Below, in pieces: positions 1 to 64,000 of a stretch of DNA of 64,000 nt. The notes beneath the pieces were generated by a model. That model worked only from the letters and a program-made list of their open reading frames with translations. It did no database searches and was not told the origin of the DNA. Origin of the DNA: Flavobacteriaceae bacterium (lineage in GTDB: Bacteria > Bacteroidota > Bacteroidia > Flavobacteriales > Flavobacteriaceae); NCBI GenBank assembly GCA_947451525.1, contig CANFZM010000002.1, forward strand, positions 1-64,000, read 5' to 3'. Numbering within the stretch: position 1 is the stretch's first letter; every line of letters starts with the position of its first letter. The position numbers were made by a program, and so were the translations under genes.

Positions 1-1737
1 GGTGATCCTGCTAAGAGACAAGCGGTAACTAATCCAACTAAGACTATTGCTTCTATCAAACGTTTTATGGGTCATTCTTTTTCTGAAGTTTCGGCTGAGG
101 CAAAAAGAGTTCCTTATTCTGTAGTAAAAGGAGACAACAATACACCACGTGTGGATATTGATGGTCGTTTGTATACTGCACAAGAATTGTCAGCTATGAC
201 ACTTCAAAAAATGAAAAAAACTGCTGAAGACTATTTAGGTCAAACAGTTACTGAAGCGGTTATTACTGTTCCTGCTTACTTTAATGATGCACAACGTCAA
301 GCTACAAAAGAAGCTGGTGAAATTGCAGGTCTTAAAGTTATGCGTATTATCAACGAACCTACAGCTGCAGCTTTGGCTTATGGTTTAGATAAAAAAGGTA
401 AAGATCAAAAAATTGCTGTTTACGATTTAGGTGGAGGTACATTTGATATTTCTGTTCTTGAATTAGGAGACGGAGTTTTTGAAGTATTATCTACAAATGG
501 TGATACTCACCTTGGTGGAGATGATTTTGACCATGAAATTATTGACTGGTTAGCTGACGAATTTAAAACGGAAGAAGGTATTGATTTACGTTTAGATCCA
601 ATGTCTTTGCAACGTTTAAAAGAAGCTGCTGAAAAAGCAAAAATTGAATTATCTTCTTCTTCTGAAACTGAAATCAATTTACCTTATGTAACTGCTACAG
701 CTTCTGGACCAAAACACTTAGTAAAAAAATTAACTAGAGCTAAATTTGAGCAATTGACGGATTCATTAGTGAAACGTTCCATGGCACCAGTTGCTAAAGC
801 TTTAAAAGATGCAGGTTTATCTGTTTCTGATATTGACGAAGTTATTCTTGTAGGAGGTTCTACTCGTATGCCAAGAATTGCTGACGAAGTGGAAAAATTC
901 TTTGGTAAAAAAGCGTCTAAAGGAGTTAACCCTGATGAAGTTGTTGCAATTGGAGCAGCTATTCAAGGTGGAGTTCTTTCTGGAGATGTAAAAGATGTAT
1001 TGTTGTTAGACGTTACTCCTTTATCTTTAGGTATCGAAACTATGGGTGGTGTTATGACAACTCTTATCGAGTCTAATACAACTATTCCAACTAAAAAATC
1101 GCAAATTTTCTCTACAGCTGCAGATTCTCAGCCAACTGTTGAACTACACGTTCTTCAAGGTGCAAGAGCAATGGCTGCAGATAACAAAACTATTGGTCGT
1201 TTCAATTTAGATGGTATTCCACCAGCACCAAGAGGAGTTCCACAAATTGAAGTTACTTTTGATATTGATGCTAATGGTATCATCAAAGTTTCTGCTACAG
1301 ACAAAGGAACTGGAAAATCGCATGATATTCGTATCGAAGCTTCTTCTGGTTTAACTGCTGAAGAAATCGAAAGAATGAAGAAAGATGCTGAAGCAAATGC
1401 TGGAGCGGATAAAATCGCTAGAGAAAGAGCTGAAAAATTGAACGAAGCAGACGGAATGATCTTCCAAACTGAATCTCAATTGAAAGAACTTGGTGATAAA
1501 TTAACTGACGATCACAAAACAGCAATTGAATATGCTCTAACTGAATTGAGAATGGCACACCAATCGCAAGATTTAGAGGCTATCCAAAAAGGTTTAGACA
1601 ACATCAATGCTGCTTGGAAAACTGCAACGGAAGCAATGTATGCTCAAGGTGGTGACCAAGGTCAAGCACAACAAGCTGCTCCATCAGAGCCACAAGGAGA
1701 TAACACTCAAGATGTGGAATTTGAAGAAGTTAAATAA
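1..1737 (+). CDS. dnaK: Chaperone DnaK (Hsp70), 5' end missing
   Basis: ATP-dependent Hsp70 chaperone of the cytoplasm, working with DnaJ and GrpE. The frame is open from base 1 and starts inside the nucleotide-binding domain (GDPAKRQAV), so about 50 N-terminal residues lie outside the window. The ORF track begins only at an internal Met at 67. Visible motifs are the phosphate-binding DLGGGTFD, the [11 protein letters not shown] block, the interdomain linker [15 protein letters not shown], the substrate-binding domain and a lid ending in the typical acidic DVEFEEVK tail. It is followed by a strong terminator at 1771-1800. Confidence 0.98.
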
Positions 1738-1745
1738 GTATTAAG

Positions 1746-1800
1746 ATATTAGTACAAAGTATTAAGACTAAACCGAGCAAGAAAATTGCTCGGTTTTTTT
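1746..1800 (+). repeat. Direct repeat, copy 1 (55 bp, contains dnaK terminator)
   Basis: The segment beginning ATATTAGTACAAAGTATTAA and running through the terminator hairpin is repeated at 2312-2366 with one substitution and one indel in the loop. The two copies bracket the DUF4258/DUF2283 gene pair. Confidence 0.92.
1771..1800 (+). terminator. Intrinsic terminator of dnaK (copy 1 of 3)
   Basis: A perfect 10-bp stem (AACCGAGCAA / TTGCTCGGTT) with loop GAAAA is followed by a T run. The same stem recurs at 2337-2360 and 4123-4146. Confidence 0.93.
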
Positions 1801-1814
1801 AATGTTTGTGTCTA

Positions 1815-1845
1815 TTGTTTTTTTAAACCTAATTTAATATATTTG
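1815..1845 (+). promoter_or_regulatory. Bacteroidetes-type promoter for the DUF4258 cassette
   Basis: TATATTTG at 1838-1845 matches the -7 consensus TAnnTTTG, and TTG at 1815-1817 can serve as the -33 box with a 20-bp spacer. It lies 18 bp before the ATG at 1864, so the cassette has its own promoter downstream of the dnaK terminator. Confidence 0.6.
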
Positions 1846-1863
1846 TGTATCAAAAAACGATTT

Positions 1864-2100
1864 ATGCTATTTGAATTTTCCTCACATAGTTTGGAACAAA
1901 TTAAATTACGTTCCATCACTAAAGAGATTGTAGAGTTAGTTATAAATGAGCCTGATGAAATAATTATTGAAGAGAATAATCAACAAATTTTTCAAAAAAT
2001 TATTGAAAATTATTTATATAGAGTTTTTGTTAACTCAAATAAAACACCTTCAATTATAAAAACTGTTTATAGAACTTCTAAAATCAATAAATACTTGTAA
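1864..2100 (+). CDS. DUF4258 family small protein
   Basis: A 78-residue protein with the DUF4258 layout: an N-terminal FSSHSLEQIKLR, a helix with DEIIIE, then LYRVFV and a C-terminal TVYRTSKINKY strand. The track start at 1786 is a TTG inside the terminator hairpin. I chose the ATG at 1864 because it follows a good promoter and gives a normal-length domain. The DUF2283 gene follows after 2 bp, so the two are co-transcribed. DUF4258/DUF2283 neighbours have the look of toxin-antitoxin modules, but that role is inferred only. The pair sits between duplicated dnaK terminators. Confidence 0.8.
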   Translation: MLFEFSSHSLEQIKLRSITKEIVELVINEPDEIIIEENNQQIFQKIIENYLYRVFVNSNKTPSIIKTVYRTSKINKYL

Positions 2101-2102
2101 AT

Positions 2103-2297
2103 ATGAAAGTTAAATATGATAAAGAAACAGATATATTGTATATCACTTTAAGTGATGAAGCAATTGAAGAATCAGATGAAGAAAAAAAAGGATTCATTTT
2201 AGATTATTCTAAAAATGGTGAATTGGTAGGAATAGAAGTGCTAAATGCTTCAAAATCATCAATCAATCCAGCTAAAGTTGAATATGAAGTAGCATAA
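2103..2297 (+). CDS. DUF2283 family small protein
   Basis: A 64-residue protein with the DUF2283 signature: KVKYDKETDILYITLS, an acidic middle, then GFILDYSKNGELVGIEVLNAS. It starts 2 bp after the DUF4258 stop. The fold is expected to be a small beta-sheet. It could be the antitoxin-like partner of the upstream gene; this is inferred from gene order and size, not shown by the sequence. Confidence 0.85.
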   Translation: MKVKYDKETDILYITLSDEAIEESDEEKKGFILDYSKNGELVGIEVLNASKSSINPAKVEYEVA

Positions 2298-2311
2298 TTT
2301 TTTTAATTTTA

Positions 2312-2366
2312 ATATTGGTACAAAGTATTAAGACTAAACCGAGCAAGAAATTGCTCGGTTTTTTTT
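2312..2366 (+). repeat. Direct repeat, copy 2
   Basis: Second copy of the 55-bp segment at 1746-1800 (starts ATATTGGTACAAAGTATTAA), again ending in the terminator hairpin. Confidence 0.92.
2337..2366 (+). terminator. Intrinsic terminator (copy 2 of 3)
   Basis: Stem AACCGAGCAA / TTGCTCGGTT with loop GAAA and an 8-T run. It terminates the DUF4258/DUF2283 unit and lies just beyond the 3' end of blh on the other strand. Confidence 0.92.
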
Positions 2367-2378
2367 ATTGATTATATT

Positions 2379-3269
2379 CTACTTTTTATTATTAAACATT
2401 TTTGTTATCACAAAAGCATGAGGAAAAGTTATTGCTGCTAAAAAAGAAAAAAAGATGGCATTAAATATTTGCTTGTCCTTAAATATATAATAAAGTAGGA
2501 TAATTCCAATAATAGATATTATCCAATATACTAATGCCGTTTTACAATAGGATTTAAAATTTTGCAATGAATATTCACCATATAAATAATTCATTTGTTC
2601 TAAAATTGAAGGAATACTGTGCCACAAGATAAAATATAAAGAGAATCCCCAAATCAAACTTGATGTTTTGAAAATGATGGTAAACACTATTAAATAGAAT
2701 AACTCTTTAAGAATTTTTTCTCTTAACCTTTTATAAATATAATAAGTGTAAACTACTATTATAAAAAAAGCACTTCCAAATATTTTGAATAGTAGAGGTA
2801 GATAAAATGTTGGCATTCTAATCTTAGTAATTTCGAAAATTATATTTTCAACTTCTGATGTATGAAAAATAAATAGCAGTAATAGAATAAAAAGCCCGTA
2901 AGAAAAACCAATGGAATTGCAAATCCAATTCGGATATAATCCAATTAACTCTTTCCATTGCTGTTCCCCAAAATGAAAAGCACTAACTATTATAAATAAG
3001 AAAAGTGCAAACCATGGTAAGAAGTAAAATAGTATCGCACTTAAGATTACAATTAAGATGTAGATTATTAGCGTTTTAATAAAAAAAGAAGTGTTTTTTT
3101 TATTGTTTTTGTTTTCAATTAAGAGCAAATCATTAGCTCCATGCAAGATTCCGAATGAAAAAATGAATGAAAATCCTAAAATTATTTGAATTTGATTAGA
3201 AAAAAATGAATCTAACCATAACCCAAAAAAGCTTGCTACTATTGCAATATTTGAATATTTACCCATCAT
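2379..3269 (-). CDS. blh: Brp/Blh family beta-carotene 15,15'-dioxygenase
   Basis: Integral membrane enzyme that cleaves beta-carotene into two retinal molecules, supplying the chromophore of the divergent proteorhodopsin. The 296-residue protein is almost entirely hydrophobic helices and keeps the family's four conserved histidines: ILHGAND (H43), SAFHFGEQQW (H99), ILWHSIPS (H217) and TFPHAF (H284), the presumed iron ligands. Two adjacent ATG codons (MM) are possible starts. It is divergent from the rhodopsin gene across a 107-bp region rich in TGTTTA/TAAACA words. No carotenoid (crt) genes are in this window, so beta-carotene must be made elsewhere. Confidence 0.93.
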   Translation of the reverse strand: MMGKYSNIAIVASFFGLWLDSFFSNQIQIILGFSFIFSFGILHGANDLLLIENKNNKKNTSFFIKTLIIYILIVILSAILFYFLPWFALFLFIIVSAFHFGEQQWKELIGLYPNWICNSIGFSYGLFILLLLFIFHTSEVENIIFEITKIRMPTFYLPLLFKIFGSAFFIIVVYTYYIYKRLREKILKELFYLIVFTIIFKTSSLIWGFSLYFILWHSIPSILEQMNYLYGEYSLQNFKSYCKTALVYWIISIIGIILLYYIFKDKQIFNAIFFSFLAAITFPHAFVITKMFNNKK

Positions 3270-3277
3270 GTTTTATA

Positions 3278-3357
3278 TTTTGTTTAAAAATATGAAAAAA
3301 AAATTAAACAAAATGCTTTTTTATTGTTTAATTATTCATATGTTTGTTTAAACAAAC
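3278..3357. promoter_or_regulatory. Shared blh-proteorhodopsin control region with palindromes
   Basis: The divergent intergenic region carries TGTTTA at 3281, 3325 and 3345 and its complement TAAACA at 3305 and 3349. A perfect 16-bp palindrome GTTTGTTTAAACAAAC lies at 3342-3357, and a 10-bp inverted repeat TTTTGTTTAA/TTAAACAAAA at 3278-3287 and 3304-3313. A -7-like box TATGTTTG (3339-3346) overlaps the 16-bp palindrome 31 bp before the rhodopsin ATG. This arrangement suggests an operator for a dimeric regulator, possibly a light- or carotenoid-linked one; the regulator is not identified here. Confidence 0.6.
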
Positions 3358-3376
3358 CCCTTAAAAATAATTTATT

Positions 3377-4102
3377 ATGACAAAATTTATGCTTATCCCA
3401 GGATTGATTGCAAAATTGTTACCTACTGATTATGTTGGTTTTACATTTTTTGTTGGCTGTATGGCTATGATGGCTGCATCAGCATTTTTCTTTTTATCAT
3501 TGAATCAATTTGATAAAAAGTGGCGTACCTCTGTATTGGTTTCAGGTTTAATAACCTTCATTGCAGCAGTACATTATTTTTACATGAAGGAATATTGGGC
3601 AGAAATTGGTGAATCACCAACTTTTTTCCGTTATGTAGATTGGATTTTAACAGTGCCATTAATGTGTGTTGAATTTTATTTAATACTAAAAGTAGCTGGA
3701 GCAAAAACAGATTTATTATGGAAAATGATAGCACTATCATTAGTAATGCTTGTTACAGGATACGTTGGAGAAACAATTGATCGTCCAAATGCATGGATTT
3801 GGGGATTGGTTTCTGGAATAGCGTATTTCTTAATTGTTTATGAAATTTGGTTAGGTAAAGCATCCAAATTAGCGCAAGCAGCTGGCGGAGATGTATTAGC
3901 TTCCCACAAAATTTTATGTTGGTTCGTACTAGTAGGTTGGGCAATTTACCCATTAGGATACATGTTAGGAACGGATGGATGGTATACAGGTATTATTGGA
4001 AAAGGTAGCGTAGATGTAGCTTACAACATTGCAGATGCAATTAACAAAATTGGATTTGGTTTGGTTATTTACAATTTAGCTTCAAAATCCCAAACTAATT
4101 AA
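3377..4102 (+). CDS. Proteorhodopsin, light-driven proton pump (DTE type)
   Basis: Seven-helix retinal protein of the inner membrane, 241 residues. Helix C reads RYVDWILTVPLMCVEF, giving the proton-pump triad D88, T92, E99 (equivalent to D97/T101/E108 of marine proteorhodopsin). H66 matches the conserved His partner of the proton acceptor. The retinal Schiff-base lysine is K224 in ADAINKIGFG. The spectral tuning position (105 in marine numbering) is M96; Met there is typical of green-absorbing flavobacterial pumps. It is monocistronic, ends in its own terminator, and is divergent from blh. The NQ and NTQ motifs of sodium and chloride pumps are absent. Confidence 0.97.
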   Translation: MTKFMLIPGLIAKLLPTDYVGFTFFVGCMAMMAASAFFFLSLNQFDKKWRTSVLVSGLITFIAAVHYFYMKEYWAEIGESPTFFRYVDWILTVPLMCVEFYLILKVAGAKTDLLWKMIALSLVMLVTGYVGETIDRPNAWIWGLVSGIAYFLIVYEIWLGKASKLAQAAGGDVLASHKILCWFVLVGWAIYPLGYMLGTDGWYTGIIGKGSVDVAYNIADAINKIGFGLVIYNLASKSQTN

Positions 4103-4122
4103 TATTTCTATTTTCCAAATTA

Positions 4123-4153
4123 AACCGAGCAAGAAATTGCTCGGTTTTTTTAT
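4123..4153 (+). terminator. Intrinsic terminator of proteorhodopsin (copy 3 of 3)
   Basis: The stem and loop are identical to copy 2 (AACCGAGCAA-GAAA-TTGCTCGGTT), followed by T7. The upstream flank is different, so only the hairpin itself is shared. Confidence 0.93.
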
Positions 4154-4215
4154 TTAACATTTTTCAATAAGTTTATTTTGTATATTAGACATCACAATCA
4201 TCTAATTAGAAATAA

Positions 4216-4803
4216 ATGAAAAAAATATTTTTCCTAGTAGTACTTTCTTTAATTGGTTACAATTCCTTTGGTCAGAAAAAAAAATCGGCACCAAAAGCTA
4301 AACCTTTAACTGTTTTTGCAAAAGTGGATAATCTGGTAGCCGAAGTTAAAAACGGTACTTTTCAAATTACAATTAATGAAAATGGCACTCCAAAAGATGC
4401 TATTGAAGTTAAAACTGTAGAAACTAAATTTGCACCAACCGATTGTAAATTAACTCCCTTTAAAGCAAATGGTACGCAACTTTATCTATTATCATGGACA
4501 GAAAGCACACAGACAAAAACCGATTTAAAAACAGAAGATGCTGCTACTATTTATTCTAATATTTATGAATTAACTTCTAAAAAATTAATATTGTCTAACA
4601 AACAAGTTTCTAGTCATATTGTAGAAAAAGTATTTTTAGATAAATTAAAAAATGCTAGTGAAACCCAAGAAAGAAAGCATAGTGAAGGATTGGAATTCAA
4701 ATTAAATCCGGATGGTTCAATTATTCAGAAAACCAAAACCCAAGAAAATAAGTTGGTTTATGATGTTGCTAAAATGCAATATGTAATTTCTAAGAAAAAA
4801 TAA
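4216..4803 (+). CDS. Secreted protein of unknown function
   Basis: 195 residues with a clear signal peptide (MKKIFFLVVLSLIGYNSFGQ, then a Lys-rich stretch), so it is exported to the periplasm or outer membrane. The mature part is charged and beta-rich with no motif I recognise, and there is no lipobox cysteine. It stands alone between the proteorhodopsin terminator and a bidirectional hairpin at 4814-4835. I assign no function. Confidence 0.75.
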   Translation: MKKIFFLVVLSLIGYNSFGQKKKSAPKAKPLTVFAKVDNLVAEVKNGTFQITINENGTPKDAIEVKTVETKFAPTDCKLTPFKANGTQLYLLSWTESTQTKTDLKTEDAATIYSNIYELTSKKLILSNKQVSSHIVEKVFLDKLKNASETQERKHSEGLEFKLNPDGSIIQKTKTQENKLVYDVAKMQYVISKKK

Positions 4804-4813
4804 AACAAAAAAA

Positions 4814-4841
4814 AACCGAGTTATTTAACTCGGTTTTTTAA
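4814..4841. terminator. Bidirectional terminator between convergent genes
   Basis: Stem AACCGAGTTA / TAACTCGGTT with a two-base loop. It has a T run on the right and an A run on the left, so it can end transcription on both strands. The stop codon of the minus-strand gene lies inside the hairpin. Confidence 0.88.
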
Positions 4842-5069
4842 TATAAATTCAGTTGTTTTACTAATAAATTTTCTAGTCTTAGAAATTTTAACTTCTTTTA
4901 AATTAGAATGATACCGTTCGCAAAAATGAGAAGCAATCTCTGTATTTTCTTCCACAGATTCAAAAACATTTTCCTGGCATAAAGTACAAAACCGTACCTT
5001 TTCTTCTGAGGATAGTTCCAACCAATTCTCCTGACAGTGTCTTGGTATTACATTACTTTTAGTTGCCAT
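4821..5069 (-). CDS. Small Cys-rich protein (possible metal-binding)
   Basis: 82 residues with HCQENW followed by RFCTLCQENVFE and a later HFCERYH. This spacing, C-x-E-x-W then R-F-C-x-x-C, occurs in a family of small uncharacterised bacterial proteins and suggests a bound metal. No signal peptide or membrane segment is present. The stop lies in the terminator hairpin. The gene is 6 bp downstream of the cyclotransferase lipoprotein on the same strand, so the two are probably co-transcribed. Function unknown. Confidence 0.72.
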   Translation of the reverse strand: MATKSNVIPRHCQENWLELSSEEKVRFCTLCQENVFESVEENTEIASHFCERYHSNLKEVKISKTRKFISKTTEFILKNRVK

Positions 5070-5075
5070 GAGTAT

Positions 5076-6152
5076 TTATTGGTTTATTTTAATCTCAAAC
5101 ATTTTGTCCCAATTTTTTCCAGTTACAAAGAATGTTTTAGTTTTTGGGTTGTAGGCAATTCCGTTTAATACATCTACATCTGGTAATTTAGTTCTTTTGT
5201 TTTCTAAATCCGATAAATCTAGCATTGCTTCAACTGCACCACTTTTAGGATTAATAACAATTACAAAGTTTTTTTGATAAATATTACTGTAAATTTTACC
5301 ATCAACCCATTCTAATTCATTTATTGAAGGGATTTTAGATCCACCAGAATAAACATTTAAATAGTCAATTTGTTTTAATGTTTCTGGGTTCACAACATGA
5401 ATTTTCTCGGAACCATCATTATAATATAAATTCTTACCATCATTAGTCATTCCCCAACCTTCCATTTCTTTGTAATATGGCAATGTTTTTAATTTCTTAA
5501 ATGTATTAACATCATAAACATAACATTCGTTATTTTTCCAAGTTAATTGATAAATTTTTCCATTTAAAATTGAAATTCCTTCACCAAAGATTTTTTCTGG
5601 ATATTCTACTTTTTTCAAAATATTTCCAGTTTTATAATCTACTTTTCTCATGCTTGAAATACCTTTTATTCCAGTGTCATTTCCAGCACCATTTCCAGTT
5701 CCTTCATACAAAGTATCTCTATAAAACTCTAAACCTTCAGTGTAAGCCTTGATATCATGAGGGTAGGTGTTAACTATAGTATAAGTAAGAACTTTTGGAG
5801 TAATATCCGAAATCAATTCTACTCGAGAAGAATCTACTTCAGTAGAACCTTCAAAATAAATATTGGCCTTTAAATTTTGATACCCTAATTTTTGGTCTTT
5901 AAGCGCAAAACTGAATTTACTATTTCCTTTTACCGAACCAACTTTTAGGTTATTTATTGAGTAAACAATACTGTCAATTTTTTTATTACTGCTGTCTACA
6001 ACTTCTAATTTTATCGATTCTTTTGGCGTGTATTGCGCCTTTAAAACGGCTTCGTTAATGCTAAAAAAACTTTCTGTATTCGTATTGTCTTTACAACTTA
6101 CCACCAATAAAGTTGCTAATAAAATGAATGCTAATGCGTTATATTGTTTCAT
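5076..6152 (-). CDS. Glutaminyl-peptide cyclotransferase, lipoprotein
   Basis: Plant/bacterial-type glutamine cyclotransferase (beta-propeller), which converts N-terminal Gln of peptides to pyroglutamate. The track ORF starts at 6245, inside the SRP RNA gene. The real start is the ATG at 6152, which begins a lipoprotein signal peptide (MKQYNALAFILLATLLVVSC). An Ig-like segment of about 100 residues precedes the catalytic domain, which opens with YPHDIKAYTEGLEF and contains the family blocks YEGTG and WGMTNDG and a C-terminal LNGIAYNPKTKTFFVTGK. The corrected length is 358 residues. Confidence 0.88.
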   Translation of the reverse strand: MKQYNALAFILLATLLVVSCKDNTNTESFFSINEAVLKAQYTPKESIKLEVVDSSNKKIDSIVYSINNLKVGSVKGNSKFSFALKDQKLGYQNLKANIYFEGSTEVDSSRVELISDITPKVLTYTIVNTYPHDIKAYTEGLEFYRDTLYEGTGNGAGNDTGIKGISSMRKVDYKTGNILKKVEYPEKIFGEGISILNGKIYQLTWKNNECYVYDVNTFKKLKTLPYYKEMEGWGMTNDGKNLYYNDGSEKIHVVNPETLKQIDYLNVYSGGSKIPSINELEWVDGKIYSNIYQKNFVIVINPKSGAVEAMLDLSDLENKRTKLPDVDVLNGIAYNPKTKTFFVTGKNWDKMFEIKINQ

Positions 6153-6206
6153 TATAAAAAGGTTGAATTTTATTGTTACAAATGTATTATTTAAGATGTT
6201 AATTTC

Positions 6207-6236
6207 TTGCAAAAATATAAAAAGATTGTATATTTG
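6207..6236 (+). promoter_or_regulatory. Promoter of the SRP RNA gene
   Basis: TTG (6207-6209), a 19-bp spacer and TATATTTG (6229-6236) match the Bacteroidetes -33/-7 consensus. The expected transcription start is close to 6241, where the RNA helix begins. Confidence 0.8.
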
Positions 6237-6240
6237 CAGC

Positions 6241-6333
6241 GGCAAGTCCTACACGACCAGCTCCTGCAGACTCCTCCAGGATGGGAACATAGCAAAGGTA
6301 TGTGGTTGAGCGGTGCGATGTAGGTCGCTTGCC
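6241..6333 (+). ncRNA. ffs: Bacterial small SRP RNA (4.5S RNA)
   Basis: RNA of the signal recognition particle, which binds Ffh for co-translational membrane targeting. The ends pair (GGCAAG near 6241 with CTTGCC near 6333; CGACC with GGTCG inside). The apex carries the domain IV signature: CCAGG, a GGAA tetraloop inside GGGAAC, then AGCA, forming the asymmetric and symmetric internal loops that bind Ffh. A consensus promoter lies just upstream and a terminator follows. The boundaries are set by the terminal helix and may be off by a few bases. Confidence 0.9.
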
Positions 6334-6343
6334 ATTTTTAATC

Positions 6344-6369
6344 TCCGAACTCGTTTCGGATTTTTTTTT
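6344..6369 (+). terminator. Terminator of SRP RNA gene
   Basis: Short stem TCCGAA / TTCGGA with loop CTCGT, followed by a run of nine T. Confidence 0.85.
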
Positions 6370-6469
6370 GCCCAAAAACTCCCGTACAATTTTCCTAATT
6401 ACCTAAAAATTCAATTTATTCCTTTAGGTTACATTAAGTTTTCTATCTTTAGACTCTAATTCAGAATTT

Positions 6470-6850
6470 ATGAAATTTCAACCAATAGTTCCAATGATTT
6501 GGACTAAAGAATTGCACGAAACCGTCGATTTTTACTGTGATATTTTAGGATTTACCTGCGGAAATTACAATGAAGATTGGGGTTGGGCAGCCATCCACAA
6601 AGACGATTGCGAAATAATGATTGCCAAACCCAATGAACATACTCCATTTGAAAGACCTTATTTTTCGGGAACATTTTACATTAAAACCGACGATGTGGAT
6701 GCACTTTGGAACCAAATAAAAGACAAAGTAAAAATTGCTTACGATATTGAAAATTTTGATTGGAACATGCGCGAATTTGCCATTTACGACAACAATAGTT
6801 ACATAATACAGTTTGGGCAAGATTTAGTTAGAAAAGCAATTAGTAACTAG
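6470..6850 (+). CDS. VOC (glyoxalase/bleomycin resistance) superfamily protein
   Basis: 126-residue protein with one VOC-type beta-alpha-beta-beta-beta unit pair: an opening MIWTKELHETVDFYCDILGF, a central DDCEIMIAKPNE, and a closing FAIYDNNSYIIQFGQ. This is typical of glyoxalase-like proteins in Bacteroidetes. The fold usually binds a metal and a small substrate or antibiotic; the substrate cannot be told here. It is followed 40 bp later by an SDR gene on the same strand, possibly co-transcribed. Confidence 0.85.
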   Translation: MKFQPIVPMIWTKELHETVDFYCDILGFTCGNYNEDWGWAAIHKDDCEIMIAKPNEHTPFERPYFSGTFYIKTDDVDALWNQIKDKVKIAYDIENFDWNMREFAIYDNNSYIIQFGQDLVRKAISN

Positions 6851-6889
6851 TAATTAGTTCTAAATTCTGAAATTAAATTCAAAAAATAA

Positions 6890-7693
6890 ATGAGTAAAGT
6901 AGTTTTAATAACCGGTGCATCTTCAGGAATAGGAAAATCCATAGGAGAGTTTTTGCATGCCAAAGGATTTACCGTATATGGCACCAGCAGAAATCCAGAG
7001 CGAATATCTAATTCTGTTTTTCCGTTATTGGCTTTAGACGTTCGCAACAAAGAAAGCATCCAAAAAGCAGTAGCCGAGGTAATCCAAAAATCGGGTAGGG
7101 TAGATGTAGTGATTAATAACGCCGGGGTTGGAATTACTGGCCCAATCGAAGAAATTCCCACCGAAGAAATTAAAAACAATTTCGAAACCAACCTTTTTGG
7201 ACCAATCGAAGTAATGAAAGCCGTTTTGCCTGCCATGCGTTCGCAAAATTCGGGCTTGATTATCAACATTACCTCCATTGCAGGCTATATGGGATTGCCG
7301 TATCGCGGAATTTACTCTGCCTCCAAAGGCGCACTAGAACTCATTACCGAGGCCTTACGAATGGAAGTAAAATCCTTCGGAGTTCACATTACCAACGTTG
7401 CCCCGGGTGATTTTGCTACCAATATTGCTGCCGGAAGATTTCATGCTCCTTTAGTAAAAGGATCCGCCTATGAAATTCCTTATGGAACCACTCTTAGCAT
7501 GATGAACGAACATGTAGATAGTGGCAATAATCCCAACGAAATGGCAGAGGCTATTTATAAAATTATCCAAATTCCAAACCCTAAAGGGCATTACAAAATT
7601 GGTGCTTTTATGCAAAAATTCTCCATCGTCTTAAAACGTATTTTACCAGATAAAGTCTATGAGAAAATGCTTATGAATCATTATAAAATTTAA
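6890..7693 (+). CDS. SDR family oxidoreductase
   Basis: 267-residue classical short-chain dehydrogenase/reductase. The NAD(P)-binding TGASSGIG is at residues 8-15, NNAG at 76-79, catalytic S129 in ITSIAG, and Y142-x3-K146 in YSASK. The C-terminal extension (about 70 residues) with a basic tail suggests membrane association. The substrate is unknown; the closest well-known group includes retinol- and steroid-type SDRs, which alone does not link it to the nearby retinal genes. Confidence 0.9.
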   Translation: MSKVVLITGASSGIGKSIGEFLHAKGFTVYGTSRNPERISNSVFPLLALDVRNKESIQKAVAEVIQKSGRVDVVINNAGVGITGPIEEIPTEEIKNNFETNLFGPIEVMKAVLPAMRSQNSGLIINITSIAGYMGLPYRGIYSASKGALELITEALRMEVKSFGVHITNVAPGDFATNIAAGRFHAPLVKGSAYEIPYGTTLSMMNEHVDSGNNPNEMAEAIYKIIQIPNPKGHYKIGAFMQKFSIVLKRILPDKVYEKMLMNHYKI

Positions 7694-7857
7694 AATATCA
7701 AAAATCAATTTCAAAAATCAATTTCAATTTCATATTGCCATTTCCATTGACTCTTGATATTGATTTTTGAAATTGACTTTTGCCATTGCCATTGATTTTT
7801 GATTCTTGATATTGATTTTTGATATTGAAATTGATTTTTGATATTGAAATTCGTAAT
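7694..7857. repeat. Interspersed low-complexity inverted and tandem repeats
   Basis: The region between the SDR and transaldolase genes is built almost entirely from variants of TTGATATTGATTTTTGAAAT. Complementary versions (ATCAAAAATCAATTTC) come first and direct versions follow, so the transcript could fold into a long imperfect hairpin. The track ORFs 7698-7898 and 7730-8029 on the minus strand are products of this repetition. Confidence 0.85.
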
Positions 7858-7901
7858 TTCGCCACATAAATAAATAAACACAACTTTTTAACATACAAAC
7901 T

Positions 7902-8558
7902 ATGAAATTTTTTATCGACACCGCTAATCTAAACGACATTAAAGAAGCACAATCTCTAGGGATTTTAGATGGTGTTACCACCAATCCTTCCTTGATGGCC
8001 AAAGAAGGAATTACCGGAAAAAACAACATCCTTAAGCACTACGTAGACATTTGCAATATTGTAGAAGGCGAAGTAAGTGCTGAAGTTAACGCTATTGATT
8101 ACGACGGAATGGTTAAAGAAGGCGAAGAATTAGCCGATTTACACGACCAAATCGTAGTTAAATTGCCAATGACCAAAGAAGGAATCAAAGCCTGTAAATA
8201 TTTTTCCGATAAAGGAATAAAAACCAATGTAACCCTTGTTTTCTCGGCAGGTCAAGCATTATTGGCTGCCAAAGCCGGTGCTACTTTCGTGTCGCCATTC
8301 ATTGGACGATTAGACGATGTTTCTACTGATGGTTTAAACTTAATTCAAGAAATCAGAGAAATCTACGACAACTACGGTTACGAAACTCAAATCCTTGCAG
8401 CATCCGTACGCCATACCATGCACATTGTAAACTGTGCTAAAATTGGAGCCGATGTCATGACAGGTCCATTATCGGCAATTTTAGGGCTATTAAAACACCC
8501 ATTAACCGATATTGGTTTAGCACAATTCATTGCCGATTTCGAAAAAGGAAACAAATAA
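7902..8558 (+). CDS. tal: Transaldolase, small FSA/TalC-type
   Basis: 218-residue member of the short transaldolase/fructose-6-phosphate aldolase family of the non-oxidative pentose phosphate pathway. It opens with [10 protein letters not shown] and [14 protein letters not shown]. The Schiff-base lysine is K87 in [30 protein letters not shown] and [11 protein letters not shown] are all conserved blocks. Whether it acts as transaldolase or fructose-6-phosphate aldolase cannot be settled from motifs alone. A strong terminator follows. Confidence 0.95.
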
Positions 8559-8582
8559 TTCCCAATCTCTAAACCACATACT

Positions 8583-8618
8583 AAAGTGATTTTCAACCGA
8601 AAATCACTTTTTTTTTTG
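8583..8618 (+). terminator. Terminator after transaldolase
   Basis: An 11-bp stem AAAGTGATTTT / AAAATCACTTT with loop CAACCG, followed by a long T run. Confidence 0.92.
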
Positions 8619-8642
8619 GAGCAAATCAGTAGGCATTTTAGT

Positions 8643-8694
8643 AAACGTCATTCCCGCTTTTCGCACCGCATGGCGGATTGCTTCAATCGGGGCT
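8643..8694 (-). repeat. Degenerate intergenic repeat of the AGCCCCGAT...GCGGGA type
   Basis: Read on the minus strand the segment starts AGCCCCGATTGAAGCAATCC and ends GCGGGAATGACG, with a GC-richer composition than its surroundings. From memory this layout resembles an intergenic repeat common in Flavobacterium genomes. No reading frame of convincing length is present. The rest of 8559-8920 holds only the terminator and a possible promoter for the rhomboid gene. Confidence 0.45.
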
Positions 8695-8788
8695 ACTCAG
8701 GTTTTGTCTTTTGTAAAATTAGAATTTCAAAAGTAACTTAAATTAAAATAACAATACTACATTTTCCTAATAAATAAAAGATAATATA

Positions 8789-8796
8789 TATATTTG
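8789..8796 (+). promoter_or_regulatory. Possible -7 box upstream of rhomboid gene
   Basis: TATATTTG matches TAnnTTTG and lies about 125 bp before the ATG; a matching -33 box is not clear. Confidence 0.35.
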
Positions 8797-8920
8797 GTAA
8801 TAATATGCATAATTGTGGCAATCAACACTAAAATGGGTTTATTTACAAAGTTGAGATGCGTATATTCAAAATTTACCAGCCATTATCTCGCGACATAAAC
8901 GTAAAAACAAAAATAGAAAT

Positions 8921-10522
8921 ATGAATAAAAATACTATACTAAAACTAAAAATACTTTTCATTCCTTTTTTAATTATATCAATTGGATTTTGTGCTATTTA
9001 TACATTTTTAAATTGGCTTTTATTAATCAAATTTCAATTATTTTCAGTTAAAGAAATTATAGTAGAATTTGGTATTCCACTTGTACTTCCAGCAATTCCA
9101 ATATTATTCTATTTGCGCCCAAGATTAAAAATTTTGAATTTAGAAAAATCAAATGGAAAATCTTTAAACGATTTCTATATGTTTATTCTGTGGTTTGCAA
9201 TTGCAGGCCCAACTTTAATCGCTCAAAGCTATTTAAAAAACTCAACTGGTAAGTTAAGTCAAATTGAAAACGTTAGTCAAATTTCAAAACAAAAACAAAC
9301 TAAATATTACAAAATAAAGCGGTTCTATTTAGACAAATCAAGTGTTGGGGTTCATACGGCATTTGAAGTTACTGGAAAATACAATAATGACTTTAATATG
9401 ACCTTATTTGTAGTTTTACCAATTTTCGATAAAAAAAGTAAAACTTCTGAGGCAACTTGTAAATATTGGTTAGGTGTAAAATATCACAATCGTATTAGTA
9501 ACAAACTTGAAGAAAAAGAGAAAGAAAATGAATATGAGAAATTTTTAAAAGAAAGTCAAAATGACTTTGATAGAAAAGATTTGAATGATTTTGTGTATTT
9601 AGAACGAGTAGGGAATTCTGATATTGGTGATGGGTATAAAGAAGCTTTAAAAAAATGTACAAAGTTTAATAGTGAAGGTTCTACAATCTTCATTTCAAAC
9701 AATGAACCATTTGAAAAAAGAAATGGGAATACTCTTTCTTGGCTTATTGGAACATTCTTAATTGGTGCTTTAGTTTGGTTAATAATGATATTAATTCCAA
9801 AATTTAATAAGACAGAATTGAAACGTTTTCAAAGTGGAAAGCCATATGAAGATAAAGACTTAAAAGAATTTATAGAATTTCTAAAACCAAGAGAAGGTTA
9901 TTTCATAACACCTATTTTAATTTATACTAATATTTTTATTTATTTAATAATGGTTTTTGCTGGATTAGGATTTATTTCATTTAATGGACAAGATTTATTA
10001 AAATGGGGTGCAAATTTCCGACCATCAACAATCAATGGAGAATGGTGGAGACTTATAACAAATACTTTTCTTCACGGTGGTTTAATGCATTTGCTGTCAA
10101 ATATGTTTGGTTTATTATTTGTTGGTACTTTTATTGAGCCAATTTTGGGTAGAACTAAATATCTAATCATATATTTAGTCACAGGAATTTTAGCAAGTTG
10201 TGCCAGTATTTGGTGGTACGAAGATACAGTAAGTATTGGTGCTTCAGGAGCAATATTTGGACTTTATGGTCTATTTTTAGGATTACTATTAACGAAAGTC
10301 TTTCCTCCTGATTTTAGCAAAACTTTTTTAACTACAACTTTGATTTTTGTTATCTACAATTTGCTAATGGGATTGACTGGCGGAATTGATAATTCTGCTC
10401 ATATTGGTGGACTTTTGAGCGGCTTTATAATTGGAATAATTATTAGTAAATCGTTAAAAGAAGAAATTGATAACGGAAAAATTGAAAATAGGTTAAGTAG
10501 AAAAACAGAAGAAAAAGAATAA
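8921..10522 (+). CDS. Rhomboid family intramembrane serine protease
   Basis: 533-residue membrane protein. The C-terminal third is a rhomboid domain: WRLITNTFLHGGLMHLLSNM (HxxxN oxyanion block), the catalytic serine S442 in IGASGAIFG, and the catalytic histidine H494 in AHIGGLLSG. The N-terminal part has two hydrophobic segments, a roughly 140-residue soluble loop unlike anything I recognise, and a further helix before the protease domain. It probably cleaves transmembrane substrates. A YcxB-like membrane gene starts 9 bp later, suggesting an operon. Confidence 0.93.
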   Translation: MNKNTILKLKILFIPFLIISIGFCAIYTFLNWLLLIKFQLFSVKEIIVEFGIPLVLPAIPILFYLRPRLKILNLEKSNGKSLNDFYMFILWFAIAGPTLIAQSYLKNSTGKLSQIENVSQISKQKQTKYYKIKRFYLDKSSVGVHTAFEVTGKYNNDFNMTLFVVLPIFDKKSKTSEATCKYWLGVKYHNRISNKLEEKEKENEYEKFLKESQNDFDRKDLNDFVYLERVGNSDIGDGYKEALKKCTKFNSEGSTIFISNNEPFEKRNGNTLSWLIGTFLIGALVWLIMILIPKFNKTELKRFQSGKPYEDKDLKEFIEFLKPREGYFITPILIYTNIFIYLIMVFAGLGFISFNGQDLLKWGANFRPSTINGEWWRLITNTFLHGGLMHLLSNMFGLLFVGTFIEPILGRTKYLIIYLVTGILASCASIWWYEDTVSIGASGAIFGLYGLFLGLLLTKVFPPDFSKTFLTTTLIFVIYNLLMGLTGGIDNSAHIGGLLSGFIIGIIISKSLKEEIDNGKIENRLSRKTEEKE

Positions 10523-10531
10523 TACCAAAAA

Positions 10532-11077
10532 ATGAAACTAGAATATAAAATAGAAGAAAACGACTACCTCCAATACCAACTTTATACAGCATCCAAAACG
10601 GAAAGAATTAAGAAACAAAGAATAAAAAGTTGGATTTTGGTTTCTTTATTATTCTACATAATCAGTCTTTTATTTTTGATAAACGAAAATAAAATGGCAT
10701 TTTATAGTTTCATGATATTTGGATTTATAACTTTAATTTTTTACCCATCTTATTTGCGGAAGCACTACAAAGAGCACTACAGTAAATTTATCAAAGAAAA
10801 TTATAAAAATAGATTTGATGAACGTTTAGTAATTGAATTTTTTGAAAATGAATTAATGTCAAATGATTCTAATTCAGAATCTAAAGTAAAATATTCCGCA
10901 TTTGAAGAGTTTAACGAAATAGGAGATTTTATTTTCCTAAAGTTGAAATCTAGTTCAAGTTTTATAATTCCAAAATTAAAAATAGATAATTTAGAAGAAC
11001 TAAAAGTGGAATTAAATACTATTGCAGAAAAATACAACATAAAACAAAATGTTGAATTAAATTGGCGATGGAAATAA
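10532..11077 (+). CDS. YcxB-like membrane protein
   Basis: 181 residues with two adjacent transmembrane segments at about residues 30-75 (LVSLLFYIISLLFL and FYSFMIFGFITLIFYP), followed by a soluble domain with the YcxB-like pattern VKYSAFEEFNEIGDFIFLKL and SSFIIPK. Function unknown. It starts 9 bp after the rhomboid gene and is probably co-transcribed with it. Confidence 0.75.
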   Translation: MKLEYKIEENDYLQYQLYTASKTERIKKQRIKSWILVSLLFYIISLLFLINENKMAFYSFMIFGFITLIFYPSYLRKHYKEHYSKFIKENYKNRFDERLVIEFFENELMSNDSNSESKVKYSAFEEFNEIGDFIFLKLKSSSSFIIPKLKIDNLEELKVELNTIAEKYNIKQNVELNWRWK

Positions 11078-11155
11078 AATAGTTTTATTTCCAATCCAAA
11101 CCCGATGCTAAAAACTAAGAGTATACTTTATTATATTGACAACTATTATCCTCAA

Positions 11156-11180
11156 AGCTGTCATTCCGTAAGGAATCTCA
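11156..11180. repeat. Fragment of palindromic GTCATTCCG repeat
   Basis: GTCATTCCGTAAGGAATCTC resembles the left arm of the palindromic element seen at 23604-23679. No clear right arm is present. The 311-bp gap 11078-11388 otherwise holds only a possible -7 box. Confidence 0.45.
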
Positions 11181-11361
11181 AAATAAGTAAGGTAATACCA
11201 TGGTGAAGATCTCTTAAGATTTCCAAAAGAAATTCTCGCAAATAAAATCTTCAATCCTCAATAATTCAATAAAACAGGTGTGTAATTTGTCAAATCTATA
11301 TTAAAAAGATAGAATTACAATTAAATCAGTAATATTAGTATATCCGTCTGTTGTTTTTTTA

Positions 11362-11369
11362 TATTTTTG
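11362..11369 (+). promoter_or_regulatory. -7 box upstream of E1 fusion gene
   Basis: TATTTTTG fits TAnnTTTG and lies 19 bp before the ATG at 11389. No convincing -33 box at the usual spacing. Confidence 0.4.
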
Positions 11370-11388
11370 CTACGCTAAAACAAAAACC

Positions 11389-13365
11389 ATGAACTTCGAT
11401 AGAAAAGACTTATCCAATATACAACTATTAGATTTATATAAAAGACTATTAAAACCAAGACTTATAGAAGAAAAAATGTTGATTCTTCTTCGTCAAGGCA
11501 AAGTTTCTAAATGGTTCTCGGGTATTGGTCAAGAAGCTATTTCTGTTGGAATTACTTCGGCTTTAGATAAAGACGAATACATCCTACCAATGCATCGAAA
11601 TCTTGGTGTTTTCACAGGACGTGATATTCCGTTGCACCGCTTGTTCTCCCAATGGCAAGGAAAAGCAACCGGTTTCACTAAAGGGCGCGACAGAAGTTTT
11701 CACTTCGGTACCCAAGAGTTTAAAATCATCGGAATGATTTCGCATTTAGGTCCGCAATTAGGTGTTGCCGACGGAATTGCCTTAGCCAATAAACTAAAGA
11801 AAAACGGAAAAGTAACTGCAGTTTTCACCGGAGAAGGAGCAACTAGCGAAGGTGATTTTCACGAAGCTTTAAACATTGCAGCTGTTTGGGATTTACCAGT
11901 TTTGTTTGTAATTGAAAATAATGGTTACGGACTTTCAACGCCAACCAACGAGCAATACCGCTGCGAAAACCTTGCCGATAAAGGAATAGGGTATGGCATT
12001 GAAAGCTACATTATTGATGGAAATAACATCTTAGAGGTTTACTCTAAAATAGCCGAATTAAAGGCTTCATTGGCCGAAACTCCAAGACCAGTTTTATTAG
12101 AGTTTAAAACCTTTAGAATGCGTGGTCACGAAGAAGCTAGTGGAACCAAATACGTACCGCAAGAATTAATGGACATGTGGGCAATTAAAGATCCAATTGC
12201 AAATTATAAAGAATATTTACTTTCAATAAGTGTCCTTTCGGAAGAAATGGATGCCGAATTTAAAGCCGAAATTAAAACTGAAATTGATGAGCATTGGGCA
12301 ATTACGCAAGCCGAACCAGACATCATCGCTGATTTAAGTGAAGAGTTAAATGATGTTTATAAAACCTATCAATTTGAAGAAGTTAACCCTTCAAGTGAAG
12401 TAGAAAATATCCGTGTGGTGGATGCTATTTCGCATGCTTTAAAACAATCTATGGAACGCCATGATAATTTGGTTATCATGGGACAAGATATTGCAGAATA
12501 CGGTGGCGCATTTAAAATCACCGATGGTTTTGTTGATTTATTCGGGAAAGAGCGAGTTCGTAATACGCCAATTTGTGAAAGCGCTGTGGTTTCTGCCGGA
12601 ATGGGGTTATCCATAAATGGACATAAGGCTGTAGTTGAAATGCAATTTGCTGACTTTGTTTCTACAGGATTCAATCCAATAGTGAATTTATTAGCCAAGC
12701 AACACTACCGTTGGAATGAAAAAGCCGATGTGGTAGTGCGTATGCCTTGCGGTGGGGGTACTCAAGCAGGGCCTTTTCATTCGCAAACTAACGAGGCATG
12801 GTTTACTAAAACCCCAGGTTTAAAAGTTGTTTATCCTGCCTTTCCGTATGACATAAAAGGCTTATTGAATACTGCTATTAACGACCCTAATCCGGTGTTG
12901 TTTTTTGAACACAAACAATTATACCGTTCGGTTTACCAAGACGTACCTAAAGACTATTACACCCTTCCTCTCGGAAAAGCCGCTTTGCTAAAAGAAGGAA
13001 CAGAAGTTACTATTATTTCTTTTGGTGCAGGAGTACATTGGGCATTAGAAACTTTATCTAAAAATCCAGATATTAATGCCGATTTATTGGATTTAAGAAC
13101 GCTACAACCATTAGATAAAGAAGCAATTTTTGCTTCCGTTAAGAAAACTGGAAAATGTATTATTCTACAAGAAGATACTTTATTTGGTGGAATTTCTAGT
13201 GATATTTCGGCAATGATAATGGAAAACTGTTTTGAATTCTTAGACGCTCCAGTACGAAGAGTAGGAAGTATTGAAAGCCCTATCCCATTTGTTAAAACTC
13301 TTGAAGATCAATTCCTTCCAAAAGTTAGATTTGAAACCGAATTAAAAGAATTGTTGGCGTATTAG
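11389..13365 (+). CDS. 2-oxoacid dehydrogenase E1, fused alpha and beta subunits
   Basis: Thiamine-diphosphate-dependent decarboxylating component of a 2-oxoacid dehydrogenase complex, most like branched-chain 2-oxoisovalerate dehydrogenase. The alpha part (about residues 1-330) has the TPP motif GEGATSEGDFHEA ending in ENNGYG. The beta part (about 345-658) opens with VDAISHALKQSMERHDNLVIMGQDIAEYGG and includes MQFADF and LFGGISSDISAMI. The subunits are separate proteins in many bacteria; this fusion is common in Bacteroidetes. No E2 or E3 gene is adjacent, so the partner subunits must be encoded elsewhere. Confidence 0.93.
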   Translation: MNFDRKDLSNIQLLDLYKRLLKPRLIEEKMLILLRQGKVSKWFSGIGQEAISVGITSALDKDEYILPMHRNLGVFTGRDIPLHRLFSQWQGKATGFTKGRDRSFHFGTQEFKIIGMISHLGPQLGVADGIALANKLKKNGKVTAVFTGEGATSEGDFHEALNIAAVWDLPVLFVIENNGYGLSTPTNEQYRCENLADKGIGYGIESYIIDGNNILEVYSKIAELKASLAETPRPVLLEFKTFRMRGHEEASGTKYVPQELMDMWAIKDPIANYKEYLLSISVLSEEMDAEFKAEIKTEIDEHWAITQAEPDIIADLSEELNDVYKTYQFEEVNPSSEVENIRVVDAISHALKQSMERHDNLVIMGQDIAEYGGAFKITDGFVDLFGKERVRNTPICESAVVSAGMGLSINGHKAVVEMQFADFVSTGFNPIVNLLAKQHYRWNEKADVVVRMPCGGGTQAGPFHSQTNEAWFTKTPGLKVVYPAFPYDIKGLLNTAINDPNPVLFFEHKQLYRSVYQDVPKDYYTLPLGKAALLKEGTEVTIISFGAGVHWALETLSKNPDINADLLDLRTLQPLDKEAIFASVKKTGKCIILQEDTLFGGISSDISAMIMENCFEFLDAPVRRVGSIESPIPFVKTLEDQFLPKVRFETELKELLAY

Positions 13366-13457
13366 TGGTTATATTGTTTTCAGTTTTTTTATGCTATTTT
13401 CCATTTTTTTAATTTTCAAAAAATGACTATATTTGTGTAAACTAAAATAGTTATTTT

Positions 13458-14693
13458 GTGAGTGCTACTAATAAACTTAAGATTTTTAACGACCCCATTT
13501 ATGGTTTTATTACCATTCCCAATACTTTAATTTACGATTTAATACAACACCCTTATTTTCAGCGTTTACGACGGATTTCCCAAATGGGAATGTCTTATTT
13601 GGTTTATCCGGGAGCACACCATACTAGGTTTCATCATGCTTTAGGTTGTATGCACATTATGCAAAAAGCAGTACAAACATTACGTTTTAAAGATGTTGCT
13701 ATTTCCAACGAAGAAGAAAATGCACTTTATGTTGCTATCTTGTTGCACGATATTGGCCATGGCCCTTTTAGTCATGCTATGGAAAACAGCATTGTAGAAG
13801 AAGTGCACCACGAAGAAATTTCCCTAAAATTCATGAATGCTTTGAACGAAGAATTTGAAGGAAAATTAGATTTAGCAATTCAAATTTTTAAAGGAGAATA
13901 CCATAGAAAATTCATGCTGCAATTAATTTCTAGTCAACTAGATATGGATAGGATGGATTATTTAAAACGCGATAGTTTTTATAGTGGTGTTGCCGAAGGA
14001 AACATCAACAGTGATCGATTGATTCAAATGATGAATGTGCAAGACGATGCATTAGTTGTGGAAGAAAAAGGAATTTACTCGGTAGAAAAATTCTTAGTTT
14101 CCAGAAGGTTAATGTATTGGCAAGCCTATCTTCATAAGACTTCGGTAGTTGCCGAAATGACCTTAACTAAAATTTTGAAAAGAGCCAAAGAGTTAACCCT
14201 TAAAGGAATTGTTTTACCTTGTAGTGAGCCCCTTTCGTTCTTTTTAAATAATAAAATAATAATGGTTTCCTTTGATGAAGAGGTATTGCGAATTTTTGCA
14301 TTGCTTGACGATTACGATGTTTTGGGAGCAATTAAATCGTGGCAATTTCATTCGGATTTTGTGCTGAGTTCTTTAAGCAAGATGATTATTAATCGCGATT
14401 TATTAAAGATTATTCTGTTGGATGAAAAAGCCGATACGGAGAAATTAGCCGATTATAAAAATAAACTAATGGCTTTGTATTCTATTTCCGACAAAGAAGC
14501 AGCCTATTTTGTGTTTAAAGGAAAACTAAAAAATCAGGCATATAACAAAGAAAGTGAGCCTATTAGTATCTTGAAAAAAGATGGTACCATTGAAAATTTA
14601 GTAGATTCATCGGATCAGTTACAGGTAAGGGCTCTCTCTAAAGCAGTTACCAAATATTTCATCTGTTTTCCAAAAGTGTTATTAGATACCTAG
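13458..14693 (+). CDS. HD domain-containing phosphohydrolase (dNTPase-like)
   Basis: 411-residue metal-dependent HD-superfamily protein. The N-terminal part reads NDPIYGFITIPN, then QRLRRISQMG and HHTRFHHALG, and the metal-binding LLHDIGHGPFSHAME is near residue 100, followed by SSQLDMDRMDYLKRDSFY. This is the pattern of YdhJ/SAMHD1-like dNTP triphosphohydrolases, so a nucleotide hydrolase is likely but the substrate is open. The start codon is GTG at 13458. Confidence 0.88.
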   Translation: MSATNKLKIFNDPIYGFITIPNTLIYDLIQHPYFQRLRRISQMGMSYLVYPGAHHTRFHHALGCMHIMQKAVQTLRFKDVAISNEEENALYVAILLHDIGHGPFSHAMENSIVEEVHHEEISLKFMNALNEEFEGKLDLAIQIFKGEYHRKFMLQLISSQLDMDRMDYLKRDSFYSGVAEGNINSDRLIQMMNVQDDALVVEEKGIYSVEKFLVSRRLMYWQAYLHKTSVVAEMTLTKILKRAKELTLKGIVLPCSEPLSFFLNNKIIMVSFDEEVLRIFALLDDYDVLGAIKSWQFHSDFVLSSLSKMIINRDLLKIILLDEKADTEKLADYKNKLMALYSISDKEAAYFVFKGKLKNQAYNKESEPISILKKDGTIENLVDSSDQLQVRALSKAVTKYFICFPKVLLDT

Positions 14694-14711
14694 TGTTTAA
14701 ATTTAATTTTA

Positions 14712-14719
14712 TATTTTTG
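14712..14719 (+). promoter_or_regulatory. -7 box of the lipid A operon
   Basis: TATTTTTG fits TAnnTTTG, 85 bp upstream of lpxD. The resulting leader contains a small hairpin (TTCCATC / GATGGGAA region near 14766-14788) with no T run. Confidence 0.45.
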
Positions 14720-14803
14720 CAACTTAGGCGAGGAGCAATTTAGCAGGAAAAGAAAAGTAATACCAGTTCCATCATGTTAGGATGGGAAATATAATTTAAG
14801 TAA

Positions 14804-15823
14804 ATGAAATTCACAGCAGAGCAAATTGCGGGGATATTAGACGGAGAAGTAGTGGGTAACCCTAATGCGGAAGTTTATAAATTGGCAAAGATTGAAGAAG
14901 GGTCACTTGGCTCTCTTACTTTTTTGTCAAATCCAAAATACCAAAATTACATCTATTCTACTCAGGCAACCATTACTATTGTTAACAAAAGTTTTGAGCC
15001 AGAGCAACCTATAGTAACTACTTTGATAAAAGTAGAAGATGCTTACCAATCTTTTTCAAAACTACTAGAATATTACAATCAAGTTAAATTGATGAAATCT
15101 GGAATCGAGCAACCATCGGTGCTATCAGAAAATGTAACCTATGGGGAGGATTTGTATTTAGGAAGTTTTTGTTATGTAGGTAAGAATGTGAAAATCGGTA
15201 ATAATGTAAAAATTTACCCTAATACTTTCATTGGTGACAATGTAATTATTGGGGATAATTGCGTTTTCTTTGCAGGTGTTCGAATTTATTCAGAAACCGA
15301 AATAGGAAACAATTGCGTAATTCATTCGGGAGTTATTGTGGGTTCCGACGGATTCGGATTTGCACCATTGGAAGATGGAACATATAGTAAAATTCCGCAA
15401 ATAGGAAATGTTATTTTAGAAGACGATGTTGAAATTGGTTCTTGTACAACTATTGATAGAGCCACAATGGGTTCTACTATTATTCGAAAAGGAGTAAAAT
15501 TAGACAATCAAATACAAATTGCGCACAATGTTGAAATAGGTGAAAACACCGTCATCGCTGCACAAACAGGTGTTGCAGGATCCACCAAAATTGGTAAAAA
15601 CTGCATGATTGGTGGGCAGGTAGGAATTTCAGGACATATTACTATTGGTGATAATGTAAGAATACAAGCACAAGCGGGTATTGGAAAATCCATTAAAGAT
15701 GGAGAAATAGTGCAAGGAACTCCAGCATTTAATTATGGAGATTTTAGCAAATCCTATGTTCATTTTAGAAACTTACCAAAAATAGTTTCCGATTTGGATG
15801 CCTTGAAAAAGAAAATAGATTAG
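14804..15823 (+). CDS. lpxD: UDP-3-O-acylglucosamine N-acyltransferase
   Basis: Third step of lipid A synthesis: transfers a 3-hydroxyacyl chain from ACP to UDP-3-O-acylglucosamine. The 339 residues have an N-terminal uridine-binding domain (LTFLSNPKY) and a left-handed beta-helix of hexapeptide repeats (IGNNVKIYPNTFIGDNVIIG and so on). The catalytic histidine is in NQIQIAHNVEIGENT. It is the first gene of a cluster with lpxC-fabZ and lpxA. A second LpxD-like gene lies at 18810. Confidence 0.96.
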   Translation: MKFTAEQIAGILDGEVVGNPNAEVYKLAKIEEGSLGSLTFLSNPKYQNYIYSTQATITIVNKSFEPEQPIVTTLIKVEDAYQSFSKLLEYYNQVKLMKSGIEQPSVLSENVTYGEDLYLGSFCYVGKNVKIGNNVKIYPNTFIGDNVIIGDNCVFFAGVRIYSETEIGNNCVIHSGVIVGSDGFGFAPLEDGTYSKIPQIGNVILEDDVEIGSCTTIDRATMGSTIIRKGVKLDNQIQIAHNVEIGENTVIAAQTGVAGSTKIGKNCMIGGQVGISGHITIGDNVRIQAQAGIGKSIKDGEIVQGTPAFNYGDFSKSYVHFRNLPKIVSDLDALKKKID

Positions 15824-15849
15824 AAAATATAATAAATAGTTTAAAAATT

Positions 15850-17238
15850 ATGGTAAAGCAAAAAACCATCCAAAGTGAAATTTCACTTACAGGTGTTGGA
15901 TTACATACTGGAAAAGAAGTAAAAATGACTTTTAAACCAGCTCCAATTAACAACGGTTTTACTTTTGTAAGAGTTGATCTAGAAGGAAGCCCTATTATAG
16001 AAGCAGATGCTAACTATGTAGTGAATACCCAACGCGGAACAAACTTAGAAAAACTAGGTGTTAAAATTCAAACTTCGGAGCACGTTTTGGCTGCATTTGT
16101 TGGTCTTGACGTAGATAATGTTATCATAGAATTAAACGAATCCGAACCACCTATTATGGATGGTTCTTCTAAATTCTTTGTAGAAGCTATCGAAAAAGTT
16201 GGTATTGTTGAACAAGATGCCGAACGTAAATATTATGTTGTAAAAGAAGTCATTTCTTTTGTAGATGAAGCAACTGGAAGCGAAATTATTGTAATGCCAT
16301 CCGATGATTATCAGGTTACTGCAATGGTAGATTTTGGTACTAAAGTATTAGGAACTCAAAATGCAACTCTAAAAAACATTGCTGATTTTAAAACTGAAAT
16401 ATCCGATGCTAGAACATTTAGTTTCTTACACGAATTAGAAAGTTTATTAAATGACGGTTTGATAAAAGGTGGTGATTTAAATAATGCTATTGTTTACGTA
16501 GACAAAGAGATTTCTCCTGAAACTATGGAAAATCTTAAAAAAGCATTCGGTAAAGACCATATTGCTGTTAAAGAAAACGGAATTTTAGATAACTTAACTT
16601 TGCATTACCCTAACGAAGCAGCACGTCATAAATTGCTAGATGTAATTGGTGATTTGGCTTTAATAGGAATTAGAATTAAAGGAAAAGTAATTGCTAATAA
16701 ACCAGGACATTATGTAAACACGCAGTTTGCTAAAAAAATGGCTAAGATTATTAAAATTGAGCAAAAGAATCACATTCCGGTTTATGACTTAAATTTGCCT
16801 CCTTTAATGGATATTCACCAAATTATGAATATCTTGCCACACCGACCACCATTTTTATTGATTGACAGAATCATAGAAATGTCAAGCACACATGTGGTTG
16901 GGATGAAAAATGTAACCATGAATGAAAATTTCTTTGTGGGTCATTTTCCAGATGCACCAGTAATGCCAGGGGTTTTAATTGTAGAAGCAATGGCACAATC
17001 GGGCGGAATATTAGTATTAAGTACCGTTCCAGATCCAGAGAATTATTTAACTTATTTCATGAAAATTGATAATGTTAAATTCAAACATAAAGTATTGCCT
17101 GGCGATACATTAATATTTAAATGTGATTTAATTACTCCTATTCGAAGAGGAATTTGTCACATGCAAGCCAATGCTTACGCAAATGGGAAATTAGTTGCAG
17201 AGGCCGAATTGATGGCTCAAATTGCTAAAAAACAATAA
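15850..17238 (+). CDS. lpxC/fabZ: Bifunctional LpxC deacetylase / FabZ dehydratase
   Basis: Fusion of UDP-3-O-acyl-GlcNAc deacetylase (about residues 1-300) and (3R)-hydroxyacyl-ACP dehydratase (about 315-462), a fusion usual in Bacteroidetes. LpxC zinc ligands appear in TSEHVLAAFVG and in HYPNEAARHKLLDVIGDLAL; the substrate loop is EPPIMDGSS. The FabZ part has LPHRPPFLLIDRI and the catalytic His/Glu in GHFPDAPVMPGVLIVEAMAQ. The fusion ties the lipid A commitment step to the fatty-acid elongation step that competes for the same hydroxyacyl-ACP. Confidence 0.97.
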   Translation: MVKQKTIQSEISLTGVGLHTGKEVKMTFKPAPINNGFTFVRVDLEGSPIIEADANYVVNTQRGTNLEKLGVKIQTSEHVLAAFVGLDVDNVIIELNESEPPIMDGSSKFFVEAIEKVGIVEQDAERKYYVVKEVISFVDEATGSEIIVMPSDDYQVTAMVDFGTKVLGTQNATLKNIADFKTEISDARTFSFLHELESLLNDGLIKGGDLNNAIVYVDKEISPETMENLKKAFGKDHIAVKENGILDNLTLHYPNEAARHKLLDVIGDLALIGIRIKGKVIANKPGHYVNTQFAKKMAKIIKIEQKNHIPVYDLNLPPLMDIHQIMNILPHRPPFLLIDRIIEMSSTHVVGMKNVTMNENFFVGHFPDAPVMPGVLIVEAMAQSGGILVLSTVPDPENYLTYFMKIDNVKFKHKVLPGDTLIFKCDLITPIRRGICHMQANAYANGKLVAEAELMAQIAKKQ

Positions 17239-17252
17239 AAAAAAAGTTTATT

Positions 17253-17291
17253 GTTTATAGTTTATTGTTGCTTTAACAATAAACTATAAAC
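17253..17291. other. Perfect 17-bp intra-operon hairpin
   Basis: GTTTATAGTTTATTGTT at 17253-17269 is exactly complementary to AACAATAAACTATAAAC at 17275-17291, with a five-base loop GCTTT. No T run follows, so it is not a standard terminator. It sits between lpxC/fabZ and lpxA. Confidence 0.8.
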
Positions 17292-17316
17292 CACAAACTA
17301 CAAACAAAAAAAACAT

Positions 17317-18102
17317 ATGAATCAACCGTTAGCATACGTTCATCCAGGCGCCAAAATCGCTAAAAATGTTGTAATTGAACCTTTTACAACTATTCATAAT
17401 AATGTGGAAATTGGTGAAGGAACTTGGATAGGTTCTAATGTAACCATCATGGAAGGCGCTCGAATTGGTAAAAATTGTAATATTTTTCCTGGAGCCGTAA
17501 TCTCTGCAGTACCACAAGATTTAAAATTTGGAGGAGAAGATTCTCTTGCAATTATTGGCGATAATACTACAGTTAGAGAATGCGTTACCATCAACAGAGG
17601 AACTATCGCATCTGGCCAAACTAAGATTGGAAGTAATTGTCTAATCATGGCAACAGCACATATTGCTCACGATTGTCACATTGGTGATAATGCCATTATT
17701 GTAAATGGTGTAGCATTAGCTGGACACGTAATTGTAGGAAATTATGCCATCATTGGCGGATTGGCTGCTTTGCACCAATTTATTCATGTAGGTGATCATG
17801 CTATGATTTCCGGTGGATCTTTAGTTCGTAAAGACGTTCCCCCTTATACTAAAGCAGCAAAAGAGCCTTTATCTTATGTAGGTATCAACTCGGTTGGTTT
17901 AAGAAGAAGAGGTTTTACTTCCGAAAAAATTAGAGAAATTCAAGATATATACAGAATTCTATACCAAAAAAACTATAATACTTCTCAAGCAGTTGGGATT
18001 ATTGAAGGCGAAATGGCAGCATCTCCAGAACGTGATGAAATATTAGACTTTATCAAAAATTCTTCTCGTGGTATCATGAAAGGATATTCTGGGGGATATT
18101 AG
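17317..18102 (+). CDS. lpxA: Acyl-ACP--UDP-N-acetylglucosamine O-acyltransferase
   Basis: First step of lipid A synthesis. The 261-residue protein has the LpxA beta-helix opening (LAYVHPGAKIAKNVVIEPFTTI), the family-specific VSAVPQDLKFGGE loop, the catalytic histidine in ATAHIAHDCHIGDN, and a C-terminal helical domain. It lies after lpxC/fabZ and before efp on the same strand. Confidence 0.97.
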   Translation: MNQPLAYVHPGAKIAKNVVIEPFTTIHNNVEIGEGTWIGSNVTIMEGARIGKNCNIFPGAVISAVPQDLKFGGEDSLAIIGDNTTVRECVTINRGTIASGQTKIGSNCLIMATAHIAHDCHIGDNAIIVNGVALAGHVIVGNYAIIGGLAALHQFIHVGDHAMISGGSLVRKDVPPYTKAAKEPLSYVGINSVGLRRRGFTSEKIREIQDIYRILYQKNYNTSQAVGIIEGEMAASPERDEILDFIKNSSRGIMKGYSGGY

Positions 18103-18180
18103 TTTTTAGTATTCAGTGGTCAGTTTTCAGTGATCAGATAAAAAATAAGCAAATAAACAATAACAATAAACACATTAAAA

Positions 18181-18747
18181 ATGGCATCTACTTCAGATAT
18201 TAGAAACGGATTATGTATTAAATTCAATCACGATATTTATAAAATCATTGAATTCCTTCACGTTAAACCAGGAAAAGGGCCTGCTTTCGTAAGAACCAAA
18301 TTAAAAAGTTTAACTAACGGAAAAGTATTGGATAATACTTTTTCTGCAGGTCATAAAATTGAAGATATTCGTGTGGAAACACAAACGTTTCAGTATTTAT
18401 ATGCTGAGGGTGAATTATATCATTTTATGAACACCGAATCGTATGAACAAATTACATTAGATAAGAAAATTCTAGATGCTCCAGATTTATTAAAAGAAGG
18501 AACAATAGTTATGGTTCAAATTAATACTGAAACGGACATGCCTATTTCGGTAGACATGCCAGCATCAATTGTATTAGAAGTTACTTATGCTGAGCCAGGT
18601 GTTAAAGGTAATACAGCAACTAATGCTACAAAACCTGCTAAAGTTGAAACTGGTGCATCCGTAAACGTCCCTTTATTTATTAATGAAGGAGATAAAATCA
18701 AAATTGATACAGCTACTGGTAACTACATGGAACGCGTTAAAGAATAG
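18181..18747 (+). CDS. efp: Elongation factor P
   Basis: Ribosome-binding factor that relieves stalling at polyproline stretches. The 188 residues form the usual three beta-barrel domains. The modification loop of domain I reads KPGKGPAFVRTKLKSL, with Lys as the loop-tip residue, and the C-terminal domain ends GDKIKIDTATGNYMERVKE. It is positioned between lpxA and an lpxD paralogue, a conserved neighbourhood in flavobacteria. The short spacers on either side contain TTCAGT-type microrepeats. Confidence 0.97.
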   Translation: MASTSDIRNGLCIKFNHDIYKIIEFLHVKPGKGPAFVRTKLKSLTNGKVLDNTFSAGHKIEDIRVETQTFQYLYAEGELYHFMNTESYEQITLDKKILDAPDLLKEGTIVMVQINTETDMPISVDMPASIVLEVTYAEPGVKGNTATNATKPAKVETGASVNVPLFINEGDKIKIDTATGNYMERVKE

Positions 18748-18809
18748 TTTTAGTGAGCATTATTCAGATAATACTGAATACTGAGCACTAATTACGGAAT
18801 ACTAAAATT

Positions 18810-19739
18810 ATGAAATTCAACAAAACCCATACTTTAAAAGAAATTGCAACTATTATCAACTGTAACTATGTTGGTGATGCAAATTTTTCGGTTACTGGAA
18901 TGAATGAGATTCATGTGGTTACTGCTGGAGATATTGTTTTTGTGGACCATCCAAAATACTACGATAAAGCATTACAATCTGCCGCAACTGTAGTTTTAAT
19001 CAATAAAGAAGTAGATTGTCCTGAAGGAAAAGCGTTGCTAATTTCAAACGATCCTTTTAGAGATTTCAATAAACTTACCAATCATTTTAGACCTTTTACT
19101 GCTGCTAATGTTTCGGTTTCTGAATCGGCAGTAATAGGACTAGGGACAGTAATTCAACCCAATTGTTTTATTGGTCATAATGTGACTATAGGTAGCGATT
19201 GTATTATCCATTCTAATGTTTCCATTTATGATAATTGTGTAATTGGAGATAACGTAATTATTCAAGCAGGAACTATTCTTGGAGCCGATGCTTTTTATTA
19301 TAAAAAAAGAGCAGAAGGTTTTGATCAACTCCTTTCAGGAGGAAGAGTGGTTATTGAAAATAACGTTGGAATTGGAGCGCTATGCACCATTGACAAAGGG
19401 GTTACAGGTGACACTACTATTGGAGAAGGAACAAAAATTGACAATCAAGTGCATGTTGGTCACGATACCGTTATTGGTAAAAAATGTCTTATTGCTGCCC
19501 AAACCGGTATTGCTGGTTGCGTAATTGTAGAAGATGAAGTTACCCTTTGGGGACAAGTAGGAACTACTAGTGGCATCACTATTGGTGCGAAAGCAGTAAT
19601 TTTGGGACAAACCGGAGTAACCAAATCGGTTGAAGGTGGTAAATCTTATTTTGGAACTCCAATTGAAGAGTCTCGAGAAAAATTAAAACAATTGGCTTAT
19701 ATCAAACGTATTCCGGAACTTTTAAAAAATCTTAAGTAA
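18810..19739 (+). CDS. Second LpxD-like acyltransferase
   Basis: 309 residues of hexapeptide-repeat beta-helix with an N-terminal LpxD-type domain (GDIVFVDHPKYY). It keeps a histidine at the catalytic position (NQVHVGHDTVIGKK). It is shorter than the first LpxD (339 residues) and its domain I sequence is divergent. It may be a second N-acyltransferase with another chain length or a UDP-sugar transferase; the sequence cannot decide. Its stop codon overlaps the next start (TAATG). Confidence 0.85.
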   Translation: MKFNKTHTLKEIATIINCNYVGDANFSVTGMNEIHVVTAGDIVFVDHPKYYDKALQSAATVVLINKEVDCPEGKALLISNDPFRDFNKLTNHFRPFTAANVSVSESAVIGLGTVIQPNCFIGHNVTIGSDCIIHSNVSIYDNCVIGDNVIIQAGTILGADAFYYKKRAEGFDQLLSGGRVVIENNVGIGALCTIDKGVTGDTTIGEGTKIDNQVHVGHDTVIGKKCLIAAQTGIAGCVIVEDEVTLWGQVGTTSGITIGAKAVILGQTGVTKSVEGGKSYFGTPIEESREKLKQLAYIKRIPELLKNLK

Positions 19740-20101
19740 TGACTCCAAAAGAACTAGTTTTAGATTTTTATAAAAATGATGTGATTTTAAATCAATCGGA
19801 AGTAAATGAATTTTTGCATCCCGATTTAATCATTGAATGGAACAGCAGTAAAGGTTTCGTTCAAATGGATAGAAACGATGTTTTAAATCTAACATTAGAA
19901 TTAAAAAAAGCATATACACGTTCCAAAATGCGAATAACCCATGTAATTGAAGAAGGTGCTATGGTATCTATTCGTTATTCCCATTTTGTAAAGACATTTG
20001 AAAACCCAAGAGAGGAAATGCTTTTGGCACATTTTTTTGTAATTTGGGAAGTCAAAGACAATAAATTGTACCGTGGATACCAAATGAGTCAATTCAATTA
20101 A
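19739..20101 (+). CDS. NTF2-like (SnoaL-type) small protein
   Basis: 120 residues with the NTF2-like cone fold pattern: an N-terminal helix pair (ELVLDFYKNDVILNQSEVNEFLHPDLIIEW), then alternating strands ending in HFFVIWEVKDNKLYRGYQMSQ. It overlaps the stop of the LpxD-like gene by one base, so it is translated from the same message. No catalytic residues can be assigned. Confidence 0.8.
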   Translation: MTPKELVLDFYKNDVILNQSEVNEFLHPDLIIEWNSSKGFVQMDRNDVLNLTLELKKAYTRSKMRITHVIEEGAMVSIRYSHFVKTFENPREEMLLAHFFVIWEVKDNKLYRGYQMSQFN

Positions 20102-20175
20102 AAACATATATAGAAATTTAGCAAGATTTAGTTAAAAAACTAATTACTAATGGCTAATTACTAATTACTATTTTA

Positions 20176-20183
20176 TACTTTTG
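20176..20183 (+). promoter_or_regulatory. -7 box upstream of sucD
   Basis: TACTTTTG fits TAnnTTTG, 37 bp before the ATG. No clear -33 box. Confidence 0.4.
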
Positions 20184-20220
20184 CAACACAAAAAATTAAA
20201 CACAATATAATATACATATC

Positions 20221-21093
20221 ATGAGCGTTTTAGTTAATAAAGATTCAAAAATAATAGTTCAAGGATTTACTGGAAGCGAAGGAACTTTCCACGCACAGCA
20301 AATGATTGAATACGGAACTAACGTAGTAGGTGGTGTAACACCAGGAAAAGGTGGTTCAACTCACCTTGATCGTCCTGTTTTTAACACCGTTAAAGATGCT
20401 GTTGAAAAAGCAGGTGCCGATACTACTATCATTTTTGTACCACCAGCTTTTGCTGCAGATGCAATTATGGAAGCTGCCGATGCAGGTATTAAAGTAATCA
20501 TCTGTATTACAGAAGGTATTCCAGTTGCCGATATGATTAAAGCATATGCTTATATTAAAGATAGAGAATGTAGATTAATAGGTCCTAACTGCCCGGGAGT
20601 GATTACTCCAGGAGAAGCAAAAGTTGGTATTATGCCAGGTTTTGTTTTCGAAAAAGGAACTGTTGGAATTGTTTCTAAATCAGGAACATTAACTTATGAA
20701 GCTGCAGACCAAGTAGTAAAACAAGGTTTAGGAATTACTACAGCAATCGGTATTGGTGGAGATCCAATTATTGGAACTACTACAAAAGAAGCTGTAGAAT
20801 TGTTAATGAACGATCCAGAAACTAATTGTATCGTTATGATTGGAGAAATTGGTGGTCAACTAGAAGCAGATGCTGCTAAATGGATTAAAGCCGATGGTAA
20901 CCGTAAACCAGTTATTGGATTTATTGCTGGTGAAACTGCTCCTAAAGGTCGTACAATGGGTCATGCTGGTGCGATTGTTGGTGGTGCTGATGATACTGCA
21001 GAAGCTAAAAAACGTATCATGAGAGAATGTGGTATTCACGTAGTGGATTCACCTGCTGAAATTGGTAAAAAAGTAAAAGAAGTTTTAGGATAG
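20221..21093 (+). CDS. sucD: Succinate-CoA ligase (ADP-forming), alpha subunit
   Basis: TCA-cycle enzyme that couples succinyl-CoA cleavage to nucleoside triphosphate synthesis; it needs the beta subunit SucC, which is not adjacent. The 290 residues show the CoA-binding [35 protein letters not shown], and the phosphohistidine loop [17 protein letters not shown]. It has its own terminator, whose sequence is repeated after the next small gene. Confidence 0.97.
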
Positions 21094-21118
21094 TTAAATG
21101 TCCATTCAAATATAAAGA

Positions 21119-21148
21119 AGCTCTACTGTTAAGTAGGGCTTTTTTTTG
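21119..21148 (+). terminator. Terminator of sucD (copy 1 of 2)
   Basis: Stem AGCTCTACT / AGTAGGGCT with loop GTTA and an 8-T run. The identical hairpin with its flanking GA and GTGT recurs at 21496-21523. Confidence 0.92.
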
Positions 21149-21181
21149 TGTTAATTTTTAAAAATCTAAAACTATTTTTTT

Positions 21182-21189
21182 TATTTTTG
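21182..21189 (+). promoter_or_regulatory. -7 box of the small coiled-coil gene
   Basis: TATTTTTG fits TAnnTTTG, 17 bp before the ATG at 21207, so the gene has its own promoter downstream of the sucD terminator. Confidence 0.45.
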
Positions 21190-21206
21190 TTTTAAATTAT
21201 ACTACC

Positions 21207-21470
21207 ATGATCAATATAACTAGTATAGAAATGTATAACATACTCAAAATAAAGCTTGGCGAAAAAGAAGCAAAAGCTCTTACAGAGTATGTGGAAAGTC
21301 ATGTGGAAAAATCTTTTGAAAAAGAAATAGATAGACTGGCTACCAAAGAAGATTTGCTTGCATTGCGAGTAGAATTAAAAGATCAAAAAGCAGAAATAAT
21401 AAAATGGATGTTTATTTTTTGGATCGGACAAGTAGCGGTTACTTTGGCTATTGTATTTTTCAGAAAATAA
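21207..21470 (+). CDS. Small coiled-coil membrane-anchored protein
   Basis: 87 residues: an N-terminal helical region, a heptad-like segment (VEKSFEKEIDRLATKEDLLALRVELKDQKAEI), then one C-terminal transmembrane helix (WMFIFWIGQVAVTLAIVFF). This resembles the DUF1640/CCDC90-like small proteins that recur in Bacteroidetes. A toxin or membrane-scaffold role has no support here. The gene lies between two copies of the sucD terminator. Confidence 0.75.
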   Translation: MINITSIEMYNILKIKLGEKEAKALTEYVESHVEKSFEKEIDRLATKEDLLALRVELKDQKAEIIKWMFIFWIGQVAVTLAIVFFRK

Positions 21471-21495
21471 ATATTAAAAAGTAAAATATTTTTGA

Positions 21496-21523
21496 AGCTC
21501 TACTGTTAAGTAGGGCTTTTTTT
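21496..21523 (+). terminator. Terminator after small coiled-coil gene (copy 2 of 2)
   Basis: Identical stem, loop and T run to the sucD terminator at 21119-21148. The shared block GAAGCTCTACTGTTAAGTAG continues into the T run and GTGT. Confidence 0.92.
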
Positions 21524-21651
21524 GTGTAAAATTATGAATTTAATATTTTAAAAATCATGGAGTGAGAAATTCACAAAAATTTGCAAATAAACGAGTTATA
21601 CAAATACTATATTGATTTAATGAAATAAATTTGTGTTATAAAATTTGAATT

Positions 21652-22623
21652 ATGGATAACGTTTATATAAAAGGAACAGGATCTTATGCTCCAGAAAATG
21701 TGGTTAAAAACGATTTTTTTGACGCAATTGGTTCTTCCGATGAATGGATATACTCCAAACTAGGTATAAAAGAAAGAAGAATTTCTACTGGTGAAGTAAC
21801 AAGTGATTTGGCATACAAAGCAGGATTAAAAGCAATTGAAAATGCTAATTTAACTGTAGATGATATTGATTTAATTATTGTAGCCACAACTACTCCCGAT
21901 AGGCCAGCACCTTCCTGTGCTTGCTTTGTTCAAGACAAATTAAAGGCACACAAAGCCGTAGCATTTGATGTTTCGGCAGTTTGTTCGGGTGCGTTGTTTA
22001 GTATTGCAATTGGGGTACAGTTTGTAAAAACGGGCATGTACAAAAATGTTTTGGTTATTGGTGCCGATACCTTCTCGAGTATTATCGATTGGGAACGTCG
22101 GGATGCCGTTTTCTTCGGAGATGGAGCAGGAGCATTAGTGCTTTCGGCCACCAAAGAAGATAAAGGATTTATCGATTTTAATTTGCATTCGGATGGTGAA
22201 GGAAAAGAGCATTTTACGGTTCTTGCTGGTGGTTCTGAAAATCCTGCTACTGCACAAACGGTTGCCAATAAAATGCACTATTTTAAAATGAATGGCAAAG
22301 AAGTTTACGATACTGCTACCAAAGTAGTTCCTATAAGTATCAACGAAATCTTAGCAAAAAACAACTTGACTATTGATGCTGTCGATTTTATGTTGCCGCA
22401 CCAACCAAGCATTCGAATACTGAAAGAAATTGCCGAAAAAGTAAATCTTCCTTTTGAAAAAGTAAAAACCAATATGGATCGTTATGCCAATACATCCGGC
22501 GGTACGGTTCCAATAATATTGGATGAAGTGCACCGAAATAACGAATTCAATACTGGAGATATTCTACTCTTTGCTGCAGTAGGAGCAGGGTGGACTTGGG
22601 GAACCGCATTATACAAATGGTAA
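21652..22623 (+). CDS. fabH: Beta-ketoacyl-ACP synthase III
   Basis: Starts fatty-acid synthesis by condensing an acyl-CoA with malonyl-ACP. The 323 residues contain the full Cys-His-Asn triad: C111 in AVCSGALF, H250 in LPHQPSIRI, N280 in YANTSGGT, plus FFGDGAGA and the GAGWTWG end. fabI follows 30 bp later, so the two form a small fatty-acid operon. It is not close to an acpP or rpmF-plsX block, so it may be one of several FabH paralogues. Confidence 0.94.
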   Translation: MDNVYIKGTGSYAPENVVKNDFFDAIGSSDEWIYSKLGIKERRISTGEVTSDLAYKAGLKAIENANLTVDDIDLIIVATTTPDRPAPSCACFVQDKLKAHKAVAFDVSAVCSGALFSIAIGVQFVKTGMYKNVLVIGADTFSSIIDWERRDAVFFGDGAGALVLSATKEDKGFIDFNLHSDGEGKEHFTVLAGGSENPATAQTVANKMHYFKMNGKEVYDTATKVVPISINEILAKNNLTIDAVDFMLPHQPSIRILKEIAEKVNLPFEKVKTNMDRYANTSGGTVPIILDEVHRNNEFNTGDILLFAAVGAGWTWGTALYKW

Positions 22624-22653
22624 AATTAGTTTAACAAATAAAATTTAATTGCA

Positions 22654-23475
22654 ATGTTTACAAATAAAACTTTTTTGATTACAGGAATAGCCGACGAAAA
22701 TTCTTTAGCAATGTTCGTTGCCAAAAAAATTATTCAAAATGGCGGTAAGGTGGTTTGCACCGGACTTGGAGTAAGTGAATTCCACACCAATTTATCCGAA
22801 AAAGCAACCCAATTTTTGAATAATAACTTTGAAGATTTTAAACAATCCGTTCAAAAAGAATTAGGTACTGTTTCAACTGAAATTTTGGACGTTACTTTGG
22901 ATGCCAACATAGATTCTTTTGCCCAAAAATTAAAAGAGAAAAATATAAAATTAGATGGATTTTTACATGCTATTGCAATGGATAAAACCATTCGAAAAAA
23001 AGAAGTAAAACCATTATTGGAAGTTACTAAAGACGAGTTTTGTGACACTATGGAAGTTTCTGCATTTTCTCTTATCCGAATTGCACATTACTTATACAAG
23101 TACAATATTATACAACCGGGTTCTTCTATTTGTTCTTTAAGTTATATTGCTGCTGCAAAAGTTACGTTCCATCCGTATCGAAATATGAGTATTGCCAAAG
23201 CGGCTTTAGAGCGCATCACTATTGAATTGGCTGATGAATTAGGACGTAAAAATGGTACTCGTGTAAATGCCATTCGATTTTCTCCATATATGGGAAGCAA
23301 GGCTGGAACTGCAACATTAAATCAAGAAGATTTTGATACTGCCAATAAATTAAGCCCTTTAGGCAATGCAACTCCCGAAGATTTAGCCAATGAAGTAATT
23401 CATTTATTCCGACCTAACGGAAGAATTACTGGAGAAATTCGACATGTAGATGGTGGATATAATATTATGGGATAA
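22654..23475 (+). CDS. fabI: Enoyl-ACP reductase, FabI-type SDR
   Basis: Final reduction of each fatty-acid elongation cycle. The 273 residues begin with the FabI form of the dinucleotide-binding loop (LITGIADENSLAM) and carry Y164 and the catalytic pair Y175-x6-K182 (HPYRNMSIAKAALE), with INAIRFSP-like and GEIRHVDGGYNIMG ends. It is more divergent than housekeeping FabI in the middle third, so a specialised reductase remains possible. Co-directional with fabH, 30 bp apart. Confidence 0.87.
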   Translation: MFTNKTFLITGIADENSLAMFVAKKIIQNGGKVVCTGLGVSEFHTNLSEKATQFLNNNFEDFKQSVQKELGTVSTEILDVTLDANIDSFAQKLKEKNIKLDGFLHAIAMDKTIRKKEVKPLLEVTKDEFCDTMEVSAFSLIRIAHYLYKYNIIQPGSSICSLSYIAAAKVTFHPYRNMSIAKAALERITIELADELGRKNGTRVNAIRFSPYMGSKAGTATLNQEDFDTANKLSPLGNATPEDLANEVIHLFRPNGRITGEIRHVDGGYNIMG

Positions 23476-23487
23476 AATAATTTAAAC

Positions 23488-23533
23488 TACAAATTCGCAA
23501 ATTATATCAATAAATAGTATTTGCGAATTTGTA
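23488..23533. terminator. Hairpin after fabI
   Basis: A perfect 15-bp stem, TACAAATTCGCAAAT (23488-23502) with ATTTGCGAATTTGTA (23519-23533), and a 16-base loop. It lacks a long T run, so it may stabilise the 3' end rather than terminate alone. Confidence 0.6.
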
Positions 23534-23536
23534 ATT

Positions 23537-23724
23537 ATTAACCCGTTGGGTGTAATTAGATTTAATTATATAAAACTACAAATACAGATCAGTTATAAGT
23601 TTTTTTTGTCATTTCGAGGAACGAGAAATCACATTTCGTGTATTTATTATGTGATTCCTCCTTTGTCGGAATGACAAAACAATAATTTTTTCAATTTTTA
23701 AGCAATTGCACCCAACGAGTTAAT
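23537..23724. repeat. MITE-like element with nested inverted repeats
   Basis: The terminal inverted repeats are 21 bp with two mismatches: ATTAACCCGTTGGGTGTAAT at the left, and the right end reads back as ATTAACTCGTTGGGTGCAAT. Inside, a second inverted repeat (23604-23679) begins TTTTGTCATTTCGAGGAACG and ends CGGAATGACAAAA. No coding sequence is present. The inner module recurs at 32149-32228 and in degenerate form near 40092-40195 and 11156. Confidence 0.8.
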
Positions 23725-23740
23725 TATTATTATTTAGGTA

Positions 23741-24931
23741 CTAATTAAGAAATGGATTGGACCATTTAGCATCTGTATAAACAGCAGTTCCAGATAATGT
23801 TTTGATGAATGCAATAACCGAATTTACTTCCGTAGAGGTTAAATGCAATTGTTGTCCTATTCCTGTTGGATTTAGTTTTTGATCCAAATTCGTATTTCCA
23901 GGAGCAACTGTAATCGTTCCATAATGACCAATAACTTGTTGTAAAGTACTGAAAACTCCTGTATGCATCATAGGTCCATTTAAGGTTCCATTAGGTTTTA
24001 CAAGATTTCGTAAGGATGGAGCTCTGGTAACAGTAAGATCAATTCCTGTACCACTTATAGTTCCAATTACTCCATTGTTATGGGAATTTATAGAAATGTC
24101 AAACTCAGGTGCTTTATGACATTGTGCACAACCCAATCCTCCTGAAATTCGGTTTCCGGTAGTATCAAAAACAGGTGTTGTTAAAAATAAATTTTTACCA
24201 TCATTTTCTTCATTTGTAAAATTAGGAAAAATAGCACTATCAGTTGCAACTTGACTTCTACCAGCATCGTATTTAGAATCAAAGGATTGAATGCTTTTTA
24301 TAAATTGAGCCAATGCCAATTGCATTTTACTTTCGGTGATTTCTTCAGTACCATAAACAAATTTAAATAACTCTTTATAATATCCAATGGCACTTAATTT
24401 TGTTACTAAATCAGTAATACTTAAATCTCCATTAAGGCTGCTATAGCCCATTTCATCATGATTTTTTATTGGCATGGTGGTTTGCATTTCTAAAGAAGTA
24501 GCTCTTTCATCCCAAAAGAATTTAAATTCAGAAGCAAAACGAGTATTAATAAGTCGCATTGAATGTCTTGCAGTGGTTCCGTTTGCTCCAATACTTGCTA
24601 CTGCAACATCACTAAAAGCATTAGCTTGTTGGTGACAAGAAGAACATGAAATTGTATTATTGAACGATAAATTTTTATCATAAAATAAAACTCTTCCTAA
24701 TGTTGCACCTTTATTTGTAATAGAATTACCTAGAGTTGTATTATCTTTAGTAATATACGATGGCACAGTTTGCCCTGCATAATCAATTAGATTATCTAAA
24801 TCTATGGTAGTACCAAAAGCGGCTTTTACATTTGGATAATTACTAATAGCTTGATAGTTATCTTCCGATTTACTACATGAAAAAATTAACGTACTGATTA
24901 GCAGTAAACTAAAAACTCTAATTGATTTCAT
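23741..24931 (-). CDS. Di-heme cytochrome c peroxidase (MauG/CCP family), lipoprotein
   Basis: Periplasmic di-heme enzyme that usually reduces hydrogen peroxide with electrons from cytochrome c. The 396 residues start with a lipoprotein signal (LLLISTLIFSCSKSEDN). The two heme-binding motifs are CSSCH near residue 97 and CAQCH near 272. LGRVLFYDKNLSFNNTISC, a DERATSLEMQTTMPI-like block and MHTGVFSTLQQVIGHYG are typical of the family. It stands alone on the minus strand next to the MITE-like element. Confidence 0.93.
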   Translation of the reverse strand: MKSIRVFSLLLISTLIFSCSKSEDNYQAISNYPNVKAAFGTTIDLDNLIDYAGQTVPSYITKDNTTLGNSITNKGATLGRVLFYDKNLSFNNTISCSSCHQQANAFSDVAVASIGANGTTARHSMRLINTRFASEFKFFWDERATSLEMQTTMPIKNHDEMGYSSLNGDLSITDLVTKLSAIGYYKELFKFVYGTEEITESKMQLALAQFIKSIQSFDSKYDAGRSQVATDSAIFPNFTNEENDGKNLFLTTPVFDTTGNRISGGLGCAQCHKAPEFDISINSHNNGVIGTISGTGIDLTVTRAPSLRNLVKPNGTLNGPMMHTGVFSTLQQVIGHYGTITVAPGNTNLDQKLNPTGIGQQLHLTSTEVNSVIAFIKTLSGTAVYTDAKWSNPFLN

Positions 24932-25128
24932 AAATAATTATTTGTTCGTAAATATAATAAAAGAAATTATATTTCATATTTATTAGGTAGTTTCCAATGC
25001 AAAAAAGATTGATTCTTAATTGTTTATCCAAACCTATATCCAATTAGTATTTCTATTCAATTGTAAGTAACTTTATTATTAGCATAAAATTAGCGGAATT
25101 CAAGCTTATTAACTTAAATTGTATTTCT

Positions 25129-25136
25129 TATATTTG
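25129..25136 (+). promoter_or_regulatory. -7 box of fabG
   Basis: TATATTTG, 33 bp before the ATG at 25170; it lies inside the track's extended ORF and supports the shorter start. Confidence 0.5.
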
Positions 25137-25169
25137 CAAAGCAATAAACAAATAAATACTATTATAGAT

Positions 25170-25916
25170 ATGAAATTATTGGAAGGAAAAGTAGCGATTA
25201 TAACTGGAGCAAGTCGCGGAATTGGAAGTGGAATTGCAAAAGTATTTGCACAACACGGTGCCAACGTAGCGTTTACTTATAGTGCTTCTGCAGAATCTGC
25301 TTTGGTTTTAGAAAATGAGCTAAATGCTTTAGGAATTAAAGCAAAAGGATATAAATCGAATGCTGCTGATTTTAATGAAGCGCAAAAATTGGTTGACGAT
25401 GTAATGGCCGATTTTGGTACTGTAGACGTTTTGATTAACAATGCCGGAATTACCAAAGATAATTTACTTATGAGAATGAGTGAAGAAGATTTTGATAAAG
25501 TAATTGAAATCAACTTGAAGTCGGTATTTAATATGACTAAAGCGGTACAAAAAATCATGCTTAAAAACCGTAAAGGTTCTATAGTAAATATGAGTAGTGT
25601 AGTAGGAGTGAAGGGTAATGCCGGACAATCTAACTATGCAGCTTCCAAAGCTGGAATGATTGGTTTTACCAAATCTATTGCTTTAGAATTAGGTTCAAGA
25701 AATATTCGTTGTAATGCTATTGCACCTGGATTTATTGAAACCGAAATGACTGCCAAATTAAACGAAGATGTGGTGCAAGGTTGGAGAGATTCTATTCCAT
25801 TAAAACGCGGTGGAACTCCCGAAGACGTTGCTAATGCTTGTCTTTTCTTTGCTTCCGATATGAGTGCTTATGTTTCTGGGCAAGTTATGAACGTTTGCGG
25901 AGGAATGCTTACCTAA
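25170..25916 (+). CDS. fabG: 3-oxoacyl-ACP reductase
   Basis: NADPH-dependent ketoreductase of fatty-acid elongation. The track ORF begins at 25119 with a non-ATG codon upstream of the -7 box; I use the ATG at 25170, which gives MKLLEGKVAIITGASRGIG and 248 residues, the normal FabG length. NNAG at 90-93, catalytic serine near S143, and Y156-x3-K160 in NYAASKAG are present, with the C-terminal SAYVSGQVMNVCGGM. It follows no other fab gene directly. Confidence 0.95.
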   Translation: MKLLEGKVAIITGASRGIGSGIAKVFAQHGANVAFTYSASAESALVLENELNALGIKAKGYKSNAADFNEAQKLVDDVMADFGTVDVLINNAGITKDNLLMRMSEEDFDKVIEINLKSVFNMTKAVQKIMLKNRKGSIVNMSSVVGVKGNAGQSNYAASKAGMIGFTKSIALELGSRNIRCNAIAPGFIETEMTAKLNEDVVQGWRDSIPLKRGGTPEDVANACLFFASDMSAYVSGQVMNVCGGMLT

Positions 25917-25960
25917 TATTGAGTTTTAAGCATTAAAGAATTATTATTTAGATACTACAC

Positions 25961-27988
25961 ATGAACAATTCCACTATAGTTTTACTACTTCTATCCGTTG
26001 TAATAGCAGGTGGTTTGTCTTATTTTCAATATTTCTTCAAAGCCAAAAGCAGGTCGAATACGACTAAACTTTTGGCTTTTTTACGTTTTCTAACTATTTT
26101 CGGATTGTTATTGTTATTGATAAACCCAATTGTAAGCCGAAGCACTTTTGAAACTATAAAAACCCCTTTGCCAATTGTGGTAGATAATTCGAGTTCCATT
26201 ATAGATTTAAAAGCGACTCAAGTTGCACAAGAAGTTTATGAAAAACTAAATTCCAATTCCGATTTAAAGAATAAGTTTGATGTACAAACCTACCGTTTTG
26301 ACTCCGAATTTCAATCGGCGGAAGCCTTTGATTTTAAAGGTAAACAAACCAATTTGGATGCTGTAGCAGAAAATTTAAAAAGCATTTATAAAAATCGTTC
26401 CTTTCCAACGGTATTAATTTCCGATGGAAACCAAACCACAGGTTCGGATTATGTTTTTAGTTTTGATGCTGCTAATAAAGTCTATCCTTTAGTAGTAGGA
26501 GATACCACTACTTATTTGGATTTGAAAATCAATACCATTAACGTTAATAAGTATGCCTTCCATAAGAATAAATTTCCTGTAGAAGTATTTTTACAATACG
26601 CAGGAACTAAATCGGTAACGGCTAAATTTTCAATTACCCAAGGAAACGAAGTGCTTACAACTCAAAGTGTTTCCTTTTCTCCATCTAAAAAATCGGAAGT
26701 AATAAATGTATTATTACCTGCAGATAAATCGGGATTGCAAATTTATAATGCTAAAATTTCTTCTTCGGAAACAGAAAAAAACACCTATAATAATTCTAAG
26801 AAATTTGCTGTAGAAGTTATCGATCAAAAATCGGAAATCGCTTTAATATCAGCAATTAATCATCCCGATTTAGGTGCTTTAAAACGCGCCATTGAAACTA
26901 ATGCACAACGAAAGGTAACCATACTTAAACCAAATCAAGTCAATAGTTTAAATAATTACAATGTTTTAATTTTATACCAACCAACTGCCGAATTCAAGTC
27001 GGTATTGGAAGCCAATAAAAATCTTAAAATAAATACCTTTATCCTTACAGGAAATAAAACTGATTTTGGATTCTTAAACCAACAACAAGCAGACTTTGAA
27101 TTTAAAATGTCTTCCCAAAAAGAAGATTATTTATCCAATTTCAATACTGATTTTAATGTGTTTGCCACCGAAAATATTGGTTTTGAAAATTTCCCACCTT
27201 TAGAAAATCCTTATGGAACTATTTCTGCTAAGCCTAATGTTTCGGTATTGCTTACTTCTAGCATTAGAAATGTATCTACCAACGCCCCATTATTAGCATT
27301 TACAGATACTTCAGGTAAACGTAGTGCTTATTTATTTGGTGAAAATATCTGGAAATGGCGTGCCGAAAGTTTTATTAGTAAAAAATCTTTTGAAGCATTT
27401 GATGTTTTCATGGATAAAATCATTCAATTTTTGGCATCGAACGATTCTAAAAAATCGTTAATAGTAAACCACGAACGATTTTATAATTCGGGGGATGCTT
27501 TGGAGATAACAGCGCAATATTTCAATAAGAATTACGAATTGGATGAAAAAGCACGTTTAACAATAGCCGTTACCAATACCAAAACGAAGCAAGTTAAGAA
27601 ATACGATTTATTAAAAACTACCTCTAATTTTAAAGTAAACCTTGACGGATTGGCACCCGGAAGTTATTCTTTTTCGGTGAAAGAATTGAATTCTAATGCT
27701 AGTTATTCGAGTACTTTTGAAGTCATTGATTTTGATATTGAAAAACAATTTGTCAATCCAGATGTAGCAAAACTGAAACAATTGGCATCCCAAACCAAAG
27801 GTACCGTTTATGTTCCAAATCAAGTGGATGCACTTATAAAAGTATTGCTTGACAATGCCGATTATAAAGCGGTACAGAAAGCCGTAGTCCAAAAAACACC
27901 ATTAATCGATTGGTATTGGTTGCTAGTTCTTATTACTATAACACTGGCTAGCGAATGGTTTATTAGGAAATATAATGGGTTATTATAA
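25961..27988 (+). CDS. Membrane protein with VWA-like domain
   Basis: 675 residues with two N-terminal transmembrane helices (TIVLLLLSVVIAGGLSYF and LLAFLRFLTIFGLLLLLI), a VWA-like domain opening with PIVVDNSSSI (a MIDAS-type DxSxS), FPTVLISDGNQTTGSD, a large extracytoplasmic region and a C-terminal helix near the end (WYWLLVLITITLASEWF). This architecture resembles the BatA/BatB and glutamine-amidotransferase-like membrane proteins common in Bacteroidetes, which may bind partners in the periplasm. Precise role unknown. It ends 10 bp from the convergent mgtA-type gene. Confidence 0.78.
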   Translation: MNNSTIVLLLLSVVIAGGLSYFQYFFKAKSRSNTTKLLAFLRFLTIFGLLLLLINPIVSRSTFETIKTPLPIVVDNSSSIIDLKATQVAQEVYEKLNSNSDLKNKFDVQTYRFDSEFQSAEAFDFKGKQTNLDAVAENLKSIYKNRSFPTVLISDGNQTTGSDYVFSFDAANKVYPLVVGDTTTYLDLKINTINVNKYAFHKNKFPVEVFLQYAGTKSVTAKFSITQGNEVLTTQSVSFSPSKKSEVINVLLPADKSGLQIYNAKISSSETEKNTYNNSKKFAVEVIDQKSEIALISAINHPDLGALKRAIETNAQRKVTILKPNQVNSLNNYNVLILYQPTAEFKSVLEANKNLKINTFILTGNKTDFGFLNQQQADFEFKMSSQKEDYLSNFNTDFNVFATENIGFENFPPLENPYGTISAKPNVSVLLTSSIRNVSTNAPLLAFTDTSGKRSAYLFGENIWKWRAESFISKKSFEAFDVFMDKIIQFLASNDSKKSLIVNHERFYNSGDALEITAQYFNKNYELDEKARLTIAVTNTKTKQVKKYDLLKTTSNFKVNLDGLAPGSYSFSVKELNSNASYSSTFEVIDFDIEKQFVNPDVAKLKQLASQTKGTVYVPNQVDALIKVLLDNADYKAVQKAVVQKTPLIDWYWLLVLITITLASEWFIRKYNGLL

Positions 27989-27998
27989 TATTTATTTT

Positions 27999-30521
27999 CT
28001 ACGATTCACTTTTATATCTCTTAAAAAACCAAACCTTCAATAAATCGGCTGTAATTATATAAGCAGCGACAATTAATAGCATTGCGCCTAACTGAAATAA
28101 GGGTAAAGGAACCAGTCCTACTTCTTTTGCTAACGGAATATACGGAAGTCCAAGTGTAAGAATAAAGCCCAAAATACTCAATAGAAATAAGTATTTCCCT
28201 GGTTTGCTCTTAAAGAAATTCTTGTGGGTTCGAATGATGAAAAGAATGAATAATTCGGTCAAAATAGATTCTATAAACCACCCAGTTTGGAAAGCCGATT
28301 CTTTTACTTTCAAGACATACAATAATGTACAAAAAGTTAGTACATCAAATATGGAACTGTGAATACCAAAAATCACCATATAATTTCGGATGAATTTTAA
28401 ATTCCATTTTCCAGGTCTAGACAGTTGTTCTTCATCTACATTATCCGATGCTACGGTAAGATAAGGAAAATCGGTAATGAAATTAGTTAGTAATATTTGC
28501 TTCGGTAACATTGGCAAAAAGGGCAATACCAACGATGCAATTGCAACGCTAAACATATTTCCAAAAGTGGAACCTGTATTTATAAAAATATATTTTAGAG
28601 TGTTGGCAAATGTTTTTCTGCCTTCTACAATTCCTTCTACCAGCACCATTAAGTTTTTCTCCATTAAAACAAAATCGGCTGCTTCTCTGGCAACATCCAC
28701 TGCATTTTCTACCGATATCCCAACATCGGCAGCAGTTAGCGCAGCCACATCGTTAATACCATCGCCCATATAGGCAACCGTATAACTTTTTCGTAATGCT
28801 TGAATGATTCGCTCTTTTTGTTGGGGCTCCACTTCTGCAAAAATGTGGATTTTTTTCACCAATTGCTTTAATGCTTCCGGACTAGTTTTTAATAGTTCGT
28901 TGCCGGTCATAATTCTAGGCTCTTTAATTCCGATACTTAATGCAATAGATTGTGCAATATTTCTATTATCACCAGTGATAATTTTCAGACCTACTTTAAG
29001 TTTTTTTAACTCGTCAATAGTTTCAATAATGCCACTTTTCACTGGATCTTGCAATAATATAAACCCCATAAATACCATTTCTACTTCGTCTTCCTTAGTG
29101 ATAATAGTATCGGTAGTTATGTTTTTACTGCAAATGGCAATTACTCGCAAACCACTTTTTCCGTAGTTTTCAAACTTGGTTTGTAAATCGGGTAGGTGAG
29201 TAGAAATAGCCTCAATAGAACTTTCGCTGGTTTTTATTTGGGTGCAAATTTGTATAATTTCCGAAAAGGCACCTTTACTAATTAATAATTTTTCAGAAGG
29301 AGTAGCAACTGCAATACTAAGACGTTTTCGAATAAAATCATACGGAACTTCGCCTATTTTAGTCACTTCAAGTTTTGCACTAGGAGCCAATTGTTTCAGC
29401 GCTTCATCAATAGGATTGGTATAGCCGGTTTCAAAAGTAGCATTCCAATAGGCCAACGTTTTAACTTCTTCACTTTCTTCTCCAAGTCCATTTACAAGGC
29501 CAACCACCTTAATCATCCCCTCGGTAATGGTGCCCGTTTTATCGGTACAAAGCAAATTAACTTCACCCAGATTTTGAATGGAAGATAATTTTTTTACAAT
29601 CACTTTTTTCTCCAACATTCGTTTAGCACCCGTACTCATTGCAATGGTGGTAATGGCTGGCAATAATTCGGGAGCCATTCCAACGGCTAATGCCAAAGCA
29701 AATAATGCCGATTCGATGACACTTTTATGATTAACTAAATTTACTACTAAGATAAATACAGAAAGCACTAAGGTGATTTTCATTAAAAAGAAACCAAAAT
29801 CTTTAATTCCCTTTTCAAAAGTGGTTTCTATAGTTGTAGAAGCACTTTGGGCTATAGAGCCAAAAATAGTGTCTTTGCCGGTGTGAATTACTAATGCTGT
29901 TCCCTTGCCACTAACTACGTTGGTTCCTTCCCAAAGACAATTGGTTCTTTTGGATAATTCGGTAGAAATATCTAGTTCTCCCACTTCTTTCCGAATAGGA
30001 TACGATTCTCCAGTTAAACTTGCTTCATTAGCATTCAGTTCGTTGGACTCTATTAGTAAACAATCGGCTGGAATCCTATCGCCTGCTTGAAATGAAATAA
30101 CATCGCCAACTACTATGGTAGAGGAATCTATTTTCTCCAGTTTACCATCTCTAAAAACAGTACTTTTTAAGGAAATCATCGATTGTAGTTGTTCAACAAC
30201 TTTACTGGCATTTCGTTCTTGGTAAAAACTTAAGATACCTGTAGATAATACAATAAACAATATAATAAATACGTCGGAAGTATCTCCTAAAAAAGCCGAT
30301 AAAACCACTGCTCCTAAAAGTAATAGCATCAACGGACTTTTAAATTGACCCAGAAAAAGAATACAATCTTTAACAAATCTTGAACGTACTTTTGTAATTC
30401 CACTTGCTTGTAAATACAATTTATGTGCAACCGCTTGCGATAATCCGTTGGCAGAAGAATTTAATTTTTTGTACCAATAGGAGGTAGGGTTGTTCCAAAA
30501 ATTAGAGTCTGTTGGTGTCAT
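27999..30521 (-). CDS. mgtA: Magnesium-translocating P-type ATPase
   Basis: P3B-type ATPase that imports Mg2+ across the inner membrane. The 840 residues have the actuator motif TGES (170-173), the phosphorylated aspartate D327 in CTDKTGT, the hinge GDGINDVAAL, and the MgtA-type membrane segment GMAPELLPAI. C-terminal helices include FITDFPYLTVASDNVD, characteristic of this subfamily. It is monocistronic; I see no clear Mg-sensing leader in the 300 bp upstream. Confidence 0.94.
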   Translation of the reverse strand: MTPTDSNFWNNPTSYWYKKLNSSANGLSQAVAHKLYLQASGITKVRSRFVKDCILFLGQFKSPLMLLLLGAVVLSAFLGDTSDVFIILFIVLSTGILSFYQERNASKVVEQLQSMISLKSTVFRDGKLEKIDSSTIVVGDVISFQAGDRIPADCLLIESNELNANEASLTGESYPIRKEVGELDISTELSKRTNCLWEGTNVVSGKGTALVIHTGKDTIFGSIAQSASTTIETTFEKGIKDFGFFLMKITLVLSVFILVVNLVNHKSVIESALFALALAVGMAPELLPAITTIAMSTGAKRMLEKKVIVKKLSSIQNLGEVNLLCTDKTGTITEGMIKVVGLVNGLGEESEEVKTLAYWNATFETGYTNPIDEALKQLAPSAKLEVTKIGEVPYDFIRKRLSIAVATPSEKLLISKGAFSEIIQICTQIKTSESSIEAISTHLPDLQTKFENYGKSGLRVIAICSKNITTDTIITKEDEVEMVFMGFILLQDPVKSGIIETIDELKKLKVGLKIITGDNRNIAQSIALSIGIKEPRIMTGNELLKTSPEALKQLVKKIHIFAEVEPQQKERIIQALRKSYTVAYMGDGINDVAALTAADVGISVENAVDVAREAADFVLMEKNLMVLVEGIVEGRKTFANTLKYIFINTGSTFGNMFSVAIASLVLPFLPMLPKQILLTNFITDFPYLTVASDNVDEEQLSRPGKWNLKFIRNYMVIFGIHSSIFDVLTFCTLLYVLKVKESAFQTGWFIESILTELFILFIIRTHKNFFKSKPGKYLFLLSILGFILTLGLPYIPLAKEVGLVPLPLFQLGAMLLIVAAYIITADLLKVWFFKRYKSES

Positions 30522-30568
30522 AATCGTAGTTTAAGATTAAATTAAAAAAGGATTAAATAAACTGTAAT

Positions 30569-30658
30569 TTACGCTTTTTTCTCCATTTCGCGTACAATAC
30601 TAATGATTTTCTCCAATCTATTAATTTTCATAGAATGGACTAGTATTGTAAATGCGTC
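30569..30658 (-). pseudogene. Truncated DUF1003 gene remnant (3' end only)
   Basis: The minus strand encodes 29 in-frame residues ending ...SMKINRLEKIISIVREMEKKA and a stop, matching the C-terminus of the intact DUF1003 protein at 38238-38654 (SMEVDKLDKIIRMLEEMEKKA). No upstream part of the gene remains: beyond this point the frame is closed and the sequence is unrelated. This marks a break point at the edge of the accessory island. The rest of 30522-30823 holds no gene. Confidence 0.75.
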
Positions 30659-30677
30659 AATTTAATTGTAGTATTCT

Positions 30678-30721
30678 TATCCATAGAAGAAACTTATCCG
30701 AGTTATCGGTGTCTATCTGGG
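30678..30721. repeat. Short direct repeat, copy 1 (island edge)
   Basis: TATCCATAGAAGAAACTTAT and the following CCGAGTTATC resemble TATCTATAGAAGGGGCATAT and CCGAGCTATC at 31889-31922. The two copies enclose the membrane-protein gene and its upstream region. Confidence 0.55.
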
Positions 30722-30823
30722 ATGGCTATTTATACTCGAAAAAATAACTACATATCGCTCAATTTAAAAAGTTGTTGATAACTTTAAATGCTTTACATAG
30801 GAATGGCTGTTGGCAGTAGTTTA

Positions 30824-31615
30824 TTATTTTTTTAATAATGGTCCTATTTCTTCTGTTTTTATTGATAAAGGTTCGTTTTCAGAAAATTTCACAAGTAATA
30901 AAGTATCTGATATTTCTTTTGTTTTTCTATTGAATTTTGCACAAACAAATATATCATTGTATTTTTTAAGAATTACAGTATTTTCTTTTGTTGAAATTGT
31001 TTGAAATGTTTTTTGTTTAGTTGCTTCTGCATCTCCAAAGAAAAAACAAAAAAAGGGTATCATTAGTAATATAAAAATAAAGTTAGTTTCTTTTTCGTCA
31101 AATTTTTGCAACAAATTTGATAATAAATAGTATTTTCCTCCATTAGGTCTTTCATCTTCAATTTGTTGAAGTTTTTCTTTTAAACTTTTCTTTTTACGTA
31201 TTAAAAAAAGAAATGGAATACCCCAAGTTAATAAGTTTACGAGCAATGCAAAAATCAAAAAGTAAATTAAAATTCTCCAACTAAAAGGATATATAATAAG
31301 CATCAATATTCCAATAACTACAATGATACCATTTAATAAATTTATGCCTTTTAAATGTTTTTTATTTTCATTTTTGACTGCATTAAAGAATGGAAGTGAT
31401 AAGCCTAAAATATTAACACTAGAAAATAGAATCCCAAAAAGTGAAGTTGCAAAAATCAATATTGTTGTTAAGCAAGGTTCAATTAAATATTTAGGAATTC
31501 CAAAATGATTGCAATATCCAAATTCATATTCAAAAGTTATAAAATAAATATAAGCTGGAATAATAGCAATCAAAATTGTTGCATCTATAATTTTTTTTTG
31601 CTTATTTTCTTCCAT
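30824..31615 (-). CDS. Multi-pass membrane protein of unknown function
   Basis: 263 residues with about five hydrophobic segments in the first 150 residues (ATILIAIIPAYIYFITFEY, IEPCLTTILIFATSLFGILF, IIVVIGILMLIIYPF, LIYFLIFALLVNLL), a charged loop with KKKSLKEKLQQIEDE, one further helix (FIFILLMIPFFCFFFG), and a C-terminal beta-rich tail. No family is recognised. It lies in the island between 14-bp inverted repeats (TTGGCAGTAGTTTA at 30812-30825 and TAAATTACTGCCAA at 31641-31654), and its upstream region is nearly identical to that of the gene at 35507-36526. Confidence 0.7.
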   Translation of the reverse strand: MEENKQKKIIDATILIAIIPAYIYFITFEYEFGYCNHFGIPKYLIEPCLTTILIFATSLFGILFSSVNILGLSLPFFNAVKNENKKHLKGINLLNGIIVVIGILMLIIYPFSWRILIYFLIFALLVNLLTWGIPFLFLIRKKKSLKEKLQQIEDERPNGGKYYLLSNLLQKFDEKETNFIFILLMIPFFCFFFGDAEATKQKTFQTISTKENTVILKKYNDIFVCAKFNRKTKEISDTLLLVKFSENEPLSIKTEEIGPLLKK

Positions 31616-31652
31616 AAATTTGATTTTCAGTTTTTGTGGTTAAATTACTGCC

Positions 31653-31744
31653 AACGTCAGTTCGTCTAAAAAACCTAAATTTTCATAAGAACTCACCTTA
31701 ATTAAAATCAAATATACTACTTTTTAGCAAGGATAAAAAGATAA
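31653..31744 (-). repeat. Repeated upstream region R1
   Basis: About 92 bp that recur at 36568-36658 with only a few differences. Read on the minus strand it includes a -7 box TATATTTG (31709-31716) followed by a roughly 90-base leader ending GACGAACTGACGTTG. It lies 38 bp before the start of the 263-aa membrane protein. The remaining part of 31616-31930 contains a short direct repeat but no gene. Confidence 0.85.
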
Positions 31745-31888
31745 ATTATAAATTAGGGTTTGTGATGAATTGCAAAACAATTGCTTAAAAAGAGCTTTAA
31801 AACCGTTGTAAAAACCATAAAAAGTAAGCCAAAGTATCTTTAGATACTTTTTGATTAGATTATGGTCAATGAGGTATGCAATTTTGCC

Positions 31889-31922
31889 TATCTATAGAAG
31901 GGGCATATCCGAGCTATCTGGG
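31889..31922. repeat. Short direct repeat, copy 2 (island)
   Basis: Imperfect match to 30678-30721 (TATC-ATAGAAG...TATCCGAG-TATC). It lies just beyond the 3' end of the restriction-methylation gene. Confidence 0.5.
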
Positions 31923-31930
31923 TTTTATTC

Positions 31931-34900
31931 TTAAATCTCTATTTTATCAATTTCTTTCATTAATCTATCCGTTTCTGTAAGTGCTACAATTATCTTTTGA
32001 TAATGAAAAATGTCATCAAAATTTAAGGTGTTGCCTTTTCTATCTTTCAGCCATTTTTGTGCGGGTTGATAACCACCAATATAAAAATTCCAAGCCACAT
32101 TGGGAACATTGTCAAAATATTGGGTTTCGTTGATGTAAACACGCCCGGTTTTGTCCTGCTGACGTAAGGAAGCATCCCACTCGATTGGATTTTCTTTATG
32201 CGATTCCTCCTGCGTCGGAAGGACAAAATGCGGTTTTTCAACGTTGTTATCGCCAATTACATTAAATTGTGTGATATAATTTTCTACAACACTACTTTCT
32301 AATAAATGAATTTCTCGAATTTTCGAACCTAATGCTACCAATTGCCAAAACGTAGTTGCATCTTTTGGATAAGGAATTTTAGGAAAATCTATTTTTAAAA
32401 ATTCTTTGTATTTTTCTCTGTAAGTAGGCGAGTGCAACACCGCATAAATATAATCGAGAATATCAATAGGAGCGAAATTGTTTTCGGGTTTCGGGTTTCG
32501 AGTTTCGGGTTTCTCAACAATAAATTCTAAACCTAAACCTTTGGCAATTTGAGTAACAATTTCAGGTTTTAAATTTGGTTTTCGGATTTCGTCAATTTCT
32601 GTAGAAAGTTGCCCATTGGTTTCTGGATAAAGATATAGTGGAAAAGTATTAACACTATCTAATGAAGAAACTAAATTTTTATCTGTTATTTGCTTGCTTA
32701 AAAAATAATTATGAGAATTAATTGAACGTCCATTTTTATTTAAGTTTAAAGCAATATTCTGTTTTTTTATAAAATGACACATTACTTTTTCTCTTGCTCT
32801 TTCAAGCAATTTGGTATCATAATAAACAAATTTTAAATCAAAAGGTCGGTAAGATAATTGTTTAATTAAATCAGGATTTCCACTAATATTGTAAAATTCA
32901 TTTACATTTTTTAGTAATGTATTTTTATTTTCATTTACAAGAATGATATCTTTTGAAGTTACAATTCCAACATTGTTTAATATGAATAAATCATTTATTG
33001 AAAATCCTTTGTTGTAATTATCTTGTTCTTTAAAATCTTTTTTTACAAAAAAATAATTTGGTGCATCATTTGGTAATTCTTTATAATCAATTGAATTTAT
33101 TGAATTTTCATTTAAAAAATCATATTTAAACTCTCTTTTTCCATACAAATCATAATGAAATACTGTTCCTAATTCATTTGGTTTTTTATTTCCTGTTTTT
33201 ACAAATAAATTTATAGAAACACCTTGCATAATATCAAATACGTTTATATCAGCAGAACCGTCTGGCGCGCTTTCTTTTTTAGTTGAATTTCCGTGCAAAT
33301 CTATTGTGTAAATTTTGTCGTAGGTTTTTAGCAAATTCCAACGCATTCCTCTAAAAGTAGGATTGTCTAAAAATCCGTGAGGATTAATAAAAGCCAAAAC
33401 GCCACTTCCATTTTTTTCGATATAATGCTGACTGTAACGAATAAATTTTACATAATCGTCATTTATTGCTTTTGAATTTTGTTCTTTTAATTTTTCTTTT
33501 CCGCCTGGCTCTTTTTTGTAATCGTCCATTAGTTTCATAACCCATTCGCCTTTGTTGGCGCTTTCGCCACTATAAGGTGGATTTCCAATAATGCACATTA
33601 CTGGCGTGTCGCGTTTTATATAATTGGCTTCGTTGGCTTCACTACTCAACCAATTGGCAAAAAGCGTTCCTGTGTCAGGATGGCTTTCTTCTAAACTATT
33701 GGTTAAATAGATGCGAAAACGTTGGTCTTTGGTTGGTTTATAGCCTGTTTCGGTAAGCAATAAATCCATTTGCAAATGTGCCATTGCATAACTAGCCATT
33801 AGCAATTCAAAACCGTTTAATCTTGGCAATAAGTGTGTTTCTATATAATTGCTCCAAATGCCTTGTTGACCACCAAATTTTTTGTGAATGTGTTTTACAA
33901 CTTCTGCCAAGAAAGTTCCTGTTCCTGTTGCAGGATCCAGAATTTGCACTTTGTGTACTTCTTCTTCAACGGTTCTTATATTGTCTTTGAAACGTTTGTC
34001 TGTAGCTTGCAGGTTTACTTTTATTTTGGTTTTGCTTGTGTCTGCCAAACCTTGAGGCAAATCAAACTCGGTTTTAAGAATATCATCAACAGCACGAACA
34101 ATAAAATTTACTACAGGTTTTGGTGTGTACCAAACACCTTTTGCTTTTCGGAGTTTTGGGTCGTATTCGCTCAAAAAAGTTTCATAAAAATGGATGATTG
34201 GATCTTCCATTTTGGTGCTTTTTCCGTAACTTTTTAGAATTTCGGCAACATTACAAGCCAAGAAAACATCCACTAGACTATCAACAACCCATTTAATACG
34301 GTCGTCAATATCTGGACCTGCAATATAACCAAACAATTTTCTTAAAAATGGATTTGATTTTGGTATTAATTCAGCCGCTTCTTGACGTGAAAAAGTAGGC
34401 AACGTTGGGTCGTGCAAACGTGCGCAAAACATTCCGTAAGCAATAGTTTGCGCATACACATCAGCAAAACCTTTGGGTGTAATGTCGTGAATTAGTATTT
34501 CTTTAAAAGCGTTCATTTGGTCTTTCAGCGTACTATCTTCCTCTTTATTTTCGTCATTTGTTAATGCTTCATCAATAATATCGGCTAGTAAACGTGCTTT
34601 ACTAGCCATCATTTCGGCAAGTTTTTTAGAACTTTTAATAGTTTGACCAACGTGTAAACAAAAGTTTTTGATAAGATTGGTAAAGGAGGTGAAGTTTTCG
34701 GGTAATGCTTTTATTTCGCCATTTACTATTTCTGCAATGGCAATTTTAGTTATAAGAACATCGTTTAGATAAAAATGAAAATCAATATAATCAGTAAAGA
34801 TTAAATTTTCTAGCGATTTTTTATAGCGATCAAATTGTTCTTTGTTCCCTGTTTTTTTTGCTCCTGATAAATCTTTGTCGCCAACATCTTTAGCTTCAAT

Positions 34901-35098
34901 AAATCCAAACGGAATATCTTTTCTCGTTAGCACATAATCGGGGGCACCACACGAAATTCTTTTAGGCTCGTTGGTTGCCGTAATGTTTGGAACAATACTT
35001 TCTAAAAGTTGTTTTAAATCGCCACGATACGTATGCTCTGTTGCAGTACCTCGTTTATAGGCTTGATTTATATTGGAAATGTATTGTTCTAAAGTCAT
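31931..35098 (-). CDS. Large restriction-modification enzyme (type IIG/ISP-like)
   Basis: 1055-residue single-chain restriction and DNA methylation enzyme. The N-terminal region (about 1-110) has an Mrr-like PD-(D/E)xK nuclease pattern: GAPDYVL followed by FGFIEAKDVG. The N6-adenine methyltransferase core has motif I DPATGTGTFLAEV (near 387) and motif IV GNPPYSGES (near 503). The C-terminal third should carry target recognition and ends with INETQYFDNVPNVAWNFYIGGYQPAQKWLKDRKG. No helicase domain is visible, unlike full type ISP enzymes, so it looks like a type IIG-style enzyme. A palindromic repeat (residues about 957-983) and a heptanucleotide repeat (about 862-872) are inserted in frame. 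Confidence 0.85.
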   Translation of the reverse strand: MTLEQYISNINQAYKRGTATEHTYRGDLKQLLESIVPNITATNEPKRISCGAPDYVLTRKDIPFGFIEAKDVGDKDLSGAKKTGNKEQFDRYKKSLENLIFTDYIDFHFYLNDVLITKIAIAEIVNGEIKALPENFTSFTNLIKNFCLHVGQTIKSSKKLAEMMASKARLLADIIDEALTNDENKEEDSTLKDQMNAFKEILIHDITPKGFADVYAQTIAYGMFCARLHDPTLPTFSRQEAAELIPKSNPFLRKLFGYIAGPDIDDRIKWVVDSLVDVFLACNVAEILKSYGKSTKMEDPIIHFYETFLSEYDPKLRKAKGVWYTPKPVVNFIVRAVDDILKTEFDLPQGLADTSKTKIKVNLQATDKRFKDNIRTVEEEVHKVQILDPATGTGTFLAEVVKHIHKKFGGQQGIWSNYIETHLLPRLNGFELLMASYAMAHLQMDLLLTETGYKPTKDQRFRIYLTNSLEESHPDTGTLFANWLSSEANEANYIKRDTPVMCIIGNPPYSGESANKGEWVMKLMDDYKKEPGGKEKLKEQNSKAINDDYVKFIRYSQHYIEKNGSGVLAFINPHGFLDNPTFRGMRWNLLKTYDKIYTIDLHGNSTKKESAPDGSADINVFDIMQGVSINLFVKTGNKKPNELGTVFHYDLYGKREFKYDFLNENSINSIDYKELPNDAPNYFFVKKDFKEQDNYNKGFSINDLFILNNVGIVTSKDIILVNENKNTLLKNVNEFYNISGNPDLIKQLSYRPFDLKFVYYDTKLLERAREKVMCHFIKKQNIALNLNKNGRSINSHNYFLSKQITDKNLVSSLDSVNTFPLYLYPETNGQLSTEIDEIRKPNLKPEIVTQIAKGLGLEFIVEKPETRNPKPENNFAPIDILDYIYAVLHSPTYREKYKEFLKIDFPKIPYPKDATTFWQLVALGSKIREIHLLESSVVENYITQFNVIGDNNVEKPHFVLPTQEESHKENPIEWDASLRQQDKTGRVYINETQYFDNVPNVAWNFYIGGYQPAQKWLKDRKGNTLNFDDIFHYQKIIVALTETDRLMKEIDKIEI
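32149..32228. repeat. Palindromic repeat inside the R-M reading frame
   Basis: The left arm starts TTTTGTCCTGCTGACGTAAG; the right arm is GCGATTCCTCCTGCGTCGGA followed by AGGACAAAA. The right arm matches 23651-23679 (GTGATTCCTCCTTTGTCGGA then ATGACAAAA). Its translation (LPTQEESHKENPIEWDAS) looks foreign in an otherwise conserved C-terminal region. Confidence 0.8.
32481..32516. repeat. Heptanucleotide tandem repeat in the R-M gene
   Basis: Four near-perfect TTCGGGT units (one TTCGAGT) encode the minus-strand peptide KPETRNPKPE. The unit length of 7 is not a multiple of 3, so loss or gain of single units would shift the frame. Confidence 0.85.
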
Positions 35099-35127
35099 TT
35101 AAAAAGTATTTTAGCAAATATAAATAA

Positions 35128-35155
35128 TTGGTAATGATTATTTTCGTTATATTTG
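35128..35155 (+). promoter_or_regulatory. Promoter of the small two-helix membrane protein
   Basis: TTG (35128-35130), a 17-bp spacer and TATATTTG (35148-35155) form a good Bacteroidetes promoter 18 bp before the ATG at 35174. It is divergent from the restriction-methylation gene. Confidence 0.7.
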
Positions 35156-35173
35156 AAATTAAACATACTAAAA

Positions 35174-35341
35174 ATGGAAAAATACAAATACAAACCAACC
35201 AAATTATTTTATTTTCTAATTGGAAGTTTGCTGGTTTCCATACTAATTTCTCCGATTGCTTTTGGTATTGTTTTCGGAATTTGGTTTTTTGTTGCTTTGA
35301 TAAATTGGGCGAACAAAATAAACAAAGAAAATAATTGTTAA
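35174..35341 (+). CDS. Small two-helix membrane protein
   Basis: 55 residues: a basic N-terminus (MEKYKYKPTK) and one long or two short transmembrane helices (LFYFLIGSLLVSILISPIAFGIVFGIWFFVALI), then a charged tail. The track start at 35153 overlaps the -7 box, so I use the ATG at 35174. It is divergent from the R-M gene and has its own promoter. Function unknown; small hydrophobic proteins next to restriction systems can be accessory or immunity components, which is speculation here. Confidence 0.6.
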   Translation: MEKYKYKPTKLFYFLIGSLLVSILISPIAFGIVFGIWFFVALINWANKINKENNC

Positions 35342-35506
35342 TTATCTATCTTTAGTCTATTTTTATGTGGTTCGCAGATATTATATAAGCTATTTATTCT
35401 CAATATTGTGCTTACAGATAGGAACAAAATTTAGTTTCAAAATCACCAATTCTGATAAATCCCAAGCCCCGCAATTTCTTGTAGGAACTGCTGTAGTATG
35501 CAGGCT

Positions 35507-36526
35507 TTATTCAATTATTACTTCTCTATAAATAGCAATTGGACTAATCGCAATTTTAGGAAAACTTGGTACAAAAAAGAATTTTTCAAAGTTTTCAAAT
35601 GATGAAAAAACATTTCGAAATATTTTGTCATAAACTACAGCTTCTGTTAATTCATCATCTTCATAACCCAAAAATTCATCATTTAAGTCTACACGAATAT
35701 CTTTTTTTCTTGGACAAGATGTAATAATACCAAAAACCGATAACTTTATGTTAGGTCTACTACCATAAGTGAAAATTACATTTTCAAAATCTCCATTTAC
35801 TAAATATTGGCTTTTCAAATTTGATAAAATTTGAAATTCTGGGAACATTTCAAATGGAGCTAATCTAAAATTTAATCTATTTGGTGAAAATGTATCCAAA
35901 AATGTTTTAACTCTTTCTACAAATGTTTCGTCAAGAAGTTGTGCTTTTGATAATTCTTCAAGAGTTTTATCAAATTGTTTTTCAATTGCTTTTAGTTTAG
36001 CCAACTCTTTTACATTATTTGCCTTTGCAAGTCCTCTTTTCAGTTCATTAATTTCTTTTTTTTGAGCTATTATTTCTGGAGATTTTTCTAAAGCTGATGC
36101 ATAAATTAGTCTTTGAATTTCATTAAAATTTGACATTATTTCTTTGAATCGTTTGAAATCTTCAAACGAACTCCAACCATTTGCTTTGATATAGTTAAAG
36201 TTTGGAACTTCTTCTAAAAAATCATTAAATGAAGTTGTAAGCGATAAATTTAAATCTTTAAGAACATTATTTTCAGTTAGTTTTTTTTCTACATCGTTTA
36301 ATAATTCGTGATAAAGTTCAATTTTTTCTGTTCTAATTTTTTTGTCTTTATCAGAAGTTCCAATACTTCCTTTTAAAATTTTTAAATCAAATCCTAATTC
36401 TGAATTTAGTCCACCTTCTTCTTCAATTGCTCTAGTTATTTCGTTAATTAATCCTCCGCTCAATTGGCTACTAATAGATTTAGCTTTGTCATAATCGAAA
36501 TATATTAAATCTTTTATTGATTTCAT
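35507..36526 (-). CDS. Uncharacterised protein, possibly DUF6414-like
   Basis: 339-residue soluble protein. It opens with IKDLIYFDYDKAKSISSQLSGG, which resembles the start of DUF6414-type proteins (tyrosine-aspartate rich, then SQLxGG); this assignment is tentative. A central helical, coiled-coil-rich stretch (about residues 70-200; IIAQKKEINELKRGLAKANN) is followed by a beta-rich C-terminal domain. No membrane segment or catalytic motif stands out. Its upstream region (R2) is a near copy of that of the membrane protein at 30824-31615, so the two may be regulated together. Confidence 0.65.
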   Translation of the reverse strand: MKSIKDLIYFDYDKAKSISSQLSGGLINEITRAIEEEGGLNSELGFDLKILKGSIGTSDKDKKIRTEKIELYHELLNDVEKKLTENNVLKDLNLSLTTSFNDFLEEVPNFNYIKANGWSSFEDFKRFKEIMSNFNEIQRLIYASALEKSPEIIAQKKEINELKRGLAKANNVKELAKLKAIEKQFDKTLEELSKAQLLDETFVERVKTFLDTFSPNRLNFRLAPFEMFPEFQILSNLKSQYLVNGDFENVIFTYGSRPNIKLSVFGIITSCPRKKDIRVDLNDEFLGYEDDELTEAVVYDKIFRNVFSSFENFEKFFFVPSFPKIAISPIAIYREVIIE

Positions 36527-36567
36527 TTTAGTCTTTTTTAGGATTTTTTTTCAGAAGCTTGCAAACA

Positions 36568-36658
36568 ACGTCAGTTCGTCTAAAAACCTAAATTTTCATA
36601 AGAACTAACCTTTATTAAAATCAAATATACTACTTTTTAGCAAGGATAAAAAGATAAG
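36568..36658 (-). repeat. Repeated upstream region R2
   Basis: Near-identical copy of R1 (31653-31744), again placed about 42 bp upstream of a minus-strand gene start. It contains the -7 box TATATTTG at 36623-36630 on the minus strand. Confidence 0.85.
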
Positions 36659-36739
36659 GTTATTTTAATAAAAAAATGAATGATTTGGTTAAAATAAATC
36701 CATTAAATAACAAAACACATCTTATCTCGGTTTTACTAC

Positions 36740-37095
36740 ATCTAGTTTGTATCCGAATATATCCACAACAGAATGACTTAAATCTGTATTTATGTTATCA
36801 AGAGCTTTATTTATGTCGGCAAGTTCTAGATCGTGATTATACCAATCCAGCACCTGATGAATCCAATCTGGAACATAATTACACCAATCTAGTACAGGTC
36901 GACTTCAAGATTAATTTTTTAAAAAAAATCTAAAACTAGACAACTTAAATCTACAACAAGGTCATTTCAATACAACACTTGACAATATAGATACAGATTT
37001 ATGTTGGTAGGAGCTGGAACACAATTACTCCAATACAGCACACGATTACTCCAATCGAGAACAAGACGACTCCAATCTACTGTTTTAGTAATTAA
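36740..37095. repeat. 21-bp periodic degenerate tandem array (about 17 units)
   Basis: Cutting the sequence every 21 bases from 36740 gives successive units that mostly begin ATC or ATA and end in CCA, AAG or TAA. The best conserved are ATCTGGAACATAATTACACC, ATACAGCACACGATTACTCC and ATCGAGAACAAGACGACTCC. An approximate consensus is ATCTAGAACANGANGACTCC plus A. Register is kept through 17 units, except for one A/T-rich unit of 20 bp at 36908-36927. In one frame the units would give heptapeptides like NLEHNYT, but a frameshift at the A/T run and an in-frame TAG at 37008-37010 break it. It is more mixed in composition than the flanks. The rest of 36527-37243 is R2 and AT-rich DNA. Confidence 0.85.
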
Positions 37096-37243
37096 ATAAT
37101 TAGCGGAGCCCAATAAAATTAAGTATTTGTAAATTTTAAGAAAATATTTAGAATTTTAACATACTATGCTGCAATATAGTTAGTTATATTTTATATCTTT
37201 AAATAAGAATTTCAACAATTGTTTAATTAAAATTTAAGTAGAA

Positions 37244-37858
37244 ATGGGAAGATCCTATTTTCCAACGTCGGATGCTGCGCAATCCGCTTGGGCAAGCAAT
37301 TATAAACTTAAAATTGCAGAGGTTGCTTCTGCTCTTGGTTTGACACCAGAGCAAGCAGAAAAACAAATCGCAAATTGCGACAAAATTATGGGAGGTATCA
37401 GTAATGTGTCAGCCAAAAGAGCCGATTTAAAAGAGGCTATCGGAAAACGAAATGGAATAATTGCTACTAATGGAGAAGCATTGCGCGCAGACATTAGTAA
37501 CATTAAAACATTGCCTGGCTATACTGCGGGTATCGGTAGTGCGTTGGGTATTATTAGCGTTTCCTCCAGTACCGATTATGCCACCTTTAAACCAACATTA
37601 ATTATTGGGATGTTTGGTGGTAAGGTGCGTATTAAATTTAAAAAAATGGATACGGACGGTGTAAATATCTATCGCAAAAAAATAGATGCTTCCGAATGGT
37701 CTTTCTTAGCTAAAGCTAACAAGAGTCCGTACGATCAAAGTTTTATTTTGGAAGTGCCTGGACAAACTGAGATATGGCAGTATCGTGCCTATGGGGTTTT
37801 AAATGATATCGAGATAGGAAAACCAAGTGATATTATTCAGGTAGTTTATCTATTATAG
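37244..37858 (+). CDS. Uncharacterised protein with helical and FN3-like domains
   Basis: 204 residues without a signal peptide. Residues 1-100 are helical and Ala-rich (MGRSYFPTSDAAQSAWASNY, then VASALGLTPEQAEKQI). A linker GSALGIIS...ATFKPTLIIGMFGGKVRIKFKK leads into a C-terminal beta-sandwich-like segment (GVNIYRKKIDASEWSFLAKA, then EIWQYRAYGV and GKPSDIIQVVY) with a fibronectin type III flavour. Proteins of this layout seem to recur in flavobacteria, but I cannot name a function. It sits downstream of the 21-bp array and has a strong terminator. Confidence 0.78.
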   Translation: MGRSYFPTSDAAQSAWASNYKLKIAEVASALGLTPEQAEKQIANCDKIMGGISNVSAKRADLKEAIGKRNGIIATNGEALRADISNIKTLPGYTAGIGSALGIISVSSSTDYATFKPTLIIGMFGGKVRIKFKKMDTDGVNIYRKKIDASEWSFLAKANKSPYDQSFILEVPGQTEIWQYRAYGVLNDIEIGKPSDIIQVVYLL

Positions 37859-37882
37859 GTTGGAAAAAAATGTTGTGGAAAG

Positions 37883-37910
37883 AAAAGTAGGCGGGAGCCT
37901 ACTTTTTTTT
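37883..37910 (+). terminator. Terminator after the FN3-like protein gene
   Basis: A 10-bp stem AAAAGTAGGC / GCCTACTTTT with loop GGGA and a T run. Confidence 0.93.
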
Positions 37911-37966
37911 ATCTTAAAGTTACTCAATTGGTATAATTCAATTTATTTTTCTATAAATCCAAGGGT

Positions 37967-38052
37967 TTTAAAATAAAAATCCGAACCAATCCATCAATAT
38001 CCATTTTATCCGCGTTCCAATATTTCGCTTTAGCGAAAAGCCAAGCACCTTT
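37967..38052. repeat. 86-bp direct repeat, copy A
   Basis: Starts TTTAAAATAAAAATCCGAAC and ends with the hairpin word TTTCGCTTTAGCGAAA and AGCCAAGCACCTTT. Copy B at 38082-38167 is nearly identical, offset by 115 bp. No gene lies in 37859-38237 beyond these repeats and the terminator. Confidence 0.93.
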
Positions 38053-38081
38053 TACCCAATCCAAAACTATGTTCTATAAGA

Positions 38082-38167
38082 TTTAAAATAAAAATCCGAG
38101 CCAATCCATCAAAATCCGTTTCATCCGCGTTCCAATATTTCGCTTTAGCGAAAAGCCAAGCACCTTT
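38082..38167. repeat. 86-bp direct repeat, copy B
   Basis: Second copy of 37967-38052 with a few substitutions (ATCCGAGCCAATCCATCAAA versus ATCCGAACCAATCCATCAAT). The internal hairpin TTTCGCTTTAGCGAAA is preserved. Confidence 0.93.
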
Positions 38168-38237
38168 CACAATTAAAATAAGGATTTATTAAAGTATTTA
38201 AAGCTATTGGAACTTTACATTAATTACTAAAAATAAT

Positions 38238-38654
38238 TTATGCTTTTTTCTCCATTTCTTCCAACATCCGAATGATTTTATCCAACTTATCTACTTCCAT
38301 AGAATTGAGTTGGATGGCAAGTGCTTCAATTTCAATCTTAGCATCAATATTGGTTTTGTAATCGGCTTGAGCCTGAACGCGATCTCTTTCGTTTTGACGG
38401 TTTTGAGCCATCATAATAATGGGAGCGGCATAGGCCGCTTGGGTAGAAAACAAAAGATTTAATAAAATGAAAGGGTAGGGATCCCAATGCGAAACATAAG
38501 CTATCAAATTCAATCCCATCCAAACTACTACTAAAATAGTTTGAATAATTATAAAAGACCACGAGCCCATTCCGTTAGCAACTGCATCGGCAACCCTGCT
38601 TCCTAAACTTAAACTAGCTTTGTGTTGTTCGTGCCAATTTTTAGGTAATTCCAT
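38238..38654 (-). CDS. DUF1003 family membrane protein
   Basis: 138 residues. The DUF1003 core has an N-terminal amphipathic region (SLGSRVADAVANGMGSW), two transmembrane helices (FIIIQTILVVVWMGLNLIAYV and PFILLNLLFSTQAAYAAPIIMM), then NRQNERDRVQAQADYKTNIDAKIEIE and a coiled-coil C-terminus. Function unknown. Its 3' end is duplicated as a remnant at 30569-30658, 7.7 kb away in the same orientation. Confidence 0.9.
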   Translation of the reverse strand: MELPKNWHEQHKASLSLGSRVADAVANGMGSWSFIIIQTILVVVWMGLNLIAYVSHWDPYPFILLNLLFSTQAAYAAPIIMMAQNRQNERDRVQAQADYKTNIDAKIEIEALAIQLNSMEVDKLDKIIRMLEEMEKKA

Positions 38655-38775
38655 ATTTTTTTGTTGAAAGATAGTAATAATAGTTCAGCTCTATATCAAA
38701 GAGGTTATTAATAATTTAGGTTATGAATCCAACTGAATTTTACCGCAATACATTGGATATTAAGATAAAATAAAG

Positions 38776-38783
38776 TATTTTTG
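38776..38783 (+). promoter_or_regulatory. -7 box of the secreted protein at 38808
   Basis: TATTTTTG, 24 bp before the ATG at 38808; it overlaps the track's extended start and supports the shorter one. Confidence 0.5.
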
Positions 38784-38807
38784 TTGCAAATTTTAACTTT
38801 ACAAATA

Positions 38808-40001
38808 ATGAATTTCCCCAAATTAGTATTATCCCTTTTCGTATTGGCTGCAGTAACAACTGTAAAGGCCCAAAGTGTTTCTTCTCAAATGGTAGAATTT
38901 CAAATGTTGAAAGCGCCAAAAAATCCAATTGATGCTGCTTCTAGGCTATTGAAAGTAACCGTTACTTCTCCGTATAGTTTGAAAACAGAAGATGTAGTTG
39001 CACAATCGAAAGTAGATTTTCAAAATGCTTTAAAAAACTACAACCAAACGGTTGCAGATAGCGAAAAAGAGTTCCAACAAAAATTGGTAGATTACAATCA
39101 AGAAGTTGCTAAGGCTAAAGAAAAATTTGAATTGGAATCGGCTGAATTCAAAAAATTATCCATGTTGGAGCGTTTAACAATGACCGATCAAGGTAAAAAC
39201 CCACATTTGGTTACTCCTACAAAACCATTGTATTACAAACCACAACCTCCTGTTTACAGAGATCCAAACTTAAACGACTATATCATTGTAGATAATAATG
39301 TATTGGCTTCGCAAGTAACTATTGCTGGTTTTTCTCGTGACGGAAATTATGTGGATGTTAATTTAGACATTCAAAAATTGAATTTTCAAGATAACGCCGG
39401 ACAAACTTTTGCCAACCAACCAACTAAATTGGTTGTAAAAGTAAACGGAGTAGAAAAAATCAATACTACCTTCTTTAAAGATTTTGCTTTTATTTCTTCT
39501 GCACCAACAAATAACATCAACAAACCATTAGAAGAAAAAAATCACTTGAACAAAGTTATGGCTTTCATCAACCAATATCTTAATGATAATTTTGGATACC
39601 AAAGTATGCGAGGTACCGTGAAACTTCAAAGTGTAAAAAATAAAGGGAAATACGATGATTTGGAAAGAGCAGACATTAATGTTACTACCAACTTAAGAAA
39701 GTTAAACCCACAAAATCCTGAAATAACTGCTGTTGCAATGACTAACATGCAAAAAGGAATTGATATCTGGAAAGAAACGTTAACCAAAATTGCTTATAAA
39801 GATAAAAATGCCGATTTCAACAATAAAATTGCGGAATTTGTATATTTCAACTTAATCCGTTTGAACATTGCTTTGGGTAAAAAGACAGAGGCTGAAAAAT
39901 ATTTAAACGAATTTCAAGAGAATCAAATTTATATGAAATTGTCTTATGACGATCAAAATGAATTGAAATCTTTAGAAACTTCTATTTACAATTCTAAATA
40001 A
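38808..40001 (+). CDS. Secreted protein of unknown function
   Basis: 397 residues after correcting the start to the ATG at 38808, which begins a signal peptide (MNFPKLVLSLFVLAAVTTVK, then AQ). A coiled-coil stretch at about residues 55-110 (SEKEFQQKLVDYNQEVAKAK) is followed by a Pro/Tyr-rich segment (KPLYYKPQPPVYRDP), a mixed alpha/beta region and a helical TPR-like C-terminus (FNLIRLNIALGKKTEAEKYLNEF). It is likely periplasmic or outer-membrane associated. No family recognised. A terminator follows. Confidence 0.75.
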   Translation: MNFPKLVLSLFVLAAVTTVKAQSVSSQMVEFQMLKAPKNPIDAASRLLKVTVTSPYSLKTEDVVAQSKVDFQNALKNYNQTVADSEKEFQQKLVDYNQEVAKAKEKFELESAEFKKLSMLERLTMTDQGKNPHLVTPTKPLYYKPQPPVYRDPNLNDYIIVDNNVLASQVTIAGFSRDGNYVDVNLDIQKLNFQDNAGQTFANQPTKLVVKVNGVEKINTTFFKDFAFISSAPTNNINKPLEEKNHLNKVMAFINQYLNDNFGYQSMRGTVKLQSVKNKGKYDDLERADINVTTNLRKLNPQNPEITAVAMTNMQKGIDIWKETLTKIAYKDKNADFNNKIAEFVYFNLIRLNIALGKKTEAEKYLNEFQENQIYMKLSYDDQNELKSLETSIYNSK

Positions 40002-40008
40002 TAAACTG

Positions 40009-40041
40009 GGGTAAAGCAGCTACTGTTTTACCCTTTTTTTT
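40009..40041 (+). terminator. Terminator after secreted protein gene
   Basis: Stem GGGTAAA / TTTACCC around an 11-base loop, then a run of T. Confidence 0.82.
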
Positions 40042-40091
40042 ATTCTAAAATTGGCATTTACGAAAGCAAAATTGGGTTAATCTGTACAGCT

Positions 40092-40195
40092 TTTGTCTAT
40101 CCGACGAAGCAAATCCCCTAACGTAAGTAACTAATGCGATTGCTGCTCTAGTTCGCTATGCTCGTGCCCTCTTTCGTAAGAAGGACAACAAAACT
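40092..40195. repeat. Degenerate copy of the palindromic repeat
   Basis: The left part TTTTGTCTATCCGACGAAGC and the right end TTCGTAAGAAGGACAACAAA resemble the arms of the elements at 23604-23679 and 32149-32228. The middle is diverged. It fills most of the gap between two secreted-protein genes; the gap 40002-40295 shows no gene. Confidence 0.55.
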
Positions 40196-40295
40196 AACAA
40201 AATTTGTTTTCTACAAATGCTTTAAATAATAGAATAAGTATAAAAATTACAAAAAGCAATTTCAACGAAACTTTAAATAACCTAAAAAATTACCA

Positions 40296-41708
40296 ATGAA
40301 TATTAAAATTTTTACCAGTTTGGCTTTACTAGTAGTTTCTAGTTTAATGGCACAAAGTAAAGTAGAGTGGGGTACCAAGTTTGATGTGGATACCAAAAAC
40401 GAGCAAGACCTGCAATTGGTTATGAAAGATAACTACAATTACTATATGGCTTCTGTGGTTAACCATGACGGAATGTTGGCTCAAAACCAAGTGATTATTA
40501 GAAAGTTTGATCAAAGAAATCAATTGGTGAATACCTTCACGCAAAACTTTCCGTTAGCAGATATGTTCACTTTGCATTTCTACAAAGGAAGTTTCCAATT
40601 GGGAGATACTAAATTTGTAGTTTTCACCCATTCGTATTCTAATAAAACCAAAAAAGCACAGTTAGACAAAATTGTTTTTGATAAAACTACTGGAACTTTT
40701 ACTACCACTACGCTTTTTGAATACCCAATACTTTCTTTGTCTAAATCGGGAGACATCTATACGATGCGTTCGGAAAACGGAAAATATATTGGAATTGTAT
40801 TTCAAAAATATGGAACGAAGAAAGATCCAGAAGAAAGCGATTGTATTGTTTTAGACGGGGCTACCTTGGACGAAGTTTGGAAAAAAACTATTTCTTTTCC
40901 AGCAGAATCCAATACGAATGAAAGAGTGCTTACCAATTCTGGTAGATTTGCATTCGTAAGAACCATCAAAGAAGTCGGTTACAACCATGTTTTAGCCATG
41001 GTAGATGCTAACGGTATTGAAAATAAAGATTTTGGTGCCGTTATCAAACTTCAAAAACCTATTGCAATTTCTATTGGAACCCAAGATTATCTTGTTGCCT
41101 TTAATTATCCCGCAAAAGGAATCCGTAGAGGCGATTATGGTTATTTAATGCTGTACGATATTCAATTGGGTAAAATGCTACAAAATAATGATATAGATGG
41201 ATTTAATAGTATCAAAGATCTTAATCAAGTAGTGTTTAGAAATGTAACTATCCAAAATAACGAAATTCAGTTGTTTTCAGATTGTAAATACCAAGCGGGT
41301 ACTATGCCAGATCCTGCATTCCCAAATACTAGTTTTACAATTCCTTTATACAGATTTGGTCATTCTAGCGTTATTGTTCTTGGAATGGATGGGAAATTTA
41401 AGAAAAAAATTAATTTAGGTGATGAAACTAATATCTATAATGATTCTTTCGGTTTGCTTAAAAACCGTGGTGATTATTATATCAATTTAGGGTATCACGG
41501 TGGTTTCTTTAAATTAAACTCTCCTAACTTAGATACTAGAGAAACTAAAATATCTTTAGATTATAATTCGGAGTTTAGAGATTATCAATATGGCGAATAC
41601 ATCAACCAACTTTTCACTTATTTTCCAGATAGAAATGCCATGTTGTTTGCTAAACGATTTACTGATGGTAAAATGATTTTTGTAAGTTATAATGATGTAA
41701 AACTATAA
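40296..41708 (+). CDS. Secreted protein, possibly beta-propeller-like
   Basis: 470 residues with a signal peptide (MNIKIFTSLALLVVSSLMAQ). The mature protein is made of repeated beta-strand segments with DGATLDEVWKK, LTNSGRFAFVRT and VIVLGMDGKFKKKINLG, reminiscent of propeller blades, though no known repeat is clear. It follows a secreted protein gene on the same strand but is separated by a terminator and a repeat. Function unknown. Confidence 0.72.
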   Translation: MNIKIFTSLALLVVSSLMAQSKVEWGTKFDVDTKNEQDLQLVMKDNYNYYMASVVNHDGMLAQNQVIIRKFDQRNQLVNTFTQNFPLADMFTLHFYKGSFQLGDTKFVVFTHSYSNKTKKAQLDKIVFDKTTGTFTTTTLFEYPILSLSKSGDIYTMRSENGKYIGIVFQKYGTKKDPEESDCIVLDGATLDEVWKKTISFPAESNTNERVLTNSGRFAFVRTIKEVGYNHVLAMVDANGIENKDFGAVIKLQKPIAISIGTQDYLVAFNYPAKGIRRGDYGYLMLYDIQLGKMLQNNDIDGFNSIKDLNQVVFRNVTIQNNEIQLFSDCKYQAGTMPDPAFPNTSFTIPLYRFGHSSVIVLGMDGKFKKKINLGDETNIYNDSFGLLKNRGDYYINLGYHGGFFKLNSPNLDTRETKISLDYNSEFRDYQYGEYINQLFTYFPDRNAMLFAKRFTDGKMIFVSYNDVKL

Positions 41709-41734
41709 GTTACTCACCAATATAATTGCAACAA

Positions 41735-41770
41735 AAAAATCCGGATTACGATAAGTAAATCCGGATTTTT
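41735..41770. terminator. Bidirectional terminator between convergent genes
   Basis: Stem AAAAATCCGGA / TCCGGATTTTT with a 14-base loop; A run on the left and T run on the right. Confidence 0.85.
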
Positions 41771-41803
41771 CATGATTAATGATTTGTAAATCTATGGGTT
41801 ATT

Positions 41804-43897
41804 TTATTTCTGGTATTTCTTTTTCTTTAGCAAATAGGATGCTGTTTGATAATACGAAATAGTTTCCTTGATTAAATCGGTTCGTTCTTTTTCCAAAGGC
41901 TTTTGATCGTAATACAATTGAAAATCAGGTTCTATTCCTTCTTTTGGTTGCAGTGTTAATTGGAACTGTTTGGCTTTTTTAACTGGTGAAATAATCGTCA
42001 ATACATTGTCTTTTATCAATCCTAAATCTTGGTAAGTTGCAATTAAAGCACGCGGTTTATAATCAGGTTTAAGAACGTCTTGTCCGTAAAATTTGCTATC
42101 ATACTTGAAGTTCAATAATCCAAATAAAGTAGGCATTACATCAATTTGCGACATCAAATTAGTGTACCGTTTTGGCGCTACAAATCCTGGTGCATAGATC
42201 ATAGCAGGAATTCTATATTTATCTGCTGGAAGTTCGGTTTTGCCAGAACTAGAAGCACAATGGTCAGCAAGAATTACAAATACTGTATTTTTAAACCAAG
42301 GTTGTTTTTCTGCCATAGCAAAGAATTTTCTAAGCGCATAATCGGTATATTTTACGCCACCTTCCCGAGATTTTGCATGCGAATCAATATCAATTTTTCC
42401 ATCAGGATAGGTAAAAGGTCGGTGGTTGCTTACGGTCATCCAATGGTTAAAGAAGGGTTTGCCCGAACTTGCTTCTTGGTTCATCACCTGGATTGCTTTG
42501 TTGGCCATATCTTCATCACAAACGCCCCAAATATTTGCAAAAGAAATTTCATTGGGTTGGAACGCTTTTTTATCTACAATATCATAACCATTTCCAGAAA
42601 AGAAATCGCCCATATTATCAAAATACGCATCCCCACCATACAAGAATTTAGTAGCATATCCTCTTTGTTTGAAAATACTTCCTGTAGAAAATTTGTTTTT
42701 ATTATCTACCCGCTTCACCACGCTTTCGCCAGCAGTAGGAGGGAAGCACAAAGTAACAGCTTCTAATCCACGAACGGTGCGGTTTCCAACAGCATACAGA
42801 TTGGTAAATAACAAACTTTGGGTAGCCAAAGAATCTATAAAAGGAGTGATTTTTTGATCGTTCCCGTAAGCCTTTAAGAAATCGGCGCTGTAACTTTCAA
42901 TTGTAATTAGCACTACATTTTTATGATTTTCGGCAGCAGCACTATTAATTTGTCTTAGGGAACTATCTCTACCAATACCTGGAATTTGCTTTTGCAGTAA
43001 TGCAAAAGCTTCTTTTTCCGGAAGGGTTTTGTAGAATTTATCGTAATCCAATTCACTATTCATAAACGCCAAATAGAATCGGTAAAGTCCATTGGCTTGT
43101 AATTCATTGGCAAACACATTAGTCGAATTTTGTAGTTTAGCAACCGCAGGAATTATAAATAAGGATATTACAAATAAGAAAGCGTAAAGTCCGAAATTCT
43201 TGATTTTTTCCAATCCATTTGGAAGATGGTCTAAATAATTGCTAGATCTTTTTATGATAAAAATAGTTGCAATCAAAGACACAAGCCCAACTCCTATAAA
43301 CAAAGGGACTACAGGATAGGATTCCATAATATTTCCAATTACAGTATTGGTGTAAACCAAATAATCTACCGCAATAAAGTTGTAACGTACCCCAAATTCA
43401 TTCCAAAAAAAGAATTCACTAACTGCATTTTGTACAATGACCAATACAAAAATAAATATCGTAATAGAATACAGTGCAAATCGGATTTTACTTCTGTATT
43501 TAGGTAGAAATAATAACAAACCGAATAAAACTGTTTTTAATGCAATAAAGGAAATTCCAATTTCTGGCAACGAACCACCATATTCATGCAGTATCGATTT
43601 TCCAGAAATGGCATATAGTAATAGTAAAACCAAGCCACCAAAGAAAATATATCCCCAAGGTTTATCAAATTTAGAATTGGATAAAAACAATAAATACAAC
43701 CAAAGTAAAACGCTTGCAACTAGAAATACAAAAGCATCGGAAACTAATCCTAGTACAAATATTTTGATACTATCAATAACTGTGAAGCTAGTTTGGGTAA
43801 TTGGATGAAAAAGAAGTACAACTCTTGTAATAAAACTTATTAGTATATAAAACAAAGCCAGATTATAAAAGGGAGATTTTTTTTGAAATAATTGCAT
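41804..43897 (-). CDS. LTA synthase family membrane sulfatase-fold enzyme
   Basis: 697 residues: five N-terminal transmembrane helices (to about residue 270), then an extracytoplasmic alkaline-phosphatase-like domain. Metal-site features are VLITIESYSADFLKAYGN, the probable nucleophile Thr in GNRTVRGLEA, and LADHCASSSGKTELPADKYRIPAMIY. The family transfers phospho-groups such as phosphoglycerol or phosphoethanolamine to envelope glycans or lipids. A Gram-negative member cannot be making true lipoteichoic acid, so the acceptor is unknown. Monocistronic; an 11-bp inverted repeat near 43902-43930 overlaps its upstream region. Confidence 0.9.
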   Translation of the reverse strand: MQLFQKKSPFYNLALFYILISFITRVVLLFHPITQTSFTVIDSIKIFVLGLVSDAFVFLVASVLLWLYLLFLSNSKFDKPWGYIFFGGLVLLLLYAISGKSILHEYGGSLPEIGISFIALKTVLFGLLLFLPKYRSKIRFALYSITIFIFVLVIVQNAVSEFFFWNEFGVRYNFIAVDYLVYTNTVIGNIMESYPVVPLFIGVGLVSLIATIFIIKRSSNYLDHLPNGLEKIKNFGLYAFLFVISLFIIPAVAKLQNSTNVFANELQANGLYRFYLAFMNSELDYDKFYKTLPEKEAFALLQKQIPGIGRDSSLRQINSAAAENHKNVVLITIESYSADFLKAYGNDQKITPFIDSLATQSLLFTNLYAVGNRTVRGLEAVTLCFPPTAGESVVKRVDNKNKFSTGSIFKQRGYATKFLYGGDAYFDNMGDFFSGNGYDIVDKKAFQPNEISFANIWGVCDEDMANKAIQVMNQEASSGKPFFNHWMTVSNHRPFTYPDGKIDIDSHAKSREGGVKYTDYALRKFFAMAEKQPWFKNTVFVILADHCASSSGKTELPADKYRIPAMIYAPGFVAPKRYTNLMSQIDVMPTLFGLLNFKYDSKFYGQDVLKPDYKPRALIATYQDLGLIKDNVLTIISPVKKAKQFQLTLQPKEGIEPDFQLYYDQKPLEKERTDLIKETISYYQTASYLLKKKKYQK

Positions 43898-44077
43898 TGT
43901 TACTATTTTTTACAAATGTATAAAAAATAGTCCTCTTTAAAAGTAGTTAACGGTAAATTAAGATTCTCTTAAAATCAAGCAACATTAACATTAATTTATA
44001 CTAATAATATTCGATTATCGTTAGGTTTACAAGCAAAAGAAGTCTTTGTATTTTAGAATTAAAAAAAACATTAAATC

Positions 44078-44521
44078 ATGAAAAAACAAGTAGTAATTAC
44101 TTTCTTTATTGCATTCTTTTCTGTTATTGTTAATGCACAGCAATGGAAAACCAATTTTGAAGAAGCTAAAACCGAAGCTAAAGCACAAAATAAACGAATA
44201 GTTTTAGTTTTTTCGGGTTCTGATTGGTGTGGGCCTTGTATAAAATTAGATAAAACAGTTTGGCAATCGGCAGAATTTAATAAGTATGCCAAAGATAATT
44301 ATGTTTTGTATCGTGCCGATTTTCCTAAGAAAAAAGCCAATCAATTGCCAGAAGAATTGCGAAAACAAAATTTAGCTTTAGCAGAAAAATATAATGAAGA
44401 TGGAAATTATCCATTTGTTTTGCTATTAGATAGCGATGGAAAAGTATTAGGTGTTTTAGGATATTTAGATTTAGAAGCCTCAGAATACCTAGACAGAATT
44501 AAAGAATTAGATAAAAAATAA
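44078..44521 (+). CDS. Exported thioredoxin-family protein
   Basis: 147 residues with a signal peptide (KQVVITFFIAFFSVIVNAQ). A thioredoxin-like domain has the active-site CGPC in GSDWCGPCIKLDKT, then YRADFPKKKANQLPEE and PFVLLLDSDGKVLG. It is a periplasmic thiol oxidoreductase. The ApbE gene starts at the base right after its stop codon, so the two are translationally linked and probably act in the same exported redox system. Confidence 0.92.
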   Translation: MKKQVVITFFIAFFSVIVNAQQWKTNFEEAKTEAKAQNKRIVLVFSGSDWCGPCIKLDKTVWQSAEFNKYAKDNYVLYRADFPKKKANQLPEELRKQNLALAEKYNEDGNYPFVLLLDSDGKVLGVLGYLDLEASEYLDRIKELDKK

Positions 44522-45511
44522 ATGAAGAAAATAGGATTTTTATTACTACTTTTAAGTGTTAGTTCACTTTCTGCACAAGTAATCCATAAAAGAGTTCTAA
44601 GCTTACTTGGAAGCCCCTTTGAGATTACTTTGGTAGGAAAAGACACCATCGAAGTCAATGAAAATATAGACATTGGTGTTGCCGAAGTAAGACGAATAGA
44701 AAATTTAATTTCCGATTGGATTCCGACTACCCCAATATCTGAAATCAATAGAAATGCAGGAATAAAGCCAATTAAAGTTTCAGAAGAATTGTATAATTTG
44801 GTAGATAGAGCAATAAAAATTTCAATGATTACCGATGGAGCTTTTGATATTAGTTATGCATCGATGGATAAAATTTGGAAATTTGATGGGAGCATGAAAG
44901 AAATGCCATCAGAGGCAGCCATAAAAGAATCGGTTTCTAAAGTTGGGTATAAGAATATTATTTTAGACAAAAAAAATAGCACTATTTTTTTAAAATTACC
45001 TGGAATGAAACTCGGTTTAGGAGGAATAGGGCAGGGTTACATTGCTGATACGGTTGCTATTTTGTTAAAATCAAAAGGGGTAACCTCTGGAATTATTAAT
45101 GTTTCTGGGGATATCAGCACTTGGGGAAAACAACCTAATGGCCAACAATGGAAAGTTGGAATCAAAAATCCAATGAATAAAAATAAGATATTTGCAATGT
45201 TTCCGCTAGAAGATTCTGCTGTGGAAACATCTGGAAGTTATGAGAAATATGTGATTTTTAACGGAATTCGATATTCTCATATTATTGATACTCGAACAGG
45301 GTATCCTGCACAAGGTTTGGTGAGTGTTTCGGTTTTTGCAAAAACCACCGAAGTTGCAGATGCACTTGCAACTGGAGTTTTTGTTTTAGGAAAAGAAAAA
45401 GGAATGGCTTTAGTTAATAGATTACCCGGAATTGGTTGCATTATGGTAGACGATACCGGAAAAGTAACTTCTTCTAATAATATAGATTTAAAAAATTACA
45501 AAAATTATTAA
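44522..45511 (+). CDS. apbE: FAD:protein FMN transferase (ApbE)
   Basis: Periplasmic enzyme that attaches FMN to Ser or Thr of exported redox proteins. The 329 residues start with a signal peptide (KKIGFLLLLLSVSSLSAQ) and show LLGSPFEITLVG, ISDWIPTTPISEINRNAG, DGAFDISYASMDKIWKF, the FAD-binding LGLGGIGQGYIAD, INVSGDISTWGKQ and the C-terminal IIDTRTGYPAQGLVSVSVFA with DALATGVFVLG. It is part of a thioredoxin-ApbE-DUF4266-DUF3570 operon. No obvious flavinylation target motif (D-x-x-S/T-G-A-T) is seen in the neighbours. Confidence 0.95.
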   Translation: MKKIGFLLLLLSVSSLSAQVIHKRVLSLLGSPFEITLVGKDTIEVNENIDIGVAEVRRIENLISDWIPTTPISEINRNAGIKPIKVSEELYNLVDRAIKISMITDGAFDISYASMDKIWKFDGSMKEMPSEAAIKESVSKVGYKNIILDKKNSTIFLKLPGMKLGLGGIGQGYIADTVAILLKSKGVTSGIINVSGDISTWGKQPNGQQWKVGIKNPMNKNKIFAMFPLEDSAVETSGSYEKYVIFNGIRYSHIIDTRTGYPAQGLVSVSVFAKTTEVADALATGVFVLGKEKGMALVNRLPGIGCIMVDDTGKVTSSNNIDLKNYKNY

Positions 45512-45518
45512 GTATTTA

Positions 45519-45713
45519 GTGTTGTTAGTATTTGCTGCTTCGATGACTTCTTGCGTAGCCGTAAAAGAGTATGAAAAAGAGTTAATTAATGATCCTGAAA
45601 TGAAACTAGGAGCAAGATCTTCAGAGAAGTATGAAGTTACTTTTCAAGTTTACAGAGAAGCTGCTGCAGGCGCTAACGGAGGAAAATCGGGTGGAGGCTG
45701 TGGCTGTAATTAA
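45519..45713 (+). CDS. DUF4266 lipoprotein
   Basis: Small DUF4266 lipoprotein: lipobox SMTSC, then KEYEKELINDPEMKL and a Gly/Cys-rich end (GGKSGGGCGCN). The track begins at GTG 45519, giving a signal peptide without a basic N-terminus. The in-frame sequence extends upstream to 45492 without ATG, GTG or TTG; the codons read TKIIKYLVLLVF from an ATT at 45495, which would make a far better signal peptide. A non-standard ATT start overlapping apbE is therefore possible. Confidence 0.85.
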   Translation: MLLVFAASMTSCVAVKEYEKELINDPEMKLGARSSEKYEVTFQVYREAAAGANGGKSGGGCGCN

Positions 45714-45716
45714 TTT

Positions 45717-47147
45717 ATGAAAAAGCAACTATCACTTTTAGTTTTATTTATTTCATTGGTTTCTTTTTCGCAAGAAAAGACAAAGGACACGGTCGTGAAA
45801 TTCAAAAAAGCAGTTTTGGAAAGTACTGAAGCCGATATTTTAATGAGTTATTACAAGCAAGACGGAATTCACTCGGCAGTTTCAGGAGGAATGGGGTCGG
45901 AAAAATTATCCGATTTCGCCACCAATATTGTAGTCGCAGTTCCAATGAATGATGATGATGTATTAACTATTGATACGGGTATTTCGGCTTATACTTCGGC
46001 TTCTTCCAGCAACATCAATCCATTTAATAGCAATAGTACAAGTTCTGGGGCTTCTGGACATTCTACCACTACAACCTCGCCTCCTGTTGGAACTCCTTGG
46101 TTGGCTTCATCAGGGGCTTCGGCTTCCGATCAATTAATTACTTTGAGTGGTAATTATAGCCATAGCAGTAATAATAGAAATTTTATTTGGAATGCCGATA
46201 TTTCGGTTTCCAATGAATACGATTATACTTCTTTTGGTTTTGGGGGAGGTATCACTAAATTATTCAACAAGAAAAATACCGAGTTGAGTTTGAAAACCAA
46301 TATTTATTTAGATAAATGGCGACCAATTTACCCAACCGAATTACATGAATATGCTAAGTATGGTAGTACTTTTCAGTACAATGGCTATTTAGCAGGAGTT
46401 ACTATAATGAATGAAAATGGCGCTGCTAGTACTTTGTATAAACCAATAAAATTTACAACATTAGATATAGAAAAAAGAAATTCGTATTCGGCTTCTTTTA
46501 GTTTTTCGCAAATAGTATCGCGTAAATTACAGTTCTCTTTATTCTTTGATTTGTTGCGTCAAGAAGGTTTATTATCTACCCCATACCAACGAATTTATTT
46601 TGCCGATGTGGCCAATTATTATATAGGACAGAAACAGTACATCCCAAATTATGAATCTTCATCCAATGTTGGGGTATATCGGTTAGCAGATGATATTGAG
46701 CGTTTGCCAGGTACAAGAGTGAAATTTCCTATTGGAATTAGAGCCAATTATTATATAAATGAAAAGTTTAAATTAAGAACCTATTATCGCTACTATACAG
46801 ATGATTGGGGTATTAATGCGCAAACGTTTAATGTTGAAATTCCGATTAAAATAAACGATAAGTACACGGTTTATCCTATGTATCGTTATTATACACAAAA
46901 TGCTTCTAAATATTTTGCACCATTTGAACAACATCTTTCCACAGAGATATTTTATACCTCCGATTACGATTTATCTAAGTTCAATAGTAATCAATATGGG
47001 TTTGGTGCAACCTATTTAGATATTTTTACTAATTTTAAACTTTTTGGTTTCGGTTTGAAAAATATTGACTTTAGATATAATAATTACCAACGAAATGATG
47101 GCTTAAAAGCCAATATTGTTACCTTTAACTTTAAATTTGTATTATAA
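45717..47147 (+). CDS. DUF3570 outer-membrane-type protein
   Basis: 476 residues with a signal peptide (MKKQLSLLVLFISLVSFSQ). DUF3570 proteins look like outer-membrane beta barrels: here KLSDFATNIVVAVPMNDDDV is followed by a Ser/Thr/Gly-rich loop (about 95-140; SSGASGHSTTTT), many alternating strands with RYYTDDWG and YRYYTQNASKYFAPFEQH, and a C-terminal strand ending in aromatic FKFVL. It starts 3 bp after DUF4266 and completes a conserved ApbE-linked set; the joint role is unknown. Confidence 0.88.
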   Translation: MKKQLSLLVLFISLVSFSQEKTKDTVVKFKKAVLESTEADILMSYYKQDGIHSAVSGGMGSEKLSDFATNIVVAVPMNDDDVLTIDTGISAYTSASSSNINPFNSNSTSSGASGHSTTTTSPPVGTPWLASSGASASDQLITLSGNYSHSSNNRNFIWNADISVSNEYDYTSFGFGGGITKLFNKKNTELSLKTNIYLDKWRPIYPTELHEYAKYGSTFQYNGYLAGVTIMNENGAASTLYKPIKFTTLDIEKRNSYSASFSFSQIVSRKLQFSLFFDLLRQEGLLSTPYQRIYFADVANYYIGQKQYIPNYESSSNVGVYRLADDIERLPGTRVKFPIGIRANYYINEKFKLRTYYRYYTDDWGINAQTFNVEIPIKINDKYTVYPMYRYYTQNASKYFAPFEQHLSTEIFYTSDYDLSKFNSNQYGFGATYLDIFTNFKLFGFGLKNIDFRYNNYQRNDGLKANIVTFNFKFVL

Positions 47148-47156
47148 ATAACTTTT

Positions 47157-47825
47157 ATGGCAAAAATATTAATTATAGAAGATGAAATAGGAATTTCTAA
47201 TTTTTTAACCCAAGGTTTGGAAGAAGAAGGATATGAGATTATTGTGGCTAATAATGGGCATACAGGTTTAGAATTGGCACTAAACTCTGGTGCAGATTTA
47301 ATTTTATTGGATTGGATGTTGCCAAAAATGTCTGGAATTGAAGTTTGCAAAAAGATTAGAGAAAAAAATAAGCAAGTTCCAATTTTATTTTTAACTGCTA
47401 GAGATACCATTCAAGAAACTATTGAAGGATTAAAGGAAGGTGCAAATGATTATATCAAGAAACCTTTTAGTTTTGAAGAATTATTAGAGCGAATTAAAAT
47501 TCATTTTAGAAATAGTACTTCAGATGAAATGCTAACTTTAGGTACTATAAAAATAAATCTTGCAAAGCACGAGGTTACTTGTAATGATAAAATAGTGTCT
47601 TTTACCCAACGCGAATATGAACTTTTAACCTATTTAGTAAAAAATAAAGGTAGAGTTTGTACAAGAACCGAAATAATAGAAAAGGTTTGGAATATTTATT
47701 TTGAATACGATACCGGAGTTATTGATGTTTTTATGAATTCCATCAGAAAAAAACTAAATATTAACAAAGACAACGATTGTGTAAAAACCATCCGAGGTGT
47801 AGGATATATTGCTAACGATATTTAA
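47157..47825 (+). CDS. OmpR-family response regulator
   Basis: 222-residue transcription factor. Receiver domain with acidic pocket EDE (8-10), phospho-acceptor D52 in LLDWMLPKMSG, the Thr in FLTARD and Lys in IKKPFSF; winged-helix DNA-binding domain with SFTQREYELLTYLVKNKG and VWNIYFEYDTGVIDVFMNSI. It is followed 2 bp later by its kinase and preceded by DUF3570, so it is likely to control the redox cluster or the DUF2231 gene. Confidence 0.95.
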   Translation: MAKILIIEDEIGISNFLTQGLEEEGYEIIVANNGHTGLELALNSGADLILLDWMLPKMSGIEVCKKIREKNKQVPILFLTARDTIQETIEGLKEGANDYIKKPFSFEELLERIKIHFRNSTSDEMLTLGTIKINLAKHEVTCNDKIVSFTQREYELLTYLVKNKGRVCTRTEIIEKVWNIYFEYDTGVIDVFMNSIRKKLNINKDNDCVKTIRGVGYIANDI

Positions 47826-47827
47826 TT

Positions 47828-49213
47828 ATGAATAATTTTTCTTTAAAAAATCGAATAGCGTTTTACTATATTATATCTGCAGCATTATTAATTTTTGTTG
47901 TATTTTTCTCTATTTATAATATTGTTTCTATAACAGTAAATAAAAACATAAACGACCATTTATTGTCTGAGGTAAAAGAATACCAACATAAATTAAGTTA
48001 TGAAGAAGATGAAGAAATAGAGTTTATTGATCACGAAGAATGGGAAAATAGAGAACATAATGAAGTATTTGTAGATCCTGTTTTCTTACAAATAACCAAT
48101 CCAGATGGAACTGTAATTGAGAAATCGGGAAACCTTAAGAATAAAGAATTATTATTTGAAAAGAAACTTAAGATTCAAAGAATATCTAACTTTAAGTTTA
48201 CGGGTAAAAGTATTCGTCAAATTCAAGTTCCCTTATTTAATAATGAAAAAATTATTGGGTATTTAATGGTTGCTGTTTCAATTGAAGAAGAAAATGCAAT
48301 TCAAGAAAAATTAAGTACTATTTTATTCATACTTTTTCCATTCGTTTTAGTTTTATTATTTTTTATAGCCCAATTTATTGCTGGTAGAAGTATCAAACCT
48401 ATTAATTCTATAATTGCTGTATCCGATTCTATTAATAACAACAATTTAAAGACTAGAATTCCTTTACCTAAAAACAAAGACGAATTATATAAACTTTCCA
48501 AAACAATTAATAATCTTTTAGATAGAATTGCAAATACTATTGAAAGGGAAAAACAATTTACCTCGGATGCTTCCCATGAATTAAGAACACCATTAGCGGT
48601 AATTAAAGGTACTTTGGAAGTTTTAATACGCAAGCCTCGAAATACAGAAGAATACCAACAAAAAGTAAATTTTTGTATATCTGAAGTGGATAGGATGAAT
48701 AATTTGGTAGATCAATTACTGCTTCTTGCACGATTGGAAAATCAAAAACTATTTCTTAGAATTGAAAAGCAAAATTTAAATGAATTAGTTAATGAAATAG
48801 TCTTCCATTTTGCTGGTAAACTGCAAGAAAAACAAATCTCAATTTCTCTAAATAATAAAAATTCCTATTTCATAAATACCGATAAATACTTACTTACTAT
48901 AGTTCTTCAGAATTTAATTTCAAATGCCATTAAATATTCTAAAACAAATGGCACAATTATAATTGATACAGAAAAAGTAGATACTAAAACAATTTTGAAA
49001 ATTTCAGATGAAGGAATTGGTATTGCAAAAGATGAAATTGATAAAGTATTCAATGCATTTTACAGAACAACTTATTCAACAAATCACCCCGAAATTGAAG
49101 GAATAGGTCTAGGCTTATCAATAGCAAAAAGATTATGTGATATTTTAAATATTGAATTAGGAATAACTAGCGAAGAAAATAAAGGAACTACTTTAAACTT
49201 AAGTATTAATTAA
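47828..49213 (+). CDS. Sensor histidine kinase (HAMP type)
   Basis: 461 residues: two transmembrane helices (near 12-34 and 162-184) flank a periplasmic sensor with a very acidic segment (YEEDEEIEFIDHEEWENREH), which could bind cations. A HAMP linker follows, then HisKA (FTSDASHELRTPLAVIKG) and HATPase with N box LISNAIKYSK, G1 DEGIGIA and G2 GIGLGLSIAKRL. It pairs with the response regulator immediately upstream. Confidence 0.95.
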   Translation: MNNFSLKNRIAFYYIISAALLIFVVFFSIYNIVSITVNKNINDHLLSEVKEYQHKLSYEEDEEIEFIDHEEWENREHNEVFVDPVFLQITNPDGTVIEKSGNLKNKELLFEKKLKIQRISNFKFTGKSIRQIQVPLFNNEKIIGYLMVAVSIEEENAIQEKLSTILFILFPFVLVLLFFIAQFIAGRSIKPINSIIAVSDSINNNNLKTRIPLPKNKDELYKLSKTINNLLDRIANTIEREKQFTSDASHELRTPLAVIKGTLEVLIRKPRNTEEYQQKVNFCISEVDRMNNLVDQLLLLARLENQKLFLRIEKQNLNELVNEIVFHFAGKLQEKQISISLNNKNSYFINTDKYLLTIVLQNLISNAIKYSKTNGTIIIDTEKVDTKTILKISDEGIGIAKDEIDKVFNAFYRTTYSTNHPEIEGIGLGLSIAKRLCDILNIELGITSEENKGTTLNLSIN

Positions 49214-49278
49214 CTTAAATTTTAACTTAATTTGTATTAAAATAAGTAACTTTAAAGTAATCTTTAAATATAGAAATT

Positions 49279-49764
49279 ATGAATGATGCACATTTACATA
49301 TGGTGGTGAACCACTTTCCTATTATTGGAATTATTTTGGGGTTAGGCGTTTTAATTATTGGAGTTGTACTTAAAAACAAGACGGTAATAAATACAGCTTA
49401 CGGATTGTTTATTGTAGGTGCAATTTTTGCTGCTTTGAGTATGGCAACTGGAGACGGTGCTGAAGAAATGGTAGAAAATTTTCCAAATATCGGCAAACAA
49501 ATTATCCATGAACATGAAGAAATTGCAGAAAAACTCGCTCTTGTTTTATATATTTTAGGAGTGGTTTCTCTTATTGGATGGTATCTAAATATTAAAAATC
49601 ATTCTAAAGCGGCTTTAGTTTCATTTCTTGCTATTACTTTAGCAATCGTTGGAGTTTTCCTCGCGCAACAAACAGGTACTACAGGAGGAGAAATACGCCA
49701 TACTGAAATAAGACCAACAAATACTACAACCGTTATACCAACAGAAGAAAACGAAGATAAATAA
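49279..49764 (+). CDS. DUF2231-like membrane protein
   Basis: 161 residues with four predicted transmembrane helices and histidine-rich positions typical of DUF2231: the N-terminal HLHMVVNHFPI, a central ATGDGAEEMVENFP, and IIHEHEEIAEKLALVLYILG. The family is often linked to metal or heme redox functions in the membrane; this is family-level knowledge. It lies 65 bp after the histidine kinase on the same strand and may be part of its output. Confidence 0.82.
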   Translation: MNDAHLHMVVNHFPIIGIILGLGVLIIGVVLKNKTVINTAYGLFIVGAIFAALSMATGDGAEEMVENFPNIGKQIIHEHEEIAEKLALVLYILGVVSLIGWYLNIKNHSKAALVSFLAITLAIVGVFLAQQTGTTGGEIRHTEIRPTNTTTVIPTEENEDK

Positions 49765-49770
49765 TCAATC

Positions 49771-50166
49771 TTAGTTTTTCTCTAATAATTGCAATTGACT
49801 CTTCCATCTTTCTATAAGCATCGTAATTATACGCTTATTTAAATTGGAAGAGTTTTTTGTATATTCTATATACTCTTCTACCGAAAATAAGCCAACAACA
49901 ACTCCAATAAGTTGGTTTCTAAAAGCAATATCCGTTGTGGTTGCCTTTTCAATATAACTACATTTTTTGTCTAAGGATAAAGTAAAAAAAACATTTTTAT
50001 TCCTAGTGGCATAACTAATAAATAGTTGTAACAATAGGTTATTTTGAAATTTCAAAATAGGGCGGAGGGTGTTGTTTTGAAACATCTCATCAGTTGACAT
50101 TCCTTCAGTTACCTTACCTAATGTTTCGTTTCTTAATTCTATAACTTGTGTATCTCTATCTTTCAT
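49771..50166 (-). CDS. Uncharacterised 131-aa protein
   Basis: 131 residues with no signal peptide or membrane segment. It opens with VIELRNETLGKVTEGMSTDEMFQNNTLRPILKFQNNLLLQLFISY, a pattern seen in a flavobacterial family sometimes labelled glyoxalase, though I see no metal-ligand pattern to support that label. It is convergent with the DUF2231 gene (6 bp apart) and is preceded by the ompA-family terminator, so it has a separate message. Confidence 0.68.
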   Translation of the reverse strand: MKDRDTQVIELRNETLGKVTEGMSTDEMFQNNTLRPILKFQNNLLLQLFISYATRNKNVFFTLSLDKKCSYIEKATTTDIAFRNQLIGVVVGLFSVEEYIEYTKNSSNLNKRIITMLIERWKSQLQLLEKN

Positions 50167-50178
50167 TTTCTTGGAATA

Positions 50179-50210
50179 AAAAAGCCTCTGTTTTTAAAAC
50201 AGAGGCTTTC
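50179..50210 (-). terminator. Terminator of the OmpA-family gene
   Basis: A 14-bp stem AAAGCCTCTGTTTT / AAAACAGAGGCTTT with a minimal loop; the A run on the left gives a T run on the minus strand. Confidence 0.9.
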
Positions 50211-50230
50211 ATTAAATATAAATTATTGTA

Positions 50231-51571
50231 TTATTTTCTTACTTTAAAAGTTACTCTTCTAACAACTTTTCTCGCTTCTTCAGAAGTAACGTCTACTGAA
50301 GTATCTTCTCCAGAAGAAATTACAGTTAATCTTGAAGCATCAATACCAGATTTAATTAAAACAGATTTAACTGCTTCAGCACGATCTTTAGAAAGTTTAA
50401 GGTTACGATCATTAGCACCAATTTCATCTGCGTGACCTATAATGCTAATAGATTCAGTAGGGTTGTTTTTCAAATATGTTCTAATAAAATCAATACCTTC
50501 AGTAGAAACATTAGTAGGATTAACTTTACCTGTATCAAAATATGTAGCAACATAACCATCATTAATAAAACGTTGTACCATTTCAACATTATTGGCTTTA
50601 GTAGTTTCTTTATTGTTTTGATCAATAAATCTTTCTAATTCATCCGGAACACCATTTCTGTTAATATCAACCATTCTTCCTTTGGTATCTACAGCCACTC
50701 CAGCAACTGAATTGTTTTCTTGATCTAAATAATCAGGAACACCATCTTTATCAGTATCATTCATAAGAGTTTCAACATCATTTATCTTTTTTTGCATTGA
50801 CTCAATTTGAACTAAATTTTTATCTTTAATTACAGCCCAATCTCCATGCATCTTGTTTTTCCCTAAAGAGTAGGTAAGTCCAGCTGACATAGAAACCAAT
50901 TGACCAGATAAGTTATTAGAATCATCAGAATAAGCACCATCCCAAGCAAAATGTTGTCTTAAATTGGTTACAATAGAAATGTCAGTAATAAAAGAAACTC
51001 TTTTAGTCAATCTTAATTGTGGTGAAAAACCAACAATTAAACCTCCGTTATATTCTTTTAAACCTGAGTTATGGTTACGAACCATCAAAGTTGGATTGGT
51101 TAAACTCATTTCATTTGCAGTAAGAGGTCTCATTTGTGACACTTGAATTCCTCCATGAAGTAACAACCCAAAACGTCCACTAGGTTTCTCAATATTAAAT
51201 AACCTAGAAGCATTAATAACACCTTGAAAACCTAAAGTATACATTTTCATTTCAAAAGGTAAACTAATTGTATTTTTATTATTAACCAAATCCAAATATC
51301 CAATATCCATTTTTAATCCAAACACTGGACTTATCATATAACGTACTCCCAAATTATAAGAGTTTACAGTTATACTTCCAATAAACTTATCATTATTACT
51401 AGAAAAATAACCGTTGGTATATGGTTTAATTCCTTTAGCTTGACCTGCACTAAATTCAATGGTTAGTTTATTGAATTCTGATGAAATAGTGTCTTTTTCT
51501 ATTTTATTTTCTTGTGAGTAACCAGAAAAACCAGAAAATATTAATAAAGACAGAATAGTAACTTTTTTCAT
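50231..51571 (-). CDS. OmpA-family outer membrane protein with TSP3-like repeats
   Basis: 446 residues: signal peptide (KKVTILSLLIFSGFSGYSQ), an N-terminal eight-strand-type barrel (about 25-230), a linker with calcium-binding thrombospondin-3-like repeats (DTDKDGVPDYLDQE and DINRNGVPDELE), and a C-terminal OmpA domain with SIIGHADEIGANDRNLKLSKDRAEAVKSVL that binds peptidoglycan. It anchors the outer membrane to the cell wall. Well-separated single gene with its own terminator. Confidence 0.95.
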   Translation of the reverse strand: MKKVTILSLLIFSGFSGYSQENKIEKDTISSEFNKLTIEFSAGQAKGIKPYTNGYFSSNNDKFIGSITVNSYNLGVRYMISPVFGLKMDIGYLDLVNNKNTISLPFEMKMYTLGFQGVINASRLFNIEKPSGRFGLLLHGGIQVSQMRPLTANEMSLTNPTLMVRNHNSGLKEYNGGLIVGFSPQLRLTKRVSFITDISIVTNLRQHFAWDGAYSDDSNNLSGQLVSMSAGLTYSLGKNKMHGDWAVIKDKNLVQIESMQKKINDVETLMNDTDKDGVPDYLDQENNSVAGVAVDTKGRMVDINRNGVPDELERFIDQNNKETTKANNVEMVQRFINDGYVATYFDTGKVNPTNVSTEGIDFIRTYLKNNPTESISIIGHADEIGANDRNLKLSKDRAEAVKSVLIKSGIDASRLTVISSGEDTSVDVTSEEARKVVRRVTFKVRK

Positions 51572-51695
51572 AATTTAAGTTTATGTATTAAATTTCGGAA
51601 TTATCTCACAAATATAAGGGTTTAGATTAAAGGAACAACTTTTTTCACTATTAAATCTTTAATTTTTATTAATTTTGTAAGGTAAAATTTAAATT

Positions 51696-52118
51696 ATGAG
51701 AGTTTCTTTTATTTTTGTTACAGTAGATATAATTTTATTTAAAGAAGTTTCTAATAAAAATTTAATTCTTTTGATAAAAAGAAAAAATGAACCTTTTAAA
51801 GATTGTTGGGCTTTACCTGGTGGATTTGTAGATGAAAATGAAGATTTAAAGGTTGCTGCAATAAGAGAACTTCATGAAGAAACTCAAATTGAAATAGAGA
51901 ATTTAGAACAACTTAAAGCCTTCGGAAAACCTTTTCGAGATCCAAGAAGTCATGTGGTTTCTATAGCATATACTGGTTTTGTTTCTCCCGAGACAAATGC
52001 AATTGCAAGTGATGATGCTAAAGAAGCGAAATGGTTTTCGGTTAATGATTTGCCAAAATTAGCTTTTGACCATGATGAAATCATTAATTTCGCATTGTTA
52101 AAACATAAAATAAAATGA
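51696..52118 (+). CDS. NUDIX hydrolase
   Basis: 140 residues with the Nudix box GGFVDENEDLKVAAIRELHEET (GX5EX7REUXEEXGU form, last positions QIEI). An NrtR-like transcription factor domain is absent, so it is a stand-alone hydrolase of a nucleoside diphosphate-linked substrate, possibly ADP-ribose or an oxidised nucleotide. It overlaps the thioesterase gene by 4 bp (ATGA), so the two are co-translated. Confidence 0.93.
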   Translation: MRVSFIFVTVDIILFKEVSNKNLILLIKRKNEPFKDCWALPGGFVDENEDLKVAAIRELHEETQIEIENLEQLKAFGKPFRDPRSHVVSIAYTGFVSPETNAIASDDAKEAKWFSVNDLPKLAFDHDEIINFALLKHKIK

Positions 52119-52516
52119 GATTTCATACAAGAAAATGGGTTAAACCCGAAGATTTAAACCCAAACAGTACTTTATTTGGCGGACGATTACTTGCCTGGAT
52201 TGATGAAGAAATTGCTTTGTATGCAATTATTCAATTGGAAAGTCCAAGAATTGTCACTAAACACATGTCGGAAATTAATTTTAGAAGTTCTGCTAAACAA
52301 GGCGATATAGTTGAAATAGGTATTGATGTTTTAAAATTTGGCACCACTTCGATAACATTAACCTGCGAGGTGCGAAATATGATGACTAAAGAAACTATAA
52401 TTACTATTGATCAAATAACTATGGTAAGTGTTAGTTTAGAAGGAAAACCACAAGCCCACGGCAAAACAAAAATAGAATTTGTTGAAGACCGACTAAAAAA
52501 TAATATTATTATATAG
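52115..52516 (+). CDS. Acyl-CoA thioesterase (hotdog fold)
   Basis: 133 residues of the YciA/BFIT-like acyl-CoA thioesterase family: NSTLFGGRLLAWIDEEIALYAI (hotdog helix with the catalytic acid region), then INFRSSAKQGDIVEIGIDVLKFGTTSITLTCEV. The start overlaps the NUDIX stop codon. It ends 8 bp into the convergent mechanosensitive channel gene. The chain-length preference cannot be inferred. Confidence 0.9.
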   Translation: MRFHTRKWVKPEDLNPNSTLFGGRLLAWIDEEIALYAIIQLESPRIVTKHMSEINFRSSAKQGDIVEIGIDVLKFGTTSITLTCEVRNMMTKETIITIDQITMVSVSLEGKPQAHGKTKIEFVEDRLKNNIII

Positions 52517-53759
52517 TTTTATCTGTAGACATTTCATAAACCTCTAAGTCGAAATAGGCTATAGAAGCAATGATATGATCAAATATGTCAGCCATTAAAT
52601 ATTCGTATTGTTCAAATCGCTGGTCTTTGGAGAATGCATAAATTTCTAATGGAATTCCTTGCGCAGTTGGTTGCAACTGTCTGCAAATCAATATCATATT
52701 TTTATTTATTCCTGGGTAATTTTCTAAATAATTGGTAATATATTTTCTAAACAACCCAAAATTTGTAATATTCCTGCCATTAATAGGTAAAGATTTATCT
52801 ACATTATAGGTCTTGTTGTATTTATTAATTTCCAATTGTTTGCTTTCAATATAATGAGAAATTAATTGGATTTTTTTCATTTTAAGCAACTCTTCTTCAT
52901 TTAGAAAACGAATACTTTTGGCTTGAATTAAGATATGTCTCTTAATTCTTCTTCCATCCGAATTTAGCATTCCTCTCCAATTTCTAAAAGAATCAGAAAT
53001 CAAACTATAAGTAGGAATAGTGGTTGTTGTATTATCAAAATTTCTAACTTTTACAGTTGCTAAATTGATCTCAATAACATCACCATCTGCTCCAAATTTA
53101 TCAAAGGTAATCCAATCGCCAATTCGAACCATATCGTTTAAAGATACCTGAACACTAGCAACAAATCCAAGTATAGTATCCCTAAAAATTAAAATTATTA
53201 TTGCCGAGATGGCTCCTAATATTCCTAATAAAGTGTTTTTATTTATGTCAAAAATTTCAGAAATAATTTCACCAACACTAAATATCCAAAGCACAATCAT
53301 AATTACTTGAATGTAACTATCAATTGGCTTATCACTAAAACGGGGTTGTTCTTTTAAAAAATCACTAGTGGCTTTTAAAATACTTCGAACAATCCATAAA
53401 GACAATAAGACGATGTAAACTCCTACCATTTTTCCGAAAACAGATTCCCAATAATCGTATTTTTCTAAAATTACAGGTACCGATTTGTAGATAAATAAAA
53501 ACGGAATTAAATGCGCAATATATTTGGCTGTTTGATTGGAAACCAACAAATCATCAAAATTAGTTTTGGTTTTTTTGGCGACAATAGCCATTAAAGAAAT
53601 CAAAACTAATCGAAAAATCACATAAATAATATAAGATAAAATACACAGAACGAATATATTAATAATTAAACTAATATAAGACGCTACAAGATCTCCCAAA
53701 GAAATTTTGCGTAACAATGGGTACAACCAACTGAATATTTTTTCTAAAAAATTATGCAT
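52509..53759 (-). CDS. Mechanosensitive ion channel, MscS family
   Basis: 416 residues. Several N-terminal transmembrane helices are followed by the MscS pore helix and beta domain: GILGAISAIIILIFRDTILGFVASVQVSLNDMVRIGDWI, then FGADGDVIEINLATVKVRNFDNTTTTIPTYSL. The C-terminal cytoplasmic part has the YbdG-type layout (IKRHILIQAKSIRFLNEEELLKMKK). It releases solutes on osmotic downshock. Its start overlaps the DUF3817 gene by 8 bp. Confidence 0.93.
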   Translation of the reverse strand: MHNFLEKIFSWLYPLLRKISLGDLVASYISLIINIFVLCILSYIIYVIFRLVLISLMAIVAKKTKTNFDDLLVSNQTAKYIAHLIPFLFIYKSVPVILEKYDYWESVFGKMVGVYIVLLSLWIVRSILKATSDFLKEQPRFSDKPIDSYIQVIMIVLWIFSVGEIISEIFDINKNTLLGILGAISAIIILIFRDTILGFVASVQVSLNDMVRIGDWITFDKFGADGDVIEINLATVKVRNFDNTTTTIPTYSLISDSFRNWRGMLNSDGRRIKRHILIQAKSIRFLNEEELLKMKKIQLISHYIESKQLEINKYNKTYNVDKSLPINGRNITNFGLFRKYITNYLENYPGINKNMILICRQLQPTAQGIPLEIYAFSKDQRFEQYEYLMADIFDHIIASIAYFDLEVYEMSTDKTI

Positions 53760-54036
53760 TTTTCAAATATTTTTTTTCGATAAAAAAAGCACCAAACGGA
53801 ATAAGAGAGCCTAAAATTACTATTAATAAATCTTTAATTGCCCAATTCAGTTTGCTTTTTACCATAAAAGTTAAGAAAAGATAACTAATAAAAAGTAGGC
53901 CGTGGCTCATGCCAATTGGGAATAATAAGATTTTGTATAATATTATGTTGTTAGGTTTAATAAATAACATATTTGCTAGTAATATTAAATAGGAAAACCC
54001 TTCTGAAATTGCAATAATTTTAAAAAATTTAATCAT
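53752..54036 (-). CDS. DUF3817 membrane protein
   Basis: 94 residues after moving the start to the ATG at 54036 (the track uses a TTG further upstream). DUF3817 signature: IKFFKIIAISEGFSYLILL at the N-terminus, then PIGMSHGLLFISYLFLTF and GSLIPFGAFFIEKKYLK; three transmembrane helices. Function unknown. It overlaps the start of the MscS-family gene, suggesting coupled translation. Confidence 0.88.
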   Translation of the reverse strand: MIKFFKIIAISEGFSYLILLANMLFIKPNNIILYKILLFPIGMSHGLLFISYLFLTFMVKSKLNWAIKDLLIVILGSLIPFGAFFIEKKYLKNA

Positions 54037-54125
54037 TTTGTTTCTTTTGATTTGCAAAATTAAGTAATAACCTTAAGATTAAAACTACAAAGTGAGTTAC
54101 TTTTGCAATTATTTAGCATTTAGTT

Positions 54126-54641
54126 ATGAGCAAACGAGATTTGAAAAAATACTTATCGGAATTAAATAAAGAACAACTAGAAGAACAAATCATAGAATTA
54201 TATGATAAATTTAAAGAGGTTAAAGTTTATTATGACTTTGTATTTAACCCAAAAGAAAATAATCTAGTAAAGGAAGCAAAACTCAAAATTACCAATGAGT
54301 ATTATCCGGTAAGGGGTAAAAAACCTAAAATGCGGAGATCTACTGCTCAAAAATTTATTAAACATTTTATTTTGTTAGGCGTTGATGTTTATGTCATTGC
54401 AGATATTATGCTATATAATATTGAAATTGCACAAACACTTTCTTCAGAAAAAGAAATTAAACAAGAAGCATTCTATAAAAGTATGCTTAACTCTTTTCAA
54501 CAAGCAATAAGTTTTATTATTGAAAAAGGTGTTTTAGAAGATTTTAAGAGTAGAGTAGTGGCTATTCAAGAAGAAACTAATTCTCAAGAATGGATTAATA
54601 AATACGAGTTCAATAGTATTATTGAGCGATTTGATTATTAA
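54126..54641 (+). CDS. DUF6155-like protein
   Basis: 171-residue helical, soluble protein: SKRDLKKYLSELNKEQLEEQIIELYDKFKEVKVYYDFVFNPKEN, then a basic KKPKMRRSTAQKFIKHFILLG. This matches my memory of DUF6155, a small family of unknown function in Bacteroidetes. It lies 73 bp upstream of an SF2 helicase on the same strand. Moderately sure of the family only. Confidence 0.7.
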   Translation: MSKRDLKKYLSELNKEQLEEQIIELYDKFKEVKVYYDFVFNPKENNLVKEAKLKITNEYYPVRGKKPKMRRSTAQKFIKHFILLGVDVYVIADIMLYNIEIAQTLSSEKEIKQEAFYKSMLNSFQQAISFIIEKGVLEDFKSRVVAIQEETNSQEWINKYEFNSIIERFDY

Positions 54642-54714
54642 TTTATTTATTATTGAAAAATATCATGGTGAAACCTTTTTTTAGGTGTAATTTTGCAAAA
54701 TTGTACAAATTACC

Positions 54715-56253
54715 ATGCCTAAAAAAGATTTACTTGCCGAAATTGAAGGAAAAAAAGAACTTTATGGATACCAAATTGGTGACATAGATAAGATCTTTGA
54801 GCGTTTAGATAATGCCCCTCACAATTATCATTTACTTTACCAATTACCAACAGGTGGTGGGAAAACTGTTATTTTTTCAGAAATTACTAGACGCTATCTA
54901 AAACAACATAATAAAAAAGTTGTTGTTTTAACTCATAGAATCGAACTCTGTAAGCAAACATCTAAGATGCTTAAGGCATTTGATGTTAAAAATAAAATCA
55001 TCAATAGTACTATTAAAGAATTACCAGATCAAGAAGAATATTCTTGTTTTGTAGCAATGATTGAAACTCTAAAGAATCGACTAAATGACGAAAAATTAGA
55101 GATAGAAGATGTTGGTTTAGTGATAATTGACGAGGCTCACTTCAACTCATTTAGAAAGTTATTTAGTGCCTTTGGTAATGCTTTTATTCTTGGAGTTACA
55201 GCAACTCCTTTAAGTTCGAATATCAAATTACCGATGTATGAAAACTACAACGAATTGATTGTTGGAGATACCATTCAAAATCTTATTCAAAACGGATTTT
55301 TAGCAAACGCAACAACTTATAGCTATGACGTTGGTTTGACTTCTCTAAAAGTTGGTATAAATGGAGACTATACCGTTAAATCATCGGATGATTTGTATAG
55401 TAATATGGTAATGCAAGAAAAACTATTGCATGCTTATACTGAAAAATGCTTGGGCAAAAAAACCTTAATTTTCAATAATGGAATAAACACCTCGTTGCAT
55501 GTTTATGAAAGTTTTAGAACTGCAGGTTATAATATAAGACACTTAGATAATACAACCACTGTAGAAGAACGAAAAGATATATTGCATTGGTTTAAGAAAA
55601 CTCCAGATGCAATTTTAACTTCCGTTGGAATACTAACAACAGGATTTGATGAACCAACTGTAGAAGCAATCATATTAAATAGAGCAACTAAGTCGCTAAC
55701 TTTGTATTTTCAAATGATTGGTCGTGGATCAAGAAAATTACCTCATAAGGATAATTTTACCGTTATTGATTTAGGAAACAATGCTTTACGGTTTGGATTA
55801 TGGAATAATCCTATAGATTGGCAGCATATTTTTAAATCACCAGAATATTATTTAGAAAGTCTTCGAGAGGATGCTGATATTGAAAGTAATTTCAAATATG
55901 TAATGCCGCCTGAATTACTAGCTAAATTTAATAAATCTACAGATATTTCTATGGATGTTATGGAAGAGTTTAAATTTACAATAAAAAATAATTTAAAAGC
56001 CAAAACTATCATTGAAAAATCTTTAGAACAACATGCCAATATGTGTGTTGAAAATACCGAAGATTTAATTTCTGCAAGAAAACTATCTAAAGAACTTAAT
56101 GATGATATTGAATTTAGAATTCGACAATATTGTACTTGTTTAGGAAACGTTACCAAAAACTATAGAAGTTGGTTAATAGAAGATTATAGTTTAAAATTAA
56201 CCATTGCAATTGGTAGAATTTACAGAATAAAAGTCATGAATGAAGCAGATTAA
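54715..56253 (+). CDS. SF2 DEAD/DEAH-type helicase
   Basis: 512-residue ATP-dependent helicase of superfamily 2. Walker A LPTGGGKT (44-51), Walker B IIDEAHF, motif III GVTATPL, motif V TSVGILTTGFDEP and motif VI QMIGRGSRKLP are all present. About 150 C-terminal residues after the core have no recognised domain. It resembles the RadD/SSL2-type helicases that act in DNA repair or defence; no nuclease gene is next to it. Confidence 0.92.
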   Translation: MPKKDLLAEIEGKKELYGYQIGDIDKIFERLDNAPHNYHLLYQLPTGGGKTVIFSEITRRYLKQHNKKVVVLTHRIELCKQTSKMLKAFDVKNKIINSTIKELPDQEEYSCFVAMIETLKNRLNDEKLEIEDVGLVIIDEAHFNSFRKLFSAFGNAFILGVTATPLSSNIKLPMYENYNELIVGDTIQNLIQNGFLANATTYSYDVGLTSLKVGINGDYTVKSSDDLYSNMVMQEKLLHAYTEKCLGKKTLIFNNGINTSLHVYESFRTAGYNIRHLDNTTTVEERKDILHWFKKTPDAILTSVGILTTGFDEPTVEAIILNRATKSLTLYFQMIGRGSRKLPHKDNFTVIDLGNNALRFGLWNNPIDWQHIFKSPEYYLESLREDADIESNFKYVMPPELLAKFNKSTDISMDVMEEFKFTIKNNLKAKTIIEKSLEQHANMCVENTEDLISARKLSKELNDDIEFRIRQYCTCLGNVTKNYRSWLIEDYSLKLTIAIGRIYRIKVMNEAD

Positions 56254-56271
56254 TAACCTATCTATTTTGCA

Positions 56272-56305
<34 letters not shown>

Positions 56306-56482
56306 GAATTTATTATTTACCCACTATTATTACTCATTTTTTATTGTTTTATAAAACAAAGATAAATAATAATTGAATTTGTATGACACTTATTTAATTA
56401 TTAGAAACTTAAATAAATATTATCGATTCCTAGCATATCTTTATTAATTTTGTAGTATATTTAATTATATAATTTATCAGTC

Positions 56483-58402
56483 ATGAATATGGAAAATGCT
56501 ATTTCACAGCGTATAGCTAATTTTTTAAAAGATTATGAACCATTTAATTACTTAACCCACGAGGATTTAATTAAAATTGTTTCAACCATTCGTGTGCTTA
56601 ATTTAGAAAAACATAAATCCCTGTTTCAAATTAATGAAACTTTACACGATTCTTTTTATGTAGTTGCTTCTGGTGTGATTCATTTATCAGTAATATCAGA
56701 TGCTGAAGAAACTTTGCTTAATAAATGTTATGCTGGAGATATTTTTGGTTTGCGACCATTTTTTGCGAAAAATAACTACCAAATGTCTGCAAAAGCCCGT
56801 GAAGAAAGTATTGTTTACGCTATTCCAATCGTTACTTTCAAACCTTTTGTTGCTCAAAACCCAAAAGTTTTAGATTTTTTACTCGAAAGTTTTGCTGTAA
56901 ATACCAAAAATAGTTTAGATAATCAAAACCACGGATTGATTTCTGACAATATAAGTTACACTGATAATCAGTCGGATATGCAGTATTTTCAGACTTTAAA
57001 CTATAATAAAACACCTTTAAAAATAAGTTTTGATACTCTTATTAAAGAAGCAGCCCAATTAGTTACAGATAACATGTTTGATAGTGCATTAATTACAGAC
57101 CAAAGTTATCCTATTGGTATTGTGACCGATAAAGATTTTCGTTCAAAAGTAGCAACAGGACGCTTTCCGTTAACCAATACTATAGATAAAATAATGGCTT
57201 CCCCAGTTATTACGGTAACCGAGAATATTTCGGTAGCCGAAGCACAATTGGTGATGCTAAAACATGGTGTTACCCACCTTTGTGTTACAAAAGACGGTAC
57301 TGATAAATCGGAAGTAAAAGGAATTATATCCGAACACGACCTAGTTGTGGCCCAAGCTAACAATCCAGGTATTTTACTTAAAGAAATCAAACGCTCACAA
57401 ACAGCAAAAGAATTAAAATTAGTTCGTAATAAATTATCAGATATTATTCAATCGTCTCTTAATAAAAATATTCCGCTTACCCATATTAATAGTATCGTTG
57501 GAGAAATTACTCTTGCTATTGTTAGGAGAGCCGTGGAACAAGCAATTTTAGATTTGGGCTCCCCTCCTGCTCGTTTTGCATGGTTAAGCATTGGAAGTCA
57601 AGGCAGAAAAGAGCAACTACTTTTAACGGATCAGGATAGTATTTTGGTATTTGAAGATGTTTCTGAAGATAAATATAGAGATGTTAAAGACTACTTTTTA
57701 AAATTAGCCAAGAAGACAACAGTAACTTTAGAAAAAGTTGGATTTATGTCTTGTCCTCAAGGGCATATGGCGAGTAACATGATGTGGTGTAAATCTCTGA
57801 CAGACTGGATTAAACAATATAACAACTGGATGAATACTCCAGGTGAAAGCACCAATGAAATAAGCAGTGTTTTCTTTGATTACGAGATGGCATTTGGAGA
57901 GCAAAAAATTGAAGACGCAATAACCGAAACCATTTTTAATAATATAAAAAACAAAGTTCTTTTCTTTGATTATTTAGGAAATGATACTTTAAAAAAACCT
58001 ACGCCACTCAACTTCTTTAAAAAATTCAATGTAGAAGAAGAAGGAGAAAACAAAGGAAAATTTGATATTAAAACAAGAGCGCTAATGCCATTAATTGATG
58101 GGGCGAGAATGCTTGTGTTGAGTAATACTATTAAAGGAATTAATAGTACTTATTTACGATACAAGCAATTAGCCATGGTTGACCCTAAATTTTCAGAGAT
58201 TTATTTAAATTGTGCGGATGCCTTTTTAATATTATCTAAATTTAGAACTTTAGAAGGTTTAAAAAATGATGATTCCGGTCAATTTATCAATTTGGATGAG
58301 TTAACTAAAGTAGATAAAGAAAAATTGAAAAATGCTTTAAATCCTATGAAGGAACTTGAAGAATTAATTAAAGATAAATTCCAATTAACCCAATTTTCTT
58401 AA
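56483..58402 (+). CDS. cNMP-binding, CBS and DUF294 nucleotidyltransferase-like protein
   Basis: 639 residues with four parts: a cyclic-nucleotide-binding-like domain (about 10-140; HKSLFQINETLHDSFYVVASG), a pair of CBS domains (about 165-290; SALITDQSYPIGIVTDKDFR and MLKHGVTHLCV), a DUF294 nucleotidyltransferase-like domain with GSQGRKEQLLLTDQDSILVF, and a C-terminal helical domain. This is the layout of putative signal-transduction proteins paired with DnaQ-like exonucleases, as here. It may respond to a nucleotide signal; the activity is unknown. Confidence 0.92.
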   Translation: MNMENAISQRIANFLKDYEPFNYLTHEDLIKIVSTIRVLNLEKHKSLFQINETLHDSFYVVASGVIHLSVISDAEETLLNKCYAGDIFGLRPFFAKNNYQMSAKAREESIVYAIPIVTFKPFVAQNPKVLDFLLESFAVNTKNSLDNQNHGLISDNISYTDNQSDMQYFQTLNYNKTPLKISFDTLIKEAAQLVTDNMFDSALITDQSYPIGIVTDKDFRSKVATGRFPLTNTIDKIMASPVITVTENISVAEAQLVMLKHGVTHLCVTKDGTDKSEVKGIISEHDLVVAQANNPGILLKEIKRSQTAKELKLVRNKLSDIIQSSLNKNIPLTHINSIVGEITLAIVRRAVEQAILDLGSPPARFAWLSIGSQGRKEQLLLTDQDSILVFEDVSEDKYRDVKDYFLKLAKKTTVTLEKVGFMSCPQGHMASNMMWCKSLTDWIKQYNNWMNTPGESTNEISSVFFDYEMAFGEQKIEDAITETIFNNIKNKVLFFDYLGNDTLKKPTPLNFFKKFNVEEEGENKGKFDIKTRALMPLIDGARMLVLSNTIKGINSTYLRYKQLAMVDPKFSEIYLNCADAFLILSKFRTLEGLKNDDSGQFINLDELTKVDKEKLKNALNPMKELEELIKDKFQLTQFS

Positions 58403-58405
58403 TTT

Positions 58406-59002
58406 ATGATTGATTGGCTAAAAAACATAAATAAAAACTCACCTGAATTTTGGAAGAGTTACTTAACTAAGTTCGAAAAAAAATCCAATCGATACGTAGT
58501 TTTATGTACTGAAACTAGTGGGTTAAATCCTAAAACGGATGTTATCCTATCTTTTGGTGCTATAGCGGTAATTGATTATAGTATTCGTTTAGGGGATGTA
58601 TTTGAAGTGACAATTCCACAATATAAATTCTTACATGATAACGGATTATCTAATGATTTTCTTTTAGAATCCGAGCAGCCTAAATTATCTGAAAATCAAG
58701 CCATTGAAAAACTAATTGATTATATTGGCAATGCAACTTTAGTTGGGCATCGGATACATTTTGATGTAGAAATGATTAATCAGGCTCTAGAAAGATTGGC
58801 TTGCGGTAGATTAAAAAATGAAGCCCTTGATATTGAAGTCATGCATAAAAAATTAAATGACATCAATAACGCAAATTTTTCTATGGACCAGTTAAGTACC
58901 ATTTATAAAATCCAAAAAAACGAGCGTATTTCAACTACCGATGATGCATATACCATTGCACTTTTATTTCTTAAATTAAAATCTCGTTTGGGATTGAAGT
59001 AA
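58406..59002 (+). CDS. DnaQ-like 3'-5' exonuclease fold protein, probably inactive
   Basis: 198 residues of the DEDDh exonuclease fold, 3 bp after the DUF294 gene. Motif I should read D-x-E but is C34-T-E in VVLCTETSGL. Motif II is present (VGHRIHFDVEMINQ). In motif III the final Asp is kept (TTDDAYTIALLF) but the expected His five residues earlier is Ile. Loss of the first Asp and the catalytic His suggests it no longer cuts nucleic acid. The 3' end overlaps the convergent PPTase gene by 32 bp. Confidence 0.82.
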   Translation: MIDWLKNINKNSPEFWKSYLTKFEKKSNRYVVLCTETSGLNPKTDVILSFGAIAVIDYSIRLGDVFEVTIPQYKFLHDNGLSNDFLLESEQPKLSENQAIEKLIDYIGNATLVGHRIHFDVEMINQALERLACGRLKNEALDIEVMHKKLNDINNANFSMDQLSTIYKIQKNERISTTDDAYTIALLFLKLKSRLGLK

Positions 59003-59477
59003 TCGTAATAATTCGTTCAAATCTACCGTGATTAGTTATTGATAAAGGCTTTGTAGAGGAATCAAAAGTGTCAAAATAACTCGGAATTCCATTTTGTACT
59101 TGAATTGTTTCAGGTCTTTTTATGAGTTTTATTCTTTCAAAATCACTAATTAATTGAATTGCTTCCGAATAAATAAATTCGGGAGAGATTTCGGTTCTTG
59201 AATAATAAACCTGATTTCCAAATACTATTTTCCCATCTTCTGAAGCAAAACAGTCAAATTGAATAGGGTTATATTTTCTAATTCCCGATTGCCTATTGTA
59301 TATTTTGTAAGCGGCCTCCTTCCTACTCCATAGACTCCAAATCATAGAGTTTTGATTTTCAGAAGAATGTATCTGTAATTGCTCTTGCAGCGTAAAGATT
59401 TTATTTAAAAAACCTTTTCGTTGCCAGTTACTTTCTTTTTTCGCTAAAGCCAAATCTACAATGTCGTTTCCTATCAC
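58971..59477 (-). CDS. 4'-phosphopantetheinyl transferase
   Basis: 168 residues. It transfers the phosphopantetheine arm of CoA to a carrier protein. Motifs: the N-terminal IGNDIVDLALA (magnesium site), and the WSRKEAAYKI helix. It is shorter than Sfp-type enzymes and closer to AcpS-like dedicated transferases. It overlaps the ACP gene by 4 bp (ATGA), which makes that ACP its likely substrate. Confidence 0.9.
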   Translation of the reverse strand: MIGNDIVDLALAKKESNWQRKGFLNKIFTLQEQLQIHSSENQNSMIWSLWSRKEAAYKIYNRQSGIRKYNPIQFDCFASEDGKIVFGNQVYYSRTEISPEFIYSEAIQLISDFERIKLIKRPETIQVQNGIPSYFDTFDSSTKPLSITNHGRFERIITITSIPNEILI

Positions 59478-59728
59478 TTTTGCGACAACTTGGTTTTAAT
59501 AATTTCTAAAGCGGCTTTTATTGTTACCATTTTTTCCATCGAAATATTGTCAATTTCAATATCAAATTCTTCTTCGGTATCTAAAACAATGTCTACTAAA
59601 TTAGCCGAATTGATTTGCAAATCGTTAATAAAATCGGTGTCTTCGGTTAGATTTTTGAATGCTTCTTCATTCTTAACAAATGGTTGTACAATTGCTTTTA
59701 ATTTTTGTAAAGTTTCTTCTTGATTCAT
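59474..59728 (-). CDS. Acyl carrier protein of the polyketide cluster
   Basis: 84-residue carrier protein. The phosphopantetheine attachment serine is S41 in LQINSANLVDIVLD, where the common DSL is changed to NSA. The recognition helix is acidic (DTEEEFDIEI). It lies between the ketosynthase (3 bp apart) and the PPTase (4-bp overlap), so it is dedicated to this cluster rather than general fatty-acid synthesis. Confidence 0.93.
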   Translation of the reverse strand: MNQEETLQKLKAIVQPFVKNEEAFKNLTEDTDFINDLQINSANLVDIVLDTEEEFDIEIDNISMEKMVTIKAALEIIKTKLSQK

Positions 59729-59731
59729 AGT

Positions 59732-61003
59732 TTATTTGTATTTTTTAAAGAGTACGCATCCATTTACATCTCCAAAACCAAAACTAGCTTTGGCAATTAT
59801 ATTTATTTCTGTTTCTATTATTTTTTTTGGAATACTTTTCTCTGATATTAAACCAGTTATTTCGGGATGTATATCCTCGCAATTAATATTTGGAAAAATA
59901 AATCCGTGGTACAGTTGCAAAATTGTAGCCACACTTTCTATGCTTCCTGCAGCTGTTAAACAATGCCCAACCATTGATTTTAAAGAGTTAATATATGGAA
60001 AGGCATCTCCACTTCGGTTCAAGGCTTCTGTCCAGTTTTTTATTTCCAAACTATCTTTGGAAGTAGCCGTTAAATGCCCATTTATTACATCAATATCTTC
60101 TGAATATACTTTGGCATTTTCAAGGGCATCTGTTATACATTTTTTTACAGCTACCGAGTTGGGCGCTGTCATTGTTCCTTCTCCACGTTGCCCACCAGAG
60201 TTTATGTTTCCACCTAAAACCTCGGCATAAATTCTCGCACCACGGTTTAAAGCGGTTTCTAGATCTTCTAAAATCAATGCTCCTGCACCACTTCCAGGTA
60301 CAAAACCAGAAGCCGTGGCACTCATTGGACGTGATCCTTTTTCGGGAGAATCGTTATGTTTAAAGGTACAAACGCGCATGGCGTCAAAACCTCCCCAAAT
60401 ATAAGGGCCAGAATCACTGGTACTTCCTGCTATTATTCGTTTGGCTTGACCATTTTTAATTCGTTCATACGCCATTAAGATGCTTTCAGTTCCAGTTGTG
60501 CAAGCCGAGGAATTGGTTGTTACTTGATTTCCTAAGCCTAATTTCCCTCCAATATAAGCACTTACACCACTATTCATGGTTTGAACCACGGCAGTGCTAC
60601 CTAATTTTCTGGTTTGAAAATCATCAATTTTGTAAATACTTTCTCTAAATTTATCAATTCCAGAAGTTCCTGTTCCGAAAATTGTTCCCGAATCCCAATC
60701 TGGATTTTCGTTGTTTTCAATTTCTAAACCAGCATCTTTCCAAGCATCCAACGCTGCAATTACGCCATACATTATTCCAGAAGAATTAAAATTCCGCAAT
60801 TCTAATTCGGTAAAATAATATAACGCATAATCGTTGGTAATTTCTGGCCTACCCGATATTTGACATGAAAATTGCAGACGTTCTAATTCGGCATCGTGTT
60901 TTATTCCTGAAATTCCGTTTTTTATAGCATGAGTAAACGAATCAAGACCGAACCCATTTGGAGCCACAATTCCTAAACCTGTTATAACTACTCTATTTTC
61001 CAT
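59732..61003 (-). CDS. Beta-ketoacyl-ACP synthase (FabF/KS type)
   Basis: 423 residues with the full Cys-His-His triad: C168 in NSSACTTGTESI, H310 in INGHLTATSKDSLE and H347 in MVGHCLTAAG. VITGLGIVAPNG opens the protein and GFGDVNGCVLFK closes it. It extends acyl chains on the adjacent ACP, so it may build a starter chain for the type III polyketide synthase. Confidence 0.94.
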   Translation of the reverse strand: MENRVVITGLGIVAPNGFGLDSFTHAIKNGISGIKHDAELERLQFSCQISGRPEITNDYALYYFTELELRNFNSSGIMYGVIAALDAWKDAGLEIENNENPDWDSGTIFGTGTSGIDKFRESIYKIDDFQTRKLGSTAVVQTMNSGVSAYIGGKLGLGNQVTTNSSACTTGTESILMAYERIKNGQAKRIIAGSTSDSGPYIWGGFDAMRVCTFKHNDSPEKGSRPMSATASGFVPGSGAGALILEDLETALNRGARIYAEVLGGNINSGGQRGEGTMTAPNSVAVKKCITDALENAKVYSEDIDVINGHLTATSKDSLEIKNWTEALNRSGDAFPYINSLKSMVGHCLTAAGSIESVATILQLYHGFIFPNINCEDIHPEITGLISEKSIPKKIIETEINIIAKASFGFGDVNGCVLFKKYK

Positions 61004-61052
61004 TTTATTTTATTCTTTTTGAATTGCAAAATTTTAAATATTTTTATTCATT

Positions 61053-61481
61053 TTAAACAATCATTCCTGCAATTGTTCCGTGACAAACTTCAATTCCTAC
61101 ATCGTTTATCATTCGGACTTTGCATTTTAACTTTCCAAATCTAAAATAAATTTTTTCTGAAATCACTGTAACTTTTTCTTTTGGATAAACAGGTTTTAAA
61201 AATTCTATTTCATTAGATGTTAATGCAATTAATGTATTTTTATTGATGTTATTATTTAATAAAAAAATACCAAGACAAACCACTCCTATTTGCGCCATAA
61301 CTTCCGTCAATATCACTCCTGGAGTTACTGGATTATCTTTAAAATGACCTTTATAAAAATCTAAATTCTCATCAAAAGTATAGTTTCCTACTACCCCATT
61401 TTCAGTTATAGAAGTAATTTTATCTACAAAAAGAAATGGTTTAGAATAGGGCAATTGTGCTATAATTTCTGAATATTCCAT
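61053..61481 (-). CDS. 3-hydroxyacyl-ACP dehydratase (FabZ-like)
   Basis: 142 residues with the hotdog dehydratase signature: PYSKPFLFVDKI, the catalytic H46 in KGHFKDNP and E60 in TPGVILTEVMAQIG. It is distinct from the FabZ domain fused to LpxC in this window. It starts 3 bp after the type III PKS on the same strand and likely serves the cluster's ACP. Confidence 0.92.
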   Translation of the reverse strand: MEYSEIIAQLPYSKPFLFVDKITSITENGVVGNYTFDENLDFYKGHFKDNPVTPGVILTEVMAQIGVVCLGIFLLNNNINKNTLIALTSNEIEFLKPVYPKEKVTVISEKIYFRFGKLKCKVRMINDVGIEVCHGTIAGMIV

Positions 61482-61484
61482 AAT

Positions 61485-62537
61485 TTAAAATTTTAATAAA
61501 ATACGTTGAGCCGAAAATCCTGGTCCAAAACTTAGCATTAATCCCTTTTCTCCTTTTTTTGGTTGGGAATCCATAATTCGTTCTAAAACATAAAGGACTG
61601 TTGCGCTAGACATATTACCATATAATCGCAATACTTCCTTGGTATCGTTGATGTTTTTTCCTAAACTAGAAAATAAATCTTCCACAGTATTGACAATTTT
61701 CTTTCCACCTGGATGAAAAATTAAATGATCAATATCTTCTATTTTTAAATTGTTTTTCTTTAAAAAAGGATGAATTATATCTGGAAAATGAGAGGCTATA
61801 GTATCTGGAACTTCAATATCTAAAACCATTTGCAAGCCCGAATTGGTAAGTTTGAAACCCATCATGTGTATGTTATCGTAAAAATGATACATCTCTTCGG
61901 CAAGAATTTCAGGACCTTCATCTTCATCATTTGACGAAAGTAACACACAAGCACCACCATCGCCAAAAATAGCCGCACTTACAATATTTGCCATCGAATA
62001 ATCATCCAACTGAAATGTGGCTGTTGGACTTTCTATAGCAATAACCGCAGCGCGTTTTCCAGGATTGGCTTTCAGAAAATTTTTGGCGTATATCATACCC
62101 GAAATTCCTGCAGCACAGCCCATTTCGGTGACTGGCAAGCGGATGATATCTTGGCGTAATTTTAAAGAATTGATAAGATAAGCATCTAGCGACGGAATCA
62201 TTATTCCGGTGCAACTTACAGTTATAATATAATCTAAATCGGTTGGTTTCCAGTTGGCTTTGTTAAGTGCTTTTTCAAGTACTTTCTCTCCCAAATCAAT
62301 TACTTCTCTTACATAAATAGCATTTCGTTCTTCAAAAGATGTATGCGTAAAAACCTCTATCGGATCCATAATAGAATATCGTTTGTTTACCATTGCTCCT
62401 TCAAAAATCTTTTTTACTTTTCTAATAAAACGTGGTTCTTGGTTAATTAACCATGCATCTAAAAAAGGTAAAATTTCTGCTGTAGTTCTAGAATATTTGG
62501 GTAATTGCTTAGCAACTGTTTTTATTTTTACACTCAT
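61485..62537 (-). CDS. Type III polyketide synthase (chalcone synthase-like)
   Basis: 350 residues of the chalcone/alkylresorcinol synthase superfamily. The catalytic triad is C141 in EMGCAAGISG, H275 in LIFHPGGKKIV and N308 in YGNMSSATVLYVLE. SCTGIMIPSLDAYLIN and the GFGPGFS-type end (LSFGPGFSAQRILLKF) fit the family. It extends an acyl starter with malonyl units and cyclises it; likely products are alkylresorcinols or alkylpyrones. Its ACP, KS and dehydratase neighbours suggest a carrier-bound starter chain. Confidence 0.94.
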   Translation of the reverse strand: MSVKIKTVAKQLPKYSRTTAEILPFLDAWLINQEPRFIRKVKKIFEGAMVNKRYSIMDPIEVFTHTSFEERNAIYVREVIDLGEKVLEKALNKANWKPTDLDYIITVSCTGIMIPSLDAYLINSLKLRQDIIRLPVTEMGCAAGISGMIYAKNFLKANPGKRAAVIAIESPTATFQLDDYSMANIVSAAIFGDGGACVLLSSNDEDEGPEILAEEMYHFYDNIHMMGFKLTNSGLQMVLDIEVPDTIASHFPDIIHPFLKKNNLKIEDIDHLIFHPGGKKIVNTVEDLFSSLGKNINDTKEVLRLYGNMSSATVLYVLERIMDSQPKKGEKGLMLSFGPGFSAQRILLKF

Positions 62538-62550
62538 ATTTTTTTATTTT

Positions 62551-62613
62551 AGACCAATGGATGATAGACTAATAGATGATAGACGAATAGATGATAGACG
62601 AATAGATAATAGA
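62551..62613. repeat. 15-bp tandem repeat, arm 1 of inverted pair
   Basis: About four units of AATAGATGATAGACG in a row, lying in the 196-bp gap between the methyltransferase and type III PKS genes. The complement occurs at 62679-62731. Confidence 0.9.
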
Positions 62614-62678
62614 TCTACTGTTAACGGAAAAGTTAAATAATTAATAATCAATATTTTAATTGCCAAATTTATTTTATA

Positions 62679-62731
62679 ATCTATCATTTGTATGTCTATT
62701 ATCTATTCGTCTATCATCTATCTGTCTATTA
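62679..62731. repeat. 15-bp tandem repeat, arm 2 of inverted pair
   Basis: Complementary units (CGTCTATCATCTAT, TGTCTATTATCTATT) to those at 62551-62613. The two arms can form a long imperfect hairpin in the operon transcript, just after the methyltransferase stop. Confidence 0.88.
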
Positions 62732-62733
62732 AT

Positions 62734-63447
62734 TTAAACTTTTTCAATAATCCACTGATATCGAAACGCCCATTTCCAGTGAATGGAATATTTTTTCAAC
62801 TTTAATTTTTTTGAAAAATCTTCTAATTCTTCTTTTTTAAAACCTCTTAAAATTGAAATTAAGCCATCTTCTCTTGACATGGAATTCAATTTAAAAACAA
62901 AACACAATGCCTGAAATAATCGATAGGCAATTTTGCTTCTTTGTAAATCATTAATAATAATTCCAATACTCGAATTTTTATAGAAGATAGACATTAATTT
63001 TAGGATTTCAGCATCTTTAAAATGATGTAAAGTCAAGTTGCAAACTACAATATCATATTTTAAAGAGTTGAATTTGCTATCAAAAATATCTTCACATTTA
63101 TAAGTAATATTTGGATACTCTTTAGATAATTCCTTTGCATGATCAATTGTAAATGGATTAGCATCGATACCAATTAATTGGAAATTTAAGTTGTTATCCT
63201 TAGCATATTCTGCTAAAACTCGCAACATATCTCCATTTCCGCAACCAATATCAACTATAGTAATTGTTTTGCCTAAATCCAATGCTTGCAACAAATATTG
63301 AACTCCCTGCAAAATCAACTTATTCCCTCCTAGTAACTGGTTTATTTTTGCTATTTTATCTAAAGCATCCCGAAGAACTTCACCTACTAAAGTAAAGTCA
63401 TCCATTATTTCGGGTTCATCTGTTCTATGTTCAGTATTTAGAGACAT
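62734..63447 (-). CDS. SAM-dependent methyltransferase (class I)
   Basis: 237 residues with motif I VDIGCGNGDML, motif II IGIDANP, then EDIFDSKFNSLKYDIVVCNLTLHHFKD (motif IV region). The N-terminal helix has MDDFTLVGEVLRDALDKIAKINQLLGG, typical of the methyltransferases found in flavobacterial type III PKS clusters. It probably methylates the polyketide product or an intermediate. It starts one base before the oxidoreductase stop region ends, so the two are tightly linked. Confidence 0.92.
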   Translation of the reverse strand: MSLNTEHRTDEPEIMDDFTLVGEVLRDALDKIAKINQLLGGNKLILQGVQYLLQALDLGKTITIVDIGCGNGDMLRVLAEYAKDNNLNFQLIGIDANPFTIDHAKELSKEYPNITYKCEDIFDSKFNSLKYDIVVCNLTLHHFKDAEILKLMSIFYKNSSIGIIINDLQRSKIAYRLFQALCFVFKLNSMSREDGLISILRGFKKEELEDFSKKLKLKKYSIHWKWAFRYQWIIEKV

Positions 63448-64000
63448 TTAATTTTCAATTGTTATAGGTTTTCCATGGGTCTTTTTAATAATACTATTTA
63501 GTAAAAAAGGAAATAATAGTACAATATGCAGCAATTTTTCTGAAAGTTTTGGATTCAATAAAATTTTAGATAACAATCTTCCTATTTTTATTCGCCAATT
63601 AAAATTTGAATTCCATTTTTCTTGGTATTTATTTTCTAATTCAATTCTAGTTTTTATTTCCTTATTAAAATAAGCAATAACTAATTCAGAAACAATTTTA
63701 GCACTATGAATAGCCATTGCCATTCCGTTTCCGCTCAACGGATGAATTAATCCAGCAGTATCACCAATCATTAAAATATGATTTTCTACTGCTTGTTTTG
63801 GAACAAAAGAAATCTGACTTATTGTTAATGGTTTTTCAAAAAGGAGTTTAGAATTTTCAAATATTTTTTGCAAATGTGGGTTTTGTTTCACCACTAAATT
63901 TTGAAAATCTGCAATATTTTTATATTCTTTAAAAGAACTATACTTGGTTAAGTAGCAAATGTTTATTCTATTATTTTCAACTTTGGAAACTCCACAATAA
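63448..64000 (-). CDS. FAD-dependent oxidoreductase (geranylgeranyl reductase-like), partial
   Basis: C-terminal part of a flavoprotein monooxygenase/reductase; the frame stays open to the window edge (YCGVSKVENNRINICYLT read from 64000 downwards), so the track start at 63894, a GTG, is internal. The FAD-binding motif GDTAGLIHPLSGNGMAMAIHSAK is present, followed by a helical tail with a hydrophobic segment. It belongs to the type III PKS cluster and may hydroxylate or reduce the polyketide. Confidence 0.88.
   Translation of the reverse strand, partial: YCGVSKVENNRINICYLTKYSSFKEYKNIADFQNLVVKQNPHLQKIFENSKLLFEKPLTISQISFVPKQAVENHILMIGDTAGLIHPLSGNGMAMAIHSAKIVSELVIAYFNKEIKTRIELENKYQEKWNSNFNWRIKIGRLLSKILLNPKLSEKLLHIVLLFPFLLNSIIKKTHGKPITIEN

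Follow-up and report, generated by a model that had tools for sequence, protein, structure and literature searches.

The arsABCD operon of Azotobacter vinelandii combines a fatty acid synthase (FAS), ArsA, with the type III polyketide synthases (T3PKSs) ArsB and ArsC and a phosphopantetheinyl transferase (PPTase), ArsD, and in this system acyl chains are transferred from the acyl carrier protein (ACP) to the T3PKS (PMC4824345, PMC6274091). Its products are the alkylresorcinol/alkylpyrone lipids of the cysts. ACP-linked chains are also taken by two other T3PKSs, CylI (cylindrocyclophane), which is fed by type I PKSs, and the germicidin synthase Gcs, for which the use of hexanoyl-ACP has been demonstrated and for which the review mentions no chain-building genes particular to its cluster (PMC8086630, PMC6274091). 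The srs, pkqABC, ftp and hidABC operons make alkylquinones, polyketide quinones and hierridins, and operons that combine a T3PKS with a methyltransferase (MT) and an oxidoreductase lead to polyketide quinones in Streptomyces and Mycobacterium (PMC9927152) and to alkylresorcinols with one added methyl group in planctomycetes (PMC10896814). The dialkylresorcinol loci of the DarAB type in Bacteroidota have DarB in the place of a T3PKS and employ a different ring-forming chemistry. In an antiSMASH survey, T3PKS clusters made up 9% of the predicted clusters of Flavobacteriaceae (PMC7440613); no paper on the content or product of the cluster analyzed here was found in the open-access literature.

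The cluster lies at the right-hand end of a stretch of 64,000 nucleotides (the window) from a Flavobacterium-like genome of 2.84 Mb in 51 contigs (Table 1). In the direction of transcription, its genes encode the FAD oxidoreductase, MT, T3PKS, dehydratase (DH), ketosynthase (KS), ACP and PPTase. The MT gene abuts the FAD gene without a gap, 3 bp separate T3PKS from DH and KS from ACP, the ACP stop overlaps the PPTase start, and there is a single longer spacer, of 196 bp, between MT and T3PKS. The initial annotation had grouped these genes into one cluster and had pointed to the sequence right of the window, and the grouping holds, all of the genes being present with intact active sites. The FAD gene, which is cut by the window edge, extends about 584 bases beyond it (C2:63448-64584) and encodes 378 aa from a TTG start on the contig; the next gene is divergent and unrelated, which indicates that the cluster ends there and is complete in this genome. 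As in arsABCD, fatty-acid machinery, a T3PKS and a PPTase share one operon. ArsA, however, is a type I multidomain FAS accompanied by two T3PKSs, whereas the present cluster has a discrete ACP, KS and DH (and, in fuller clusters, an enoyl reductase, ER) with one T3PKS, and adds the MT and the FAD enzyme. With srs, pkq and hid it shares the front trio T3PKS-MT-FAD, when compared by operon descriptions, but the descriptions of srs, pkq and hid include no ACP, KS, DH or PPTase.

Table 1. Features of the cluster, with window coordinates.
Feature	Coordinates	Strand	Evidence and remarks
PPTase, Sfp/AcpS-superfamily 4'-phosphopantetheinyl transferase, GTG start	58971..59477	-	PF01648 E 3.5e-11
ACP, attachment Ser in INSA motif	59474..59728	-	NCBIfam ACP models E 7e-12, below cut-off
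FabF-like beta-ketoacyl-ACP synthase (KS)	59732..61003	-	fabF model 274 bits, cut-off 494
FabZ-like 3-hydroxyacyl-ACP dehydratase (DH), FabA/FabZ type	61053..61481	-	PF07977 E 2.7e-14
Type III PKS (T3PKS)	61485..62537	-	Chal_sti_synt N + C, E about 1e-20
MT-T3PKS spacer with inverted repeats	62538..62733	-	repeat and fold analysis
SAM-dependent methyltransferase (MT), PRK06202/UbiG-like	62734..63447	-	PF13649 E 4.6e-15; NF004851 131 bits, below cut-off
FAD-dependent oxidoreductase, C-terminal part	63448..64000	-	gene runs on to about 64584

The ACP has no Pfam match and its NCBIfam scores are below cut-off, yet it aligns with ACP models over the full length, and the Ser of the NSA motif first noted at its attachment site proves to be invariant in 93/93 ACPs. 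The Cys-His-Lys-His active site of the KS is kept in 94/94, the His and Glu of the DH in 96/96, and the Asp/Lys/Glu catalytic columns of the PPTase in 84/84. A second PPTase is encoded in the same genome at C3:134599. No ketoreductase, FabH or malonyl transferase was found in the cluster, and the missing ketoreductase step is presumably borrowed from FabG.

The T3PKS retains the Cys-His-Asn triad and the FGPGF loop in 96/96 loci. Its AlphaFold model (pLDDT 86) has PKS11 and CylI as nearest folds, with a TM-score of about 0.9; PKS11 is the nearest solved T3PKS by both sequence and fold, CylI by fold. In CHS numbering, two of the three basic positions that bind CoA in CHS are kept (K55, and R58 as Lys), while K62 is Gly in most orthologues, a pattern that does not discriminate between CoA and ACP substrates. 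At the equivalent of CHS Gly256 and ArsB Trp281, as mapped through alignments of PKS11 and CHS rather than of the ArsB/ArsC sequences, all 96 orthologues have Phe, and six T3PKSs of similar trios have Trp. Met occupies the position that corresponds to CHS Phe265, and the same residue has been reported for HidC-type enzymes (PMC8086630). An aromatic residue at the ArsB-Trp281 position, which the cluster shares with the srs, pkqABC, ftp and hidABC systems (PMC9927152, PMC10896814, PMC8086630), has been tied to resorcinols (PMC6274091, PMC8086630, PMC9927152), and the replacements of ArsB Trp281 and of trORAS Phe252 by Gly shift the product from resorcinol toward pyrone (PMC6274091, PMC8086630). 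PKS11 likewise has Trp at this cyclisation position, yet its described products are methyl-branched alkylpyrones, so that the Phe does not by itself establish a resorcinol and carries moderate weight.

In Bacillus bps, a T3PKS is paired with an ICMT-like methyltransferase; assignment of the cluster to this type was rejected, its MT being Methyltransf_25/UbiG-like and not ICMT-like. The FAD enzyme belongs to the class A flavoprotein monooxygenase/geranylgeranyl-reductase superfamily, where it falls between geranylgeranyl reductases, aromatic hydroxylases and halogenases, and neither its sequence nor its fold settles which reaction it carries out. A flavin-dependent halogenase was rejected on the absence of the WxWxIP motif, though halogenases are among the nearest folds.

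A contig search returned 80 relatives with T3PKS identities of 78-93%, and these, together with further genomes, gave the 96 loci that were scored by profile HMMs, which span Flavobacterium, other Flavobacteriaceae, Kaistella and Pedobacter. The laboratory strain Flavobacterium aquatile LMG 4008 (L012) is one of the bacteria with the cluster. The set FAD-MT-T3PKS-DH-KS-ACP-PPTase is present in 75/96 loci; an SDR is added with the PPTase kept in 9/96, and added with the PPTase absent in another nine complete loci of the 96, while L042 and L047 are short contigs. Gene order is kept in all sufficiently long relatives except L061 (Flavobacterium taihuense), in which the KS is present and ACP and PPTase are absent right of 12785 on the contig, possibly through a recent loss. 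This conservation of order is far beyond chance. Across the loci the key catalytic residues are invariant, the exceptions being a single FAD row, which is truncated, and an acidic column of the MT alignment, and the median identity to the proteins of the window is 85% for the T3PKS, the most conserved member of the cluster, followed by KS (78%), DH (71%), MT (66%), ACP (62%), FAD enzyme (60%) and PPTase (46%). The L042 contig, which is filed under a Candidatus Nitrotoga MAG and bears a Flavobacterium-type cluster (T3PKS 87%), is most likely misbinned.

Among 396 Bacteroidota genomes, a close T3PKS (at least 67% identity, with paralogues clearly apart at 29-37%) occurs in 34, and a KS at an identity of at least 61% occurs in exactly the same 34, no discordant genome being seen; both are absent from 7 of the 24 Flavobacterium genomes. 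The hypergeometric P for this co-occurrence, 6e-50, takes no account of relatedness, which makes any formal value meaningless, and is not to be taken as a probability; the same co-occurrence is expected of any operon that is inherited as a block. The trees of T3PKS and KS broadly agree. In both, the Pedobacter sequences form a single clade, which groups with those of Flavobacterium and Kaistella and is separate from other Flavobacteriaceae; this suggests that the cluster was transferred between families as a unit.

The spacer between MT and T3PKS contains 15-bp tandem repeats in inverted arrangement (TAGACGAATAGATGA), which form an extended hairpin with almost perfect pairing (RNA -59.8 kcal/mol, z -7.9). 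Within this genome the element is apparently unique, with one weak match elsewhere, and it was not found in the corresponding spacers of the 95 relatives. No exact match to the Bacteroidetes-type promoter pattern was found within 20 kb, and a scan for sigma-70 promoters gave results at chance level. At the other end of the cluster, the PPTase gene and a convergent gene for a DnaQ-like exonuclease overlap tail to tail by 32 bases (58971-59002). The flank on that side (56483-59002) encodes this exonuclease and a DUF294/CBS/cNMP-binding protein, a pair that is found near the cluster in 47/80 relatives; the other flank (C2:71238-75280), about 7 kb past the FAD gene, carries two acetyl-CoA-synthetase-like genes, a symporter/kinase and a response regulator.

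The SDR of the fuller clusters, which lies between T3PKS and DH in 18/96 loci and is borne, for instance, by Kaistella soli, has the enoyl-ACP reductase FabL as its best family model, with a score below cut-off. The spacing typical of FabG is Y-X3-K, whereas the Y-X6-K of enoyl reductases is clear in 17 of the 18 SDRs, the L121 copy being unclear. The fuller clusters thus encode an ER-like SDR, DH, KS and ACP; a ketoreductase is absent from all of them, and the gene set is otherwise the same with and without the SDR. Clusters that bear the SDR (L033, L067, L074) are scattered on the trees among those that do not, which suggests that it was probably lost several times. It is absent from the cluster of the window and from most Flavobacterium, and the lineage of the window probably lost it. 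When the window and the 550-bp gaps of three other loci (L035, L073, L149) were searched for a decayed copy, tblastn matches lay only at the T3PKS end, so that a remnant is not indicated, and the rest of the genome holds only SDR paralogues at 25-34%.

The two halves of the cluster can also be followed in other settings. The front trio, T3PKS-MT-FAD, is adjacent and co-directional here; similar trios occur in Paenibacillus, Paracoccus and Deinococcus, and Psychrobacter has the set in another gene order. On plasmids of Sphingobium (L181) and Novosphingobium (L185), an ACP and a KS stand directly upstream of the T3PKS, with MT and FAD genes adjacent, and no DH or PPTase was found within the stretch of these clusters that was seen. 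No characterisation of the sphingomonad clusters was found in the literature. Identities between L181 and the window are low (T3PKS 26%, MT 28%, FAD 22%, KS 25%, the ACP barely alignable), and the pairing of ACP and KS with the trio has apparently arisen at least twice, independently; among the independent lines of evidence that the genes are functionally linked, this repetition is the strongest. The other Bacteroidota T3PKSs examined (the group at 29-37% identity) are mostly paired with ICMT-like methyltransferases, without ACP or KS.

The back half, for its part, appears beside other enzymes in five genomes that have a KS at 47-56% and no close T3PKS. A related ER-DH-KS-ACP-PPTase module (KS 56%), with the SDR as its ER, adjoins DarB and a DarA-like gene in L141 and L142. 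DarB scores above cut-off in both (635 bits in L141; G392/L142), L141 has DarH as well, and the DarB-linked KSs form the sister group of the T3PKS-linked KSs among the sequences sampled. The occurrence of the back half with two resorcinol-type ring-forming enzymes marks it as a reusable chain-building module. In L143-L145, an uncharacterised lipid locus of another Bacteroidota family, DH-KS-ACP is accompanied by acyltransferase-like and GT2 glycosyltransferase genes; L143 has an SDR in addition and, further off, a BioF/SPT-like gene. The genome of the window has no DarB above cut-off (best score 36.6 bits against 550). Mutual exclusion of the T3PKS cluster and DarB was considered for Flavobacterium and rejected, there being no association among 24 genomes (10 with both, 7 and 3 with one only, 4 with neither; Fisher P 0.66).

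We consider it reasonably probable that the cluster is a single unit in which an acyl-ACP-fed T3PKS makes an alkylresorcinol for subsequent methylation and oxidation, so that the cluster would represent a discrete type II counterpart of ArsABCD combined with tailoring of the srs/pkq/hid type. The PPTase, or the housekeeping one, would charge the ACP, on which KS and DH, with the housekeeping FabD, FabH and FabG, would build the acyl chain; the enoyl reductase step would be supplied in cis in the sister clusters and by the housekeeping FabI here. The T3PKS would then take the chain from acyl-ACP, extend it with malonyl-CoA and close the alkylresorcinol, and the MT would methylate the ring and the FAD enzyme hydroxylate or oxidise it, so that the pathway would end in a membrane-located quinone or methylated phenolic lipid. 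The gene content, the intact active sites and the joint inheritance of the genes are direct observations; for acyl-ACP transfer, chain length, resorcinol cyclisation, product and role alike, we infer what would happen from sequence comparison. The synthesis of an ACP-bound starter that feeds the T3PKS, as proposed in the initial annotation, is well supported comparatively by the identical KS and T3PKS genome sets, the invariant active sites, the ER-like gene, the DarB-linked module and the sphingomonad pairing. That annotation had noted that T3PKSs normally take CoA substrates, which would make the use of an ACP unusual; such use has precedents in Ars, Gcs and CylI.

The chain built on the ACP could instead have a separate destination, the T3PKS using acyl-CoA or housekeeping acyl-ACP while the product of ACP, KS and DH is added at a subsequent step, for instance through an ester bond, or enters another lipid. 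The relatives of the back half that stand without a T3PKS, by DarB (L141, L142) or in L143-L145, are in keeping with such a division, as is the proposal that planctomycete T3PKSs use acyl-CoA in Corynebacterium (PMC10896814); but inside the clade of KSs at 60% identity every KS is accompanied by the T3PKS, the cluster contains no acyltransferase or ligase, and the sphingomonad ACP and KS sit directly upstream of the T3PKS, so that we regard this division as unlikely. An alkylpyrone as product, rather than a resorcinol or quinone, appears less probable still. It is suggested by PKS11, the nearest solved T3PKS and an alkylpyrone enzyme, and by the ICMT-like methyltransferases that adjoin most other Bacteroidota T3PKSs examined, as in the Bacillus bps pairs; against it, all 96 orthologues have an aromatic residue where ArsB has Trp281, and the MT is of a different class and is combined with an FAD enzyme, an arrangement known from alkylquinone operons (PMC9927152, PMC10896814).

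Of the two products initially named as plausible, a membrane phenolic lipid or a pigment, the same Phe and the MT-FAD trio favour the former over a pyrone, while the case for the latter is weak: the cluster has no gene for an aryl-polyene starter, DarB is missing from the genome, and the ER-like gene of the sister clusters would lead to a saturated chain. A pigment of the aryl-polyene/flexirubin type, with a chain left unsaturated because the cluster of the window lacks an ER, would agree with the absence of the ER-like gene here and in most Flavobacterium and with the KS relatives that adjoin DarB. We nevertheless judge it very improbable, because the cluster has no tyrosine ammonia-lyase or aryl ligase, DarB is absent from the genome and distributed independently of the T3PKS cluster in Flavobacterium, and clusters with and without the ER otherwise share one gene set.

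The methylated alkylresorcinol or quinone that is predicted on the preferred reading, in which the T3PKS is fed by the cluster's own ACP, would be a lipid class of a very widespread group, T3PKS clusters being among the commonest predicted in Flavobacteriaceae, and the cluster offers a compact test system for the hand-over of a chain from a discrete ACP to a type III PKS. It is a more speculative and rather doubtful suggestion that the product is a polyketide quinone which serves Flavobacterium and its relatives as a membrane electron carrier besides menaquinone, with a tail whose length is set by the discrete fatty-acid enzymes of the cluster itself. If this were true, both the tail and the head of a lipid with a respiratory or redox role would be encoded in one cassette that has been exchanged between Bacteroidota families.
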